A DNA stretch of 64,000 nt from Mitsuaria sp. 7 (GTDB lineage Bacteria > Pseudomonadota > Gammaproteobacteria > Burkholderiales > Burkholderiaceae_C): contig NZ_CP011514.1 in assembly GCF_001653795.1 (NCBI RefSeq), positions 5,390,727 through 5,454,726 on the forward strand, read 5' to 3'. The notes beneath the pieces are model-generated. The model was not told where the DNA came from and did not search any database. It was given only the letters and a program-made list of their open reading frames with translations. This document shows, piece by piece, positions 1 through 64,000 of the stretch. The translations under genes and the position numbers were made by a program. Numbering within the stretch: position 1 is the stretch's first letter; the number at the start of each line of letters is the position of its first letter.

Positions 1-1868
1 AGCCGTCGCATGCGCCGCATCGTCTCCACATCGAGTACACGCTGGGCCGCAACGCGGTCCAGGCCGGGCGTCCCGACGACGTGCGGCGCATCGCCCGCGA
101 GCTGGAGGCGCGGCCGGGCGGGCGGCCGCTGTCGCGCATGCTGCTGGCCGAATTGCAGGATCGGCAGGGGCAGACCGGCCGCTCGGGCGAGATGGCGCAA
201 CTGGCGCTGGATGAGCTGGCGCCGGCCTGTCCGGCCGCAGGGACGCCGTCGACGCCGGCGATTCCGCCCGGCTGCGATGCGCGCGTGATGATCCAGGCCT
301 TGAGGCTGATCGCCCGGGCGCAGGGGGCGCGCGGCGAGTACGCCTTCGCCGAGACCTCGTTGCGGCGGGCGCTGTCGCTGGCGCAGGCGATCCAGGACCA
401 CAGCGTGACCGGCACGATGATGGGATCGCTGGCCGTCAACAGCCAGGTGCGGGACGAGTCCCCGGCGGCCCAGCAGTGGCTGGCGCAGGCCTGGCAGCTC
501 GCGCAAGGCGATGTCTCGGCGATGAGCCGCGCGAAGATGGTCGAGTCGATGGTCGCGTCCCGGCGCGGGGACCGGCCGGCCCAGCTGTCCGCGCTGGAAG
601 ATGCGCTGCGACTTGCCGAGCAGGCGGGCGGTCGGCGCGACGTGGCGCTGCTGCAGAACAACCTGCTCGACGCCTACATCCACACCGACCAGTCCGCCAA
701 GGCGGTGCAGCTCGCGCGGCTGGCGCTGCCGGTCGTGCAGTTCTACAACGACCAGACGGTCGAGCGCACGCTGCGGCACAACCTGTCGGTGGCGCTGGTG
801 CAGCAGCGCCAGTTCGAGCCGGCGCGGCGCGAGATCGCGCGCGTCCTCGAGATGGCGCAGGGCGACTTCGATCCCGTGCGCCGTGCGCTGCAGCTGCGGG
901 AACTGGGCGAGGCCTACGCCAAGGTCGGCCAGGCCAAGGAAGCGCTGCGGCTCTATCACGAGGAGCGCGCGCTCAGCGCGGACACGGCGCGCCGCAACCG
1001 CGAGTCCTCGTTGCAGCAGCTGCGCCTGAAGTACGACAGCGAGGCCAAGCAGCGCGACCTGGAGCTGCTGCGCCGGGAGCAGACGCTCAAGGGCCGCGAG
1101 CTCGGCAACCGCCGGCTGGCGCAGTACGTCGGCGTCGGGCTGGCGGCGCTGCTGGGGCTGTCGCTGATCCTCATGGGCGTGATGCTGGCGCGGGTGCGCG
1201 AGGCCAACCGCAGGCTCAAGGTCAACCAGAGCCTGCTGCGCGCGGCGAGCGAGCGCGATCCGCTGACGGACCTGGCCAACCGCCGCCACTTCCTCGCGGT
1301 CATGGACCGCCATGCGAAGGACGTGTTCACCGGCGCGCTGCTGATGATCGACATCGATCACTTCAAGCACGTCAACGATCGCCACGGTCACGCCGCCGGC
1401 GACGCCGTGATCATCGAGGTCTCGCGGCGCATCGCGCAGGCGGTGCGGGCGGAGGACCTGGTGGTGCGCTGGGGCGGCGAGGAGTTCCTGGTCTTCGCGC
1501 GCAACGTCGCGCCGGACCAGCTGCAGCTGCTGGCCGAGCGCGTCCTGTTCATCGTCGGCGGGGAGCCGGTGCAGACGGCGGCGGGGCCGCTGCGGGTGAC
1601 CTGCTCCATCGGCTTCGCGCATTTCCCGCTGCCGCCGGCGCAGCTCGCGCTGCACTGGGAGCAGGCCGTCAACTGGGCCGACATGGCGCTCTACACGGCC
1701 AAGTCGCAAGGCCGCAATCGCGCGCGCGGCATCGTCACGGTCGCGGCCGGCGACGCCCAGGCGCTGATCCAGATCGAGGCCGACTTCGACGCCGCCTGCA
1801 GCTCGGAGCGCGTGCAGCTCCAGACCATCCTGGGTCCGGAGTCACCCGAGGTGCCCGGGGCGGACTAG
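1..1868 (+). CDS. TPR-repeat membrane diguanylate cyclase (5' end outside window)
   Basis: The reading frame is open from base 3 with no convincing start, so the N-terminus lies upstream. The first ~1,080 bases encode alpha-helical TPR-like repeats (e.g. the repeat around residues ARGEYAFAETSLRRALSLA). A single membrane helix follows at about 1123-1192, then a short coiled coil and a C-terminal GGDEF domain. The active-site GGEEF is at 1473-1487. An inhibitory I-site RAED sits exactly five residues upstream at 1446-1457, so the enzyme should make c-di-GMP from two GTP and be feedback-inhibited. The TPR part is probably a sensory module outside the membrane; its ligand is unknown. Family assignment is firm, signal is not. 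Confidence 0.9.
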   Translation, partial: PSHAPHRLHIEYTLGRNAVQAGRPDDVRRIARELEARPGGRPLSRMLLAELQDRQGQTGRSGEMAQLALDELAPACPAAGTPSTPAIPPGCDARVMIQALRLIARAQGARGEYAFAETSLRRALSLAQAIQDHSVTGTMMGSLAVNSQVRDESPAAQQWLAQAWQLAQGDVSAMSRAKMVESMVASRRGDRPAQLSALEDALRLAEQAGGRRDVALLQNNLLDAYIHTDQSAKAVQLARLALPVVQFYNDQTVERTLRHNLSVALVQQRQFEPARREIARVLEMAQGDFDPVRRALQLRELGEAYAKVGQAKEALRLYHEERALSADTARRNRESSLQQLRLKYDSEAKQRDLELLRREQTLKGRELGNRRLAQYVGVGLAALLGLSLILMGVMLARVREANRRLKVNQSLLRAASERDPLTDLANRRHFLAVMDRHAKDVFTGALLMIDIDHFKHVNDRHGHAAGDAVIIEVSRRIAQAVRAEDLVVRWGGEEFLVFARNVAPDQLQLLAERVLFIVGGEPVQTAAGPLRVTCSIGFAHFPLPPAQLALHWEQAVNWADMALYTAKSQGRNRARGIVTVAAGDAQALIQIEADFDAACSSERVQLQTILGPESPEVPGAD

Positions 1869-1913
1869 TCGCCCATACTGGGGCGGCCAAGATCACAACA
1901 CCGGAGACGCCCC

Positions 1914-2906
1914 ATGAGCCTGAACCGTCGCGCGCTGCTCGCGCTGTCGTCCACTGTCTGGCTGCCGGAACTCGTCCGCGCGCAATCGGCCTGGCCGTCG
2001 CGCCCGCTGCGCATCGTCGTGCCCTTCCCGCCGGCCGGCACCACCGACCTGATGGCGCGCGCCATGGCGCCGGAGCTGCAGAAGGCGCTCGGCCAGCCGG
2101 TCATCGTCGAGAACAAGCCCGGCGCGGGCGGCAACACCGGCTCGGCCGACGTCGCCCATGCGACCGACGGGCACTCGCTGCTGATGGGCACCGTGGGCAC
2201 GCACGCGATCAACCAGTCGCTGTATCCGAAGATGCCCTTCGATCCGGTCAAGGACTTCGCGCCGATCACGCTGGTCGCGGCCGTGCCCAACGTGCTGGTG
2301 ATGAATCCGGCGAACGCGCAGAAGTACGGCATCAACAGCGTGGCCGACCTGGCGCGAGTCGCCAAGGCCAATCCGGGCAAGCTCAACATGTGCTCCAGCG
2401 GCAACGGCACGTCGATCCACCTGGCGGGGGAGCTGTTCAAGAGCCTGACGGGCACCTACATGATCCATTTCCCCTACCGCGGTTCGGGCCCGGCGCTGCT
2501 GGACCTGATGGGCGGGAACATGGACCTGATGTTCGACAACCTGCCCTCGGCGCTGCCGCACATCAAGTCCGGCAAGCTCAAGGCGATCGCGGTGACCAGC
2601 GCGAAGCGCAGCGAAGCCTTGCCCGACCTGCCGACGATCGCCGAAAGCGGCGTGCCGGAGCTGAAAGGCTTCGAGGCCTCGTCGTGGTTCGGGCTGCTGG
2701 CGCCGATCACGCAGCCGGCGGATCAGGTCGCGCGCGTGCAGCGGGAAGTGGCGAAGGCCCTGGCCACGCCGACGCTCAAGGAGCGTCTGGCCGCGCAAGG
2801 CGCGGTCGCCGGCGGCGGCACGAGCGCCGAATTCGCAGCGCTCATCGCCCGCGAGACGACCAAGTGGGCCAAGGTCGTGAAGGTCTCCGGCGCAAAGGTC
2901 GACTGA
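1914..2906 (+). CDS. Bug/TctC-family periplasmic substrate-binding protein
   Basis: A 330-residue protein with a signal peptide ending near LVRAQ, followed by the Bug-family signature [16 protein letters not shown] and the ligand-loop region around KPGAGGNTG. Bug proteins bind small carboxylates for tripartite tricarboxylate transporters or act as sensors. No tctA/tctB membrane genes are adjacent, so this is an orphan receptor as is common in Burkholderiales; its substrate cannot be read from sequence. The ATG start has a GGAG ribosome site at 1903-1906, 45 bases after the cyclase stop. It converges with the exonuclease gene across a long inverted repeat. Confidence 0.9.
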
Positions 2907-2920
2907 GTCCATGCTCCGAA

Positions 2921-3001
2921 GCCGGCGCTGCCGGTGCCCCTCAGAGCGAATGCCGAGCGTGAGGAGGCGATTGAGCGGCGAGGGGCACCGGCAGCGCCGG
3001 C
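2921..3001. repeat. 22-bp perfect inverted repeat between convergent genes
   Basis: Bases 2921-2942 are exactly complementary to 2980-3001, giving a 22-bp GC-rich stem with a 37-base loop. It fills the space between the convergent binding-protein and exonuclease genes. No T-run follows on either strand, so it is not a canonical intrinsic terminator, though it could stop transcription or protect mRNA 3' ends in both directions. Confidence 0.8.
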
Positions 3002-3029
3002 TGGCGCAGTCAGAGAACGAGTTCCGGAC

Positions 3030-3815
3030 TCAGAACTTGAAGTCGTAGTCGATGGTGAGCGGCGCGTGGTCGCTGAAGCGCTGGTCCAGATAGATCGCTT
3101 CGCGCGTGGCCAGGTGGGCCATGCCGGGCGTGGCCAGGTGGTAGTCCAGGCGCCAGCCCACGTTCTTCGCCCAGGCCTGGCCGCGGTTGCTCCACCACGT
3201 GTATTGGTCGGGCTTGTCGTTGAGGACGCGGAAGACGTCGACGAGGCCGATGTCCTTCTCGAGCAGGCGCGTCATCCAGTCGCGCTCCTCGGGCAGGAAG
3301 CCGCTGTTCTTCTTGTTGCCCTTCCAGTTCTTCAGGTCGATCTCCTTGTGGGCGATGTTGACGTCGGCCACGAGGATGAACTCGCGCTCCGCGCGCAGGG
3401 CCATCAGGTAGGGGTACATCTCCGCCAGGAAGCGGAACTTCGCGGCCTGGCGCTCCTCGCCGCTGGAGCCGCTGGGGAAGTAGCAGCTGATCAGGCTGAG
3501 CTTGCGTCCCGGCTTGTCGAAGCGCTTCTCGATCCAGCGGCCTTCGTTGTCGAACTCGCTGCTGCCGAAGCCGACGATCACGTCGCTGGGGGTCTCCTTC
3601 GTGTAGAGACCGACGCCGGAGTAGCCCTTCTTCTGCGCGTAGTGGAAGTGGCCGGTGAGGGTGTCGTAGCCCGCGAACTGGGACTCGACCACGTCGGCCT
3701 GCGCCTTGAGTTCCTGGACGCCGACCACGTCGGCCTGCTGAGCCGGCAGCCAGTCGAAGACGCCCTTGGTGGCGGCCGAGCGGATGCCGTTGAGGTTGAG
3801 GGTGATGAAGCGCAT
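3030..3815 (-). CDS. xth: Exodeoxyribonuclease III (AP endonuclease family)
   Basis: A 261-residue endonuclease/exonuclease/phosphatase-fold enzyme that cleaves DNA 5' to abasic sites and removes 3' blocks in base-excision repair. Visible motifs are the N-terminal LNLNGIRSA (the conserved Asn), VGVQELKAQ (metal-binding Glu), GYSGVGLYTK, LVADVNIAHKEIDLKN (catalytic Asp/Asn) and the C-terminal RFSDHAPLTIDY (catalytic Asp-His). The start at 3815 was chosen because the protein then begins MRFITLNLNG as in the family; the 23 upstream residues look non-native. Length fits the ExoA/XthA family. Confidence 0.93.
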   Translation of the reverse strand: MRFITLNLNGIRSAATKGVFDWLPAQQADVVGVQELKAQADVVESQFAGYDTLTGHFHYAQKKGYSGVGLYTKETPSDVIVGFGSSEFDNEGRWIEKRFDKPGRKLSLISCYFPSGSSGEERQAAKFRFLAEMYPYLMALRAEREFILVADVNIAHKEIDLKNWKGNKKNSGFLPEERDWMTRLLEKDIGLVDVFRVLNDKPDQYTWWSNRGQAWAKNVGWRLDYHLATPGMAHLATREAIYLDQRFSDHAPLTIDYDFKF

Positions 3816-4165
3816 GGGCGGTGGACGGGTGACCCTGGAAGAGGGCGGCAGTATCGCAAAGCCTCGTTCCGAAGTTGGCAGCAATGGGGGAGGGACCTCC
3901 CACCGTCGAGGGGGCCATGCACCACGTAGCGGCCGCTCCCTGCGCCGTCCACGCTCATTCGGGCGACACGCGAGCAGGTGCAGTATTTGGGCAACAGAAA
4001 ACGCACCTCCGTGGTGCCTGGGGTGACGTCTTTATGACGAACTTGCTAGATTCGCGTCCACCGCGCCGACCCGCGCCCACATTTTTGCTGCCTGTGACCC
4101 CGGTTTACCCATCGGTGTCGCAGCCGGTACCCCCGGTTTCCCATCCTTCCCCGGAGTACTCCCCC
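3816..4165. promoter_or_regulatory. Divergent intergenic region, candidate promoter for TonB receptor
   Basis: A 350-base region between divergent genes. A possible sigma-70 promoter for the receptor has a -35 GTGACG at 4024-4029 and an extended -10 TGCTAGATT ending at 4053. The -10 hexamer TAGATT is at 4048-4053, 18 bases after the -35. No Fur-like site is visible here, unlike in front of the second receptor. I see no other gene. Confidence 0.4.
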
Positions 4166-6427
4166 ATGAATCGATTCGCCACCCAGCGCGCTGCCGCCCC
4201 GGCCCTGCGCGAGGCCGCCGCGGCCGTGTCGCTGGCCTTGCTCGCCTGGCCCGCGCTGGCGCAGGACGCCCAGACCGATGCCGCCACCAAGGAAAAGGGC
4301 CAGCTGGAGACGGTGACCATCACCGCCGAGCGCCGGGTCGAGAACATCAAGGAAGTGCCGAACGCGGTCACCAAGATCTCCGGCGAGAAGCTGGACGTGC
4401 TGAACTCCGCCGGCCAGGACGTGCGCTTCCTGTCGGGCCGCGTGCCCAGCCTGAACATCGAATCGTCCTTCGGTCGCGCCTTCCCGCGTTTCTACATCCG
4501 CGGCTACGGCAACACCGACTTCCGCCTGAACGCCTCGCAGCCGGTCTCGCTGGTGTATGACGACGTGGTCCAGGAGAACCCGATCCTGAAGGGCTTCCCG
4601 GCCTTCGACCTGGCCGCCGTCGAAGTGGTGGCGGGCCCGCAGGGCACGCTCTACGGCCGCAACACGCCGGCCGGCGTCGTGAAGTTCGATTCGGTGAAGC
4701 CCTCGCAGCGCCAGGAAGGCTACCTGAACGTCTCCTACGGCACCTACGGCACGATGAACCTGGAAGGCGCCGCCAACGTGCCGCTGACCGGCGACTGGGC
4801 GGCCCGCATCTCCGCGCAGATCCAGCATCGCGACGACTGGGTCAAGAACCAGGTGCCCACCGGCAAGACCGGCGAGCTCGAGGGCTACGACGACCGCGCT
4901 CTGCGCCTGCAGGCGCTGTACCAGCCGCACAAGGATTTCAGCGCGCTGTTCAACTTCCACGGCCGCGATCTGAAGGGCAGCGCGCGCGTGTTCCGCTCGT
5001 CGATCATCAAGACCGGCACCAACGACCTGGTCGACGGCTTCGATCCCGAGAAGGCCTACACCGACGGCGTCAACGAGCAGACCCTGCACGCCACCGGCGG
5101 CAGCGCGCGTCTGCGCTGGGGCCTGGGCGCGATCAACCTGTACTCGATCACCGGCTACGAGTCGGTGCGCCCCTTCAGCCGCGGCGACGTGGACGGCGGC
5201 TTCCAGTACTTCGGTCCCAAGCCCTACACGCAGGAAGGCCAGGCGACCTTCCCGGCTGAATCGTCGAGCTCGATGGACGGCCATCGCCAGATCACGCAGG
5301 AGTTCCGCGTGGAATCCGCCGGCGCCGGCCCGCTGCGCTGGCAAGGCGGCCTGTACTTCTTCGACGAGCGCTACACCGCGCGCAGCACCGACTACACGAC
5401 GGCGACCGGCGCCGCTGCCGGCTATGTGGACACCTATCAGAAGAACACCGCGTGGGCGGCCTTCGGCTCGGTGAACTACGCGGTCACGCAGGACTTCCAG
5501 CTGCGTGGCGGCCTGCGCTTCACGCACGACAAGAAGGACGTGAAGGTCTCCAGCGACTACACCGACCTGAACACCTCCACTGGTGTCACCGCCAACACCG
5601 GCGACTCGAAGTGGAACTGGGACGTGTCCGGCACCTACAAGGTCACCAAGGACACCAACCTGTATGCGCGCGTGGCCACCGGCTTCCGTGCCTCGTCGGT
5701 GCAGGGGGCATCGCGCTTCGCCGGCCAGTCGCAGGCCGCGCCGGAGAACGTCACGTCCTATGAAGTGGGCGTGAAGTCGGACTTCTGGGATCGTCGCGCG
5801 CGCCTGTCGGCCAGCGCCTTCACCTACACCGTGAAGGACCTGCAGCTGACCGCCGTCGGCGGCCAGAACAACGCCAACCGTCTGCTGAACGCCAAGAAGG
5901 CGGAAGGCAACGGCGTCGAGCTGAACCTGGAAGTCCTGCCGGTCGATCAGCTGCTGATCACCCTGGGCGGCAGCCTGAACAACACCAAGATCCGTGACAA
6001 CACCCTGTCGCTGCCGGCTTGCGGCGGCGGTTGCACGATGACGGATCCGCTGGTGGCGGGCTCGACGACCAACTACAGCATCGACGGCAATCCGCTGCCG
6101 AACGCGCCCAAGTGGGTCGCCAACCTGACCGCGCGTTATTCGATCCCGACCGCGGCCGGCAACGAGTTCTACATCTACACCGACTGGGCCTACCGCTCGA
6201 AGGTCAACTTCTTCCTGTACGAGGCCAAGGAGTTCACCGGCAAGTCGCTGACCGAAGGCGGTCTGCGCGTGGGCTACATCTGGAGCAACGGCAAGTATGA
6301 AGTCGCCGGCTTCGCCCGCAACATCACGAACCAGATCCGTGTGACCGGCGCGATCGACTTCAACAACAACACCGGCTTCATCAACGACCCGCGCACCTAC
6401 GGCGTCCAGTTCAAGGCGATCTTCTGA
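4166..6427 (+). CDS. TonB-dependent outer-membrane receptor
   Basis: A 753-residue receptor. A signal peptide ends near WPALAQ, followed by a TonB-box-like segment LETVTITAERR. A plug domain follows with FYIRGYGNTDF and VEVVAGPQGTLYGRNTPAG, and then a long beta-barrel ending in aromatic Phe (GVQFKAIF). The start at 4166 gives the proper signal peptide; the frame is open further upstream but that part is not protein-like. It is monocistronic and closed by a strong terminator. The plug resembles FecA/IroN-like receptors, but the substrate could be an iron chelate, a vitamin or a carbohydrate; nothing nearby decides it. Confidence 0.9.
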   Translation: MNRFATQRAAAPALREAAAAVSLALLAWPALAQDAQTDAATKEKGQLETVTITAERRVENIKEVPNAVTKISGEKLDVLNSAGQDVRFLSGRVPSLNIESSFGRAFPRFYIRGYGNTDFRLNASQPVSLVYDDVVQENPILKGFPAFDLAAVEVVAGPQGTLYGRNTPAGVVKFDSVKPSQRQEGYLNVSYGTYGTMNLEGAANVPLTGDWAARISAQIQHRDDWVKNQVPTGKTGELEGYDDRALRLQALYQPHKDFSALFNFHGRDLKGSARVFRSSIIKTGTNDLVDGFDPEKAYTDGVNEQTLHATGGSARLRWGLGAINLYSITGYESVRPFSRGDVDGGFQYFGPKPYTQEGQATFPAESSSSMDGHRQITQEFRVESAGAGPLRWQGGLYFFDERYTARSTDYTTATGAAAGYVDTYQKNTAWAAFGSVNYAVTQDFQLRGGLRFTHDKKDVKVSSDYTDLNTSTGVTANTGDSKWNWDVSGTYKVTKDTNLYARVATGFRASSVQGASRFAGQSQAAPENVTSYEVGVKSDFWDRRARLSASAFTYTVKDLQLTAVGGQNNANRLLNAKKAEGNGVELNLEVLPVDQLLITLGGSLNNTKIRDNTLSLPACGGGCTMTDPLVAGSTTNYSIDGNPLPNAPKWVANLTARYSIPTAAGNEFYIYTDWAYRSKVNFFLYEAKEFTGKSLTEGGLRVGYIWSNGKYEVAGFARNITNQIRVTGAIDFNNNTGFINDPRTYGVQFKAIF

Positions 6428-6454
6428 TCGCGGACGGATCCTGAGGACCGACGA

Positions 6455-6479
6455 GGCCCGCTTTCGAGCGGGCCTTTTT
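6455..6479 (+). terminator. Intrinsic terminator after TonB receptor
   Basis: A perfect 8-bp stem (6455-6462 with 6467-6474) closed by a TTCG tetraloop and followed by five T at 6475-6479. Confidence 0.92.
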
Positions 6480-6525
6480 CATGGTCGCGGCGCAGGCCCG
6501 GTGGGTGACTCCGGCCTGCCGTGGT

Positions 6526-7500
6526 TCAGGCGACGGGCAAGGCGCTCAACGCGCGGCTCAGCTCGTCGTGCAGCGCCCGCACCGGCGTGACCTCGGGGTG
6601 TTCCGCCGCCGAGCCGGACTCCGTGATGAAGCGACAGGCGGCGAAGTCCCGCGAGCGGAGGTCATACGCGTCGGACCACGCGCGGCGGTCCGCCAGTCGG
6701 GCCGGATTGATCGGCCAGGTGCCCGGGCGGGGCGTCATGTGACGGTCGATGCCCATGCGCCAGGGCTTGCCGGTCAGGCGCGCGCGGAAGCATCGCTGAG
6801 CAAGCGACATGCGCTGGTACAGCGGGTCCGCGCCCGCCGCGGTCATGGCCGCCTGGGCCAGCGGATCCGCCGGATCGAAGGGCTGGTGCGTGATCAGCAG
6901 CCGGAACCCCGCAGGCGTCTCGTACAGCCGGATGCGCCAGTCGGCGTGCGCGGCGATGAAGGCGTCGACGCGCTGCCGTGTCAGCAGCGCCGGCGTACGG
7001 TCGTAGCGCCGGTTCAACCGGTCGATCGAGGACCGGACGAATGCCGCCAGGACCAGCGACACCAGCAGCGCGCCCATGTGCCATCCGACGCCGCGGCCCC
7101 AGACAGCCAGTTGCAGGCCGACCACCACCGCCAGGAAGATGCCGCCCGACACCTTGGGCGGCAGCGCCGAGTCCGGCACGTCGACATCGATGAACAGCGT
7201 CGAGGGCGTGTTCAGGCAATGCGCGCCGTAGGCGTTGCGCGTGATGACGCTGTCGCCGTGGCGGGCGAGGATCTCCTCGCGGATCGGCAGGCCCGCTTCG
7301 CCATACGGCGTCTTGCGGTCGCGCGGCTCGACCTGCTCGCCGGCCTGTGCGCGGGCCATCGCCTCGGCGGCACGTTCGTCGGCGTGGCGTTGTGCATCGT
7401 CCTGGCTCAGGTCGGACCAGCCGAAACGCCGGATCGTCCGCTGCCTGTCGCCAGCCCGATGCCGCGCACGGCCCTCGGCCCAGAAGGTGGGCACCAGCAT
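6526..7500 (-). CDS. Conserved hypothetical membrane protein
   Basis: A 324-residue protein I cannot place in a named family. It starts MLVPTFWAEGRARHR at 7500, preceded by a good purine-rich ribosome site (GAGAGGA). Residues ~1-90 are charged and helical. One or two membrane helices lie around GGIFLAVVVGLQLAVW and GALLVSLVLAAFV, and the C-terminal ~190 residues are soluble, with conserved-looking segments RIRLYETPAGFRLLITHQPF and LAQRCFRARLTGKPWR. The part before the helices contains STLFIDVDVPD. Codon usage and the ribosome site support a real gene. It is divergent from pyrE with 174 bases between. Confidence 0.75.
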   Translation of the reverse strand: MLVPTFWAEGRARHRAGDRQRTIRRFGWSDLSQDDAQRHADERAAEAMARAQAGEQVEPRDRKTPYGEAGLPIREEILARHGDSVITRNAYGAHCLNTPSTLFIDVDVPDSALPPKVSGGIFLAVVVGLQLAVWGRGVGWHMGALLVSLVLAAFVRSSIDRLNRRYDRTPALLTRQRVDAFIAAHADWRIRLYETPAGFRLLITHQPFDPADPLAQAAMTAAGADPLYQRMSLAQRCFRARLTGKPWRMGIDRHMTPRPGTWPINPARLADRRAWSDAYDLRSRDFAACRFITESGSAAEHPEVTPVRALHDELSRALSALPVA

Positions 7501-7674
7501 GTCGATTCCTCTCTCTTGATGACGGGTGTCGCGAAGGTGTGTCCAGGGGTGTTGCCGAGGGCGGACCATACCGGATTGCGGCGACACTCCGCAGACGGAT
7601 CGCCGCTTGCCGCGTCACCCCGCGCCCTACAATTCCGGCCCAGTTTCACTGTCACGTTCCGACGTCGCGCCGCC

Positions 7675-8376
7675 ATGACCACCGCCGCCTCCAGCAAGGT
7701 TTCAAGCCAGGATTCCCACGACGCCCTGGCCCAGGAATTCGTCGCCTTCGCCGTCGACACCGGCGTGCTGCGCTTCGGTGAGTTCAAGACCAAGGCGGGG
7801 CGTCTCAGCCCGTATTTCTTCAACGCCGGCCTGTTCGACGACGGCCTCAAGATCGGTCGGCTGGCGCAGTTCTACGCGCAGCGGTTGCTGGCTTCGGGCG
7901 TCGAGTTCGACATGATCTTCGGCCCCGCCTACAAGGGCATCACCCTGGCGGCGGCGGTCGCGATCGAGCTGGCGCGGCTGGGCCACAACAAGCCGTTCGC
8001 CTACAACCGCAAGGAGGCGAAGGACCATGGCGAGGGCGGCACGCTGGTCGGCGCCAAGGTGCAGGGTCGCGTGCTGATCATCGACGACGTCATCTCGGCC
8101 GGTACCTCGGTGCGCGAATCGATTGCGATGATCCAGGCCGCAGGCGCCACGCCCTGCGGCGTCACCATCGCGCTGGATCGCCAGGAGAAGGCGGCCGAGA
8201 ACGGCCAGGATCTTCCCTGGTCGGCGGTACAGTACGTGCGTGACCAGTTGAAGCTGCCGGTCGTTGCCATCGCGGGGTTGTCCGATCTGCTCCGGTATCT
8301 GCAGACCACCAGCAGCACCGCCGTGTCCGCCCATGCGACGGCGGTCCATGCCTACAGAGATCGCTACGGAGTCTGA
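7675..8376 (+). CDS. pyrE: Orotate phosphoribosyltransferase
   Basis: A 233-residue enzyme that converts orotate and PRPP to OMP in UMP synthesis. The PRPP-binding loop VLIIDDVISAGTSVRES is intact, as are FGPAYKGITLA and the catalytic Lys/Arg region FAYNRKEAKDHGEGG. The start at 7675 gives a normal family length with a ~20-residue N-terminal tail. Its stop overlaps the next gene by one base, so the two are translationally coupled. Confidence 0.95.
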   Translation: MTTAASSKVSSQDSHDALAQEFVAFAVDTGVLRFGEFKTKAGRLSPYFFNAGLFDDGLKIGRLAQFYAQRLLASGVEFDMIFGPAYKGITLAAAVAIELARLGHNKPFAYNRKEAKDHGEGGTLVGAKVQGRVLIIDDVISAGTSVRESIAMIQAAGATPCGVTIALDRQEKAAENGQDLPWSAVQYVRDQLKLPVVAIAGLSDLLRYLQTTSSTAVSAHATAVHAYRDRYGV

Positions 8377-9140
8377 TGAGCGCTTCCCTCTCACGCCGTC
8401 TGCTGTCCCGACCGATCGCGGGGTCGACGCTGTCCGGTCTGCTGTTGCTGACCGGCGGGCTGGGGGGCGCTGCCTGGGCGCAGACGAAGGCGCCGCCCCC
8501 GCCCAACATCTACACCTGCACGACGCCTGACGGTCGCCGGTTGACGTCGGATCGCCCGATCGCGGAATGCCAGTCACGTGAACAGCGCGTGCTGAACTCC
8601 GACGGCTCGGTCCGCAGGATGCAGCCCCCGGCGATGTCGCCCGAGGAGCAGGCGGTCGCCGAACAGCGCAAGCGCATGGAGGAAGTCCAGCGCGCCGCCC
8701 AGCAGGATGCGATCCGACGCGACCGCAACCTGCTGCAGCGTTATGCCGATCAGGCCGCCCATCAGCGCGCGCGCGAGGCGGCGCTCGACGATATCCGCGA
8801 AGCGATGCAGCAGTCCGAGAAGCGCCTGCAGGTGCTGGCGAACGAGCGCAAGCCGATGCTCGATGACGCCGAGTTCTACAAGGGCAAGCGGATGCCGATG
8901 AAGCTGCAGCACCAGCTCGACATGAACGACGCCTCCGCCGCCGCGCAGCGCGAGTCGATCGACAACCAGAAGGCCGAGATCGTGCGTGTCAACAAGCTCT
9001 ACGACGAAGAGCTGGGACGGTTGAAGCGGCTGTGGGCCGGCGCTGCCCCGGGCTCGCTGGAAAAGGCGGCGACGCCCTCCGCGTCACAGCCCGCGCCGGC
9101 GAAGCCGCCGGTGCAAGCCTCGCCAGCCAGCGGGCGCTGA
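8376..9140 (+). CDS. DUF4124 domain-containing secreted protein
   Basis: A 254-residue exported protein. A signal peptide ends near AAWAQ. A DUF4124 segment follows (NIYTCTTPDGRRLTSDRPIAEC, typical Y-x-C..D-G-r pattern), then a long, charged coiled-coil region (residues ~90-215) and a Pro/Ala-rich tail. DUF4124 proteins are common envelope proteins of beta- and gammaproteobacteria without a settled role. The start codon overlaps the pyrE stop (TGATG). Confidence 0.85.
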   Translation: MSASLSRRLLSRPIAGSTLSGLLLLTGGLGGAAWAQTKAPPPPNIYTCTTPDGRRLTSDRPIAECQSREQRVLNSDGSVRRMQPPAMSPEEQAVAEQRKRMEEVQRAAQQDAIRRDRNLLQRYADQAAHQRAREAALDDIREAMQQSEKRLQVLANERKPMLDDAEFYKGKRMPMKLQHQLDMNDASAAAQRESIDNQKAEIVRVNKLYDEELGRLKRLWAGAAPGSLEKAATPSASQPAPAKPPVQASPASGR

Positions 9141-9148
9141 CGCGCACC

Positions 9149-9171
9149 GCGGAGGCCGGTCCGGCCTCCGC
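9149..9171. repeat. Hairpin between convergent genes
   Basis: An 11-base inverted repeat (9149-9159 with 9161-9171) lies between the DUF4124 gene and gatB, which converge. It probably forms a GC-rich hairpin; no T-run follows on either side, so terminator function is only possible. Confidence 0.5.
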
Positions 9172-9183
9172 CCCCTCGCCCGG

Positions 9184-10641
<1,458 letters not shown>

Positions 10642-10646
10642 GACGT

Positions 10647-12137
10647 TCACACCCCCGCCGGATGCTGGCGGTGCCAGTCGGTGGCCTGCTGCAGCGCGTG
10701 CGCGGCGTGCAGCAGCGTGCCTTCCCTGAAGTAATTGCCCAGCAGCTGCAGGCCCACGGGCATGCCGCCTTCGCCGGTGCCCACCGGCACGCTCATGCCG
10801 GGCAGGCCGGCCAGCGAGCCGGGCAGCGTGAAGATGTCGGCGAGGTAGGCTTTCACCGGATCGTCCGCGCCCTCGCCCTGCTTCCACGCGACCGTCGGCG
10901 CCACCGGGCCGGCGATCAGGTCGCAGTGCTGGAAGGCCTGCTGGAAGTCGTCCGCGATCATGCGGCGCAGCTTCTGCGCCTGCAGGTAGTAGGCGTCGTA
11001 GTAGCCGTGCGAGAGCACGTAGCTGCCGATCATGATCCGGCGTTTGACCTCGGCGCCGAAACCCTCGGCGCGGGTCTTCTCGTACATGTCGTTCAGGTTG
11101 CCGTAGTCCTTGGCGCGGTGCCCGAACTTCACGCCGTCGAAGCGCGACAGGTTCGAGCTCGCCTCGGCCGGGGCGATGATGTAGTAGACCGGGATCGCCA
11201 GCTCGGTGCGCGGCAGCGACACGTCCACGAGGGTCGCGCCGAGCTTCTCCAGCTCCGCCAGACCCGCGCGCACGGCGCCGTCGACGTCGGCGGACAGCGC
11301 GGCCGGGAAGAACTCCTTGGGCAGGCCGATGCGCAGTCCCTTCAGCGGCTGTGCGGCGGTCGCGCCGTCACGGGCGGTCAGCATCTGCGCGCTGAAGTCC
11401 TGCGGCGGCTGCTGGACGCTGGTGGCGTCGCGTTCGTCGAAGCCGCTCATCGTCGACAGCAGCAGCGCGCAGTCCTCGGCCGAGCGGGCGAAGACGCCGG
11501 CCTGGTCCAGGCTCGACGCGAACGCGATCATCCCGTAGCGCGAGCACACGCCGTAGGTCGGCTTGATGCCGGTGATGCCGGAGAAGCTGGCCGGCTGACG
11601 GATCGAGCCGCCGGTGTCGGTGCCGGTCGTCGCGGGGACGAGGCCCGCGGCCACGGCGACCGCCGAACCGCCCGACGAGCCGCCCGGCACGCGCGTGCGG
11701 TCCCAGGGGTTCAGCGCCTTGAAGTAGGCGCTGTTCTCATTGGCGGAGCCCATCGCGAACTCGTCGCAGTTCAGCTTGCCGAGCGAGACGGTGCCGGCGG
11801 CGTTCAGGCGGTCGACGACGGTCGCGTCGAAGGGGCTCAGGTAGCCCTCGAGCATCTTCGAGCCGGCGGTGGTCGGCATGTCGCGGGTGACGAAGATGTC
11901 CTTGTGTGCGAGCGGCACACCGATCAGCGCGCCGGCCTCGCCTTGCGCCAGTCGCGCATCCGCGTCCCGGGCCCGGGCCAGCGCGTAGGCCTCGTCGATG
12001 TGCAGGAAGGCGCCGAGGTCCTTCGCCGCGGCAACACGCGCAAGCAGATGTTGCGTCAGTTCGGTGCTGGAGACCGTCTTGGCGCGCAAGGCGCGGCCGA
12101 GCTCGGCCACGCCGAGGTGGTGGAGGGGCGGGGTCAT
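10647..12137 (-). CDS. gatA: Asp/Glu-tRNA(Asn/Gln) amidotransferase subunit A
   Basis: A 496-residue amidase-signature enzyme that releases ammonia from glutamine for GatB. The Ser-cisSer-Lys triad is visible: Lys in VPLAHKDIF, the cis-Ser in [15 protein letters not shown] and the nucleophile in [13 protein letters not shown]. Its start overlaps the gatC stop by four bases, marking a C-A-B operon. Confidence 0.97.
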
Positions 12138-12433
12138 TCGATGACTTTCGGGACCAGGAACAGGCCGTCCTCGACGGCGGGGGCGCTGCGCTGGTTGAGC
12201 TCGCGCTGGTCGGCTTCGGTGATGCGGTCCTCGCGCAGGCGCAGGGCGACCTCCTGCACCGCCGACAGCGGCGTGTAGAGGGGGTCGACGCCGCTGGTGT
12301 CGACCGCGCTCATCTGCTCGACGATCGAGAAGAAGCCATTGAGCTGCGGCAGCAGCGCGGCCTGCTCGTCGCCGGAAAGTTCAAGCCGGGCCAGTTTGGC
12401 GATCCGGCTGACATCGTCGTGGGTGAGTGCCAT
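12134..12433 (-). CDS. gatC: Asp/Glu-tRNA(Asn/Gln) amidotransferase subunit C
   Basis: A 99-residue protein that wraps around GatA and stabilises the GatCAB complex. The typical opening [16 protein letters not shown] and the VDPLYTP loop are visible. It is the first gene of the gatCAB operon and is transcribed away from mreB. Confidence 0.95.
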
Positions 12434-13785
<1,352 letters not shown>

Positions 13786-13840
13786 GTGGATGCGGCCTCA
13801 GTCGGCCGCTTTGCGTTGAATCTCCTTCGCTGAGATCTCC

Positions 13841-14818
13841 ATGCCTCTCGGCACCCTCGACCGCAATCCACCGCCGCTGTTCCGCGAAGGCCCGTCCGCG
13901 TTGACGAAGCTGGCCTTCTGCGCGGCACTGGCGGTCTTTCTCATGGTGGCGGACTCCCGCTTCCAGGTCACGGCGCCCGCCCGCGCGGGGCTGGCGCTCG
14001 CGCTGCATCCGCTGCAGCGCGCGCTGCTGGCGCCCGTCGATGCCTGGGAACAGGCCGGCGACTACGCCCGCGGCATGGAGAAAGCCACCGAGGCCGAGAA
14101 CCAGGCCCGGCAGCAGCTCGCCTCGCAGGCGGTGATCCTGAGCCGTGCCGCGCAGCTGCAGGCCGAGAACACGCGCCTGCGCGCGCTGCTCGAGCTGCGC
14201 GAGGCGCTGCCGGTGAAGGGGCTTGCCGCCGAGGTGCTCTACGAGGCACCGGATCCTTTCTCGCGCCGGATCATCATCGATCGCGGCGGCCACGGCGGCG
14301 TGCGGCTGGGCGCGCCGGTGGTCAACGATGCCGGCGTGCTCGGGCAGGTGACGCGGGTCTATCCGCTGTCCGCTGAAGTGACCCTGCTGACCGACCGCGA
14401 CGCCACCATCCCCGTGCTCAACACCCGCACCCAGCAGCGCGGCGTCGCCTACGGCGGCGAGCGCGGCGTGATGGAGCTGCGCTTCATCGCCGCGAACGCC
14501 GACATCAAGGCCGGCGACGCGCTCTCGACCTCGGGCCTGGACGGCCTGTATCCGCCGGGCCTGCCCGTGGCGAAGGTCGCCGAGGTCGAACGCCGCGGCG
14601 ACACCAGCTTTGCGCGCGTCGGCCTGGCGCCTATCGCTCAGCCCGACAGCGCGCGTCACGTTCTGGTGCTGGAGCCGCTGGAAGGACAGGAGTCCGCACG
14701 CACCGAAGCCGCGCAGGAAGCCGCCAGCGCCGCGAATGCCGCTGCGGCTGAAGCCGCCAGCCGACCGCCGCGCAGTCGGGCGTCGGCCGCGTCCGCATCG
14801 AAGGGAGGCACCCGATGA
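13841..14818 (+). CDS. mreC: Rod-shape-determining protein MreC
   Basis: A 325-residue bitopic protein that links MreB to the periplasmic wall synthases. It shows one N-terminal membrane helix (LAFCAALAVFLMVADS), a periplasmic coiled coil (~70-125) and beta-domains with SRRIIIDRGGHGGVRLGAPV and GDALSTSGLDGLYPPGLPV. The last ~45 residues are a low-complexity Ala/Ser/Arg tail, longer than in many homologues. Its stop overlaps the mreD start (ATGA). Confidence 0.95.
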   Translation: MPLGTLDRNPPPLFREGPSALTKLAFCAALAVFLMVADSRFQVTAPARAGLALALHPLQRALLAPVDAWEQAGDYARGMEKATEAENQARQQLASQAVILSRAAQLQAENTRLRALLELREALPVKGLAAEVLYEAPDPFSRRIIIDRGGHGGVRLGAPVVNDAGVLGQVTRVYPLSAEVTLLTDRDATIPVLNTRTQQRGVAYGGERGVMELRFIAANADIKAGDALSTSGLDGLYPPGLPVAKVAEVERRGDTSFARVGLAPIAQPDSARHVLVLEPLEGQESARTEAAQEAASAANAAAAEAASRPPRSRASAASASKGGTR

Positions 14819-15336
14819 TCATGCCGCGTGGTGCGAGCCAGCTGCTGCTGCCCGCCAACCCCCTGTTCATCGCATTCAGTCTCATCGTCGGGCTGCTGAT
14901 CGACATGGTGCCCGTCGGACGTCAGCCCTGGATGCCGGACGTGCTGGCGCTGGTGCTGGTGTTCTGGAACGTCCATCAGCCGCGGCGCGTCGGCGTCGGC
15001 TGGGCCTTCGTCTTCGGCCTGATGATCGATGTGCACCACGGCGCGCTGCTGGGCCAGCATGCGCTGGCCTACAGCCTGCTCGCCTTCGGCGCGGTGGCGC
15101 TGCACCGCCGGCTGCTGTGGTTCACGCTGGGCGCCCAGGCGCTGCACGTGCTGCCGCTGTTCGTGCTCGCGACCGCGATCGCCGTGATCGTCCGGCTGAT
15201 CGTCGGCGGCATGTGGCCGGGCTGGAGCCTCGTGCTGGCGCCGCTGCTGCAGGCGGCGCTGTGGCCGATCGCCGCGGCGCTCCTGCTCGCGCCCCAGCGT
15301 CGCGCGCCGGACCCCGACGCGCACCGGCCGCTCTGA
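14815..15336 (+). CDS. mreD: Rod-shape-determining protein MreD
   Basis: A 173-residue polytopic membrane protein with five or six hydrophobic helices (e.g. LFIAFSLIVGLLIDMVPV, LALVLVFWNVHQP, GWAFVFGLMIDVHHGALLG), the normal MreD pattern. It partners MreC in the elongasome. The start overlaps mreC by four bases; an in-frame ATG two codons later is an alternative. Confidence 0.93.
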   Translation: MIMPRGASQLLLPANPLFIAFSLIVGLLIDMVPVGRQPWMPDVLALVLVFWNVHQPRRVGVGWAFVFGLMIDVHHGALLGQHALAYSLLAFGAVALHRRLLWFTLGAQALHVLPLFVLATAIAVIVRLIVGGMWPGWSLVLAPLLQAALWPIAAALLLAPQRRAPDPDAHRPL

Positions 15337-15358
15337 GCGTGCCGTGATCGGGCCCGCG

Positions 15359-17458
15359 ATGACGGTCATCAAGAACCTCCAGGCGGAGCTGAGCCGTTTC
15401 CGGCTGCGGCTGTTCGCCGCCGCCGCGTTCGTGCTGTTCTGCTTCGGCCTGCTCGTCGCGCGCCTCGTCTACCTGCAGATCACGCAGCACGACACGCTGC
15501 TGGAGCGTGCCGAAACCAACCGCGTCTCCGTCGTCCCCATCGTGCCGAACCGCGGTCTGATCGTCGACCGCAACGGTGTGGTGCTCGCGAGCAACTACTC
15601 GGCCTACACGCTGGAGATCACGCCGTCCAAGGTGCCGGACCTCGAGCGGACGATCGACGCGTTGTCCGCGGTCATCGAGATCCAGCAGCGCGACCGTCGC
15701 CGGTTCAAGCGGCTGATGGAGGAAAGCAAGAACTTCGAATCGCTGCCGATCCGCACGAAGCTGACCGACACCGAGGTCGCGCGCTTCGCCGCGCAGCGCT
15801 TCCGCTTCCCCGGCGTGGACATCAAGGCGCGGCTGTTCCGGAGCTATCCACTGGGCGACGTCGGCGCGCATCTGCTGGGCTACATCGGACGCATCAACCA
15901 GGCCGAGAAGAAGTCGATGGACGACTGGTCCGAAGAGGACGTCGCCAATTACCGCGGCACCGAGTACATCGGCAAGCTCGGGCTGGAGCAGGCCTACGAG
16001 CGCGAGCTCCACGGCCAGACCGGATTCGAGGAGATGGAGACCAGCGCGGGCGGCCGTGCCGTCCGTCGGCTGCGCAACCGTCCGCCGACGCCGGGCAACA
16101 CGCTGCACCTGTCGATCGACATCAAGCTGCAGGCGCTGGTGGAGCGGCTCTACGGCGACCGACGCGGCGCGCTCGTCGCGATGGATCCGCGCAACGGTGA
16201 GGTACTGGCCTTCGTCTCCAAGCCGAGCTTCGATCCCAACCTGTTCGTCGACGGCATCGACGCGGACAGCTGGCGCGATCTCAACGAGGACCTCGACAAG
16301 CCGTTGCTGAACCGCGCGTTGCGCGGGACCTATCCGCCGGGCTCGACCTTCAAGCCTTACATGGCCATGGCCGCGTTGAACACCGGCAAGCGCGCCGCCA
16401 ACGTGGTGATCCAGGACAACCTGAACTTCAGCTTCGGCGGGCGCGTGTTCGGCAGCGCGACCGGCGACCGTGCAGGCCCGAAGGACATGCGACTGGCGAT
16501 CGTCACGTCGTCGAACGTCTACTTCTATTCGCTGGCCAACGAGATGGGCGTGGACATGATCCACGACCAGCTGGAGCCCTTCGGTTTCGGCCGCAAGACC
16601 GAGATCGACCTGCAAGGCGAGGTCACCGGCCTGCTGCCCAGCACCGAGTGGAAGCGTCGGGCGTTCAAGCGTCCCGATCAGCAGAAGTGGTACGCGGGCG
16701 AGACGATCTCGCTGGGCATCGGCCAGGGCCAGAACAACTTCACCATGCTGCAGCTCGCGACGGCGATGTCGACGCTGTCCAGCGGCGGCGAGCGCTACCG
16801 GCCGCGGCTGGTGCGGGAGATCGAGGACGTCGTCAAGCACGTGCAGCGACGCGTCGCGAGCGATGCGCTGGCGCCGCTGGCGCTGCGCAAGGCGGACGTG
16901 GACGTGATCCGCAACGCGATGCATGACGTGACCCTGGAGGGGACGTCGCGCGGGGTGTTCGCGGGCGCCCAGTACCCGAGCGCCGGCAAGACTGGCACGG
17001 CCCAGGCGGTGGGTCTGCGCGCCGGCCAGACCTACAGCAGCATCAAGGCGGACGAGCGCAAGCGCGATCACTCGCTGTACATCTCGTTCGCGCCGTACCA
17101 GGCGCCGACGATCGCCGTGGCGCTGATCGTGGAGAACGCGGGCTTCGGCTCCGAATCGGCGGCGCCGATCGCGCGCCGCGTGTACGACTACGTGCTCACC
17201 GGCACCTACCCGAGCGAAGAGGACATCGCCAAGGTGCGGGTCGGCCAGGTCGGCGCGCCGATCGGCACGCCGAGGCGCGTCGCGGACATCGCGCTTCCGA
17301 ATGCCGCGGCCAGCGCGCCGGAGGCGGCGGCCTCGGGGGCTTCCTCGCCCGCCTCAAGCCCGACGACGCCGGCTATCCCTTCGAACAAGCCCTCGGCGGC
17401 GACTGCGCCTCCCGCGCGGTCCGCCGCGTCGCGCCCCACCCCGGGAGCCTCACGATGA
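15359..17458 (+). CDS. mrdA: Penicillin-binding protein 2 (elongation transpeptidase)
   Basis: A 699-residue class B PBP that cross-links peptidoglycan during elongation. It has an N-terminal membrane helix (FVLFCFGLLVARLVYLQI), a PBP dimerisation domain, and a transpeptidase domain with catalytic STFK in YPPGSTFKPY, SSN in VTSSNVYFY and KTG in AGKTGTAQAVG. A Pro/Ala/Ser-rich tail of ~55 residues follows the catalytic domain. I chose ATG at 15359 (MTVIKNLQAEL); a GTG five codons upstream is possible. It overlaps rodA by four bases. Confidence 0.96.
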   Translation: MTVIKNLQAELSRFRLRLFAAAAFVLFCFGLLVARLVYLQITQHDTLLERAETNRVSVVPIVPNRGLIVDRNGVVLASNYSAYTLEITPSKVPDLERTIDALSAVIEIQQRDRRRFKRLMEESKNFESLPIRTKLTDTEVARFAAQRFRFPGVDIKARLFRSYPLGDVGAHLLGYIGRINQAEKKSMDDWSEEDVANYRGTEYIGKLGLEQAYERELHGQTGFEEMETSAGGRAVRRLRNRPPTPGNTLHLSIDIKLQALVERLYGDRRGALVAMDPRNGEVLAFVSKPSFDPNLFVDGIDADSWRDLNEDLDKPLLNRALRGTYPPGSTFKPYMAMAALNTGKRAANVVIQDNLNFSFGGRVFGSATGDRAGPKDMRLAIVTSSNVYFYSLANEMGVDMIHDQLEPFGFGRKTEIDLQGEVTGLLPSTEWKRRAFKRPDQQKWYAGETISLGIGQGQNNFTMLQLATAMSTLSSGGERYRPRLVREIEDVVKHVQRRVASDALAPLALRKADVDVIRNAMHDVTLEGTSRGVFAGAQYPSAGKTGTAQAVGLRAGQTYSSIKADERKRDHSLYISFAPYQAPTIAVALIVENAGFGSESAAPIARRVYDYVLTGTYPSEEDIAKVRVGQVGAPIGTPRRVADIALPNAAASAPEAAASGASSPASSPTTPAIPSNKPSAATAPPARSAASRPTPGASR

Positions 17459-18609
17459 GCGCCGTCTTCAGCAAACCCAGCCTGCTGCAGCGGGTGAAGC
17501 CGCTGTTCCAGGGCTTCGACATCCCGCTGCTGCTCGCGATGGCCTGGCTCATGGGGCTGGGTCTGATGTGCATGTACTCGGCGGGCTATGACCACGGCAC
17601 CCGCTTCGTCGATCACGCGCGCAACATGGTCCTGGCGATGGGTGTGCTGTTCGTGACCGCGCAGGTGCCGCCGCAGCGGCTGATGCAACTGGCGTTGCCG
17701 CTCTACGCCGTTGGCGTGACGCTGCTGGTGGCTGTGGCGCTGTTCGGCATCACGAAGAAGGGCGCGACGCGCTGGCTGTATGTCGGCACGCAGATCCAGC
17801 CGTCCGAGCTGTTGAAGATCGCCGTGCCGCTCATGCTTGCCTGGTGGTTCCAGAAGCGCGAAGGCCAGCTGCGGCTGCCGGACTTCATCGCTGCATTCAT
17901 CCTGCTCGTCGTGCCGGTCGGGCTCATCGCGAAGCAGCCGGACCTCGGCACCTCGCTGCTGGTGCTGGGCGCGGGCCTGTACGTGATCTTCTTCGCCGGG
18001 CTGTCGTGGAAGCTGATCATCCCGGCGCTGGTGCTGGCTGGCGCGGGCATCACGGCGCTGGTCCTCAGCGAGGACCAGATCTGCCAGCCCGACGTGAAAT
18101 GGGTCGTGCTGAAGGACTACCAGAAGGACCGCGTCTGCACCTTGCTGGATCCGACGAAGGACCCCTTGGGCAAGGGCTTCCACATCATCCAGGGCGAGAT
18201 CGCGATCGGCTCGGGCGGCGTGACCGGCAAGGGCTTCATGAAGGGCACGCAGACGCACCTGGAGTTCATCCCGGAGCGGACGACGGACTTCATCTTCGCG
18301 GCCTATGGCGAGGAGTTCGGCCTCATCGGCGCGGCGGGGCTGCTGATCGGCTTCACCGCGCTGATCCTGCGCGGACTGGCGATCGCGCACGAGGCGCCGA
18401 CCTTGTTCTCGCGACTGCTTGCGGGGGCGATCACGCTGAGCTTCTTCACCTACGTGTTCGTGAACATGGGAATGGTGACCGGCATCCTGCCCGTGGTGGG
18501 GGTGCCGCTGCCGTTCATCTCATACGGGGGGACGGCGATGGTGACGCTGGGCCTGTCGCTCGGGATGCTGATGTCGATCGCCAAGAGCCGGGGCGGGACG
18601 CAGCGTTGA
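17455..18609 (+). CDS. rodA: SEDS glycosyltransferase RodA
   Basis: A 384-residue SEDS-family peptidoglycan polymerase and partner of PBP2. It has about ten membrane helices. The essential Asp is in KQPDLGTSLLVLGAG and the C-terminal signature is VVGVPLPFISYGGTAMV. The loop around residues 200-230 (ICQPDVKWVVLKDYQKDRV) is periplasmic. Last gene of the cell-shape operon; it converges with the sensor kinase gene 28 bases on. Confidence 0.96.
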   Translation: MSAVFSKPSLLQRVKPLFQGFDIPLLLAMAWLMGLGLMCMYSAGYDHGTRFVDHARNMVLAMGVLFVTAQVPPQRLMQLALPLYAVGVTLLVAVALFGITKKGATRWLYVGTQIQPSELLKIAVPLMLAWWFQKREGQLRLPDFIAAFILLVVPVGLIAKQPDLGTSLLVLGAGLYVIFFAGLSWKLIIPALVLAGAGITALVLSEDQICQPDVKWVVLKDYQKDRVCTLLDPTKDPLGKGFHIIQGEIAIGSGGVTGKGFMKGTQTHLEFIPERTTDFIFAAYGEEFGLIGAAGLLIGFTALILRGLAIAHEAPTLFSRLLAGAITLSFFTYVFVNMGMVTGILPVVGVPLPFISYGGTAMVTLGLSLGMLMSIAKSRGGTQR

Positions 18610-18637
18610 GTGACGGCGTCCCCGGTGGCGCCGAGGC

Positions 18638-20143
18638 TCAGCTACTGACGTTCTGCAGCGGATGCGCGGCGAAGCGCACCGTGAACCGCGCGCCCGGCCC
18701 CGCGCCGTCAGGCTCGGCCTGCCGACGGGCCCGCGTGTCGTCGACCGTGATCTCGGCCTCGTGCTGCTGGACGATCTCGCGCACGATCGCCAGCCCCAGT
18801 CCCGAGCCATCGACGTTGGTGCCCAGCGCCCGGTAGAACGGCTGGAAGATCTGCTCGCGCTCCGACTCGGCGATGCCCGGCCCCGAGTCTTCGACCTGCA
18901 GGACGCAGACCTGGCCGAACGGGTCCTCGACGACGCGCACGGTGACCGTGCCGTCGCTCGGCGTGTAGAGCAGCGCGTTGTCGACGAGATTGCGGATCAG
19001 CTCGCGGATCAGCAGCGGATGCCCGTTGATGCGCAACCCGGCGTGGCTCGCCTCCGGTCCTTCGTAGCCGAGGTCCAGGCGCTTCTCCATCGCGCGTGGA
19101 ACGAAGTCGCGCACGGTCTCGATCGCCAGCACGGCGAGGTTGACTTCGCTGCGACGCGCTGCGTGCTCCTGATCCTCGGCGCGGGCCATGGCCAGCAACT
19201 GGTTGACCATGTGCGCCGCGCGCTGGCTCGACACCGCGATCTGCTTCAGCGAGCGACGCAGCTCCGCTGGCGAGCTTCGACCCTCGTCGATCTCGCGCTG
19301 CGCCAACTCGGCCTGCGTGCGCAGCCCCGCGAGAGGCGTTTTGAGCTGGTGCGCGGCGTCGGCGAGGAAGTGCTTCTGAGATCGGATCGACTGGTCGAGT
19401 CGTTCCAGCAGATCGTTGATCGCCTGCACCAGCGGCGCCACTTCGTCGGGGATGCGTTGTTCGTCGATGGGGCTCAGGTCGGAACTGTCGCGCGAGCGGA
19501 TGCGTCGCTGCAGGTCGTTCAGCGGCGCGATGCCGCGTGCCAGTGCGAGCCACACCAGCAGCACCGCCAGCGGCAGGATCACGAACTGCGGCAGGATGAC
19601 GCCCTTGATGATCTCGTTGGTCAGCCGGGACCGCTTGCCGAGCGTCTCCGCGACCTGCACCAGCATCATCTTGTCGCTGCCCGCCATCCCCTCCGGCACC
19701 ACCCACAGGTAGGACACGCGCACCGCCTCGTTGTTGATCTCGTCGAAGCGGCGGTTGACCTCCCAGGGGACGATGGGCGGCTCGACCTCGGGCACCGGCA
19801 GGAGCGCATCGCCGCTCAGCAATTCGCCGCGCAGGCCCAGCACCTGGTAGTAGACGGTGTCGGATTCGTCCGCGCGAAGCAAGGCGGCCGCCTCCGGCGC
19901 GAGCGCATAGCGCGACCGACCGCGGCGCGCGGCCGCGTCGCCGGGCGCCGGCTCGGTCACGACCTGCAGGCCGAGCGTGCGCGCCATCTCGTCGAGCTCG
20001 CGGTCGTAGGGCTTGTTGGCGATGCCCTGCGCCACCAGCCAGGTCAGCGCGACGCTGATCGGCCAGATCACCAGCAGCGGCGCGAGCATCCAGTCGAGGA
20101 TCTCGCCGAACAGCGAGCGATGGCCGGAGGAATCAGCCGCCAT
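18638..20143 (-). CDS. TctE-like sensor histidine kinase
   Basis: A 501-residue inner-membrane kinase with two helices (PLLVIWPISVALTWLVAQGI and ILPQFVILPLAVLLVWLAL). They enclose a ~140-residue periplasmic sensor of the type found in TctE/QseC relatives. HAMP, HisKA and HATPase domains follow. Phospho-acceptor His is in FLADAAHQLKTPL; N-box is LIRNLVDNALLYTP; G-boxes are EDSGPGIAESE and GSGLGLAIVREI. It lies eight bases after its regulator. The signal is unknown; TctE relatives respond to tricarboxylates, but no transport genes are adjacent. Confidence 0.93.
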   Translation of the reverse strand: MAADSSGHRSLFGEILDWMLAPLLVIWPISVALTWLVAQGIANKPYDRELDEMARTLGLQVVTEPAPGDAAARRGRSRYALAPEAAALLRADESDTVYYQVLGLRGELLSGDALLPVPEVEPPIVPWEVNRRFDEINNEAVRVSYLWVVPEGMAGSDKMMLVQVAETLGKRSRLTNEIIKGVILPQFVILPLAVLLVWLALARGIAPLNDLQRRIRSRDSSDLSPIDEQRIPDEVAPLVQAINDLLERLDQSIRSQKHFLADAAHQLKTPLAGLRTQAELAQREIDEGRSSPAELRRSLKQIAVSSQRAAHMVNQLLAMARAEDQEHAARRSEVNLAVLAIETVRDFVPRAMEKRLDLGYEGPEASHAGLRINGHPLLIRELIRNLVDNALLYTPSDGTVTVRVVEDPFGQVCVLQVEDSGPGIAESEREQIFQPFYRALGTNVDGSGLGLAIVREIVQQHEAEITVDDTRARRQAEPDGAGPGARFTVRFAAHPLQNVSS

Positions 20144-20151
20144 GCGGCAGC

Positions 20152-20823
20152 TCAGCCAGGAATCTTCTCAAGGCAGTAGCCCAGGCCGCGCACGGTGGCG
20201 ATGCGTATCGGGCCCTGTTCGATCTTCTTGCGCAACCGGTGGATGTAGACCTCGATCGCGTTGTTGCTGACCTCTTCGCCCCATTCGCACAGGCGTTCGA
20301 CCAACTGGTCCTTGCTGACGAGGCGGCCGGCGCGTTGCAGCAGGACCTCCAGCAGCGACAGCTCGCGCGCCGAGAGTTCCACCATCTGCTCGTTGATGTA
20401 GGCCACACGCCCCGTCGCATCGAAGGTCAACGGGCCATGCCGGATCACGCTCGACGCGGTGCCCAGCCCACGGCGCGTCAGCGCACGCACGCGCGCCTCG
20501 AGCTCCTGCAGCGAAAACGGCTTGGCCATGTAGTCGTCGGCACCGAGGTCGAGGCCTTTGACGCGTTCCTCGATGCTGTCGGCCGCGGTCAGGATCAGCA
20601 CGGGCACGGACGACCCTCGTGCGCGCAGCCGTCTGAGTACCTCCAGGCCGTGGAGCTTGGGCAAGCCCAGATCGAGGATCAGCAGGTCGAATTCGTGGGA
20701 GGCGAGCGCCGCATCCGCCTCGCTGCCGCTGCCGACCTGATCGACGGCGCAGCCCGACGCCCGCAACGAGCGCAGCAGGCCGTCGGCCAGGACCTGGTCG
20801 TCTTCGGCGATCAAGATGCGCAT
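20152..20823 (-). CDS. OmpR-family response regulator (TctD/QseB-like)
   Basis: A 223-residue two-domain regulator. The receiver has acidic pocket EDD near the start, phospho-acceptor Asp in LLILDLGLPKLHG and Lys in DDYMAKPFSLQELEAR. The winged-helix DNA-binding domain has SNNAIEVYIHRLRKKI and IATVRGLGYCLEK. It is the first gene of the pair and precedes its kinase. Target genes cannot be deduced here. Confidence 0.95.
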   Translation of the reverse strand: MRILIAEDDQVLADGLLRSLRASGCAVDQVGSGSEADAALASHEFDLLILDLGLPKLHGLEVLRRLRARGSSVPVLILTAADSIEERVKGLDLGADDYMAKPFSLQELEARVRALTRRGLGTASSVIRHGPLTFDATGRVAYINEQMVELSARELSLLEVLLQRAGRLVSKDQLVERLCEWGEEVSNNAIEVYIHRLRKKIEQGPIRIATVRGLGYCLEKIPG

Positions 20824-21141
20824 GTGTCGTCCCCTCTGGTTATGGAGACATTCTAGGGAGCGGCCTGCTGGTGTTCCCTAGGCGTTTCCGAGGCATCCGA
20901 CCCGTGTGCTTCGGGGGTGCCGGGTCAGGTCGGCGACAGTTTCGCGTGGGGACCACTCCCACCCAGGAGGGAACGCGGTGGGAATTGCATGTGCTGGCTC
21001 ATCCAGTGAGCGACCTGCTGCATAAGATGAGCTTCATCGATCGTCACCGGCACCGAGAAACGGGTCGGCGGCTTCGACAAAGCACTGTACAGATATACAG
21101 ATTGCGCCAATAATCCGCCGCAGCCAACAGGAGAAGATTGC
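20824..21141. promoter_or_regulatory. Intergenic region between response regulator and recA
   Basis: This 318-base divergent region carries promoters for the regulator pair (left) and for recA (right). Apart from the LexA site near its right end I see no coding sequence or clear operator. Confidence 0.4.
21085..21100 (+). promoter_or_regulatory. LexA (SOS) box in the recA promoter
   Basis: An exact CTGT-N8-ACAG match: CTGT at 21085-21088 and ACAG at 21097-21100, 42 bases before the recA start. It overlaps a plausible -10 (TATACA, 21094-21099) with a -35-like TTCGAC at 21073-21078, so LexA binding would block the promoter. The match to the gammaproteobacterial/betaproteobacterial consensus is complete. 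Confidence 0.85.
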
Positions 21142-22188
<1,047 letters not shown>

Positions 22189-22203
22189 ACGCGGGGCCTT
22201 CGC

Positions 22204-22767
22204 ATGACCCCGTCCGACGGTCGGCGGGGACGAGCCTCGCAGCCGCTGTCGCTGAAGGCTCGCGCGATCGCGTTGCTCGCACAGCGTGAGCACAGCGCCA
22301 TGGAGTTGCGGCGCAAGCTGCTGCGCATCGCGCGCGATCGGCAGGCCGAAGCCGCCGAGGCTTCGGGGGGATCAAGCGATGACTTCTCGGAGGAGGACGA
22401 CTCGCAGAGCCCCAACGGCGAAGTTGACGCGGTGCTCGACTGGCTCAAGGCCAACGGGTATCTCGACGAGTCGAGATTCGTCGAGTCCCGGATCCATGTG
22501 CGCTCGCAGCGCTTCGGTCAAAAGCGCATCGAGCAGGAGCTCGCTCAACATGGGCTGTCGTTGGATGCCGAGCAGCGTTCCGTGCTCGCCGCCGGTGAAC
22601 TGGATCGCGCCTGCGAAATGCTTCGACGCAAGTTCGGAGAAGGCCCGGCAGTCGATGCCGCTGCACTGGCCAAACGTCTGCGCTTTCTCATGGGACGGGG
22701 ATTCGGCGGAGACCTCGCGCGCCGGGCGGTCCGGCGCGTTGCGGCGGGCAGCGATGTCGACGACTGA
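22204..22767 (+). CDS. recX: RecA regulator RecX
   Basis: A 187-residue three-helix-repeat protein that limits RecA filament growth. Typical motifs are LAQREHSAMELRRKLL, WLKANGYLDESRFVESRIH, GQKRIEQELAQHGLS and a third repeat with AKRLRFLMGRGFGGDLARR. Between repeats 1 and 2 there is an acidic, Ser-rich insertion (GGSSDDFSEEDDSQSPNG, about 20 residues) that most RecX proteins lack or have shorter. Cotranscription with recA is likely. Confidence 0.93.
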   Translation: MTPSDGRRGRASQPLSLKARAIALLAQREHSAMELRRKLLRIARDRQAEAAEASGGSSDDFSEEDDSQSPNGEVDAVLDWLKANGYLDESRFVESRIHVRSQRFGQKRIEQELAQHGLSLDAEQRSVLAAGELDRACEMLRRKFGEGPAVDAAALAKRLRFLMGRGFGGDLARRAVRRVAAGSDVDD

Positions 22768-23205
22768 GTGGTCCGCCGGTCCGGCGGTCGGTCGTGCCGC
22801 CTGAAAGAGCGACAGAGCCTGAAACTCCACGAAACTTCGTGCGTCACGGGCACCTTGCGACGCCCTGACAGGCCTACGCCAGTGCGCGTCTCAACCGCGC
22901 CAAGGGCTTGATGCAACGCAGCATGCTACATTTTCGGCTTCGCAAAACAGCCCGCCGGCGTTCGTCCGCGGGCGTGTTTTCGCGTGTTTGCATCGGTTTT
23001 ATGTCTTCCTCCGCCTCCCCCGAGCGCCATCCGCCGCAACCTCGTCGCTCCGTCGACGTGCGGTCCTATGGCCGCGACGACGGGCTTCCTGTCGCGGAGG
23101 CCAGGTTGAATCCGGCGTTGCAAACCTCCTCTCCACGCCGGCACCGCGGAGCGTCCGCGGCACTGGCTGCTTCTTCCTGATTCATCCATCAAGCGAGACC
23201 TCCCT
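22768..23205. other. Intergenic region recX-sucC
   Basis: A 438-base region without a convincing gene. It holds the terminator-like hairpin listed separately and must contain the sucCD promoter and leader, but I cannot identify a well-spaced -35/-10 pair. Short open frames here lack ribosome sites and protein-like composition. Confidence 0.4.
22944..22980 (+). terminator. Terminator-like hairpin downstream of recX
   Basis: GCCCGC at 22950-22955 pairs with GCGGGC at 22968-22973. The stem is extended by flanking AAAACA and TGTTTT, giving a U-rich 3' end at 22977-22980. It may end recA-recX transcripts, although it is 180 bases beyond the stop. Confidence 0.5.
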
Positions 23206-24366
<1,161 letters not shown>

Positions 24367-24393
24367 GCCGAAGACCCAGCCAAGGAATACGAC

Positions 24394-25287
24394 ATGAGCA
24401 TCTACATCAACAAGGACACCAAGGTCATCACCCAGGGCATCACGGGCAAGACCGGTCAGTTCCACACCCTGGGCTGCCAGGCCTACGCCAACGGCAAGAA
24501 CGCGTTCGTTGCCGGCGTAAACCCGAAGAAGGCGGGCGAGAAGTTCTCGGACATCCCCATCTACGGCACCGTGAAGGAAGCCGCCGCCCAGACCGGCGCG
24601 ACCGTGTCGGTGATCTACGTGCCGCCCGCAGGCGCTGCTGCCGCGATCTGGGAAGCCGTCGAGGCGGACCTGGACCTGGCGATCTGCATCACGGAAGGCA
24701 TTCCCGTCCGTGACATGCTGGAAGTGCGCAACAAGATGAAGGCCAAGGAACTGGCTGGCGGCAAGAAGACGCTGCTGCTGGGCCCGAACTGCCCCGGCCT
24801 GATCACGCCCGACGAGATCAAGATCGGCATCATGCCCGGTCACATCCACCGCAAGGGCCGCATCGGCGTGGTCTCGCGCTCCGGCACGCTGACCTATGAA
24901 GCCGTGGCGCAACTGACCGAAATCGGCCTGGGCCAGTCCTCGGCCGTCGGCATCGGTGGTGACCCGATCAACGGTCTGAAGCACATCGACGTGATGCAGG
25001 CCTTCAATGACGATCCGGACACGGATGCCGTCATCATGATCGGCGAGATCGGCGGCCCGGACGAGGCGGAAGCCGCCCGTTGGTGCAAGGCCAACATGAA
25101 GAAGCCGGTGGTCGGCTTCATCGCAGGCGTGACCGCCCCTCCCGGGAAGCGCATGGGCCACGCCGGCGCGCTGATTTCCGGTGGTGCCGACACGGCCGAT
25201 GCCAAGCTCGCCGTCATGGAAGAGTGCGGCTTCACCGTGACGCGCAATCCGTCCGAGATGGCCAAGCTGCTGAAAGGCCTGCTGTAA
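24394..25287 (+). CDS. sucD: Succinyl-CoA synthetase, alpha subunit
   Basis: A 297-residue CoA-binding subunit. CoA-binding Rossmann motif [11 protein letters not shown] is near the N-terminus, [20 protein letters not shown] in the middle, and the phospho-His is in [13 protein letters not shown]. It ends the sucCD operon before a very stable hairpin. Confidence 0.98.
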
Positions 25288-25383
25288 GTAGCAGGAAAAA
25301 CCTGACGCCAGAAGCCGTTGCTGCGTAATTTCACGCACTGCGGCTCCGGGGGGCGGGCGCGGACAATCCAGCCGCACCCCTCG

Positions 25384-25420
25384 AACGAAGGAAGGGGCCC
25401 ACGGGGCCCCTTCCTTCGTT
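25384..25420 (+). terminator. 17-bp perfect hairpin after sucCD
   Basis: Bases 25384-25400 pair perfectly with 25404-25420 around a 3-base loop ACG. The 3' side ends in only three T, so it is a very strong stem with a weak U-tract. It separates sucCD from the terC-kinase unit. The symmetry would let it act on either strand. Confidence 0.8.
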
Positions 25421-25480
25421 TGCCCTTCCAACGCTTTAGACTGGGTCCTCGTTGCGCGAGGCCCGGCGCGGGTTCCCTAC

Positions 25481-26215
25481 ATGGACATGCTTACCAGCCC
25501 CGAGTTCTGGCTCGCCGTCGGCCAGATCATCCTGATCGACATCCTGCTGGGTGGCGACAATGCCGTCGTCATCGCGCTTGCCTGCCGCAAGCTGCCACCG
25601 AATCTGCGCACCAAGGGCATCCTCTGGGGGACTGCCGGTGCCATCGTGCTGCGCGTCGTCCTGATCTTCTTCGCACTGACGCTGCTCAAGCTGCCGTTCC
25701 TGAAACTGGTCGGTGGCGTGCTGCTGCTGTGGATCGGCATCAAGCTGCTGATCCCGGAGGCGGAGGACGGCCACGAGAAGATGGAAGCGAGCGACAAGCT
25801 CTGGGGCGCGGTGAAGACCGTCATCATTGCGGACTTCGTGATGAGCCTGGACAACGTCATCGCGATCGCCGGCGCCGCAGAAGGCGCGGGTGGCCAGCAC
25901 CAGATGCCGCTGGTGATCTTCGGCCTGTTGGTGTCGATCCCCATCATCGTCTGGGGTAGCCAACTCGTGATCAAGCTGATGGACAAGTTCCCGATCGTGA
26001 TCACGCTGGGCGCGATGCTGCTGGGGTGGATTGCCGGCACGATGCTGGTGACCGATCCGGCCCTCAACGCCTGGGTGCCCATGCAGGCGGGCAGCAAGCC
26101 CGGTACGACCGAGGTGCTGCCGCAGGTGTATTACGCCCTCGGCGTCGGTGGCGCGTTGTTCGTCCTGCTCGTCGGCAAGCTGCTAGCCGCACGCCGGCCG
26201 GCGCAAGCCTCCTGA
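25481..26215 (+). CDS. TerC-family membrane protein (YjbE-like)
   Basis: A 244-residue protein with about seven membrane helices and the two TerC signatures: Asp-containing DILLGGDNAVVIALA in the first helix and VMSLDNVIAIAGAAEG in the middle. The acidic residues in these helices are thought to bind metal; characterised TerC relatives export Mn2+ or help load metal onto exported proteins. The kinase gene starts 18 bases after its stop, suggesting one transcript. A second, longer TerC paralogue lies at 36078. No riboswitch is visible in front of this copy. Confidence 0.9.
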   Translation: MDMLTSPEFWLAVGQIILIDILLGGDNAVVIALACRKLPPNLRTKGILWGTAGAIVLRVVLIFFALTLLKLPFLKLVGGVLLLWIGIKLLIPEAEDGHEKMEASDKLWGAVKTVIIADFVMSLDNVIAIAGAAEGAGGQHQMPLVIFGLLVSIPIIVWGSQLVIKLMDKFPIVITLGAMLLGWIAGTMLVTDPALNAWVPMQAGSKPGTTEVLPQVYYALGVGGALFVLLVGKLLAARRPAQAS

Positions 26216-26233
26216 CGAGAGGCTCGCCATGTC

Positions 26234-27304
26234 ATGAGCGCCTCCGGCTTCCTGAAGCGACTGCTGGGCCGGGGTGCGTCTGACGATGGAGGCAGGGGTG
26301 CGTCGGACACCCTGCCGACCACACAGCCGATGCCGCGCTCGGCGGGCGTGGCGCTGGACGATTACGAGATCGGCGAGGAAGTGGGCCGCGGAGCGATGGC
26401 TGTCGTTCATCGGGCCGTGGACCGCCGCAGCGGCCGCACTGTGGCCATCAAGCGTCTGGCGCTGCAACGCGAGTTCGCGCCGGAGGACCTGATCGACGTG
26501 CGCGACCGCTTCATGCGCGAAGCGAGTGCGGCGCGGCATCTGGATCATCCCGACATCCTGCGCGTGCTCGACGCCGGCGAGTGCGCCGGTGAAACCTGGA
26601 TCGCGATGGAATACGTCGTCGGGCAGGATCTCAGCCACCACACACGGCCCGGCCAGTTGCTGCCCCTGCGCGAAGTGCTGCTGCTCACCGCGCGCTTGGC
26701 GCGGGCGCTTCAATACGCCCACGGCCATGGGGTTGTCCACCGCGATATCAAACCCGCCAACGTCATGCTGGAACGGGAATCGGGCAGCGTGAAAATCATG
26801 GATTTCGGCATCGCCCGCGTCGCCGATGGCAGCCGCACGCGGACCGGATTGGTCCTGGGCACGCCGTCCTACATGTCGCCGGAACAACTGGCCGGTCTGC
26901 AGGTGGATGGTCGCAGCGACCTCTACTCCTTGGGAGCGATGCTGTTCCAACTGTTGACCGGTCATCTGCCGCATCAGACCGAGTCGATGGCCACGCTGAT
27001 GCACGAGATCATGAATCGACCCGCGGTGGACATCCGTCGTCTTCGTCCTGAGCTGCCGGAGTCCCTGGCCATGGTCGTGGCGCTGGCGCTGGAAAAGCGT
27101 CCCGAGTTGCGCTACCAACGCGGCGACACGCTGGCCCAGGATCTGGAGGCGGTGCTGGGCCAGATCCCAGTGGAACTCGCCAATAGCACGGGTGCCACAC
27201 CCCCCCCACCGGCGGGACAGGCATTCGAGCAAACTTTGCGGCTACAGTCCCAGGGCGCAGTGCACAATCCCTTTCCCCCAGCCGATCCCGCCAGCAAGAC
27301 ATGA
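26234..27304 (+). CDS. Hanks-type serine/threonine protein kinase
   Basis: A 356-residue soluble kinase. The N-terminal ~40 residues are a linker rich in Gly/Ser/Thr, then the kinase domain. Visible are the Gly-loop GEEVGRGAMAVVHRA, Lys in VAIKRLALQ, catalytic loop VVHRDIKPANVMLE, DFG in IMDFGIARVA and activation segment GTPSYMSPEQLAG. The C-terminal ~60 residues are Pro-rich with no membrane helix, unlike PknB-type receptors. The gene overlaps the phosphatase gene by four bases. Its partners are probably the adjacent FHA protein and PP2C enzyme; the cellular target is unknown. Confidence 0.94.
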   Translation: MSASGFLKRLLGRGASDDGGRGASDTLPTTQPMPRSAGVALDDYEIGEEVGRGAMAVVHRAVDRRSGRTVAIKRLALQREFAPEDLIDVRDRFMREASAARHLDHPDILRVLDAGECAGETWIAMEYVVGQDLSHHTRPGQLLPLREVLLLTARLARALQYAHGHGVVHRDIKPANVMLERESGSVKIMDFGIARVADGSRTRTGLVLGTPSYMSPEQLAGLQVDGRSDLYSLGAMLFQLLTGHLPHQTESMATLMHEIMNRPAVDIRRLRPELPESLAMVVALALEKRPELRYQRGDTLAQDLEAVLGQIPVELANSTGATPPPPAGQAFEQTLRLQSQGAVHNPFPPADPASKT

Positions 27305-28095
27305 CCCTGGAGTTCTTCAGCGCCACCGATACCGGTCGTGTGCGCGACAACAATGAAGACTCGGTCGCCCTGGAACCGGGCGTCGGGCTCGCGGTCCTCG
27401 CTGATGGCATGGGGGGGTATAACGCGGGGGAGGTCGCCAGCCAGATGCTGACGACGTTCATCAAGTCGGAGTTGGGTCGATGGCTCGCCGAAGCCGGGCA
27501 GCACGCGACAGACATTGATGTGCGGCGCGCCATGGATATCTGCGTGGACAACGCCAACCGCGCGATCTTCAATGCCGCCAACACCAATCCACGCTATGCG
27601 GGCATGGGGACGACGCTGGTCCTGGCGGTGTTCCGGGAACAGAGCCTGTTGCTGGGACACGTGGGCGATTCGCGGGCCTATCGCTATCGGGAAGGCCAGC
27701 TCGTGCAGCTGACGCGTGACCATTCGTTGCTGCAGGAACAGATCGATGCAGGTCTACTGACACCGGAAGAAGCCGTCTTCAGCAGCAACAAGAATCTGGT
27801 GACGCGGGCCGTTGGCGTCGAGGATACGGTGATGCTGGAGGTCCATCAGCACGAGCTGTTGCCCGGCGACCAGATCTTGTTGTGCAGCGATGGCCTCTCC
27901 GACATGGTCGATGACGCCAGCGTGGCGCAGGTGCTTCAAAGCCACAACGATCTGCCCGAAGCAGCGCAGGCGCTGGTGGACACGGCCAATGACCTTGGCG
28001 GCAAGGATAATATTGCGATCGTTCTGGTTCGCGCGGAAAGTCGCACCAAGCCATGGGCGTGGTGGCCATTCAGTCGCAACAATGGGCGCCGCTGA
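27301..28095 (+). CDS. PP2C-family serine/threonine phosphatase (Stp1-like)
   Basis: A 264-residue metal-dependent phosphatase. The family motifs DTGRVRDNNEDSVAL, LAVLADGMGGYNAGEVAS, GMGTTLVLAVF, LGHVGDSRAYRYREG, LLCSDGLSDMVDD and GGKDNIAIVLVR give the metal-binding Asp residues. It should reverse phosphorylation by the upstream kinase. The four-base overlap with that kinase implies coupled translation. Confidence 0.95.
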   Translation: MTLEFFSATDTGRVRDNNEDSVALEPGVGLAVLADGMGGYNAGEVASQMLTTFIKSELGRWLAEAGQHATDIDVRRAMDICVDNANRAIFNAANTNPRYAGMGTTLVLAVFREQSLLLGHVGDSRAYRYREGQLVQLTRDHSLLQEQIDAGLLTPEEAVFSSNKNLVTRAVGVEDTVMLEVHQHELLPGDQILLCSDGLSDMVDDASVAQVLQSHNDLPEAAQALVDTANDLGGKDNIAIVLVRAESRTKPWAWWPFSRNNGRR

Positions 28096-28135
28096 GGCGG
28101 CCCTCTACAAATAAAGACAGGACTCGAGGTCAAGC

Positions 28136-28792
28136 ATGGGCAAGCTGGTGGTGTCGCTCGACGGTGTGGTGATCAAGGAAGTTCAGATCACCAAGGACAA
28201 GACCACGCTCGGCCGGCGGCCGTACAACGACATCGTGATCGACAACCTGGCGGTCAGCGGCGAACACGCCGTGCTCCAGATGGTCGGGGCGGATGTCTTC
28301 ATCGAGGACTTGAACTCGACGAACGGCACGTACATCAACGGCAAGGCGATCAAGAAGCAGTTGCTCTCGCACAGCGACGTGATCGAGGTCGGCAAGTACA
28401 AGATCAAGTTCCTGATCGAGGACAACTCGGACTACGAGAAGACGATGATCCTGCGCCCCGGCACTGCGCCGAGCAGCGGTTTCGGTCTGCCTTCGTCGTT
28501 CGGCGGACTCGGCCCGGCGCCCGTGTCGACCGCGCCCGCGGCGATCAAGGTGCTGAACGGACCTGCGGCGGGCCGCGAAGTCTCGCTCACCAAGGTCGTG
28601 ACGACCGTTGGCAAGCCGGGCGTGCAGGTGGCGTCAATCACGAAGAGACCGAGCGGTTATGTGTTCGCGCACGTCGAGGGTGGCGCCCGGCCGGTGGTGA
28701 ATGGCGCGCCGTTGACGGCCGAGTCGGTCCCACTCAAGAACGGGGATGTGATCGAACTGGCTGGAACACAGATGCAGTTCGTGCAGGCGTGA
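28136..28792 (+). CDS. FHA-domain protein (tandem FHA modules)
   Basis: A 218-residue phosphothreonine-binding protein. The first module (~20-95) has canonical FHA residues: LGRRPYNDIVID, VSGEHAVLQ and NSTNGTYINGK. A linker contains EKTMILRPGT, a Thr in a context like known kinase-target motifs of FHA proteins. The second module (~130-218) has the fold pattern (VTTVGKPG... RPVVNGAPL) but lacks the R/S-x-x-H signature, so it is probably degenerate. It lies 40 bases after the phosphatase and is the likely substrate/adaptor of this kinase-phosphatase pair. Confidence 0.93.
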   Translation: MGKLVVSLDGVVIKEVQITKDKTTLGRRPYNDIVIDNLAVSGEHAVLQMVGADVFIEDLNSTNGTYINGKAIKKQLLSHSDVIEVGKYKIKFLIEDNSDYEKTMILRPGTAPSSGFGLPSSFGGLGPAPVSTAPAAIKVLNGPAAGREVSLTKVVTTVGKPGVQVASITKRPSGYVFAHVEGGARPVVNGAPLTAESVPLKNGDVIELAGTQMQFVQA

Positions 28793-28810
28793 CCAACATC
28801 GCTTGATGCG

Positions 28811-28837
28811 AAGGGGCCTCTGAGGCCCTTTTTTCTT
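28811..28837 (+). terminator. Intrinsic terminator after the FHA gene
   Basis: A hairpin of AAGGGGCCT pairing with AGGCCCTT around CTG is followed by six T. It closes the terC-kinase-phosphatase-FHA unit. Confidence 0.88.
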
Positions 28838-29031
28838 TCTGCTCGCTGAACAACTGGCGTGGTTTCGGCGCACCATCCTGTATCGAGATGATTCGTCGCT
28901 GTCAGGCGATCACCTACGCGCGTGCAGGTTTTCACGGCATCGGGGTGGGGTCGCGTAAGCGACGGCAATAAACCTTCGAATCGAGGATTCGGCGCTTAGC
29001 GCTGCGCGAGGGTCCCTCTACAGTCTTCCGC

Positions 29032-29814
29032 ATGAAGATTCGCGTGCTCGGTTGCGCCGGCGCCCTGGCGGCCGGCTACAGGACCACTTCCTTTCTGCTC
29101 GACGACGATGTGCTCATCGACGCCGGCAGTGGCGTGGCCGAATTGACCGTGGACGCGATGGTCAAGGTGGACCATATCCTGGTCACGCATTCGCACCTGG
29201 ACCATGTGCTGGCGATCGGCCTGCTGGCGGATACGGTCCAGCGTCGACGCGCGCAGGCCGGCCGTCCCCCGGTGAAGGTACACGCGCTGCCCGAAACGCT
29301 GCAGGCGCTTCGCGCGCACGTCTTCAACGGCGTGATCTGGCCCGATTTCACCCGTTTGCCGTCGGCAGAGCGGCCCGCCTTGACCTTCCATGAATTCGCG
29401 GTCGGCGACCGCCTCGATCTGGGGGCTGATCGTCACATCGAGGTCCTCAGCGCCGCACACACCGTTCCGGCCGTCGGATTCGCAGTCGATGGCGGTGCGG
29501 ATGGCCACTGGGTCTTCACCGGCGACACCGGCCCGAATCCCGCGCTCTGGACGCGCCTGTCGGAAATCAAGGTCGCACACCTGATCATCGAGTGCGCCTT
29601 CGGCGACGATGAATGCGGGCTGGCGGGCATCAGCAAGCACTTGTGCCCGACGACGCTCCGCGAGGAGCTCGCGAAGCTCGGCGGCGCGATCGATGTTCAC
29701 ATCACCCACATCAAGCCGGGAGAGCGCGCGGCAGTGATGAACGCGGTCATGGGTTTGCGTATGACACACCGGATCTCGGCACTGGAGAACTTCCAGGAGT
29801 TCACACTGGCTTGA
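29032..29814 (+). CDS. Metallo-beta-lactamase-fold 3',5'-cyclic-nucleotide phosphodiesterase
   Basis: A 260-residue enzyme of the class II cyclic-nucleotide phosphodiesterase type. The metal site THSHLDHVLAIGLL is visible, with further ligands in SAAHTVPAVGF (His), VFTGDTGPN (Asp) and VHITHIKPGE (His). The N-terminus MKIRVLGCAGALAAGYRTTS fits the family. It probably hydrolyses cAMP in the cytoplasm. It is alone between a terminator and the pilin promoter region. Assignment to the fold is firm; to the cAMP substrate, moderate. Confidence 0.85.
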   Translation: MKIRVLGCAGALAAGYRTTSFLLDDDVLIDAGSGVAELTVDAMVKVDHILVTHSHLDHVLAIGLLADTVQRRRAQAGRPPVKVHALPETLQALRAHVFNGVIWPDFTRLPSAERPALTFHEFAVGDRLDLGADRHIEVLSAAHTVPAVGFAVDGGADGHWVFTGDTGPNPALWTRLSEIKVAHLIIECAFGDDECGLAGISKHLCPTTLREELAKLGGAIDVHITHIKPGERAAVMNAVMGLRMTHRISALENFQEFTLA

Positions 29815-29912
29815 CACCTTGTTGGCGATCGATCGCCATTCGCAGCCCGCGCCGGGACGCCGTCGCGGGCTGCGTCGCTTCTTGATCGCCGGATCTTCAT
29901 GTCAGCGTGATC

Positions 29913-29968
29913 TGACAAACCTTGTCAGGGACGACGAAGGTGACAAATCTGGGCAGGTGGGCCGACAA
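29913..29968. promoter_or_regulatory. Candidate PilR-like activator sites upstream of pilA
   Basis: A dyad TGACAAACCTTGTCA at 29913-29927 is followed by TGACAA at 29941-29946 and CGACAA at 29963-29968. The repeated TGTC/GACA elements lie about 75-130 bases upstream of the sigma-54 promoter. This is where an NtrC-type enhancer protein such as PilR would bind, and PilR sites contain TGTC repeats. Inference from pattern only. Confidence 0.5.
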
Positions 29969-30040
29969 AAAACGTCACTTGATGCTAGGCCAGGCGCCGC
30001 CAGGCCGTGATGTCATGCACAAATCAATGAGCCAAGGGGC

Positions 30041-30056
30041 TGGCACGAGCCCTGCG
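30041..30056 (+). promoter_or_regulatory. Sigma-54 promoter of pilA
   Basis: TGGCACGAGCCCTGCG matches the -24/-12 consensus TGGCACR-N4-TTGCW with the GG and GC at proper spacing; one base of the -12 element differs (C for T). It lies 45 bases before the pilin start codon. RpoN dependence of type IV pilin genes is established in other bacteria. Confidence 0.8.
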
Positions 30057-30100
30057 TAGAAGAGCTTCGTCTCTACCCCACTTCTCTCTCTGGAGTTTTT

Positions 30101-30526
30101 ATGAAGCGCGTTCAACAAGGTTTCACCCTGATCGAACTGATGATCGTTGTGGCGATCATCGGTATCCTGGCTGCCGTGGCTCTGCCGGCTTATCGTGACT
30201 ACATCATCAAGACCAAGGTCTCTGAAGTGATGGCCGCCGCGACTCAGCCGAAGGCTGCGATTCAAGAGTACTACACAGTCAAGAGCGGCTGGCCGACGAC
30301 GGCGGACATCCCGACTGGCAACATCAAGAGCCAGTACGTGAAGAGCGTTGCCTATGACGACACCGCTCACACCGTGACGGCAGTCGCCACCGGTATCGAC
30401 AAAGACAACATTGACGACAAGAAGATTGTCCTGACCGGCACCATTGCTGGCACTAACGAATCGATCGACTGGAAGTGCACCTCGCCGGACATCGACAAGA
30501 AGTACCTGGCTGCTTCCTGCAAGTAA
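30101..30526 (+). CDS. pilA: Type IV major pilin PilA
   Basis: A 141-residue prepilin. The short leader MKRVQQG is cut by prepilin peptidase before FTLIELMIVVAIIGILAA, the conserved hydrophobic spine with Glu5. The globular part ends in a disulfide-loop pair, Cys126 and Cys140. It assembles into surface pili for twitching, adhesion or DNA uptake. Codon use is more AT-rich than neighbours, usual for a variable, highly expressed pilin. A TfpX-type accessory gene and an oligosaccharyltransferase gene follow, so the pilin is likely glycosylated. Confidence 0.96.
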   Translation: MKRVQQGFTLIELMIVVAIIGILAAVALPAYRDYIIKTKVSEVMAAATQPKAAIQEYYTVKSGWPTTADIPTGNIKSQYVKSVAYDDTAHTVTAVATGIDKDNIDDKKIVLTGTIAGTNESIDWKCTSPDIDKKYLAASCK

Positions 30527-30549
30527 TCGATTCTTTCGAATCGATCATC

Positions 30550-30571
30550 AAATGGGGCCTAGGCCCCATTT
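30550..30571. terminator. Palindromic terminator-like hairpin after pilA
   Basis: A perfect 22-base palindrome (AAATGGGGCCT followed by its complement) lies 24 bases after the pilin stop. The hairpin has flanking A and T tracts, so it may end most pilA transcripts and give weaker read-through into the accessory gene. Confidence 0.7.
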
Positions 30572-30623
30572 GTCGTTTCTGAGCGTCAAAATTCAGCCGT
30601 CCCAACCCTCTGACACTCGATCA

Positions 30624-31385
30624 ATGACGCCCACGCTCTGCGGACGCCTGAGGGCGTCTTCGCTCCACTTCATCTTTACCCTGATCGTGGCCGCCGCCGT
30701 TGCGGCGGCCGTGTTCCTGCTCTGGTATCCATGGCCCTATAGCGAAGTGTCCGGGGGCGTCGGCCTGTTCCTGTTGATTGTGGGTGTCGACGTGGTGCTG
30801 GGTCCGTTGATCACGCTGGTTGTCTTCGATCCCCGCAAATCTCGAGGCGAGCTGTGGCGGGACATGTCGGTGGTGGTCGTTTTGCAACTCGCGGGGCTGG
30901 TGTTTGGCGCGCACACCATGTTCATTGCACGACCCGTGGCGCTAGTGCTTGAAATCGATCGCTTTCGCGCGGTCATTGCCGCCAGCGTGGTTGAGCAAGA
31001 GCTCTCGAAGGCGCCCGAATCATTGCGCGTGCTGTCCATCAGCGGGCCGCGGCTGGTAAACACACGTGAGGTCAAGACTGAAGAGAAGATGGACGCCGTC
31101 TTCGCTGCCTTCGGCGGCGCTGATCTCGGCATGCGTCCGAGCTTCTGGCAGGAATGGGATGAGCGGGGTCGATCGCAGGCCTTGAAGGTAGGCAAGCCGC
31201 TCGCCGCTCTTCTGGCACGTCATCCTGAACAGGCAGAAGCCCTGCGCACTGCAATCTCCAGGACGGGCAAACCGACAGAGCAGCTGCTTTATATCCCGCT
31301 CATCGCGCGTCAGTACGACTGGTCTGTCCTGATCGACAAGTCCACGGGCGATCCGGTCGGTTTTGCGCCAGTCGATGGCTTCTGA
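30624..31385 (+). CDS. TfpX/TfpZ-family type IV pilin accessory protein
   Basis: A 253-residue protein with three N-terminal membrane helices (LHFIFTLIVAAAVAAAVFLL; GLFLLIVGVDVVLGPLITLVVF; MSVVVVLQLAGLVFGAHTMF). A periplasmic C-terminal domain with VALVLEIDRFRAVIA follows. Small membrane proteins of this type sit next to pilin genes and are needed for efficient assembly of particular pilin alleles. The start at 30624 gives a normal N-terminus; the frame is open upstream through pilA. Assignment rests on context plus topology. Confidence 0.85.
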   Translation: MTPTLCGRLRASSLHFIFTLIVAAAVAAAVFLLWYPWPYSEVSGGVGLFLLIVGVDVVLGPLITLVVFDPRKSRGELWRDMSVVVVLQLAGLVFGAHTMFIARPVALVLEIDRFRAVIAASVVEQELSKAPESLRVLSISGPRLVNTREVKTEEKMDAVFAAFGGADLGMRPSFWQEWDERGRSQALKVGKPLAALLARHPEQAEALRTAISRTGKPTEQLLYIPLIARQYDWSVLIDKSTGDPVGFAPVDGF

Positions 31386-31465
31386 GCCCTCTGTTTCATC
31401 GCGTGCCAGGTGTGGGACTCGGCGGGCGTTAGAGTTCCGCCCTGTCCCCACGATCCGGACCGTTC

Positions 31466-33250
31466 ATGACGCTCGCCGCGACAGCGCCCGCCGCCGATTT
31501 CCCCGTTTCTTCCACCGCGCCGCATCTCCAGGTCCTGACGCTGCTCGGCTTGCTGATCGGTGCGACGCTCGCGCCTCTGATCGCCTACAACCAGACGCCT
31601 TCGGCGACGCTCTACAACCAGTTGGCGGCATTCGCCGGACTCGGGTTGCTCGTCGCAGGTTTGGCCTGGGGACGGTCGCTGTTGGCGGCTTGGCGCGTTG
31701 ACGGCGTTTCCCTCGGGCTGCTCCTCATGACGGCGGTGGCTGTCGCCGCGCCGTTCACGCACGGCCTGCCGTGGTCGATGGCGCTGACCAGCGTCGCCAT
31801 GCTGCTCGGCGCGCTGCTGGCAGTGCAGACGGGTCGAGCTGTGACACCCAGCCAGCGCGACGGCGTACTCACTCTCTTCTGCATCGCACTTGTAGGCGCG
31901 GGTCTGCTGAGTGTGGTGGTCAGCATCGTCCAGATGTTCTTCCCGTCACTGGCCGATGGCACCGTCATCGCCCGCTCTGGTCTCGTTGGTCGTGCGGTCG
32001 GCAATATGCGCCAGCCGAATCACCTTGCCAGCCTGCTGATGTGGGCCTGCGTGGCGTCGGTCTGGCTCGCTCAAGGTGGATGGCTCGCGCGGCGGTTGGG
32101 CAACTCGCTGCGCGGCACCATCGCGATGTACCTGCTCTTGTTCATGTTCGTGTTCTGCGTCCTGCTGAGCGCGTCCCGCACCGGGATGATCGGCATTGGC
32201 ATGCTGGCGATCTGGGGGGCGATCGACGGGAGACTCTCGCGCCGCGTGCGCATTGCCTTGGGCTCGACGCTGATCATGTTCGTGATCGGCTGGGGCCTGC
32301 TCGAGTGGTACACCACCGTCAGCCACCACGCCTTCGGCGCGCAGTCGCGCGTATCCGAAGAAGGCGCCGGCTCCCCGTCCCGCATCGCGATCGTGAAGAA
32401 CGCCATCGGCCTGCTGCAGCGTTACCCGCTCACCGGCTCCGGTTGGGGTGATTTCAACTTCGCCTGGACGATGACGCCCTTCCCGGATCGTCCGGTGGCC
32501 TTCTTCGATCACACGCACAACCTGGAGTTGCAGATCCTCGTCGAGATGGGACTGCCGCTGGGTCTGCTCACGCTGGGCCTGCTGGCCTGGGGTCTTTGGA
32601 CCGGCTTGAAGCGGTCGATCAACGGGAGTGCAGCCACCCGCTGTGCAGGAATGCTGGTGGCGATGATCGGGCTGCATAGCCAGTTCGAGTACCCGCTTTG
32701 GTATGCCTATTTCCTGTTGCCCGCGGGCCTGGCGTACGGCCTGTGCATGGTTGAGGAAGCGTCGGGCACGGAGACCGGATCGGGCCAGCGCCGTCCTGCG
32801 CTCGCGGTGCTGGGCCTCTTGACGGCCGCACTGGTGCCGCTGGTCGTCGTGGACTACCTGCGCATCGTCCACATTTACGCACCTCCGGCGGGTGCCGTAT
32901 CGCTCGACGATCGCATCGCTGCGGGCCAGCGCTCCCCGCTATTCGCGCTTCAGGCCGACTACGCCGAAGCGACGGTCCAGCCCCCCGGCGCGGTGGCGCT
33001 TGAAGCCTCGCGGCTGACCGGCCACCACCTCATCGACACCCGCCTGCTGATGGCCTGGGCGAAGTCGCTCAACGCAGTGGGCGAGACCGACAAGGCCCGC
33101 TACCTGGTGCAGCGGCTGCGTGAGTTCCGGAATGCGGCCAGCGAGGAATGGCTGAGCGAATGCGACGAAGTGGCAGCGCTGAACGCTGCGGCGAAGCCGT
33201 TCCAATGCGAGCCGCCGCAGCGGGAGTACAGCTTCCGCGAATTCCGCTGA
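31466..33250 (+). CDS. PglL/PilO-type O-oligosaccharyltransferase (Wzy_C family)
   Basis: A 594-residue polytopic protein with about twelve membrane helices. It carries the Wzy/WaaL-type periplasmic loop with VGNMRQPNHLASLLMWAC and FFDHTHNLELQILVEMGLP, whose His residues are typical of pilin O-glycosylation ligases. A C-terminal domain (~430-594) ends DEVAALNAAAKPFQC. It should transfer lipid-linked glycan to pilin Ser/Thr in the periplasm. Its position after pilA and the accessory gene supports that; O-antigen ligase is the alternative. Confidence 0.88.
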   Translation: MTLAATAPAADFPVSSTAPHLQVLTLLGLLIGATLAPLIAYNQTPSATLYNQLAAFAGLGLLVAGLAWGRSLLAAWRVDGVSLGLLLMTAVAVAAPFTHGLPWSMALTSVAMLLGALLAVQTGRAVTPSQRDGVLTLFCIALVGAGLLSVVVSIVQMFFPSLADGTVIARSGLVGRAVGNMRQPNHLASLLMWACVASVWLAQGGWLARRLGNSLRGTIAMYLLLFMFVFCVLLSASRTGMIGIGMLAIWGAIDGRLSRRVRIALGSTLIMFVIGWGLLEWYTTVSHHAFGAQSRVSEEGAGSPSRIAIVKNAIGLLQRYPLTGSGWGDFNFAWTMTPFPDRPVAFFDHTHNLELQILVEMGLPLGLLTLGLLAWGLWTGLKRSINGSAATRCAGMLVAMIGLHSQFEYPLWYAYFLLPAGLAYGLCMVEEASGTETGSGQRRPALAVLGLLTAALVPLVVVDYLRIVHIYAPPAGAVSLDDRIAAGQRSPLFALQADYAEATVQPPGAVALEASRLTGHHLIDTRLLMAWAKSLNAVGETDKARYLVQRLREFRNAASEEWLSECDEVAALNAAAKPFQCEPPQREYSFREFR

Positions 33251-33292
33251 GGTCGTCGCGGGCGGAGAAGGCCGCCCGGGCGAATGCGCCGT

Positions 33293-33775
33293 TCAGACCT
33301 CGGCGTGCCAGTCGCCCGACTTCCCGCCCTGCTTCTCCAGCACCCGGATCTGCTCCATCACCATGCCGCGATCCGCCGCCTTGCACATGTCGTAGACGGT
33401 GAGGAGTCCGACCTGCACGGCCGTCAGCGCCTCCATCTCCACACCGGTGCGTCCGAGCGTCTCCACCTGCGCCGTGCAGATCACCGCGTTCGATGGCTCG
33501 TCCAGTTCAAACTCGACCGCAACCCGCGTGATCGGCAGCGGGTGGCAGAGCGGAATCAAGTCCGAGGTCCGCTTCGCGGCCTGGATCGCGGCGATGCGCG
33601 CGACACCGAGCACATCGCCCTTCTTGGCGTTCCCATCGCGGATCAACACCAAGGTCTCTGCCCTCATCCGGATGCGACCTGCAGCTCGGGCCACGCGGTG
33701 CGTGACATCCTTGCCGGAGACGTCCACCATGTGGGCCTGTCCGTTGGCGTCAAAATGGGTCAGTGGCGAGCTCAT
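33293..33775 (-). CDS. moaC: Cyclic pyranopterin monophosphate synthase
   Basis: A 160-residue enzyme that, with MoaA, makes cyclic pyranopterin monophosphate, the first intermediate of molybdenum cofactor. Motifs [11 protein letters not shown] and [23 protein letters not shown] (split here: [20 protein letters not shown]) contain the active-site His, Lys and Asp. Monocistronic in this window; divergent from the M48 peptidase gene. Confidence 0.96.
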
Positions 33776-33836
33776 GAGCGCGGCAACAATCGCGAAACCG
33801 AAGAGGCGTCATCATAGTTCCGGCCCTGGAGATCCC

Positions 33837-35408
33837 TTGAAGCGACCGAACCCCATTCCCTTCACGCGACGCTGCCTGGTGGCGCTGCTCAGCGCGACCT
33901 TGCTTGGCCAGGGCGCTTTCGCGCAGGTGAATCTGCCGGCCCTGGGCGACTCGGTATCCGCCGATGTGAGCATCAGCGCCGAGAAGAAGCTCGGCGACCA
34001 GGTCATGCGGCAGATCCGCCCGGATCCGGACTACCTCGACGATCCGCTCCTGCTCGAGTACGCGCAGAACACCTGGCAACCGCTGGTGGATGCCGCGCGG
34101 CGCCTCGGCAACATCAGCGACGACACCAGCGACCGCTTCGCCTGGGAACTCTTCCTGGTCCGCGACCGGTCGGTGAACGCGTTCGCGCTGCCGGGCGGCT
34201 ACGTGGGCATCCATCTGGGCCTGATCGCGATGACCGGCGCGCGCGACGAGATGGCGTCGGTGATGGGCCACGAGCTGTCGCATGTCACGCAGCGCCACAT
34301 CGCGCGCAGCATCGTCGGCGACGCCCGGACGAGTGCGTTGGCGACCGTCGGCCTGCTGCTGGGCATCCTCGCCGCCGCGAAGAGCCGCAGCATCGACGGT
34401 GCGCAGGCGGCGATCGTCACCAGTCAGGCGGCGGCGGTACAGGCTCAACTGAATTTCTCGCGCGACATGGAACGCGAGGCCGATCGCGTCGGCTTCCAGG
34501 TCATGACGCAGGCCGGCTATCAGCCGGCGGGCATGGCCAGCATGTTCGAGCGCATGGAACAGGCCTATCACCTGATGGATTCCGGCGCCTACCCCTACCT
34601 GCGCAGCCACCCGCTCACCAGCGAGCGGATCGGCGAAGCGCGCGCGCGGTTGGGCACCTCCGTCCAGACCAAGCTGGTGGGCACGCCGGAGCACGCGCTG
34701 ATGGCCGCGCGTGCGCGGGTGCTCATGGACCAACGGACCGATCCGTGGCGCGTGCTCCAGGGCCTGGACGCCGGCTCGAGAGCTGGAGAAAAGAACATCG
34801 ACCAACTGGCGGCACGCTACACGAGCGCGCTCGCGTCGATCAAGCTGCGCGACTTCTCCCGCGCGGAAACCACCTTGAAGACCGCCGACGCCTTGGCCGG
34901 ACTGCTCGGCGCGGACCCCGGCGCGAAGCGCCTGCTCGTCTATGCGCATGCCGAGCTGGAGGTGGCCCGAGGCAAGCCGGAAGCCGGCTTCGCGGCACTG
35001 GAACCGTTGAAGAACGAACGCTCCCGGCCGATGCTGATGATCCGCGCCGACCTGGCCCAGGCGGACCCGCGGCCGGAGGTGAAGCGAGAGGCGGCCGAGG
35101 CGCTTCAGACCCATCTCGCGCTGCACGCGCAGGACGCGCTTGCCTGGCAGGAGAGCGGGACCTTGTGGCAGCAACTCGGCCAACCGTTGCGCTCCCTGCG
35201 GGCGCAGGGGGAGACGCGAGCGGCACTCGGCGACATCACCGGCGCGATCGACCGTCTGGCTTCCGCGGAACGCCAGGGCCGGGCCCGTTCGGCCGACCAG
35301 TTCGAGGCCTCGGTGATCGACTCACGCCTGCGCGACCTGCGCTACGAGCGTCGCCAGCTGCTGATGGAGATGTACCCGCGCGGCGTGCCGCCTGGCGCGG
35401 AGCCGTGA
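33837..35408 (+). CDS. BepA-like M48 metalloprotease with TPR tail
   Basis: A 523-residue periplasmic protease/chaperone. A signal peptide ends near QGAFAQ. The M48 domain has the zinc site GHELSHVTQRH and third ligand in MEREADRVGF. The C-terminal half is TPR-like helices (ARYTSALASIKLRDFSRAET and on). BepA/YfgC degrades stalled outer-membrane proteins and assists LptD folding. No ATG gives a signal peptide; a TTG at 33837, preceded by GGAG at 33828-33831, does, so I chose that start. Confidence 0.9.
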   Translation: MKRPNPIPFTRRCLVALLSATLLGQGAFAQVNLPALGDSVSADVSISAEKKLGDQVMRQIRPDPDYLDDPLLLEYAQNTWQPLVDAARRLGNISDDTSDRFAWELFLVRDRSVNAFALPGGYVGIHLGLIAMTGARDEMASVMGHELSHVTQRHIARSIVGDARTSALATVGLLLGILAAAKSRSIDGAQAAIVTSQAAAVQAQLNFSRDMEREADRVGFQVMTQAGYQPAGMASMFERMEQAYHLMDSGAYPYLRSHPLTSERIGEARARLGTSVQTKLVGTPEHALMAARARVLMDQRTDPWRVLQGLDAGSRAGEKNIDQLAARYTSALASIKLRDFSRAETTLKTADALAGLLGADPGAKRLLVYAHAELEVARGKPEAGFAALEPLKNERSRPMLMIRADLAQADPRPEVKREAAEALQTHLALHAQDALAWQESGTLWQQLGQPLRSLRAQGETRAALGDITGAIDRLASAERQGRARSADQFEASVIDSRLRDLRYERRQLLMEMYPRGVPPGAEP

Positions 35409-35415
35409 TCGAGGC

Positions 35416-35772
35416 TTACTCGCTGTCCGGGAACAGGCGTTCGATCAGGACGTCGATCGCCATGCCGCACAGCGAGTAGATCAGCGAGCCGATCAAGGCG
35501 GCGCCGAAGCCTGCGACGGTGAAACCGTCCAGCACGCTGGCGGTCGCCCAGAACAGCAGCGCGTTGATGACGAAGAGGAACAGTCCCAGCGTCAACAGCG
35601 TGACCGGCAGCGTGAGCAGCACCAGCACCGGTCGCAGGATGGTGTTGAACAGGCCCAGCACGAAGGCCGCGATCAACGCGGTGACGAAGCCCTTCACCTG
35701 GACACCAGGGTAGAGGTGCGCCACCAGCAGCAGCGCGGCGGCAAGCAGCAGCCAGCGGGTCAGCGTTTTCAT
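35416..35772 (-). CDS. Phage-holin-superfamily-IV/YvlD-like membrane protein
   Basis: A 118-residue protein with four membrane helices and the family pattern FVLGLFNTILRPVLVLLTLP. It ends with short charged tail LIERLFPDSE. Proteins of this family (PF04020) are widespread and not phage-derived; their role is unclear, perhaps envelope stress. It converges with the protease gene at seven bases and is divergent from the riboswitch-controlled terC. Confidence 0.85.
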   Translation of the reverse strand: MKTLTRWLLLAAALLLVAHLYPGVQVKGFVTALIAAFVLGLFNTILRPVLVLLTLPVTLLTLGLFLFVINALLFWATASVLDGFTVAGFGAALIGSLIYSLCGMAIDVLIERLFPDSE

Positions 35773-35813
35773 ACGCTCAGCATACCGGCATCGATCATCA
35801 GAAAAATACGAAC

Positions 35814-35841
35814 TTGAAATCGTCAGAGTGCAGGATAATAC
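35814..35841 (+). promoter_or_regulatory. Candidate promoter of the Mn riboswitch transcript
   Basis: A -35-like TTGAAA at 35814-35819 and a -10-like TAATAC at 35836-35841 with 16-base spacing would start transcription around 35847, at the left edge of the aptamer. Confidence 0.45.
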
Positions 35842-36077
35842 GAACCTTCCGAAGGGGGAGTAGCCGCGCGGCGAAGGCCGCGGCAGAAGCCCGTCAAGAC
35901 GTTGCCGTGAAGGCAGCCGGGCCCTGCACCTGATGCCGGACTCGCAAGGTCGCCTCCGACCCCGAGCCGCATCAGCCTTGCAAGACCCTTCGGCCGCACC
36001 GTGCCGCCCCTGGCGGCGCGTTGTCGTTGAAACCGGGACGGCGCATGCTCGCCGTCCGATTCTTGCAAGGAGCTCGC
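35841..36077 (+). ncRNA. yybP-ykoY (Mn2+) riboswitch and expression platform
   Basis: The leader of the downstream terC gene contains the conserved yybP-ykoY core GGGGAGTAG at 35855-35863. A GC hairpin follows, then GTCAAGAC at 35893-35900, and ACCTT/AAGGT (35844-35848 with 35946-35950) can close the aptamer stem. This RNA class senses Mn2+ and typically controls TerC/Alx- and MntP-type genes, which fits exactly. Downstream, 35976-35985 is complementary to 36061-36070, covering the ribosome site, and 36037-36058 forms another hairpin; these are likely the on/off structures. Confidence 0.85.
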
Positions 36078-37067
36078 ATGAGCACGATCGTCCCCATGTG
36101 GTTGTGGGTGGTATTTGTCGGCATCGTCGTGGTGTCCCTGATCCTGGACTTCGTCGTCCTGCGCAAGCAGGGGGCGCACGACGTCGGCGTCAAGGAGGCG
36201 ATCAACTGGTCGCTGGTGTGGGTGGCGCTGAGCGTCGCCTTCATGGGTCTGCTCTGGTGGGCCGTGCGCGACGGCACTGGCAGCACGGAACTCGCCAACA
36301 CCAAGGCGCTGGAGTTCATCACCGGCTATCTCATCGAGAAGTCGCTGGCGGTCGACAACATCTTTGTCTTCCTGATGATCTTCACCTACTTCGCGGTGCC
36401 CTCGGCGTACCAGAAGCGGGTGCTCATGATGGGCATCATCGGCGCCATCGTGCTGCGCACGGTGATGATCCTGGTGGGCGGCTGGCTGATCGCGCAGTTC
36501 CACTGGATCCTCTACCTCTTCGGCGCCTTCCTGCTGGTCACCGGCATCAAGATGTGGTGGGCGTCCGGGAAGGAACCTGACCTCGAGGACAACCCCGCGC
36601 TGAAGCTGCTGCGCCGCGTCCTGCCGGTCAGCAAGAACTTCGACGGCGAACGCTTCTTCACGCTGGAGAACGGCAGGCGCATCGCCACGCCGATGCTGCT
36701 GGTGATCGCGCTGGTGGGCATGACCGATGTGATCTTCGCGGTGGACTCGATCCCGGCGATCTTCGCGATCACCAGCGATCCGTTCATCGTGCTGAGCTCC
36801 AACATCTTCGCGATCCTGGGCCTGCGCGCGATGTACTTCCTGCTGGCGGCGATGGCGTCCAAGTTCCATCTGCTCAGCTACGGCCTGGCGGTGGTGCTGG
36901 TGTTCATCGGCGCGAAGATGATGCTGATCGACGTGATCAAGATCCCCGTGCTGCTCTCGCTGGGCGTGGTGGTGGCGATCCTCGCGATCACCATGGTCTG
37001 GAGCCTGCGTACCGCGCCCAAGCTGCCGGAGCACCCTTCGGACGAGGCCCGGAAGGCGGCCGACTGA
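36078..37067 (+). CDS. TerC/Alx-family membrane protein (putative Mn2+ exporter)
   Basis: A 329-residue protein with about nine membrane helices. Acidic TerC motifs are EKSLAVDNIFVFLMIF and VGMTDVIFAVDSIPAIFAIT. Its length and motifs match the Alx subgroup, whose E. coli member is implicated in Mn2+ export and is also preceded by a yybP-ykoY riboswitch. Start at 36078 has AAGGAG at 36067-36072; the upstream open frame is riboswitch leader. It is monocistronic, ending at a strong terminator. Confidence 0.93.
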   Translation: MSTIVPMWLWVVFVGIVVVSLILDFVVLRKQGAHDVGVKEAINWSLVWVALSVAFMGLLWWAVRDGTGSTELANTKALEFITGYLIEKSLAVDNIFVFLMIFTYFAVPSAYQKRVLMMGIIGAIVLRTVMILVGGWLIAQFHWILYLFGAFLLVTGIKMWWASGKEPDLEDNPALKLLRRVLPVSKNFDGERFFTLENGRRIATPMLLVIALVGMTDVIFAVDSIPAIFAITSDPFIVLSSNIFAILGLRAMYFLLAAMASKFHLLSYGLAVVLVFIGAKMMLIDVIKIPVLLSLGVVVAILAITMVWSLRTAPKLPEHPSDEARKAAD

Positions 37068-37122
37068 CGCCGGACTGATCGGATCCGGGTGAAATCCCCG
37101 GTCCAGTCTTCACAAACCCTTG

Positions 37123-37158
37123 AAACCCGCGCGACGCGCCAGCGTCCCGCGGGTTTTT
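37123..37158 (+). terminator. Intrinsic terminator after terC/alx
   Basis: Stem 37123-37131 pairs with 37148-37156, continued after one mismatch by an inner 5-bp stem around GCCA. T-run 37154-37158 follows. Confidence 0.9.
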
Positions 37159-37422
37159 GCTTTACAGAACAGAAACAGCGGCGTCGCGCGTTCGCCACGC
37201 GGAACGGCCGCAGCACCTCAATTCTTTGACACAGTCAAATGAGAATGCTTAGCATTTGCGGCCTTTGAGTCCAAGACGGCCTCAATCACTCGCCACCGCC
37301 AGCCAGACGCGAACAGGGAGGGGCCCGCCACCGTGCGCCGTGATGCGTCGGGACGACGCCGCCAGCACGCGCAGCCAGCCGAGCCAGATTTCCTACAAGA
37401 ACTTCCCTCGGAGCTCGATTCC
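37159..37422. other. Leader region of the TonB receptor operon
   Basis: About 264 bases between the terminator and the receptor start. The Fur-box-like promoter is at 37226-37257, leaving a leader of about 160 bases in which I see no gene or recognisable RNA element. Confidence 0.4.
37226..37257 (+). promoter_or_regulatory. Promoter with overlapping Fur-box-like site
   Basis: A -35 TTGACA at 37226-37231 and a -10 TAGCAT at 37250-37255 are spaced 18 bases apart. The segment AAATGAGAATGCTTAGCATT at 37237-37256 resembles the Fur consensus (AT-rich, imperfect dyad with GAGAATG...GCATT) and covers spacer and -10. Iron-bound Fur would therefore repress the receptor and probably the following genes. 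Confidence 0.72.
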
Positions 37423-39807
37423 ATGTCCCGCTACATCAAGAGCCGCAAACATGCGGTGGCCCCGCTGGCCGCACTGGCCGCCTCCCTGACCTTCCCGCTG
37501 GCCCACGCCGCCGACGCCCCGGCGCCCGCAGACGCCTCGACCGCTTCCGCCGCCGCCTCGCCCTACCTGCCGCAGGTGAAGATCGAAGGCACGGCCCAGT
37601 CCGACTACAAGGCCGACAAGAGCGCGTCGTCGAAGATCACCCAGCCGCTGCTGGAAACGCCCAAGACGATCTCCGTGATCAAGAAGGAAGTGCTGCGTGA
37701 GCAAGGCGCCGTGTCGCTGATCGACGCGCTGCAGAACACCCCCGGCATCACGATGCAGCTGGGGGAGAACGGCAACACCTCCGCCGGTGACACCTTCCAG
37801 ATGCGCGGCTTCTCGGCCAGCACCTCGACCTTCGTCGACGGCATCCGCGACCTGGGCGCGGTCACGCGCGACGTGTTCAACATCGAGCAGATCGAAGTCG
37901 TGAAGGGCCCGTCGGGCGCCGACACGGGCCGCGGCGCCTCCGCCGGCTACATCAACCTGATCAGCAAGCTGCCGCAGATCGAGAACTCGATCGACGGCGT
38001 GATCACGGTCGGCGACGCCAGCCGCAAGCGCGCCTCGATCGACGTGAACCAGAAGGTGATGGACAACACCGCCGTGCGCCTGAATGCCGTGTGGCAGGAC
38101 AACGGCGTGCCGGGCCGCGACACCGTCGAACGCAAGACGCATGCGATCGCACCGGGGATCGCCTTCGGCCTGAACACGCCGACGCGCTTCTTCCTGTATT
38201 CGCAGCACGTGCGTCAGAACAACGTGCCGGACGGCGGCATCCCGGCGATCGGCTGGGAAGGCTTCACGGTCGCGAATCCGGCAGCCGGCGCGACGCCCGC
38301 CGCCATCGCGGGCCTGAACGCGCTGAAGACCGCCGCCAAGGTGGACTCGGAAAACTACTACGGCAGCCGCAACGACCGCGAGAAGGTCAAGGCCGACATG
38401 GTCACGGCCAAGCTGGAGATGGACATCGGCAACGGCCTGACGGTGCGCAACACCTCGCGCTACGGCCGCACGCACATGGACCGTGTGATCACCGGCATCG
38501 TCGGCATCACCAATGTGCCGGGCACGGGCGCCGCCGCCACTGTCGTGACCGCGGACCCGTCCACCTGGCAGATCGCCCGCTCCCGTCAGCGCGTGAACCA
38601 GACCAACGAGATCCTCGCCAACCAGACCAGCATCAACGCCGCGTTCAACACCGCCGGCATCAAGCATGACCTGGCCACCGGTGTGGAGCTGATGTACGAA
38701 AGCCAGGACAGCCTGGGCTACGGCACCACGGCGCAGTCGATCAATGGCGTGAACTACGCGGCCACCGTCAATCCGCCGGCCAACCTGTACCACCCGAACT
38801 CGAACGACGTCCTCGGCATCCCCTATGCCACCGGCGCGGACAGCGAGGGCAGCACGATCACCCAGGCGATCTATGCGCTGGACACGATCTCGGTGACCGA
38901 CGCGCTCAAGCTCACGCTGGGCGTGCGCACCGAGCACTACAAGATCAAGACCACCACCGGTGCCGTGGTCCTGGCCCCGGGCGCCGCGACGGGTTCCAAC
39001 ATCAACACGATCAGCACCACGCGGCTGAACGCCGGCAAGTGGATCACCAGCTGGAACCTCGGCGCCGTGTACAAGCTGGCCGACAACGGCACGGTCTACG
39101 CCGCTGCCGCCAACTCGCTGACGCCTCCGGGCAGCGCGAACTTCACGCTGAGCGGCTCCGGCCAGGCCGGCACCGCCGCCGACGCGCAGGAGACGACGAA
39201 CTACGAGCTGGGCACCAAGTGGGACCTGCTGAGCAAGCGCCTGAACCTGACGGCCGCGCTGTACCGCAGCGAGAACGACGGCCAGGTCAGCGTGGACGCG
39301 CTGACCAACGTCGCCACGCAAGGCGGCAAGACGCGAGTGCAGGGGATCGAGCTGGCCGCGGTCGGACAGCTGACCAACTTCTGGCAGGTGACCGCCGGCG
39401 TCCAGACCATGGACACCAAGCAGATCAACCAGCGCGCTGCCTCCACCGCCACCACCCCGACCCAGACGGTGACGGATGGCGTGCGCTGGTCGCCGAAGTG
39501 GTCCGCCACGCTGTGGACGTCCTACCAGTGGAACGACTGGACCGGCGCTGTCGGCGCACGCCACGTTTCGGAGCAGAAGCGCGTGGTCACCGTCGCCGCG
39601 GCGCCGTCGACCGGTCTGCCTGAACTGCCGGCCTACACCGTGATGGACGTGATGGGTGCGTACCGCGTCAACAAGAACGTCTCGCTGCAGCTGAACGTCA
39701 CCAACGTGTTCGACAAGAAGTACATGAGCTCCTTGAACAACGGTGGCGGTCGTCTGGTGCTGGGCGCTCCGCGTGCCGCGACGCTCTCGGCCAACATCGG
39801 CTTCTGA
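37423..39807 (+). CDS. TonB-dependent siderophore receptor (Fiu-like)
   Basis: A 794-residue receptor. A signal peptide ends near FPLAHA, followed by a Pro/Ala-rich stretch and a plug with LLETPKTISVIKKEVL, FQMRGFSASTSTFVDGIRDL and IEQIEVVKGPSGADTGRGAS. The barrel ends GAPRAATLSANIGF. The plug and the C-terminal MDVMGAYRVNKNVSLQLNVT segment match catecholate/hydroxamate siderophore receptors. Start at 37423 was chosen for the signal peptide. A Fur-like promoter lies upstream and a PiuC-type gene follows, the pairing seen with Fiu/PiuA receptors. Substrate is inferred, not shown. Confidence 0.92.
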   Translation: MSRYIKSRKHAVAPLAALAASLTFPLAHAADAPAPADASTASAAASPYLPQVKIEGTAQSDYKADKSASSKITQPLLETPKTISVIKKEVLREQGAVSLIDALQNTPGITMQLGENGNTSAGDTFQMRGFSASTSTFVDGIRDLGAVTRDVFNIEQIEVVKGPSGADTGRGASAGYINLISKLPQIENSIDGVITVGDASRKRASIDVNQKVMDNTAVRLNAVWQDNGVPGRDTVERKTHAIAPGIAFGLNTPTRFFLYSQHVRQNNVPDGGIPAIGWEGFTVANPAAGATPAAIAGLNALKTAAKVDSENYYGSRNDREKVKADMVTAKLEMDIGNGLTVRNTSRYGRTHMDRVITGIVGITNVPGTGAAATVVTADPSTWQIARSRQRVNQTNEILANQTSINAAFNTAGIKHDLATGVELMYESQDSLGYGTTAQSINGVNYAATVNPPANLYHPNSNDVLGIPYATGADSEGSTITQAIYALDTISVTDALKLTLGVRTEHYKIKTTTGAVVLAPGAATGSNINTISTTRLNAGKWITSWNLGAVYKLADNGTVYAAAANSLTPPGSANFTLSGSGQAGTAADAQETTNYELGTKWDLLSKRLNLTAALYRSENDGQVSVDALTNVATQGGKTRVQGIELAAVGQLTNFWQVTAGVQTMDTKQINQRAASTATTPTQTVTDGVRWSPKWSATLWTSYQWNDWTGAVGARHVSEQKRVVTVAAAPSTGLPELPAYTVMDVMGAYRVNKNVSLQLNVTNVFDKKYMSSLNNGGGRLVLGAPRAATLSANIGF

Positions 39808-39840
39808 TCACGGCCTGACCGTTTGAGGTAGCGTACGGCC

Positions 39841-39870
39841 GGCCCGACCCTGTCCTGGCAGGGTCGGGCC
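39841..39870 (+). terminator. Strong hairpin between receptor and piuC genes
   Basis: A 12-bp perfect stem (39841-39852 with 39859-39870) around TCCTGG. No T-run follows, so it may lower rather than stop expression of the downstream genes, or stabilise the receptor mRNA. Confidence 0.6.
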
Positions 39871-39908
39871 GTCGTCCGTCCTGCCTCCTGAATTGATTCG
39901 ATCCGGAC

Positions 39909-40589
39909 ATGCTTCTTCACATCCCCGAAGTGCTCAGCAAGCACGACGTGCGCGAGATGCGCAGGCTCCTGGACGCCGCCGACTGGACCGACGGTCGCGC
40001 GACCGTGGGCGAGCAGGGCGCGAAGGTCAAGCAGAACCGGCAGCTGCCGGTCGAGCATCCGGCCGCGCGCGAGATCGGCGCGCACATCCGCGATGTGCTC
40101 GCGCGGCATCCGCTGTTCATCTCGGCCGCGTTGCCGCTGCGCACGCTGTCGCCGCTGTTCAACCGCTACGAAGGCGGCGAGCATTACGGCTTCCACGTCG
40201 ACGGCGCGATCATGCGCCAGCAGGGCACCGACCAGCCGCTGCGCAGCGACGTGTCCTCCACCCTCTTCCTGAGCGAGCCCGACGAGTACGACGGCGGCGA
40301 GCTCGAAGTCGTCGACACCTACGGCACGCACGAGGTGAAGCTGCCGGCGGGCGATCTCATCGTCTACGCGAGCACCAGCCTGCATCGCGTGACGCCGGTG
40401 ACGCGCGGTGCGCGCGTCTGCTCGTTCTTCTGGACGCAGAGCCTGATCCGCCAGGACTGGCAGCGGGCGATGCTCTTCGAGCTCGACCAGACCATCCAGA
40501 AGCTGCGAGGCCGCCTCGGCGACGACGCGGAGACGACGGCGCTCACCGGCCACTATCACAACCTGCTGCGGCTCTGGGCCGAGACATGA
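39909..40589 (+). CDS. piuC: PiuC/YbiX-type Fe(II)/2-oxoglutarate dioxygenase
   Basis: A 226-residue PKHD-type hydroxylase. Iron ligands are in GFHVDGAIM (His, Asp) and [14 protein letters not shown] (His, with the 2-oxoglutarate Arg). PiuC genes accompany siderophore receptors of the Fiu/PiuA type; the substrate is not settled but is thought to relate to siderophore-iron processing. The stop overlaps the start of the next gene (ATGA). Confidence 0.93.
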
Positions 40590-41236
40590 ACGGACCCAAG
40601 AGCGCGACCCCCTCCAGCCCCGCGAAACGCTCCGGCTGGCTGAAGCAGCTGCACCAGTGGCACTGGATCAGTTCCGCGATCTGCCTGATCGGCATGATCC
40701 TGTTCGCCGTCACCGGCATCACGCTGAACCATGCGGCCAACATCGAGTCCAAGCCGGCCATCGTCAGCAAGACCGTGCAGCTGCCGGGCGAACTCACCGC
40801 GCCGCTGAAGCCGAAGTCCGCGAACGAGCCCGACAGCAAGGCGCCCGTGCCCGCCCCGGTGCGCGCGTGGCTGGCCAGGGAACTGGGCCGCGCGATCGAT
40901 GGCCGCGAGGCCGAGTGGAATCGCGACGAGATCTACCTCGCGCTGCCGCGTCCTGGCGGCGACGCCTGGGTCCGCATCGCGCGCGACGGTGGCGAGGTCG
41001 AGTTCGAGGACACCGACCGCGGCTGGATCTCCTACTTCAACGATCTGCACAAGGGTCGCCATGCGGGCGTGGCCTGGAGCTGGTTCATCGACATCTTCGC
41101 CGTCGCCTGCCTGCTGTTCTCGATCACCGGGCTTCTGATCCTCAAGTTCCATGCGGTCAGCCGACCCAGCACCTGGCCGCTCGTCGGCCTGGGTCTCGTG
41201 ATTCCAGCGCTCCTGGCGCTGCTGCTGATCCATTGA
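40586..41236 (+). CDS. PepSY-associated membrane protein (putative electron conduit)
   Basis: A 216-residue inner-membrane protein. Helix 1 ([20 protein letters not shown]) is followed by a ~110-residue periplasmic PepSY-like part with [20 protein letters not shown]. Helices 2 ([20 protein letters not shown]) and 3 ([19 protein letters not shown]) come next. Several His lie next to or in helices (LHQWHW, LNHAAN, LKFHAV) and could bind heme. PepSY membrane proteins act in iron-siderophore reduction systems; here one lies between a siderophore receptor and flavin enzymes. Role as transmembrane electron carrier is inference. Confidence 0.85.
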
Positions 41237-41295
41237 TTTCCTCTCCGCTCCGAGCCGCCGCCAGGATCCTCCCGACCTTCAACCGAGACTCGACC

Positions 41296-41841
41296 ATGAA
41301 TCGCTCCGCAAGTCGTACCCTCCTCCAGATCGGTGCCCTCGGCACGCTGGGAACCCTGGCCGTCGGCTCGTCCGCCTGGGCCGCCACGGTCCAGCTCAAG
41401 CTGGAAGTGCCGCGCCTGAACGTCGCCGAATACCACCGCCCCTACGTCGCCGTGTGGGTCGAGAAAGCCGGCGAATCCGGCCCGGCCGTCGCCCAGCTGG
41501 CGGTCTGGTACGACACCAAGAAGCAGAACAACGCCGGCACCAAGTGGCTCAAGGACATGCGCCAGTGGTGGCGTCAGGGCGGCCGCAACCTCACGGTGCC
41601 CGCCGACGGTGTCACCGCCGCCACGCGCGCGCCGGGCGAGCACGCGATCTCGCTGGACACGAGCGCCGCGCTCGCCGCGCTGCCCCCGGGCAAGTACGAA
41701 GTCGTCGTCGAATCGAGCCGCGAAGCCGGCGGTCGTGAAGTGCAGCGCCTGCCGCTGACCTGGCCGATCAAGGCGGCCGCGACGGAGAAGGCGCAAGGCG
41801 AGCACGAGCTCGGCGCGCTGGAACTGACGGTCAAGCCCTGA
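41296..41841 (+). CDS. DUF2271 periplasmic protein, candidate flavoprotein
   Basis: A 181-residue exported protein. A signal peptide (residues 1-29, ending SSAWA) is followed by a beta-rich DUF2271 domain with YHRPYVAVWVE and LAVWYDTKK. At residues 104-110 it has DGVTAAT, which resembles the ApbE flavinylation motif (D-x-x-S/T-G/S-A-T), with the acceptor Thr110 coded at 41623-41625. The motif's G/S position is Ala here. With an ApbE gene two genes downstream, covalent FMN on Thr110 is plausible; if so this is the extracytoplasmic electron donor of the cluster. Confidence 0.85.
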   Translation: MNRSASRTLLQIGALGTLGTLAVGSSAWAATVQLKLEVPRLNVAEYHRPYVAVWVEKAGESGPAVAQLAVWYDTKKQNNAGTKWLKDMRQWWRQGGRNLTVPADGVTAATRAPGEHAISLDTSAALAALPPGKYEVVVESSREAGGREVQRLPLTWPIKAAATEKAQGEHELGALELTVKP

Positions 41842-41885
41842 TCGCGTTGCGACAGGCGCCACGACAAGACACGGAGGAACTGACC

Positions 41886-42746
41886 ATGATGAAGACTTCG
41901 ATCGCTTCGACGATCGCCACCCGCCTGGCGACACGCATCGCTCCCGTCGCGCTGGCCGTCGCCGCGCTGCTCCCGCTGACCGCGCACGCGCACATGACCT
42001 GGCTGCTGCCCAACAAGGCGGCCTTCGACGGCAAGGAGCCGGTGGCGTCGTTCGACGCGGCCGTCTCGGAAGACCTCTTCAACTTCGAGCGCGCGCTCAA
42101 GCTGGAGACGCTGCGCGTCACCGCGCCCGACGGCAAGACCGCGGAGGCCGAGAACCGCAGCACCGCCCGCCACCGCGAAAGCTTCGACGTGAAGCTGACG
42201 CAGGACGGCACCTGGCGCGTCAGCAACGTCAGCCAGTCGCTGATGGGCTCGTACAAGCAGGGCGGCGAGACCAAGCGCTTCCGCGGCACCAGGGAGTCCT
42301 TCGCGAAGGACGTGCCGGCCGACGCCGAGGTCACCGCGCTGACGGTGATGAGCAATCGCCAGCAGACCTTCGTCAGCAGGGAAGAAGCCGGCAAGGTCGA
42401 TTTCAAGCCGGAGGGCGACGGCCTCGAATTGCTGCCGCTGGGCCCGGTCACCGACCTCAGCCACGGCGACAAGACGAAGTTCCGTCTGGTGCTGGACGGC
42501 AAGCCGGCCGCCGATGTGCAGCTCAAGCTGATCCGCGAAGGCAACCGCTACCGCTACAAGTTCGGCGAGGTCGAGTTGAAGACCGACGCGAAGGGCGAGT
42601 TCACCGTCGAGTGGACCGAGGCCGGCCGCTACTTCATCGGCGCGAGCACCGGCCCGGCACGCGGCCCGAACGCGCCCACCGGCACGCGTGAAGCGCCGGT
42701 GCAGCGCGCCAGCGTCAGCGCCACCTTCGAGGTGCTGCCGAAGTGA
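41886..42746 (+). CDS. DUF4198 periplasmic protein
   Basis: A 286-residue exported protein. A signal peptide ends TAHAH, and the mature N-terminus begins HMTWLLPN as in DUF4198 proteins, with a His available at the start for metal binding. A beta-sandwich-rich body ends with GEFTVEWTEAGRYFIGAS. DUF4198 proteins accompany metal transport and DUF2271/PepSY clusters; function is unproven, possibly metal binding or delivery. Ribosome site GGAGG is at 41873-41877. Its stop overlaps the apbE start. Confidence 0.83.
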   Translation: MMKTSIASTIATRLATRIAPVALAVAALLPLTAHAHMTWLLPNKAAFDGKEPVASFDAAVSEDLFNFERALKLETLRVTAPDGKTAEAENRSTARHRESFDVKLTQDGTWRVSNVSQSLMGSYKQGGETKRFRGTRESFAKDVPADAEVTALTVMSNRQQTFVSREEAGKVDFKPEGDGLELLPLGPVTDLSHGDKTKFRLVLDGKPAADVQLKLIREGNRYRYKFGEVELKTDAKGEFTVEWTEAGRYFIGASTGPARGPNAPTGTREAPVQRASVSATFEVLPK

Positions 42747-43828
42747 GCGTGACCAGCGGGACGATGGCGACGCGGGGCGCGGGCATCGCGCTCGAGCCGC
42801 GTGTCCTCGTTCCGCTGCAGATCGTCGGCGAGCCGCCGGCGCTCGGCCAGGCCGTGCATGCGATCGCCGGCGAAACGATGGGGACGACCTGGTCCGCGCG
42901 GTTCATCGGTCCGGCGGGGCTTCGTCTCGCCGCGATCGAAGCGGCGGTCGTCCACGCCTGTGACGAGGTCATCGCGCAGATGAGCAGCTGGGAGGCGGGC
43001 TCGGACCTCAGCCGGTTCAATCGCGCCGCGGCGGGCACGTCGTGCCCGTTGCCCGACGGCTTCGCCACCGTCGTCGATGCGGCGTTGCGCATCGCGGCCG
43101 AAAGCGATGGTGCCTACGATCCGACCGCCGGCGCGCTCGTCGCGCTGTGGGGCTTCGGACCTTCCGGCGAGACCGCGCTCGCGCTGCGCCACGACGCCCC
43201 CGGTTTCCGCGCGCCGTCATTCGAGGACTGCGATCGCGTGCACTGCGGGTGGGACTCGCTGCCGTGGGACGGCACGCGACGCGTGCTCACCCAACCCGGC
43301 GAGGCGACGCTGGACCTGTCGGCGATCGCCAAGGGCTTCGCGGTCGATCGCGTGTCCGCGGTTCTGACATCGCTCGGCCTGCCGGACCACCTCGTCGAGA
43401 TCGGCGGTGAACTCCGCGGTGCCGGGCTCAAGCCCGAAGGCCAACCCTGGTGGGTCGATCTGGAGCCGCCGTCCGCCGATTGCGGTCTCGCGCCTGTGCG
43501 CATCGCGCTGCACGGTCTGTCGGTCGCGACCTCCGGCGACTACCGGAAGTTCTTCGACGAGGCCGACGGACCGCGGCGCTCCCACACCATCGATCCGCGC
43601 ACGCGGCGTCCGATCGAGCACGGCCTCGCATCGGTCACCGTCGTGCACGACAGCGCGATGTGGGCCGACGGCTGGTCGACGGCGTTGATGGTGCTCGGTC
43701 CGGACGAGGGGCTCGCGCTGGCGGAGCGCCTCGGGCTGGCCGCGTTGCTCGTGCGGCGTCGCACGTCGGCCGAAGGCGGTGGTTTCGAAGAGCGCTTCTC
43801 CACGGCGATGCGCGCGTTGATGCTGTGA
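42743..43828 (+). CDS. apbE: FAD:protein FMN transferase (ApbE family)
   Basis: A 361-residue enzyme that splits FAD and attaches FMN to Thr/Ser of target proteins. Family motifs seen are GETMGTTWSARF, MSSWEAGSDLSRFN, DPTAGALVALWGF, LDLSAIAKGFAVDRV, VEIGGELRGAG and HTIDPRTRRPI with the metal-binding ADGWSTALMVLG. The proposed start is GTG at 42743, overlapping the previous stop by four bases; ATG at 42764 is the alternative. No signal peptide or lipobox is visible from either start, which is unusual because most ApbE enzymes act in the periplasm. Confidence 0.94.
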   Translation: MSVTSGTMATRGAGIALEPRVLVPLQIVGEPPALGQAVHAIAGETMGTTWSARFIGPAGLRLAAIEAAVVHACDEVIAQMSSWEAGSDLSRFNRAAAGTSCPLPDGFATVVDAALRIAAESDGAYDPTAGALVALWGFGPSGETALALRHDAPGFRAPSFEDCDRVHCGWDSLPWDGTRRVLTQPGEATLDLSAIAKGFAVDRVSAVLTSLGLPDHLVEIGGELRGAGLKPEGQPWWVDLEPPSADCGLAPVRIALHGLSVATSGDYRKFFDEADGPRRSHTIDPRTRRPIEHGLASVTVVHDSAMWADGWSTALMVLGPDEGLALAERLGLAALLVRRRTSAEGGGFEERFSTAMRALML

Positions 43829-43835
43829 TGCTCTG

Positions 43836-45254
43836 ATGACTGCGATCCTGTCCCGACCCGCGGCGGCGCTGCTGCTGATCGCGCTCTACCTGCTGATGTG
43901 CGCCGCGGTCTGGTGGCGGCATCGCCGCCGGCTGCGGCAGGCGGCCGATGCCGCTGCGGCGCTGTTGCCCGCCGCCGATGCCGGTCCGCCGGTGCTGGTA
44001 CTGCACGCGAGCCAGACCGGCCAGGCCGAGGAGATCGCCTGGCAGACCGCCAAGGCCTTGCATCTGGCCGGCATGCCGGTGCGCGTGGCCGCGCTCGGCG
44101 AGATCGACCGCGAGGCCTTGCGCGGCGCGCGGCACGCGCTGTTCATCGCCAGCACCTACGGCGAAGGCGATGCGCCGGACAGCGCCGCGCCGTTCGCGCG
44201 CGACCTGATGGCGGCGGACGGCGGCGGCCTGGATCTGTCGTCCCTCGAAGTCGGCGTGCTGGCGCTGGGCGATTCGACCTACACGCACTTCTGCGGCTTC
44301 GGTCGCGCGCTCGACGCCTGGTTGCAGGAGCTCGGTGCGCGGCCGATGTTCGACCGCATCGAGGCCGATCGTGCCGACGACCACGCGCTCGCGCAATGGC
44401 GCCAACGGCTCAGTCATTTCGCGGGTACCGCCGATCTCGCGGCGTGGGAAACGCCGGTCTTCACGTCGTGGCGTCTGCGCACCCGCCGGCATCTGAATCC
44501 TGGCAGCCAGGGCGGTCCGGTGTTCCATCTGGAACTGACACCGGCGGACGGTTCGCCGCTGCCGACGTGGGAAGCGGGCGATCTCGTGCAGGTGAGTGTC
44601 GCGACCGATGACGCCGATGGCGCCGACAACGATGCGAGGCGGCCGCGCGAGTACACGATCGCTTCGCTCCCCTCGGACGGAAGCGTCGAGCTGATGGTCC
44701 GCCTCACCACGCGCGAGGACGGCACGCCCGGACGCTCGTCGGGCTGGCTGACCGGACGGCTGCCGCTCGACGGCACCGTGGCGATGCGGCTGCGTCCGCA
44801 TGCGAGCTTCCGCATCGGTGCGAACGCCCATCGTCCGCTGATCCTCGTCGGCAACGGCACCGGGCTCGCGGGACTGCGCGCGCATCTGAAGGCGCGGGCG
44901 TCTATCCGCAGGGACACGACGAGCGCGCCCGCGTGGCTGCTCTTCGGCGAACGCCAGTCGGCGCACGACGCGCACTACCGCGATGAGATCGAGGCCTGGC
45001 AGCGTGACGGCCTGATCGCGCAGGCGGACTGGGCCTTCTCGCGCGACCAGCCCGAGCGCGTCCACGTGCAGCACCTGCTCGCGCGACACGCGCAGCGGCT
45101 GCGCGAATGGGTCGCCGACGGCGCGGCGCTCTACGTCTGCGGCAGCCTGCAAGGGATGGCCGGCGCGGTCGATGCGGTGCTGCGCGAGACGCTCGGCGAG
45201 ACCGGTGTCGACACCCTCATCCGCGAGGGTCGCTATCGCCGCGATGTCTATTGA
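43836..45254 (+). CDS. Membrane-anchored diflavin reductase (CysJ-like)
   Basis: A 472-residue protein. One N-terminal helix (AALLLIALYLLMCAAVWW) is followed by RHRRRLRQ, so the rest faces the cytosol. A flavodoxin domain (VLVLHASQTGQAEEIAWQTA; FIASTYGEGDAPDSAAPF; LGDSTYTHFCGFG) is followed by a short FAD domain (REYTIASLP) and a NADPH domain (ILVGNGTGLAGLRAHL; LLFGERQ; ALYVCGSLQGMAGAV). It should take electrons from NADPH and pass them to a membrane partner, most simply the PepSY protein. It is smaller than CysJ, lacking much of the connecting domain. Confidence 0.9.
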   Translation: MTAILSRPAAALLLIALYLLMCAAVWWRHRRRLRQAADAAAALLPAADAGPPVLVLHASQTGQAEEIAWQTAKALHLAGMPVRVAALGEIDREALRGARHALFIASTYGEGDAPDSAAPFARDLMAADGGGLDLSSLEVGVLALGDSTYTHFCGFGRALDAWLQELGARPMFDRIEADRADDHALAQWRQRLSHFAGTADLAAWETPVFTSWRLRTRRHLNPGSQGGPVFHLELTPADGSPLPTWEAGDLVQVSVATDDADGADNDARRPREYTIASLPSDGSVELMVRLTTREDGTPGRSSGWLTGRLPLDGTVAMRLRPHASFRIGANAHRPLILVGNGTGLAGLRAHLKARASIRRDTTSAPAWLLFGERQSAHDAHYRDEIEAWQRDGLIAQADWAFSRDQPERVHVQHLLARHAQRLREWVADGAALYVCGSLQGMAGAVDAVLRETLGETGVDTLIREGRYRRDVY

Positions 45255-45539
45255 GCGCGCCGGCATCGACGTGACCGCCGATGCGCGTGAGACGCGATGA
45301 CCACGGGGAACCCCGTAGGTGAAGACCTGCGGCGCGCGTAGGACACGCGGAGATTGATGCGCGCCTGCGACAAACACGGGGCTCGACGTTGACTTCGAGG
45401 CCGTTTCCCCCCCGGTAAAGCCTTCTCAATGACAGAGGTGCGCAGTACCATTGCCCGCGCAGGGTGCCATCGAGTACCGAAGGCGTCAGACCTTCACCAG
45501 GGCCCGGCACATCAACAACCCTTGATGGAGAGAATCGAA
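45255..45539. other. Intergenic region upstream of the SWIB gene
   Basis: A 285-base region between the reductase operon and the SWIB gene. It presumably contains the SWIB promoter; I see no gene, no clear terminator and no recognisable operator. Confidence 0.35.
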
Positions 45540-45965
45540 ATGGCAACTGCGAAGAAGGCTGCGCCCGCCAAGAAGGCGGCACCGGCCAAGAAGGCGGCTC
45601 CGGCGGCGAAGAAGGCCGCCGCACCGGCGAAGAAGGCGGCACCGGCGAAGAAGGCCGCGCCCGCGACGAAGGCGGCAGCCCCTGCGAAGAAGGCTGCTGC
45701 TCCCGCGAAGAAGCGCACCCCCAACGCCGCCTTCATGAAGGCCCTGACCCCCAGCGCCTCGCTGGCCGCGATCGTCGGCGACAAGCCGCTGCCGCGGACC
45801 GACGTGGTGAAGAAGGTCTGGGAATACATCAAGAAGCACAACCTGCAGGACCCGGCGCAGAAGCGCGTCATCAATGCCGACGCCAAGCTGAAGGAAATCT
45901 TCGGCAAGGCCAAGGCCGACATGTTCGAGATGACCCGACTGATCAACAGCCACCTGAAGGATTGA
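45540..45965 (+). CDS. SWIB/MDM2-domain protein with histone H1-like tail
   Basis: A 141-residue protein. Residues ~4-58 are almost only Lys, Ala and Pro in KKAAPA-type repeats, as in bacterial histone-H1-like proteins. Residues ~62-141 form a SWIB domain (MKALTPSASLAAIVGDKPLP, WEYIKKHNLQD, VINADAKLKEIFGKAKADM). SWIB is a eukaryotic chromatin-remodelling domain also found in chlamydiae and Burkholderiales. Likely a DNA-binding nucleoid protein; the role is not established. Start at 45540 follows a GGAGAG ribosome site. Ends at a strong terminator. Confidence 0.92.
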   Translation: MATAKKAAPAKKAAPAKKAAPAAKKAAAPAKKAAPAKKAAPATKAAAPAKKAAAPAKKRTPNAAFMKALTPSASLAAIVGDKPLPRTDVVKKVWEYIKKHNLQDPAQKRVINADAKLKEIFGKAKADMFEMTRLINSHLKD

Positions 45966-46004
45966 GCGGCAGGGGCCGAGAGGCCTCGCCGCATTTCGGA
46001 CAAG

Positions 46005-46027
46005 GCCCGCCTCGCGCGGGCTTTTTT
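46005..46027 (+). terminator. Intrinsic terminator after the SWIB gene
   Basis: GCCCGC at 46005-46010 pairs with GCGGGC at 46016-46021 around CTCGC, followed by six T at 46022-46027. Confidence 0.93.
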
Positions 46028-46068
46028 GCGCCCGCCCGCCGGCGGCGCTCAAGCCCGGTCAGGGCCGA

Positions 46069-46446
46069 TCAGAGACGCTCGAGGGCCGCGCGCAGCTGGC
46101 GCACGTCGATGGGCTTGAGCCAGTAATCCAGGAAGCCCGCCGCGCGTGCGCGCTGACGCTGGTCGTCCATCACGTCGGCGGAGAGCGCGATGCAGCGCAG
46201 CTGAGCGAACTGCGGTTGCGCCCGGACCAGCGCCATCAGCTCCAGCCCGTTCATGTCGGGCAGGTTCATGTCCATCAGCACCAGCGAGGGCGTGACGCGC
46301 GACAGCGCGTCCATCGCCTGCGCGCCGGTCTCGGCGATGTCCAGGGTCCAGCCGGGCATCAGACGGAACACCTCTTCCATCAGCACGATGTTGATGCGGT
46401 CGTCCTCGACGTAGAGGACGTGACGGGCGGCGGTGGGGGACGACAT
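46069..46446 (-). CDS. Single-domain response regulator (receiver only)
   Basis: A 125-residue CheY-like receiver: acidic pair in VLYVEDDRINIVLME, phospho-acceptor Asp in LVLMDMNLPDMNGLELM and Lys in FLDYWLKPIDVRQLRAAL. The sequence type is that of receivers attached to hybrid kinases. No output domain or neighbouring kinase is present, so it must signal through protein contact. Start chosen at 46446 (MSSPTAARHVLYV). Confidence 0.88.
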   Translation of the reverse strand: MSSPTAARHVLYVEDDRINIVLMEEVFRLMPGWTLDIAETGAQAMDALSRVTPSLVLMDMNLPDMNGLELMALVRAQPQFAQLRCIALSADVMDDQRQRARAAGFLDYWLKPIDVRQLRAALERL

Positions 46447-46755
46447 GGCGATGGCGGGCAGGGGACACGGAACGATAACAGCGAATCTCCGCGACGGCAG
46501 CGTTGTCCATGCCGGCGGTGCTTTTACCCAGGGGTGTGCGAACTGTGAGACCGGTGTGACAAAAACCACGCGGGAGCACACCCCCGGCTGAGGGGGAAGG
46601 CCGGGAGCGACTGGGTCGGGCTCCCTACACTGCCGAGCAAGGCCTGTCACATCTGGTGATTCAAGCGCACTGATGGATACAGGTGGAACTGCCGGCAAGG
46701 CCTGACCCCGACGAGGTGTTCTCACGGAGGCGGCCGCCGAATAAAGAGACCAGTC
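46447..46755. promoter_or_regulatory. Divergent region between receiver and PEP-CTERM genes
   Basis: A 309-base divergent intergenic region. I see a possible -10 TACACT at 46626-46631 but no matching -35, and no clear sigma-54 site of the kind reported for some PEP-CTERM genes. The direct repeat GCAAGGCCTG occurs at about 46637 and 46694. Confidence 0.3.
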
Positions 46756-47544
46756 ATGTCGTTGGTGGCCGCATTCGCGTTGGCCGCGTCCACGGTGACG
46801 CTGCCGAACTGCTCCTGGGATCGCCCCGGGGTGAACCCGTTCATGGGGGATCTCGTCGCGGCCGTGGACCGGTACAAGGACATCCCGCCGGCCACGCGCG
46901 CCAAGCTGAAGGCCCGCATGACGGAGCGTCAGTACGACGAGATCGTCGACATCCATCGCGACAGCATCGTGGGCCGTTATGACTACGGCAGCGAGATCCG
47001 CGACATGCACTTCGGCGCCGGATCGGTGTGCAAGACCGTGACGCGCGGGAAGTGGACCGAGCAGACGCTGGAACGCGGACTCGTGTACTGCGAGGACGGC
47101 CAATGCATCCTGGTGCCGACGGTCTGCCGCAACGTGAGCCGCATCTCGCGCGGCAAGCTGAAGCCCGCCGCGGGGGGCGCGCAGACGGCGAAGAATGAAG
47201 AAGAACCGCTGATGTTCGAGCCGCCGGCAGCCGGTGCCGCGGACGGCGCGGGCGATCCGGGCAGCTTCGCGCGCACGGCAGCGCTGCCGCCGACGGCGAC
47301 GTCCGATACCAGTCTGCTCGCGCCCACCACGCCGGGCAGCAGCAGCGGCGGTCTCAGCGGCGGCGCTGTGCCGCCCGCCACGGGGGGCCCCGGCATCATC
47401 ACGCTGCCGCAGATCCCTCAGAACAGCGGCGGCAACGGCGGCACCCTGCCCATCGTGCCCGGTGTCCCGGAGCCGCAGACCTGGTTGCTGTTCGCGCTGG
47501 GACTGGGCGCGCTGGCGTTCGCCGCCAGGCGCCGCAAGGCCTGA
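46756..47544 (+). CDS. MHFG-type PEP-CTERM protein
   Basis: A 262-residue exported protein with a short N-terminal signal (SLVAAFALAASTVTL). The Cys-containing N-terminal domain carries the motif DMHFGAGSVC (MHFG at residues 84-87). A long Gly/Pro/Ser-rich linker follows, and the C-terminus has a PEP-CTERM sorting signal: VPEPQ at 237-241, hydrophobic helix ~243-257 and RRRK. Such tails are processed by exosortase in exopolysaccharide-producing bacteria; no exosortase gene is in this window. The MHFG motif matches a described Burkholderiales family of unknown role. Confidence 0.88.
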   Translation: MSLVAAFALAASTVTLPNCSWDRPGVNPFMGDLVAAVDRYKDIPPATRAKLKARMTERQYDEIVDIHRDSIVGRYDYGSEIRDMHFGAGSVCKTVTRGKWTEQTLERGLVYCEDGQCILVPTVCRNVSRISRGKLKPAAGGAQTAKNEEEPLMFEPPAAGAADGAGDPGSFARTAALPPTATSDTSLLAPTTPGSSSGGLSGGAVPPATGGPGIITLPQIPQNSGGNGGTLPIVPGVPEPQTWLLFALGLGALAFAARRRKA

Positions 47545-47554
47545 TCCTTCTTTC

Positions 47555-50563
<3,009 letters not shown>

Positions 50564-50756
50564 GGGAGGCCGGGACACAGCTGGAGTCGAACTCGCCATG
50601 ATAGGGCCAGGGCCGGTTCCGCGCCGGGCCTTGCTGACACCTGGTGGCAGCGGGAGGAATGCCTAAATCCTTCCCGGCGACCCCGTCTTTGCGGGGGGGG
50701 CGTCCACTTTTCGGGCGTGCAGAATCAGCGATCCCCCTCCAGCCCCACCCTCTTCG

Positions 50757-52766
50757 ATGAAGCTCAAAGCGCCGTCGCTGTCGCTGCGCAGTGTGATCCT
50801 GCTTGCGGTGGTGATCGGAATCGCCGTACCGGCGCTGGCGCTGGTGGCGTTCAGCGACGCCTTCATCCGGCGCAGCCTGGAGCCGGTGCTGGAAGGCCAG
50901 CGCGCGGCCGTGCTGACGCTGGCCGCGAACGGCCTGGCCGAGCCGCTGTGGACGGTGGACAGCCCCGCGGTGCAGCGGGCGCTCGATCAACTGCTGTCGG
51001 ACGTCAACGTCTGCGCGGTCGAGCTCAGCGAGGAACGCGCCGACACCCGCGACATCGTCCGCACCAAGTGCAGCCCCGGCTGGCCGACGGTCACGCTGGC
51101 CGCGACCATCCAGCGCGACGCGCAGGTGCTGGGCAGCCTGCGGGTGCAGTTCGACGACGCCGCGCAGGAACGCATGCTGGAAGAAGGCCGGCGGCAGACC
51201 GCGCTCATCGTCGCGTTCCAGGTGGCGGCGGGCGTCGTCATCGTGCTGATGGTGTTCTATCTGCGCCTGGTGCGGCCGATCGACCGCCTGAAGCGGCTGG
51301 CCAGCGCGATCGCCGAGCGCCAGCCGGTCCCGCGCCTGCGCTGGAACCGCAAGGACGAGCTGGGCCAGCTCGGCGTCCACCTGGACCAGATGGGCCAGCA
51401 GATCGCCGGCCTGCTGGCCGACATGGAAAGCAAGAACGCGCAGCTGCATCAGCTGGCGATGTACGACCACCTCACCGGGCTGCCCAACCGGACGCTGTTC
51501 CGGGAGGTGTTCCTGCATGAGGCCGCCGTGGCGCGCCGCGACCAGACGCACCTGGCGCTGTTGTTCGTCGACCTGGACCGCTTCAAGGCGATCAACGATT
51601 CGCTGGGTCACGCGGCCGGCGACCGCATGCTGCTGCAGGCCAGCGAACGCCTGCGCCAGGCGGTGCGGGAATCGGACCTGGCCTGCCGCGTCAGCGGCGA
51701 CGAATTCCTGCTGCTGATGCGCGACTCCAGCGAGCACGTCGGCGTTGCCGCGCAGCGCCTGATCGAGGCGCTCAACGCGCCGCTGCAGCTCGAAGGCGGC
51801 GTGGCGAGCGTGTCGGCGAGCGTGGGCATCGCGCTGTTCCCGCGCGATGGCGACGACTTCGACACGCTGGTCCGGCACGCCGACCTGGCGATGTACCGCG
51901 CCAAGCAGATGGGCCGATCGCGCTACAGCTTCTTCCAGCAGGACATGGACGCGGCGGCGGTGGAGCGGATGGAGCTCGAGCGCGAACTGAAGCTGGCGCT
52001 CGAACGCGACGAGCTGCTGCTCCATTACCAGGCCGTCGTGGACGCCCGCACCGGGGAGTGGTCGGGGCTGGAGGCGCTCATGCGCTGGCAGCATCCGCAG
52101 CGCGGCCTGGTGATGCCGGGCCAGTTCATCGAGCTGGCGGAAGAGACGGGCCAGATCCTGGCGCTCGGCTGGAGCACGATCGAGCAGGCCTGCGCCCAGC
52201 TCGCGCGCTGGAAGGCGGCGGGACGGCATCCCGGGCCGATCTCGATCAACCTGTCGGCCCTGCAGTTCCGCGAACCGCGGCTGGCCGAGCGCATCGCCGA
52301 GTCCATGCGTCGCCACGCCGTCGCTCCCGGCGAACTGGCGATCGAGCTGACGGAGAGCTCGCTGCTGACCGACACGGACACCGTCCTGCAGACGCTGGCG
52401 CGCCTGTCGGAACTGGGGCTGAGCCTGTCGGTCGACGATTTCGGGACGGGGTATTCCTCGCTCGCCTATCTGAAGCTGCTGCGCCCGGCGCGGCTGAAGA
52501 TCGACCGGGCCTTCGTCCGGGACCTGCCCAACAGCGCGGACGACCGCGCGCTGGTGCGGGCCATGATGGGCATGGCCGAGGCGCTGAGCATCGACGTCGT
52601 CGCCGAAGGCGTCGAAACGGAGGAGCAGCGCGACGCGTTGCTCGCGCTCGGCTGCTGGCAGCAGCAGGGCTACTTCTATTGCCGTCCGCAGCCCGCCGTG
52701 GCGCTCGCGGACCGGCTGGCCGTCTGGCCGCCCCAGGCTGGGGCGCTGCATCCCGCGCAGGTCTGA
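50757..52766 (+). CDS. Membrane GGDEF-EAL protein with HAMP domain
   Basis: A 669-residue c-di-GMP enzyme. Two membrane helices (~15-35 and ~150-170) enclose a ~115-residue periplasmic sensor, then come HAMP, GGDEF and EAL domains. The GGDEF site reads SGDEF (first Gly replaced by Ser) with no I-site RxxD at the proper place, so cyclase activity is doubtful. The EAL domain keeps GLEALMRW, ELTESSLL, DDFGTGYSSLAYLKLL, KIDRAFVRDL and VVAEGVETEEQ, so phosphodiesterase activity is likely. It is divergent from uvrA and stands alone. Confidence 0.93.
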   Translation: MKLKAPSLSLRSVILLAVVIGIAVPALALVAFSDAFIRRSLEPVLEGQRAAVLTLAANGLAEPLWTVDSPAVQRALDQLLSDVNVCAVELSEERADTRDIVRTKCSPGWPTVTLAATIQRDAQVLGSLRVQFDDAAQERMLEEGRRQTALIVAFQVAAGVVIVLMVFYLRLVRPIDRLKRLASAIAERQPVPRLRWNRKDELGQLGVHLDQMGQQIAGLLADMESKNAQLHQLAMYDHLTGLPNRTLFREVFLHEAAVARRDQTHLALLFVDLDRFKAINDSLGHAAGDRMLLQASERLRQAVRESDLACRVSGDEFLLLMRDSSEHVGVAAQRLIEALNAPLQLEGGVASVSASVGIALFPRDGDDFDTLVRHADLAMYRAKQMGRSRYSFFQQDMDAAAVERMELERELKLALERDELLLHYQAVVDARTGEWSGLEALMRWQHPQRGLVMPGQFIELAEETGQILALGWSTIEQACAQLARWKAAGRHPGPISINLSALQFREPRLAERIAESMRRHAVAPGELAIELTESSLLTDTDTVLQTLARLSELGLSLSVDDFGTGYSSLAYLKLLRPARLKIDRAFVRDLPNSADDRALVRAMMGMAEALSIDVVAEGVETEEQRDALLALGCWQQQGYFYCRPQPAVALADRLAVWPPQAGALHPAQV

Positions 52767-52921
52767 GACCACCCCCCTAACTTCCGTTCAGCCGGCTGAC
52801 CGGCATTTCGGCGCGCGATTGCGGCAATTCGTCGCGTCCGGATGGTCTTGTCATTTCCGGCGGCGCACAGTCCACCCTCGTTGAACCTTCCAGACAGGAA
52901 AGACACCGCAGGGGACCCACC

Positions 52922-53104
52922 ATGAACGACGCCGCCAAGACCTTCCTCACCGCCCTGGCCGCCGTGGCCAGCGCCGCCGTCATCGCCTTGTGGCTGGCGG
53001 ACACGAACGAGGCCGCGCGTCTGTCCAACCCCCTGCCCCTGCACTGGGCCGAGCAGACCATGCCGGGACCTCAGGCCGAAGAGGCCAGCAAGCCGCGCGG
53101 ATGA
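52922..53104 (+). CDS. Small single-pass membrane protein
   Basis: A 60-residue protein with one membrane helix (FLTALAAVASAAVIALWLAD) and a short hydrophilic C-terminus. It has an AGGGGA ribosome site before the ATG and is followed by a good terminator, which supports a real gene. No family recognised. Confidence 0.6.
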   Translation: MNDAAKTFLTALAAVASAAVIALWLADTNEAARLSNPLPLHWAEQTMPGPQAEEASKPRG

Positions 53105-53152
53105 CCGTGCGGCCTGCGCTCCGATAGACGCCACGCTTCCCCCCGGCATTTC

Positions 53153-53182
53153 GAAGCCCGCCTGACCCGCGGGCTTCTTTTT
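53153..53182 (+). terminator. Intrinsic terminator after small membrane protein gene
   Basis: Stem 53153-53161 pairs perfectly with 53169-53177 and is followed by five T at 53178-53182. Confidence 0.92.
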
Positions 53183-53237
53183 GTCCGCTTCCTTGTCCGT
53201 TCCGTGTGTCCGCAGTGTCCGATGTGTCCGCGGACAC
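53182..53237. promoter_or_regulatory. TGTCCG repeat cluster ending in a 14-bp palindrome
   Basis: TGTCCG occurs five times (53182, 53194, 53207, 53216, 53225). The last copy is part of the perfect palindrome GTGTCCGCGGACAC at 53224-53237. It precedes the gene at 53431 by ~190 bases and may be an operator for a dimeric regulator; the regulator is unknown. Confidence 0.45.
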
Positions 53238-53430
53238 AGGACCCGTGATCGCTCAGAACATCGATGGAATCGAGCCTCTGAGCGATCGGCGATGCCGGAC
53301 CAACCATTCGTCGCGATTTCTCGCAGTTCAATCCGCCACCGCGCGCATTCGTCGCTTGCGCCTCGCGGAGCGGGGCCGCAATGACGACACTGTCTTCACT
53401 GACACACGCAACCCCTCCAAGGAGATCGAC

Positions 53431-53733
53431 ATGAGCACCACCACTTTCAAGACCCGTTCCACCCGCAGCCCGCGCATCGGCATGACCGGCGCCGCGAGCT
53501 TCAAGGCCTTCGCCTTCGGCATCGGCGCCACGCTGGCGATCGCGTTCAGCCTGCTGCACGTGCAGGACCAGCGCGAGCAGCGCGCCGCCGTGATCACGCT
53601 CGATCCGGTGGTCATCACCGCCAAGCGCACCCAGCTGCCGACCGTCTACATCACCGGTCGCCGCGACACGTCCGCCGACGGCCAGCGCCTGGCTTCGGCC
53701 GCGCAGGTCGGTTGCACGACCCAGCTCTGCTGA
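53431..53733 (+). CDS. Small hypothetical membrane-associated protein
   Basis: A 100-residue protein with one hydrophobic helix (AFAFGIGATLAIAFSLL), then DPVVITAKRTQLPTVYITGRR and a C-terminal Cys pair (VGCTTQLC). The VVITAKR segment resembles the TonB-box region of receptors but there is no plug or barrel. Strong ribosome site AGGAG precedes the start at 53431 and a bidirectional terminator follows, so it is likely expressed. No family recognised. Confidence 0.65.
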   Translation: MSTTTFKTRSTRSPRIGMTGAASFKAFAFGIGATLAIAFSLLHVQDQREQRAAVITLDPVVITAKRTQLPTVYITGRRDTSADGQRLASAAQVGCTTQLC

Positions 53734-53768
53734 GCTCCCGCGGTTGCGCTGTCAGAGCGGCGACCGCG

Positions 53769-53796
53769 GCAGATCAGCTGTAGCAGATCAGCTGTA
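53769..53796. repeat. Two tandem 14-bp repeats
   Basis: GCAGATCAGCTGTA occurs twice head to tail (53769-53782, 53783-53796), just before the terminator between convergent genes. Confidence 0.85.
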
Positions 53797-53808
53797 GCGC
53801 TCGCCAAC

Positions 53809-53837
53809 GAAAACGCCCGGCATTGCCGGGCGTTTTC
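53809..53837. terminator. Bidirectional terminator between small-protein gene and recQ
   Basis: A 13-bp perfect stem (53809-53821 with 53825-53837) around ATT is flanked by A-tract on the left and T-tract on the right, so it can stop both convergent transcripts. Confidence 0.9.
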
Positions 53838-53850
53838 CTTTGGGGTCGGT

Positions 53851-53884
53851 CCTCGCCCTCAGTCCTCGCCCTCAGTCCTCGCCC

Positions 53885-53889
<5 letters not shown>
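53851..53889. repeat. Three tandem 13-bp repeats at the recQ 3' end
   Basis: CCTCGCCCTCAGT occurs three times in a row (53851-53863, 53864-53876, 53877-53889). The recQ stop codon is inside the right-hand copy. Confidence 0.92.
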
Positions 53890-55753
<1,864 letters not shown>

Positions 55754-55867
55754 GGAGCGCTCGATTGTCCCGTACATCCACGGGTCCGCCGTTCACCCGG
55801 TCCTGATCGGACGAGAACGCGACGCAGAGCGGCATCGAACCTCCACAGCACAGGCAGACACGTCGAC

Positions 55868-56836
55868 ATGATTGCTGCGCCGTTGCCCGATGACGAGAAC
55901 GCCCGCCTGTCCACGCTGCGCGTGCTGCAGGTGCTGGACACGGATCCCGAGGAACGCTTCGACCGCTTGACGCGGATGGCCAGACGGCTGTTCCAGGTGC
56001 CGATCGCGCTGGTGAGCCTGGTGGACGCGGATCGCCAGTGGTTCAAGTCGGCGCAGGGCCTGGACGTGTCGGAGACGCCGCGCGACATCAGCTTCTGCGG
56101 CCACGCGATCATGTCGGACGACATCCTACTGATCCCCGACACGCATGCGGATCCGCGCTTCGCGGACAACCCGCTGGTGACCGGCGGGCCGATGATCCGC
56201 TTCTACGCGGGCTGCCCGGTGCGTGCGCCGAGCGGGCACCGGCTCGGCACGCTGTGCCTGATCGACCGCGCGCCGCGCGGCTTCGACACGGACGACCAGG
56301 CGACGTTGCGCGACATGGCCTTCATGGTCGAACAGCAGTTCGCGGCGATGTACATGGCCATGGTCGATGAACTGACCGGCCTGGCGAACCGGCGCGGCTT
56401 CGAGTCGCAGGCGGGTCATGTCCTCGCGCTGTGCCGGCGCAAACAGTGGCCGGCGACGATGCTGTACTTCGACCTCGACCACTTCAAGCACGTCAATGAC
56501 CGCTACGGCCATGCGGAGGGCGACTGGGCGCTGAAGTCCTTCGCGGACATCCTGCGCTTCTGCCTGCGGTCGTCGGACGTGGTGGCGCGCACCGGCGGGG
56601 ACGAGTTCGTGGCGCTGCTCAGCGGCACGGCGACCGAGCAGATGGCGCCGGCGCTGGAGCGCGTGCGGACGCAGGTCGGCGCGCTCAACCTGCGGGCGCA
56701 GCGGGGCTATGAACTGGCCTTCAGCGTGGGCGACGCGGCGATGTCCGGCGAGGCGCCGCTGGCGCTGGAGGAACTGATGCAGCAAGCGGATGCCGCGATG
56801 TATGCCAACAAGCAGTCGCGGCGGCGGATGAACTGA
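55868..56836 (+). CDS. GAF-domain diguanylate cyclase
   Basis: A 322-residue soluble enzyme. An N-terminal GAF domain (residues ~20-155; VPIALVSLVDADRQWFKSAQ, DISFCGHAIM, PVRAPSGHRLGTLCLID) is followed by GGDEF. Active site ARTGGDEFVALL is intact and the I-site RSSD lies five residues before it, so c-di-GMP synthesis with product inhibition is expected. The GAF domain is of the type preceding many cyclases, ligand unknown. Start at 55868 (MIAAPLPDDEN). Confidence 0.94.
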   Translation: MIAAPLPDDENARLSTLRVLQVLDTDPEERFDRLTRMARRLFQVPIALVSLVDADRQWFKSAQGLDVSETPRDISFCGHAIMSDDILLIPDTHADPRFADNPLVTGGPMIRFYAGCPVRAPSGHRLGTLCLIDRAPRGFDTDDQATLRDMAFMVEQQFAAMYMAMVDELTGLANRRGFESQAGHVLALCRRKQWPATMLYFDLDHFKHVNDRYGHAEGDWALKSFADILRFCLRSSDVVARTGGDEFVALLSGTATEQMAPALERVRTQVGALNLRAQRGYELAFSVGDAAMSGEAPLALEELMQQADAAMYANKQSRRRMN

Positions 56837-57076
56837 GCCGTGCCCCCCCGATCCGAGTCGTTCACCGACTTGGAGTCGGCATCAGATCGGCGTTTTCGAG
56901 CAATCGCCCCCGGCGGGAGCCAGCGGCATAATCCCACCCCTGAGCCGCGTTTCCGGCAGCCGATTCCGGCCTGGAGACGGACCCCACAGGCCTGTTCCGG
57001 GCCGTTCCGGGCGATAGGCGGCGCAAGAGCATCCTTTTCCGAACACCCCAACCATACGCAAGCGAAGGCAACCACC

Positions 57077-57628
57077 ATGGCCTCGGTCAATAAAGTCATC
57101 ATCCTCGGCAACCTGGGCCGTGATCCCGAACTGCGCTACACGCCGAGTGGCAGCGCGGTGTGCAACGTGAGCATCGCCACGACGCGCAACTGGAAGAGCC
57201 GCGAAGGCGGCGAGCGCCAGGAAGAGACCGAATGGCACCGTGTGGTGTTCTACGACCGCCTGGCGGAGATCGCCGGCGAGTACCTGAAGAAGGGCCGTCC
57301 GGTCTACGTCGAAGGCCGCCTGAAGACCCGCAAGTGGCAGGACAAGGAAGGCAAGGACAACTACACCACCGAGATCATCGCCGAGCAGATGCAACTGCTG
57401 GGCGGCCGTGACGGCGAAGAGGGCGGTGGTGGCGGTGGCGGCTACAGCCGCGAACAGCGCGGCGGCGGTCAAGGCGGTGGCCAGGGCGGCGGCGGCAGTG
57501 GTCGCGACAGCGGCGACTTCGACGCTCCGCGCGCGCCGGCGCCCCGCGCGGCAGCTCCTCGCGCCCCGGCCCCCGCGCCGAAGGCCGCGACCGGCTTCGA
57601 CGACATGGATGACGATATTCCGTTCTGA
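57077..57628 (+). CDS. ssb: Single-stranded DNA-binding protein
   Basis: A 183-residue SSB. The OB-fold covers residues 1-110 ([40 protein letters not shown]). It is followed by a Gly-rich then Pro/Ala-rich linker and the acidic interaction tip DDMDDDIPF that recruits RecQ and other repair proteins. Start at 57077 matches the family. About 240 bases upstream carry no gene and no LexA box I can see. Confidence 0.97.
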
Positions 57629-57663
57629 TAGCCCCGGCTCACGCCGAGCCGCTCTCTGAACGA

Positions 57664-57699
57664 ACAAGGCCCGCTGGCATCACTGCCGCGGGCCTTTGT
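57664..57699. terminator. Bidirectional terminator between ssb and the secreted protein gene
   Basis: ACAAGGCCCGC at 57664-57674 pairs with GCGGGCC and TTTGT at 57688-57699, with an inner GGCA/TGCC stem. It lies between convergent genes. Confidence 0.8.
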
Positions 57700-57734
57700 C
57701 ATTGCCGTTCAATCGGTCGAGTGACTGCTGTCCT

Positions 57735-58688
57735 TCAGAAGAAGTAGCAATACGGCTGCACCCGCGTGTTCGGGCAGAAGACCTCGTCGATGTAGGTCCG
57801 GTTGTCCCACAACGCGAAGTTGTAGCCGTTGAAGTTCAGCGAGAACACCGGGTCGTTCGAGGTCGCGGTGTGCGCGTATCCGGTCGGGCCGTGGATGTAG
57901 TGCTTCGGGTCTCCGATCGTCATGGTCAGGTCGATGGACCAGAACGCGTTCGCGAGGTCCGACTTGAAGCTCGGCCACAGGTCCGACCCGTTCACGACGA
58001 ACAGGTTGTTGGGCAGGGTGTCCAGACCCATCAGCTGCACCGGCGCCAGCTTGCTGACCTCGCCCAGGGCGTTGTACGCCGCGCGCAGCCCGTCGGCGAT
58101 GGCCTGGTCGACGTAGTGGGTCACGATCGCGTCCACCACGATGTTGACGAACGGGATCCAGTCCAGGCTGGTATCGCAGGTGTAGGACGGCGTCACCGAG
58201 AAGTTCTCGACGTTGGCGAAGGTGAACACGCCGGTGTACGGATCGATCGTGCCGTTGACGCGTGTCGACGAGTTGATCGTGGCCTGGACCTGGCAGGTCA
58301 CCGTGACGCCGAGCTTGGACTGCTGCACGCGGACCGAGCCGGTGGCCTGAAGCCCCCAGAAGGAAGCGACGCCGTTCTTCAGCTGCAGGTAGACCGGTCC
58401 GCTGACGGTGGACGCCGCGCTGTTGGCGACGGCACCGTTGACCGACTGGAGGGCCTCCTTGATCTTGGGCTGGATGGCCGACTTGATCTTGGACATCACC
58501 GAGGCCTGGGCATCGACGATGGGCCGGTAGACGCTGCCGGCCTGGGCCTGGTCGAAGCGCGTGTTGCGACCGTCGGGCAGGACCAGCGTGCCGCTGTAGA
58601 CATTGGTGCTGGCGAAGGCGGACAGTGAGGTCAGGCTGCCGAGGGCCATCGCGGCGATGACGCCGAGTCGGGACAGAGTTCGATTCAT
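57735..58688 (-). CDS. Secreted protein of unknown family
   Basis: A 317-residue exported protein. A signal peptide (LGVIAAMALGSLTSLSAFAS) is followed by a mature part with beta-rich segments TVSGPVYLQLKNG and VRVQQSKLGVTVTCQV. A Trp/Tyr-rich C-terminal third ends CPNTRVQPYCYFF with a probable disulfide. Cys pairs (VTC, YTC; FC, YC) suggest an extracytoplasmic fold. I recognise no family. Ribosome site GGGAG lies eight bases before the ATG at 58688. Confidence 0.75.
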   Translation of the reverse strand: MNRTLSRLGVIAAMALGSLTSLSAFASTNVYSGTLVLPDGRNTRFDQAQAGSVYRPIVDAQASVMSKIKSAIQPKIKEALQSVNGAVANSAASTVSGPVYLQLKNGVASFWGLQATGSVRVQQSKLGVTVTCQVQATINSSTRVNGTIDPYTGVFTFANVENFSVTPSYTCDTSLDWIPFVNIVVDAIVTHYVDQAIADGLRAAYNALGEVSKLAPVQLMGLDTLPNNLFVVNGSDLWPSFKSDLANAFWSIDLTMTIGDPKHYIHGPTGYAHTATSNDPVFSLNFNGYNFALWDNRTYIDEVFCPNTRVQPYCYFF

Positions 58689-59276
58689 GACAGAAGCTCC
58701 CTTTGTTGAGTGGCCCAGCGACGGCCCGTCGGACACGTGATCGAGGATCAGGTCAGGAGAGGGCGCTCCACCGTGACCGGACATGCGGCGGCCAGCGAGG
58801 GCATGGTCGCGTCGTTCCCGTCCTGGTGGAGCCCTCCCCTGGGCCTGTCCGCGTTGTTGTCTGGTGTCGGACAGCGACGACGCTTTGCGCGCCTGTCGCG
58901 GGACCATGCTATCGATGGCCTTCCTGACGCCTGTGCAGTGGAAACCCTGGCGGGGTCTCAGGCGTTCGCATTGAAGCAATTCGGCTCACGCGCGCTTGAC
59001 GCGCTGGACCTTGGAGGCCTCTGCCACATCGGACGCCTTGCGGACTCCCTTGGAACCGGGACTTCCCGACCCGCACTGAAGGCACGCCTTCCGCCTGTCG
59101 CCAACGAAGATGACGGATGTCAGGTCGTCGAGGCGGCTGTAACGGGCGTGCACTTTCCATCCGTTCGTGCACGGGACAAACCTACGTCGGCGCGGCGTCT
59201 CCGCAAATGCCGATCAGCAACACGACGACGCGACGGGCGGGCGGCACCCTTCCACCTCTGGTTCTGGTTCTGGCTC
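58689..59276. other. 588-base intergenic region without a clear gene
   Basis: It lies upstream of the secreted-protein gene and downstream of the RidA gene, both on the minus strand. Open frames on both strands lack ribosome sites and protein-like composition. It should hold the promoter of the secreted-protein gene and the end of the RidA operon. I see no terminator or repeat. Confidence 0.4.
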
Positions 59277-59750
59277 TCAGGGCTGGACGGAGACCGTCAG
59301 ATCCAGCTCCACGCTCGCGTTCTTCGGCAGCGCATAGACGCCGACCGAGGTCCGCACATGCGTGCCCGCAGGACCGAGCACCTGCACCAGCAACTCCGAC
59401 GCGCCGTCAGCCACTTCGCTGAGCTGGGTGAAGTTCTCGGCGCACTGCGTGAAGACGTTCAGACGAAGGATCTGCTTCACCGCGTCCAGCGAGCCGAGCG
59501 AGCGCTGCAGCAGCACCAGCGCGCGCATCGCGCAGATCTTGGCGGCGTGCTGCGCGCGAGCAAGGTCCACCTCGGTGCCGACGCGGCCGGTCACCACGAC
59601 GGTGTCCTTCACGCGCGGCACCTGGCCGCTCACGTAGACGGTGTTTCCGTCGCGCATCAGCGGCTGATAGTTGCCGCCGGCCTTGATCTCGCCGTCGAAG
59701 TCGTAGCCCAGTTGCTGGGCGGCTTGGGTGAGGGCCTGGTCTCTGCTCAT
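59277..59750 (-). CDS. RidA/YjgF-family protein
   Basis: A 157-residue protein of the YjgF-like endoribonuclease/chorismate-mutase-fold type. It has GNTVYVSGQVPR, ALVLLQRSLGSLDAVKQILR and the C-terminal VRTSVGVYALPKNASVELDL with the conserved Arg. RidA proteins hydrolyse reactive enamine/imine intermediates; this longer subgroup is less studied. Start at 59750 (MSRDQALTQAAQ); a start 10 codons upstream is possible. Last gene of the minus-strand operon. Confidence 0.88.
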   Translation of the reverse strand: MSRDQALTQAAQQLGYDFDGEIKAGGNYQPLMRDGNTVYVSGQVPRVKDTVVVTGRVGTEVDLARAQHAAKICAMRALVLLQRSLGSLDAVKQILRLNVFTQCAENFTQLSEVADGASELLVQVLGPAGTHVRTSVGVYALPKNASVELDLTVSVQP

Positions 59751-59790
59751 GGTGTGCTCGTCGAAAGGGAGTTGCCCCATTCTGACGCGA

Positions 59791-60477
59791 TCACGCCTTG
59801 TGATCCGACCTCACATCCATCACGACCAGGCCGACGAGCATCACCAGCGGTAATAGCAGCGACCAGAATTTCCACCCCGCATACGCGAACGCCCCGGACA
59901 GCGCGCCGATCGCGAACGCCACCACCGGCCAGATGAAGCGCTTCAGCCGGTCCCGCACCTCCGGGCCGGCCGCGCCGCGCAGCAGGTCGACGCTGTCGAT
60001 CACCACCTGCGTGACGTTCCCCGTCATCACCGTCGTCGGCGTCAGCGCCGGCCACGCCAACCGCCCCGCCGCGTTCTGCACGCCCATCGCGGCCGTCATG
60101 AACAGCCCCGTCGCCATCGCCCATGGCGCATCCGGCGCGAGCGCCGCTCCCGCCGGCACGCTGCAGACGAGCGCCACCAGCAGCAGCACCGTCTGCATCA
60201 CGAGCAGCGGCCGGCTGGCCACCGTCTTTGTCCGCTCGCAGCGCAGCGCCACCAGACGCGCGAGCGCCACCGCCGCGATGAAGGTCGGGAACACCAGCAG
60301 CTTCAGCAGCACGCTGTTGGCGCTCGCGCGGCTGAGCTCCGCGCCGATCAGCACGAAGTTGCCCGTCACGTGCGCCGTGAACAGCCCGAACAGCGCCACG
60401 AACCCCACCGTGTCCACATAGCCGCCGATGAAGCCCAGCGCGAGGCTCGCCAGCAGCAGCTTCTTCGCGCCGGTCAT
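59791..60477 (-). CDS. YoaK/DUF1275-family membrane protein
   Basis: A 228-residue protein with about six membrane helices and the DUF1275 signatures GFIGGYVDTVGFVALFGLF and AHVTGNFVLIGAEL, GVQNAAGRL and VMTGNVTQVVID. Function unknown; suspected small-molecule transporter. It overlaps the DoxX gene by four bases. Confidence 0.9.
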   Translation of the reverse strand: MTGAKKLLLASLALGFIGGYVDTVGFVALFGLFTAHVTGNFVLIGAELSRASANSVLLKLLVFPTFIAAVALARLVALRCERTKTVASRPLLVMQTVLLLVALVCSVPAGAALAPDAPWAMATGLFMTAAMGVQNAAGRLAWPALTPTTVMTGNVTQVVIDSVDLLRGAAGPEVRDRLKRFIWPVVAFAIGALSGAFAYAGWKFWSLLLPLVMLVGLVVMDVRSDHKA

Positions 60478-60908
60478 GCGGCCCCCTTGCGCTCGAGCAC
60501 CGCGATCCTCGCCGCCATCGCCAGCGCGCAGATCAGTCCGAGGTGCTCGAAGAACGCGTTCTTCGCCATGAAGCGGGCTTGCCCGCTCAGGTCCCAGAAG
60601 TTGTTGGCGACCAGCATCGCCACCAGCGTCAGCACACCCAGCGCACCGGCCGCGAGCCACACCTGACGGTTGACGATCAGCAGCACCGAGCCGATCAGCT
60701 CGACCGCGATCGCCAGCACCGCCCACAGCGCCGCCGGTTGCAGACCGAAGTGCGCCTGTTCCGCGACCGCGCCGGAGAAGTCCAGCGCCTTGTCGATCCC
60801 GCCGATGAGATAGGCCGAGGCCAACCCCACCCGAAGCAGGCACCCGAAGGTGGGCCATTGCAGGATGCTCTCCACCCATCGGGGGGCAGCGGGGGATGAA
60901 GTTTTCAT
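60474..60908 (-). CDS. DoxX-family membrane protein
   Basis: A 144-residue protein with four membrane helices: LRVGLASAYLIGGIDKALDF, ALWAVLAIAVELIGSVLLIV, LAAGALGVLTLVAMLVAN and LGLICALAMAARIAVLE. The FWDLSGQARFMAKNAFFEHL segment is typical of DoxX-like proteins. Members are linked to oxidative or thiol stress but the activity is not settled. Start at 60908; MSEFRA at 60926 is an alternative. Confidence 0.85.
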   Translation of the reverse strand: MKTSSPAAPRWVESILQWPTFGCLLRVGLASAYLIGGIDKALDFSGAVAEQAHFGLQPAALWAVLAIAVELIGSVLLIVNRQVWLAAGALGVLTLVAMLVANNFWDLSGQARFMAKNAFFEHLGLICALAMAARIAVLERKGAA

Positions 60909-60939
60909 CGCTCGGAATTCACTCATTGGATGTCTCTGG

Positions 60940-62817
60940 TCAAACCGCCCAGCACGCGCAGCCCAACGCTCCCCAGAAGCCGCGAAGGTCCGATGCCGGA
61001 ATCTCCGATGCCCAGGCATTCGCATGCGCGTGGCCGTGCACGCCGCACGCCGTGTCGCAGCACGCGACGCGTTGCATCGCCGCCTGCAGCGGCTTGCCTT
61101 CGGCACCCCAAGCGCCGTAGCCGCCGAAGCGCCGCACCGGCGACCAGTCCGGCATCGCCGGGGGCGGCGCGGAGTCGTCGAGCGCAGCGAACTCGCCCGC
61201 GCCCCACACGACTCTGCCGCCGACAATCGTCAGCAAGGCGCTCGTGTCGGCGATGTCCGATTCCGGACAACCGAAGAAGTCGCGGTCCGGCACGACCAGA
61301 TCGGCGAGCTGGCCCGCCGCGATCTGACCCTTGTTGCCCTGCTCGTTCGAGAACCACGTGACGTTCTCGGTCCACATGCGCAGCGCCGTTTCGCGATCGA
61401 GGCAATTGCGCTGCGGCGTGATCTGCAATCCGCCGACGGTGCGCCCCGTCACCATCCACGACAGCGATACCCACGGGTTGTACGAGGCCACCCGCGTCGC
61501 GTCCGTCCCCGCCGACACCTTCATGCCCCGGCGCAGCATCTCCGCCACCGGCGGCGTCGCCTCGGCGGCGCGGGCGCCGTAGCGCTCGACGAAGTACTCG
61601 CCCTGGTAGGCCATGCGGTGCTGCACCGCCACGCCCCCGCCCAGCGCGGCGATCCGGTCCATCGAGCGCGTCGAGATCGTCTCCGCATGGTCGAAGAACC
61701 AGTTCAGCCCGTCGATCGGCGTGTCGCGATGGACCTTCTCGAAGACATCCAGCGAGCGCGAGATCGTCTCGTCGTAGGTCGCATGCATGCGCCACGGCCA
61801 GCGGTTCTGGACCAGGATGCGCACGACCTCCTCGAGCTCGCCTTCCATCTGGTCCGGCAGGTCCGGCCGCGGCTGGCGGAAGTCCTCGAAGTCGGCGGCG
61901 GAGAACACCAGCATCTCGCCCGCGCCGTTGTGGCGGAAGTAGTCGTCCCCCTGCTTGTAGGTGACCGACTGCGCCCAATGGAGGAAGTCCTCCTTCTCCT
62001 GTCCCGCCTTCTGGGTGAACAGGTTGTAGGCCAGCCGGATCGTCAGCTGTCCGGCGTCGGACAGCTTCTGGATGATCTGGTAGTCCTCGGGATAGTTCTG
62101 GAAACCGCCGCCCGCATCGATCGCGCCGGTGACGCCGAGGCGGTTGAGCTCGCGCATGAAGTGACGCGTGCTGTTGAGCTGGTACTCGGGCGGCAGCTTG
62201 GGTCCCTTGGCCAGCGTCGCGTAGAGGATCGAGGCGTTGGGCTTGGCCAGCAGCAGGCCCGTGGGATTGCCCGCGGCGTCGCGCAGGATCTGGCCGCCCG
62301 GCGGCTCCGGCGTCTCGCGCGTGTAGCCGACGGCCCGCAGCGCGGCGCCGTTCAGCAGCGCGCGGTCGTAGAGGTGCAGCAGGAAGACGGGCGTGTCCGG
62401 CGCGAGGGCGTTCAACTCGTCGATGGTGGGCAGCCGCTTCTCGGCGAACTGGTGCTCGGTGAAGCCGCCCACCACGCGCACCCACTGCGGCGCGGGCGTG
62501 ATGTCGACCTGCGTCTTCAGCATCGCCATCGCGTCCGCGAGGCTGCGCACGCCGTCCCAGCGCAGCTCCATGTTGAAGTTCAAGCCACCGCGGATGATGT
62601 GCAGGTGGTTGTCTATCAGGCCCGGCAGCACGCCGCGGCCCTTCAGGTCGATGCGGCGTGTCGAGGGTCCGGCCAACGCCAGGATCTCCTGGTTGGCGCC
62701 GACGCCCGTGAAGCGGCCGTCCTTGATGGCGACCGCTTCAGCGCTGGGCCGCGTGCGGTCCAGCGTCGTGAAGCGCCCGTTGAACAGCACCAGATCGGGC
62801 GTGGTCGTCTCAGACAT
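60940..62817 (-). CDS. YtcJ-like metal-dependent amidohydrolase
   Basis: A 625-residue enzyme of the amidohydrolase superfamily. Metal ligands are in LPGLIDNHLHIIRGG and MHATYDETI, DHAETIS and SAGTDATRVASYNP. The N-terminal beta domain and its C-terminal return (GQLADLVVPDRDFF) are present. After the catalytic domain a tail of about 65 residues contains ACCDTACGVHGHAHA, rich in Cys and His. YtcJ-like enzymes hydrolyse amides, carbamates or exoenzyme substrates; substrate here is unknown. Its start overlaps the xapX gene by eight bases. Confidence 0.88.
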   Translation of the reverse strand: MSETTTPDLVLFNGRFTTLDRTRPSAEAVAIKDGRFTGVGANQEILALAGPSTRRIDLKGRGVLPGLIDNHLHIIRGGLNFNMELRWDGVRSLADAMAMLKTQVDITPAPQWVRVVGGFTEHQFAEKRLPTIDELNALAPDTPVFLLHLYDRALLNGAALRAVGYTRETPEPPGGQILRDAAGNPTGLLLAKPNASILYATLAKGPKLPPEYQLNSTRHFMRELNRLGVTGAIDAGGGFQNYPEDYQIIQKLSDAGQLTIRLAYNLFTQKAGQEKEDFLHWAQSVTYKQGDDYFRHNGAGEMLVFSAADFEDFRQPRPDLPDQMEGELEEVVRILVQNRWPWRMHATYDETISRSLDVFEKVHRDTPIDGLNWFFDHAETISTRSMDRIAALGGGVAVQHRMAYQGEYFVERYGARAAEATPPVAEMLRRGMKVSAGTDATRVASYNPWVSLSWMVTGRTVGGLQITPQRNCLDRETALRMWTENVTWFSNEQGNKGQIAAGQLADLVVPDRDFFGCPESDIADTSALLTIVGGRVVWGAGEFAALDDSAPPPAMPDWSPVRRFGGYGAWGAEGKPLQAAMQRVACCDTACGVHGHAHANAWASEIPASDLRGFWGALGCACWAV

Positions 62818-63097
62818 CGTGGGTCTCCGTGGTCTTCGTCTGCGCTGGCGACTTTGCCTTCTCGCAGCCCGGCATCTGCCCGAACATGTGCGGTCGCACC
62901 TTCTGTTCGATCCAGCTGGCCTGGTGCGTGTCGCGCTGCAGCCATTGGCGCACGAGCGGCGGGATCTGTTCGCCCGCGAGGATGCCCAGCAGACCCACCA
63001 GCGCGATCACCGGCGGCGCCGGCGATCGCACGTTGAGCACGCCATACAGCACCCCGACCAGCAACCCGACGGCGGCCGACAAGACATAGGTATTCAT
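62810..63097 (-). CDS. XapX-domain membrane protein
   Basis: A 95-residue protein with two membrane helices (TYVLSAAVGLLVGVLYGVL; PPVIALVGLLGILAGEQIPP) that define XapX/DUF1427, then a soluble tail. Named after a protein near xanthosine genes in E. coli; in many proteobacteria it sits beside YcaC hydrolases and amidohydrolases. Start ATG at 63097 preferred; GTG at 63106 possible. Confidence 0.85.
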   Translation of the reverse strand: MNTYVLSAAVGLLVGVLYGVLNVRSPAPPVIALVGLLGILAGEQIPPLVRQWLQRDTHQASWIEQKVRPHMFGQMPGCEKAKSPAQTKTTETHDV

Positions 63098-63136
63098 GAG
63101 GGCCACCTTTCTGCGGAACCGGGGTGACGAGGGCGA

Positions 63137-63790
63137 TCAGCCCTCGTGGGCGTTGAACATCGACTTGGCGTAGTTGATGCCGATGCCGTACGAGCCGCCC
63201 ACCTTGCGCGCAATGCCGGTGGTCAGGTCGTAGGTCTCGCCGCGCGCCCAGTCGCGCTGCAGTTCCAGCAGGTACTGCAGCGAGGTCATCGGCTGCGCGC
63301 CGGCCTGCACCATGCGCTCGACGGCGCGCTCATGCGCCTCGGCCGAGACGTCGCCGCAGGCGTCGGTGATCACGTAGACCTCGAAGCCCTGGTCGATCGC
63401 CGACAGCGCCGGACCCACGATGCACACGCTGGTCCACAGGCCCGCCAGCACGATGCGCGGCTTGCCGATGCGGTTGATCTCCTCGATCACCGCCGCGTCT
63501 TCCCAGGTGTTCATCGAGGTGCGGTCCAGCAGCTTCTGGCCGGGGAAGGGCGCGGTGATCTCCTCGAACATCGGGCCGGAGAAGCTCTTCTCCGCGACCG
63601 TGGTCAGGATGGTCGACACGCCGAAGCCGGCGGCCGCCTGCGCCACCAGCGACGCGTTGGTGCGCAGCTCGTTGGCGGAGATCGAGTGCGTGGCGAAGGC
63701 CATCTGCGACTGGAAGTCGATCAGGACCAGCGTGTGGTCCTTGGGGTTCAGCAACTTGGCGCCGGGGGCGGCCTTGGCGATGGGGGTCAT
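63137..63790 (-). CDS. YcaC-type isochorismatase-family hydrolase
   Basis: A 217-residue cysteine hydrolase. The catalytic triad is Asp in TLVLIDFQSQMAF, Lys-containing region VAEKSFSGPMF and Cys in GLWTSVCIVGPAL. YcaC-like enzymes form large rings and hydrolyse unknown amide or ester substrates. It is separated by 30 bases from the hydrolase gene at the window edge and by ~40 bases from xapX, in one direction. Confidence 0.92.
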   Translation of the reverse strand: MTPIAKAAPGAKLLNPKDHTLVLIDFQSQMAFATHSISANELRTNASLVAQAAAGFGVSTILTTVAEKSFSGPMFEEITAPFPGQKLLDRTSMNTWEDAAVIEEINRIGKPRIVLAGLWTSVCIVGPALSAIDQGFEVYVITDACGDVSAEAHERAVERMVQAGAQPMTSLQYLLELQRDWARGETYDLTTGIARKVGGSYGIGINYAKSMFNAHEG

Positions 63791-63820
63791 GGAACTCTCC
63801 GTCAGGGAATGGGGGAACGA

Positions 63821-64000
63821 TCAGGACTTGGCGAACGCCAGCAGGTCGGCGTTGAGCTGGTCCTTGGCGGTGACCGCCAGGCCGTGGCTGCCGCCCTTGT
63901 AGACCTTGAGCGTCGCCTTGGGCGCCAGCTTCACGGACAGCTCGGCGGAATGGCCGATCGGGACGATCTGATCGTCATCGCCGTGGATGATCAGCGTGGG
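63821..64000 (-). CDS. Alpha/beta hydrolase, haloperoxidase-like (C-terminal part only)
   Basis: Only the last 59 residues are in the window. They include the acid-loop [19 protein letters not shown], the catalytic His in [19 protein letters not shown] and a normal C-terminus LLAFAKS. This pattern is typical of non-heme chloroperoxidase-type alpha/beta hydrolases. It is probably the first or second gene of the operon that continues leftward. Confidence 0.85.

Follow-up and report, generated by a model that had tools for sequence, protein, structure and literature searches.

A seven-gene operon joining a Fiu-type siderophore receptor to a putative PepSY/DUF2271 electron-transfer system with a leaderless ApbE

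Organization of the operon and its promoter

The window, a 64-kb stretch of DNA from a Roseateles bacterium, contains seven genes on one strand (positions 37423–45254), located downstream of a single promoter. They encode, in this order, a Fiu-type receptor, PiuC, a PepSY protein, DUF2271, DUF4198, ApbE, and an anchored diflavin reductase, all of which match their families above the curated cut-offs in a profile search. The successive genes are spaced by 101 nt, a 4-nt overlap, 59 nt, 44 nt, a second 4-nt overlap, and 7 nt; the coordinates and the family matches thus confirm the original prediction of seven same-strand genes with overlaps or short gaps.

The sigma-70-like promoter, TTGACA-N18-TAGCAT (37226–37255, + strand), is the sole promoter-like site between 37000 and 45700, where shuffled sequences give an expectation of 0.4. 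Its −10 element is overlapped by a Fur-like box (37235–37259, no strand assigned) composed of two overlapping 19-mers, 6 bp apart, which match a Fur consensus at 13 and 12 of 19 positions. The score of 13 is the joint highest in the window, the other being at 36422, and the box is also present in the close relatives L061, L171, and L175. The operon looks iron-regulated, with a putative Fur site on its promoter, in line with its initial description as a Fur-type operon.

Receptor and dioxygenase

The first gene (37423–39807, + strand) encodes a TonB-dependent catecholate siderophore receptor of the Fiu/PiuA/CciT type, which scores 688.3 bits against the NCBIfam Fiu equivalog NF007349 (cut-off 686). 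This receptor type suggests catecholates as the ligand. The adjoining gene (39909–40589, + strand) encodes a PKHD-type Fe(II)/2-oxoglutarate dioxygenase of the PiuC/YbiX/CciO group, with a score of 342.4 over a cut-off of 180 for the Fe2+-dependent dioxygenase family NF003975. Residues H96, D98, and H159 are invariant in 62 sequences, and the protein is the only PKHD_C match in the genome. The arrangement is that of the Fiu–YbiX, PiuA–PiuC, and CciT–CciO pairs. A possible role of PiuC is modification of the siderophore.

The gap between the two genes (39808–39908, + strand) contains a perfect 13-bp, G+C-rich hairpin (z −4.66), which has no T-run in the window. Perfect stems of at least 7 bp are found in 27 of 47 receptor–PiuC gaps, the window included, and none in the gap of the closest relative, L171; a search of Rfam gave zero matches at gathering scores.

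PepSY protein and reductase

The third gene (40586–41236, + strand) matches PF16357 (PepSY_TM_like_2), and its product is a putative two-haem transmembrane wire. The AlphaFold2 model (pLDDT 92.2) contains three helices of sufficient length to cross a membrane, as anticipated in the original prediction. Four histidines are conserved in the alignment, His26 (173/173), His155 (175/175), His189 (158/175), and His216 (166/172), and the model places them at helix ends near both membrane faces, in positions suitable for two haems. His23 is invariant in 38 sequences, but a broader alignment does not list it among the positions with at least 85% conservation.

The PepSY_TM siderophore reductases FoxB and HiuB (PMC13001220; PDB 7abw) are likewise membrane proteins of the PepSY kind that are linked to a receptor and carry histidines close to both faces of the membrane. 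The window protein belongs instead to the short PF16357 type with three helices; compared with FoxB, its sequence gives no match and its fold matches weakly (7abw). Unlike those systems, its operon also supplies a flavin donor of its own, together with an exported protein that is a putative flavin carrier. Foldseek searches with the PepSY model gave no match at E ≤ 0.001, and sequence searches of solved structures with PepSY, DUF4198, and DUF2271 gave only weak rows, which were taken as unrelated.

The last gene (43836–45254, + strand) encodes a flavodoxin–FNR reductase of the CysJ-like type, as defined by its family matches. A single N-terminal hydrophobic helix, followed by the sequence RHRRR, would anchor the protein, the body of which is expected to be cytosolic, as proposed earlier. 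The enzyme is probably of the NADPH type.

The exported proteins DUF2271 and DUF4198

Export signals were evaluated with a heuristic score of our own, with a threshold of 1.5 and a scoring window ending at the mature anchor. DUF2271 (41296–41841, + strand; family match) has a Sec-type leader scoring 1.70, and 158 of 166 DUF2271 proteins reach the threshold, as do 161 of 171 DUF4198 proteins and 0 of 62 PiuC proteins; the receptor control was unusable (1/54), presumably because the anchor pattern missed the mature start. An earlier version of the score, used at 1.9 (ApbE 10/164, DUF2271 95/175, DUF4198 144/160, PiuC 1/62), separated ApbE from DUF2271 less cleanly because its windows ran into the mature part. 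Tat export of FMN-loaded DUF2271 was also considered: an RRx[FLVIM]-like motif occurs in 16 of 166 leaders, so this route may hold for a few proteins, the one in the window not being among them.

The original prediction gave DUF2271 both an export signal, which the leader bears out, and a possible flavinylation motif, which stands in a degenerate form. The segment D104-G-V-T-A-A-T110 (DGVTAAT) is a near-motif and not the canonical [ST]GA[ST]; compared with Dxx[ST]GA[ST], it keeps the Asp and the acceptor Thr, the Gly being replaced by Ala. The predicted model places the acceptor near a low-confidence loop. The strict [ST]GA[ST] is found in 67 of 111 DUF2271 sequences, the Gly is absent from the window protein and 27 others, and the Ala is a Pro in 23. 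Such losses would fit a decayed TAAT in a structural or ligand-binding partner, with ApbE acting on something else. We consider it very unlikely that DUF2271 is not flavinylated here, given that the acceptor Thr/Ser is invariant (111/111), that the operon retains an ApbE with its catalytic residues, and that none of the other six proteins carries an ApbE-like motif. Moreover, a Gly-to-Ala change in another protein lowered flavinylation (~50%) without abolishing it, according to the available part of a review (PMC12052999), and the Pro variants are confined to loci with an ApbE (23/93 vs 0/18; p 0.022, with no correction made for relatedness).

DUF4198 (41886–42746, + strand; family match) has a conserved histidine, His36, directly past its leader. 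It shows a sub-threshold match to CopC (E 0.0028) and may hold the metal or a metal complex.

Conservation of the gene order and nature of the electron acceptor

A genomic search for co-occurrence of the seven families, proposed as a check of the original prediction, found the core order PepSY–DUF2271–DUF4198–ApbE–reductase, with no other of the seven families in between, in 124 of 191 loci (63/111 and 61/80 in two overlapping sets, some genomes being in both). The full seven-gene order of the window occurs in 19 of the 191. In the first set, 42 of the 90 core loci have PiuC within 9 kb of the core; it occurs in four orientations, and in 38 of the 42 a receptor accompanies it. On a tree with 150 tips, its linkage to the core changes 21 times. 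Plasmid records (five) gave partial matches only.

The other 48 of the 90 core loci have no PiuC within 9 kb, as might be expected if electrons reached the periplasm to reduce copper, a thiol, or another form of iron instead of a ferric siderophore. The CopC match of DUF4198 points the same way, as do a Bordetella PepSY_TM protein connected with copper and with the function of an oxidase (PMC13038864) and a copper-regulated receptor–PepSY operon of the same genus (PMC12914433). For the window we regard such an acceptor as quite improbable, since the same operon holds the Fiu-type receptor and PiuC and has the Fur-like box on its promoter. In addition, the Caulobacter homologues are Fur-controlled and have a chelation phenotype, according to the available part of PMC12004947, and the DUF2271 and DUF4198 genes of Alteromonas respond to iron limitation (PMC7190382).

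An ApbE without a recognisable signal peptide

Flavinylation of exported proteins is usually attributed to exported ApbE. The operon ApbE (42743–43828, + strand; family match), an FAD:protein FMN transferase, keeps the catalytic residues H281 and D309 (166/166 each) and has, by our heuristic, neither a lipobox nor any other recognisable signal peptide, with no qualifying export segment from any in-frame start. The same holds for most ApbEs of DUF2271 loci, 132 of 154 having no export signal by this score and 22 reaching 1.5 or more. In a tree, 145 of these enzymes group in a single clade (support 0.98), in which one member bears a signal. The missing signal peptide had been overlooked in the original prediction.

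With the operon ApbE leaderless, covalent FMN must be added prior to export, be added by a different ApbE, or reach DUF2271 in some other way. Of 32 genomes that carry the locus (33 minus G033, which has no DUF2271 match and whose ApbE was counted among the extra copies), 14 have no ApbE other than that of the operon. Twelve of these 14 enzymes score clearly negative and two are borderline; all 14 DUF2271 proteins score at least 1.7. Twenty extra copies were classified by eye as 12 exported and 8 not, the latter including L255, which aligned only from profile position 301 and whose N-terminus was not judged. By score, 11 of the 20 pass, and L261 shows a lipobox with no start within the limit. 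An exported ApbE is encoded in addition to the operon ApbE in 11 of the 32 genomes. The only other ApbE of the host genome is also leaderless and adjoins DUF3570.

Eighteen DUF2271 loci have no ApbE, two of which (L070 and L140) are second copies in genomes with another locus in the set. The genomes of the other 16 were searched, and all 16 encode an ApbE with an export signal elsewhere, so DUF2271 can presumably be served there from the periplasm. Of 24 ApbE ORF rows, 20 pass 1.5; the four that fail are additional copies or fragments from G299, G817, and G827, each of which also has a passing copy. The same could apply to the window, either through export of its ApbE without a classical leader, for example by a short hydrophobic RVLIP segment, or through a second, exported ApbE, the reductase chain remaining the same. 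The 22 passing ApbEs and the 11 genomes with an exported copy would agree with this, as would the term signal-peptide-truncated, which the authors of PMC8238504 use for the ApbE they tested in the part of that article available. Periplasmic flavinylation nevertheless appears unlikely here, because no in-frame start gives the window ApbE a qualifying segment, the second ApbE of the host is leaderless too, and 14 of the 32 genomes have no second ApbE at all.

Our preferred reading is that FMN is probably attached to DUF2271 in the cytosol before Sec export. Whether this extends to DUF2271 operons in general we judge evenly balanced: a distinct clade of leaderless ApbE would flavinylate the unfolded precursor of an exported carrier in the cytosol, whereas relatives with no ApbE at the locus would use an exported lipoprotein ApbE in the periplasm, one modification having thus switched compartments. 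The system would then draw on cytosolic FAD and be freed from a periplasmic supply, the origin of which is named an open issue in the available part of PMC5655446. With the FMN attached first and the flavoprotein exported later, that supply problem would disappear, and Sec would have to pass a chain bearing a bulky cofactor. In the portions of the literature available, an ApbE without export signal serving an exported DUF2271 was not found described.

Proposed mechanism and relation to known systems

We favour, with slightly better than even confidence, a Fur-controlled operon for ferric-catecholate uptake and reductive iron release whose carrier is flavinylated in the cytosol. The Fiu-type receptor would carry the ferric siderophore into the periplasm. 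PiuC may act on the siderophore, and DUF4198 may hold the metal or its complex. On the cytosolic side, electrons from NADPH would pass through the FAD/FMN of the anchored reductase and go on to a PepSY haem bound by His26 and His189. From there they would move to another haem, bound by His155 and His216, and finally to the FMN covalently bound to Thr110 of periplasmic DUF2271, which would reduce Fe(III). FeoB would then import the Fe(II). The operon ApbE would remain cytosolic and load the DUF2271 precursor with FMN, probably ahead of its export by Sec. The host genome encodes one FeoB and one FecCD-type permease, which fits periplasmic iron release.

The original prediction, in which NADPH electrons cross the membrane to a covalent-FMN protein that reduces ferric siderophore, is in accordance with the co-conservation of the genes, the Fur-like box, the reductase, the PepSY histidines, the exported DUF2271, and the FeoB/FecCD content; it left out the leaderless ApbE, relied on a non-canonical motif, and was not new. 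Iron-linked electron transfer by PepSY/DUF2271/DUF4198/ApbE clusters, with siderophore use proposed, is already in print in the available parts of Meheust et al. 2021 (PMC8238504) and of PMC12004947. The former defines a PepSY-like flavinylation system as a PF03929 or PF16357 protein clustered with ApbE or DUF2271, at least one with a signal peptide; the window operon falls within this definition through its DUF2271 leader, and also has the usual companions, DUF2271 and a secreted DUF4198, in one cluster with the PepSY-like protein and ApbE. Unlike the systems in that part of the article, it is headed by the Fiu-type receptor and PiuC, its reductase is a separate anchored flavodoxin–FNR protein, its motif is TAAT, and its ApbE is leaderless, a point not found discussed there.

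Caulobacter has both modules, flavin-dependent reductase with PepSY, DUF2271, and DUF4198, and receptor with PiuC-type dioxygenase, at two separate loci, whereas the window has them in one operon. Both Caulobacter loci, CCNA_03155-03159 and cciT-cciO, are Fur targets needed under EDTA chelation, according to the available parts of PMC12004947 and PMC12004943. Apart from the Fe(II) importer, the window operon unites the proposed parts of reductive siderophore-iron release within a single transcription unit, which makes it a compact system for testing an idea so far based largely on separate loci.

The exported lipoprotein ApbEs of Nqr, Rnf, and Nos, as described in the available parts of PMC12052999 and PMC5655446, share the catalytic residues and an exported substrate with the window enzyme, which differs in having no lipobox or recognisable leader and in belonging to a separate clade. 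The cytosolic ApbE of Klebsiella, in the part of the review available (PMC12052999), likewise has no signal peptide. That cytoplasmic enzyme modifies a soluble fumarate reductase, whereas the one partner that bears a motif in the window operon is an exported protein.

Architecture of the operon

The genome holding the window (6.09 Mb; 96% complete by estimate) is close to Roseateles noduli, the window DUF2271 being 98% identical to its counterpart in strain HZ7 of that species. Gene order and family matches place a seven-gene operon on the forward strand at 37423–45254, confirming an earlier observation of seven same-strand genes with overlaps or short gaps. The first gene encodes a TonB-dependent receptor scoring above the NCBIfam Fiu equivalog cut-off, which is followed, in order, by a PiuC/YbiX dioxygenase, a PepSY_TM_like_2 protein, DUF2271, DUF4198, ApbE and an anchored flavodoxin plus CysJ-like reductase. 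Neighbouring genes overlap by 4 nt at two junctions and lie 7 nt apart at a third, the remaining gaps measuring 101, 59 and 44 nt. A single sigma-70-like promoter is found at the operon (37226–37255), and it is overlapped by a putative Fur-like box, the joint best match within the window.

The gap between the receptor and PiuC genes (39808–39908) contains a perfect 13-bp G+C-rich hairpin (z −4.66), which may perhaps act in attenuation after the receptor gene. Perfect stems of at least 7 bp occur in 27 of 47 receptor–PiuC gaps, the window counted, several of them being followed by a T-run; the gap of the closest relative (locus L171) has no such stem. Directly 3′ of the operon (45540–45965) lies a gene for a lysine/alanine-rich protein with KKAAPA repeats, histone H1-like by eye.

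The original prediction held that NADPH electrons cross the membrane to a periplasmic protein with covalent FMN, which reduces ferric siderophore. This interpretation seems largely right and, judging from the accessible text of PMC8238504 and PMC12004947, is mostly already published: the former defines PepSY-like systems, demonstrates flavinylation of a DUF2271 and proposes functions linked to iron reduction and to siderophore iron, and the latter describes a Caulobacter PepSY–DUF2271–DUF4198–reductase cluster that, together with cciT–cciO, is a Fur target and is required under EDTA, CciT being dependent on CciO. Portions of PMC12004943 list a PepSY-TM gene among the next commonest cciT/cciO neighbours (<25% of genomes) and an sRNA gene together with cciT and cciO in a Caulobacter operon, and the available part of PMC7190382 reports an iron limitation response of DUF2271/DUF4198 genes.

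Conservation of the gene neighbourhood

Two sets of loci were compared: 110 loci around DUF2271 matches (110 of the 162 listed) in genomes sampled at family, order and phylum level, or 111 with the window, and 80 loci of named organisms ordered by likeness, some genomes being common to both. The distribution of DUF2271 is patchy, with matches in 73/299 family, 38/300 order and 47/299 phylum genomes. The genomic search for co-occurrence suggested in the original prediction found the core order PepSY–DUF2271–DUF4198–ApbE–reductase in 63/111 and 61/80 loci, counted as none of the rest of the seven families lying in between, so that unrelated genes inside the core would go unseen. The complete seven-gene order was found in 19 of 191 loci of the two partly overlapping sets, its named carriers including Roseateles, Pelomonas, Mitsuaria, Ideonella and Rhizobacter.

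By our own profiles, 90 of the 111 loci in the first set hold a core of PepSY and DUF2271. In 42 of these, PiuC is encoded no more than 9 kb away, on either side of the core and in either orientation, 38 of the 42 having a receptor as well; by our own estimate, one randomly placed copy would fall inside such an 18-kb stretch of a 4–5 Mb genome in ~0.4% of cases. The figure for the second set, which is ordered by likeness, is 19/80. On a 150-tip tree the linkage of PiuC to the core changes 21 times, a count that includes losses and loci truncated at contig borders. The core-order counts, the varied placement of PiuC and these changes thus indicate that the core is widespread and that the receptor–PiuC pair became linked to it on more than one occasion. 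The full seven-gene set is a combination of known modules, seen mostly in one lineage.

A leaderless ApbE clade

The reading frame of the window ApbE has a stop 59 codons upstream of the MGTTWS region, and no signal peptide was found from any start between the two. Export signals among relatives were assessed by a heuristic score (pass at 1.5 or more), set to end at the mature part, which was passed by 158/166 DUF2271, 161/171 DUF4198, 0/62 PiuC and 22/154 ApbE proteins. Most of these 22 ApbEs have a short RVLIP-type stretch, and only two (L223 and L095) were judged by eye to have true leaders. By pattern, an R-V-L-[IV]-P-like N-terminal stretch recurs 5′ of the ApbE domain in 89/167 cases, at 42743–42850 in the window and in related loci. 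Among 20 further ApbE copies given the same score, 11 pass, with plain lipoboxes or twin-arginine leaders, and 8 have no leader visible by eye.

The operon ApbE is the sole one in 14 of the 32 locus-bearing genomes searched; 12 of these are clearly negative and two borderline (L032, L088), the DUF2271 score being at least 1.7 in all 14. Where DUF2271 loci have no ApbE (16 genomes), an ApbE with an export signal is found elsewhere in 16/16, one (G205) judged by eye. A single clade (support 0.98) unites 145 ApbEs of the DUF2271 loci compared here with one signal-bearing member; next to it stand the 13 ApbEs of short-type DUF2271 loci (0.92), which have no leader either, as far as seen.

The simplest account of these sequences would be that the leaderless clade acts in the cytosol, flavinylating the DUF2271 precursor ahead of Sec export. 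Against it count the heuristic nature of the export-signal test, the two signal-bearing ApbEs and the RVLIP group, an additional, exported ApbE in 11 of the 32 genomes, and the phrase “signal peptide-truncated”, used in the accessible text of PMC8238504 for the ApbE expressed with its DUF2271. A leaderless ApbE in these clusters was not found stated in the available text of PMC8238504, PMC11334425 or PMC12052999 or in a wider literature search, although figures or supplements may contain it. The leaderless clade is the part worth testing.

Four loci (L104, L105, L106, L136) encode ApbE–DUF2271 fusions with a leader at the start, in which enzyme and substrate would be exported together. Neither of the two ApbEs in the window genome has a leader; the second one (locus L251, 926–5103, outside the window) adjoins a DsbD-like gene and a DUF3570 gene carrying two motifs of the SGAS type, DUF3570 being the other ApbE substrate family in the accessible part of PMC8238504.

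The DUF2271 motif

Of the possible flavinylation motif on DUF2271 suggested in the original prediction, the putative acceptor, Thr110, is kept, and the Gly of [ST]GA[ST] is replaced by Ala in the window motif, DGVTAAT. All 111 aligned DUF2271 sequences have Thr or Ser at the acceptor position, and in 101 the motif begins with Asp; the Gly is present in 83, the next Ala is replaced by Pro in 23, and 67 contain the strict motif. A Gly-to-Ala change in another protein gave ~50% flavinylation, according to the available text of a review (PMC12052999). The Pro variants are limited to loci with ApbE (23/93 versus 0/18 without; p 0.022, kinship ignored). In the DUF2271 model, the stretch 103–105 has pLDDT <50 and the block 101–110 a mean of 56, which fits an exposed linear site.

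PepSY histidine and iron route

The final residue of PepSY (40586–41236) is a histidine, conserved in 166/172 aligned sequences, which is a possible haem ligand. The window genome has one FeoB and one FecCD-type permease, the gene of the latter adjoining binding-protein and ATPase genes that we take to be haem-type by their look; NCBIfam gave no name above cut-off for that binding protein or the permease. This complement fits periplasmic iron release followed by Fe(II) uptake, but it was counted in a genome of an estimated 96% completeness.
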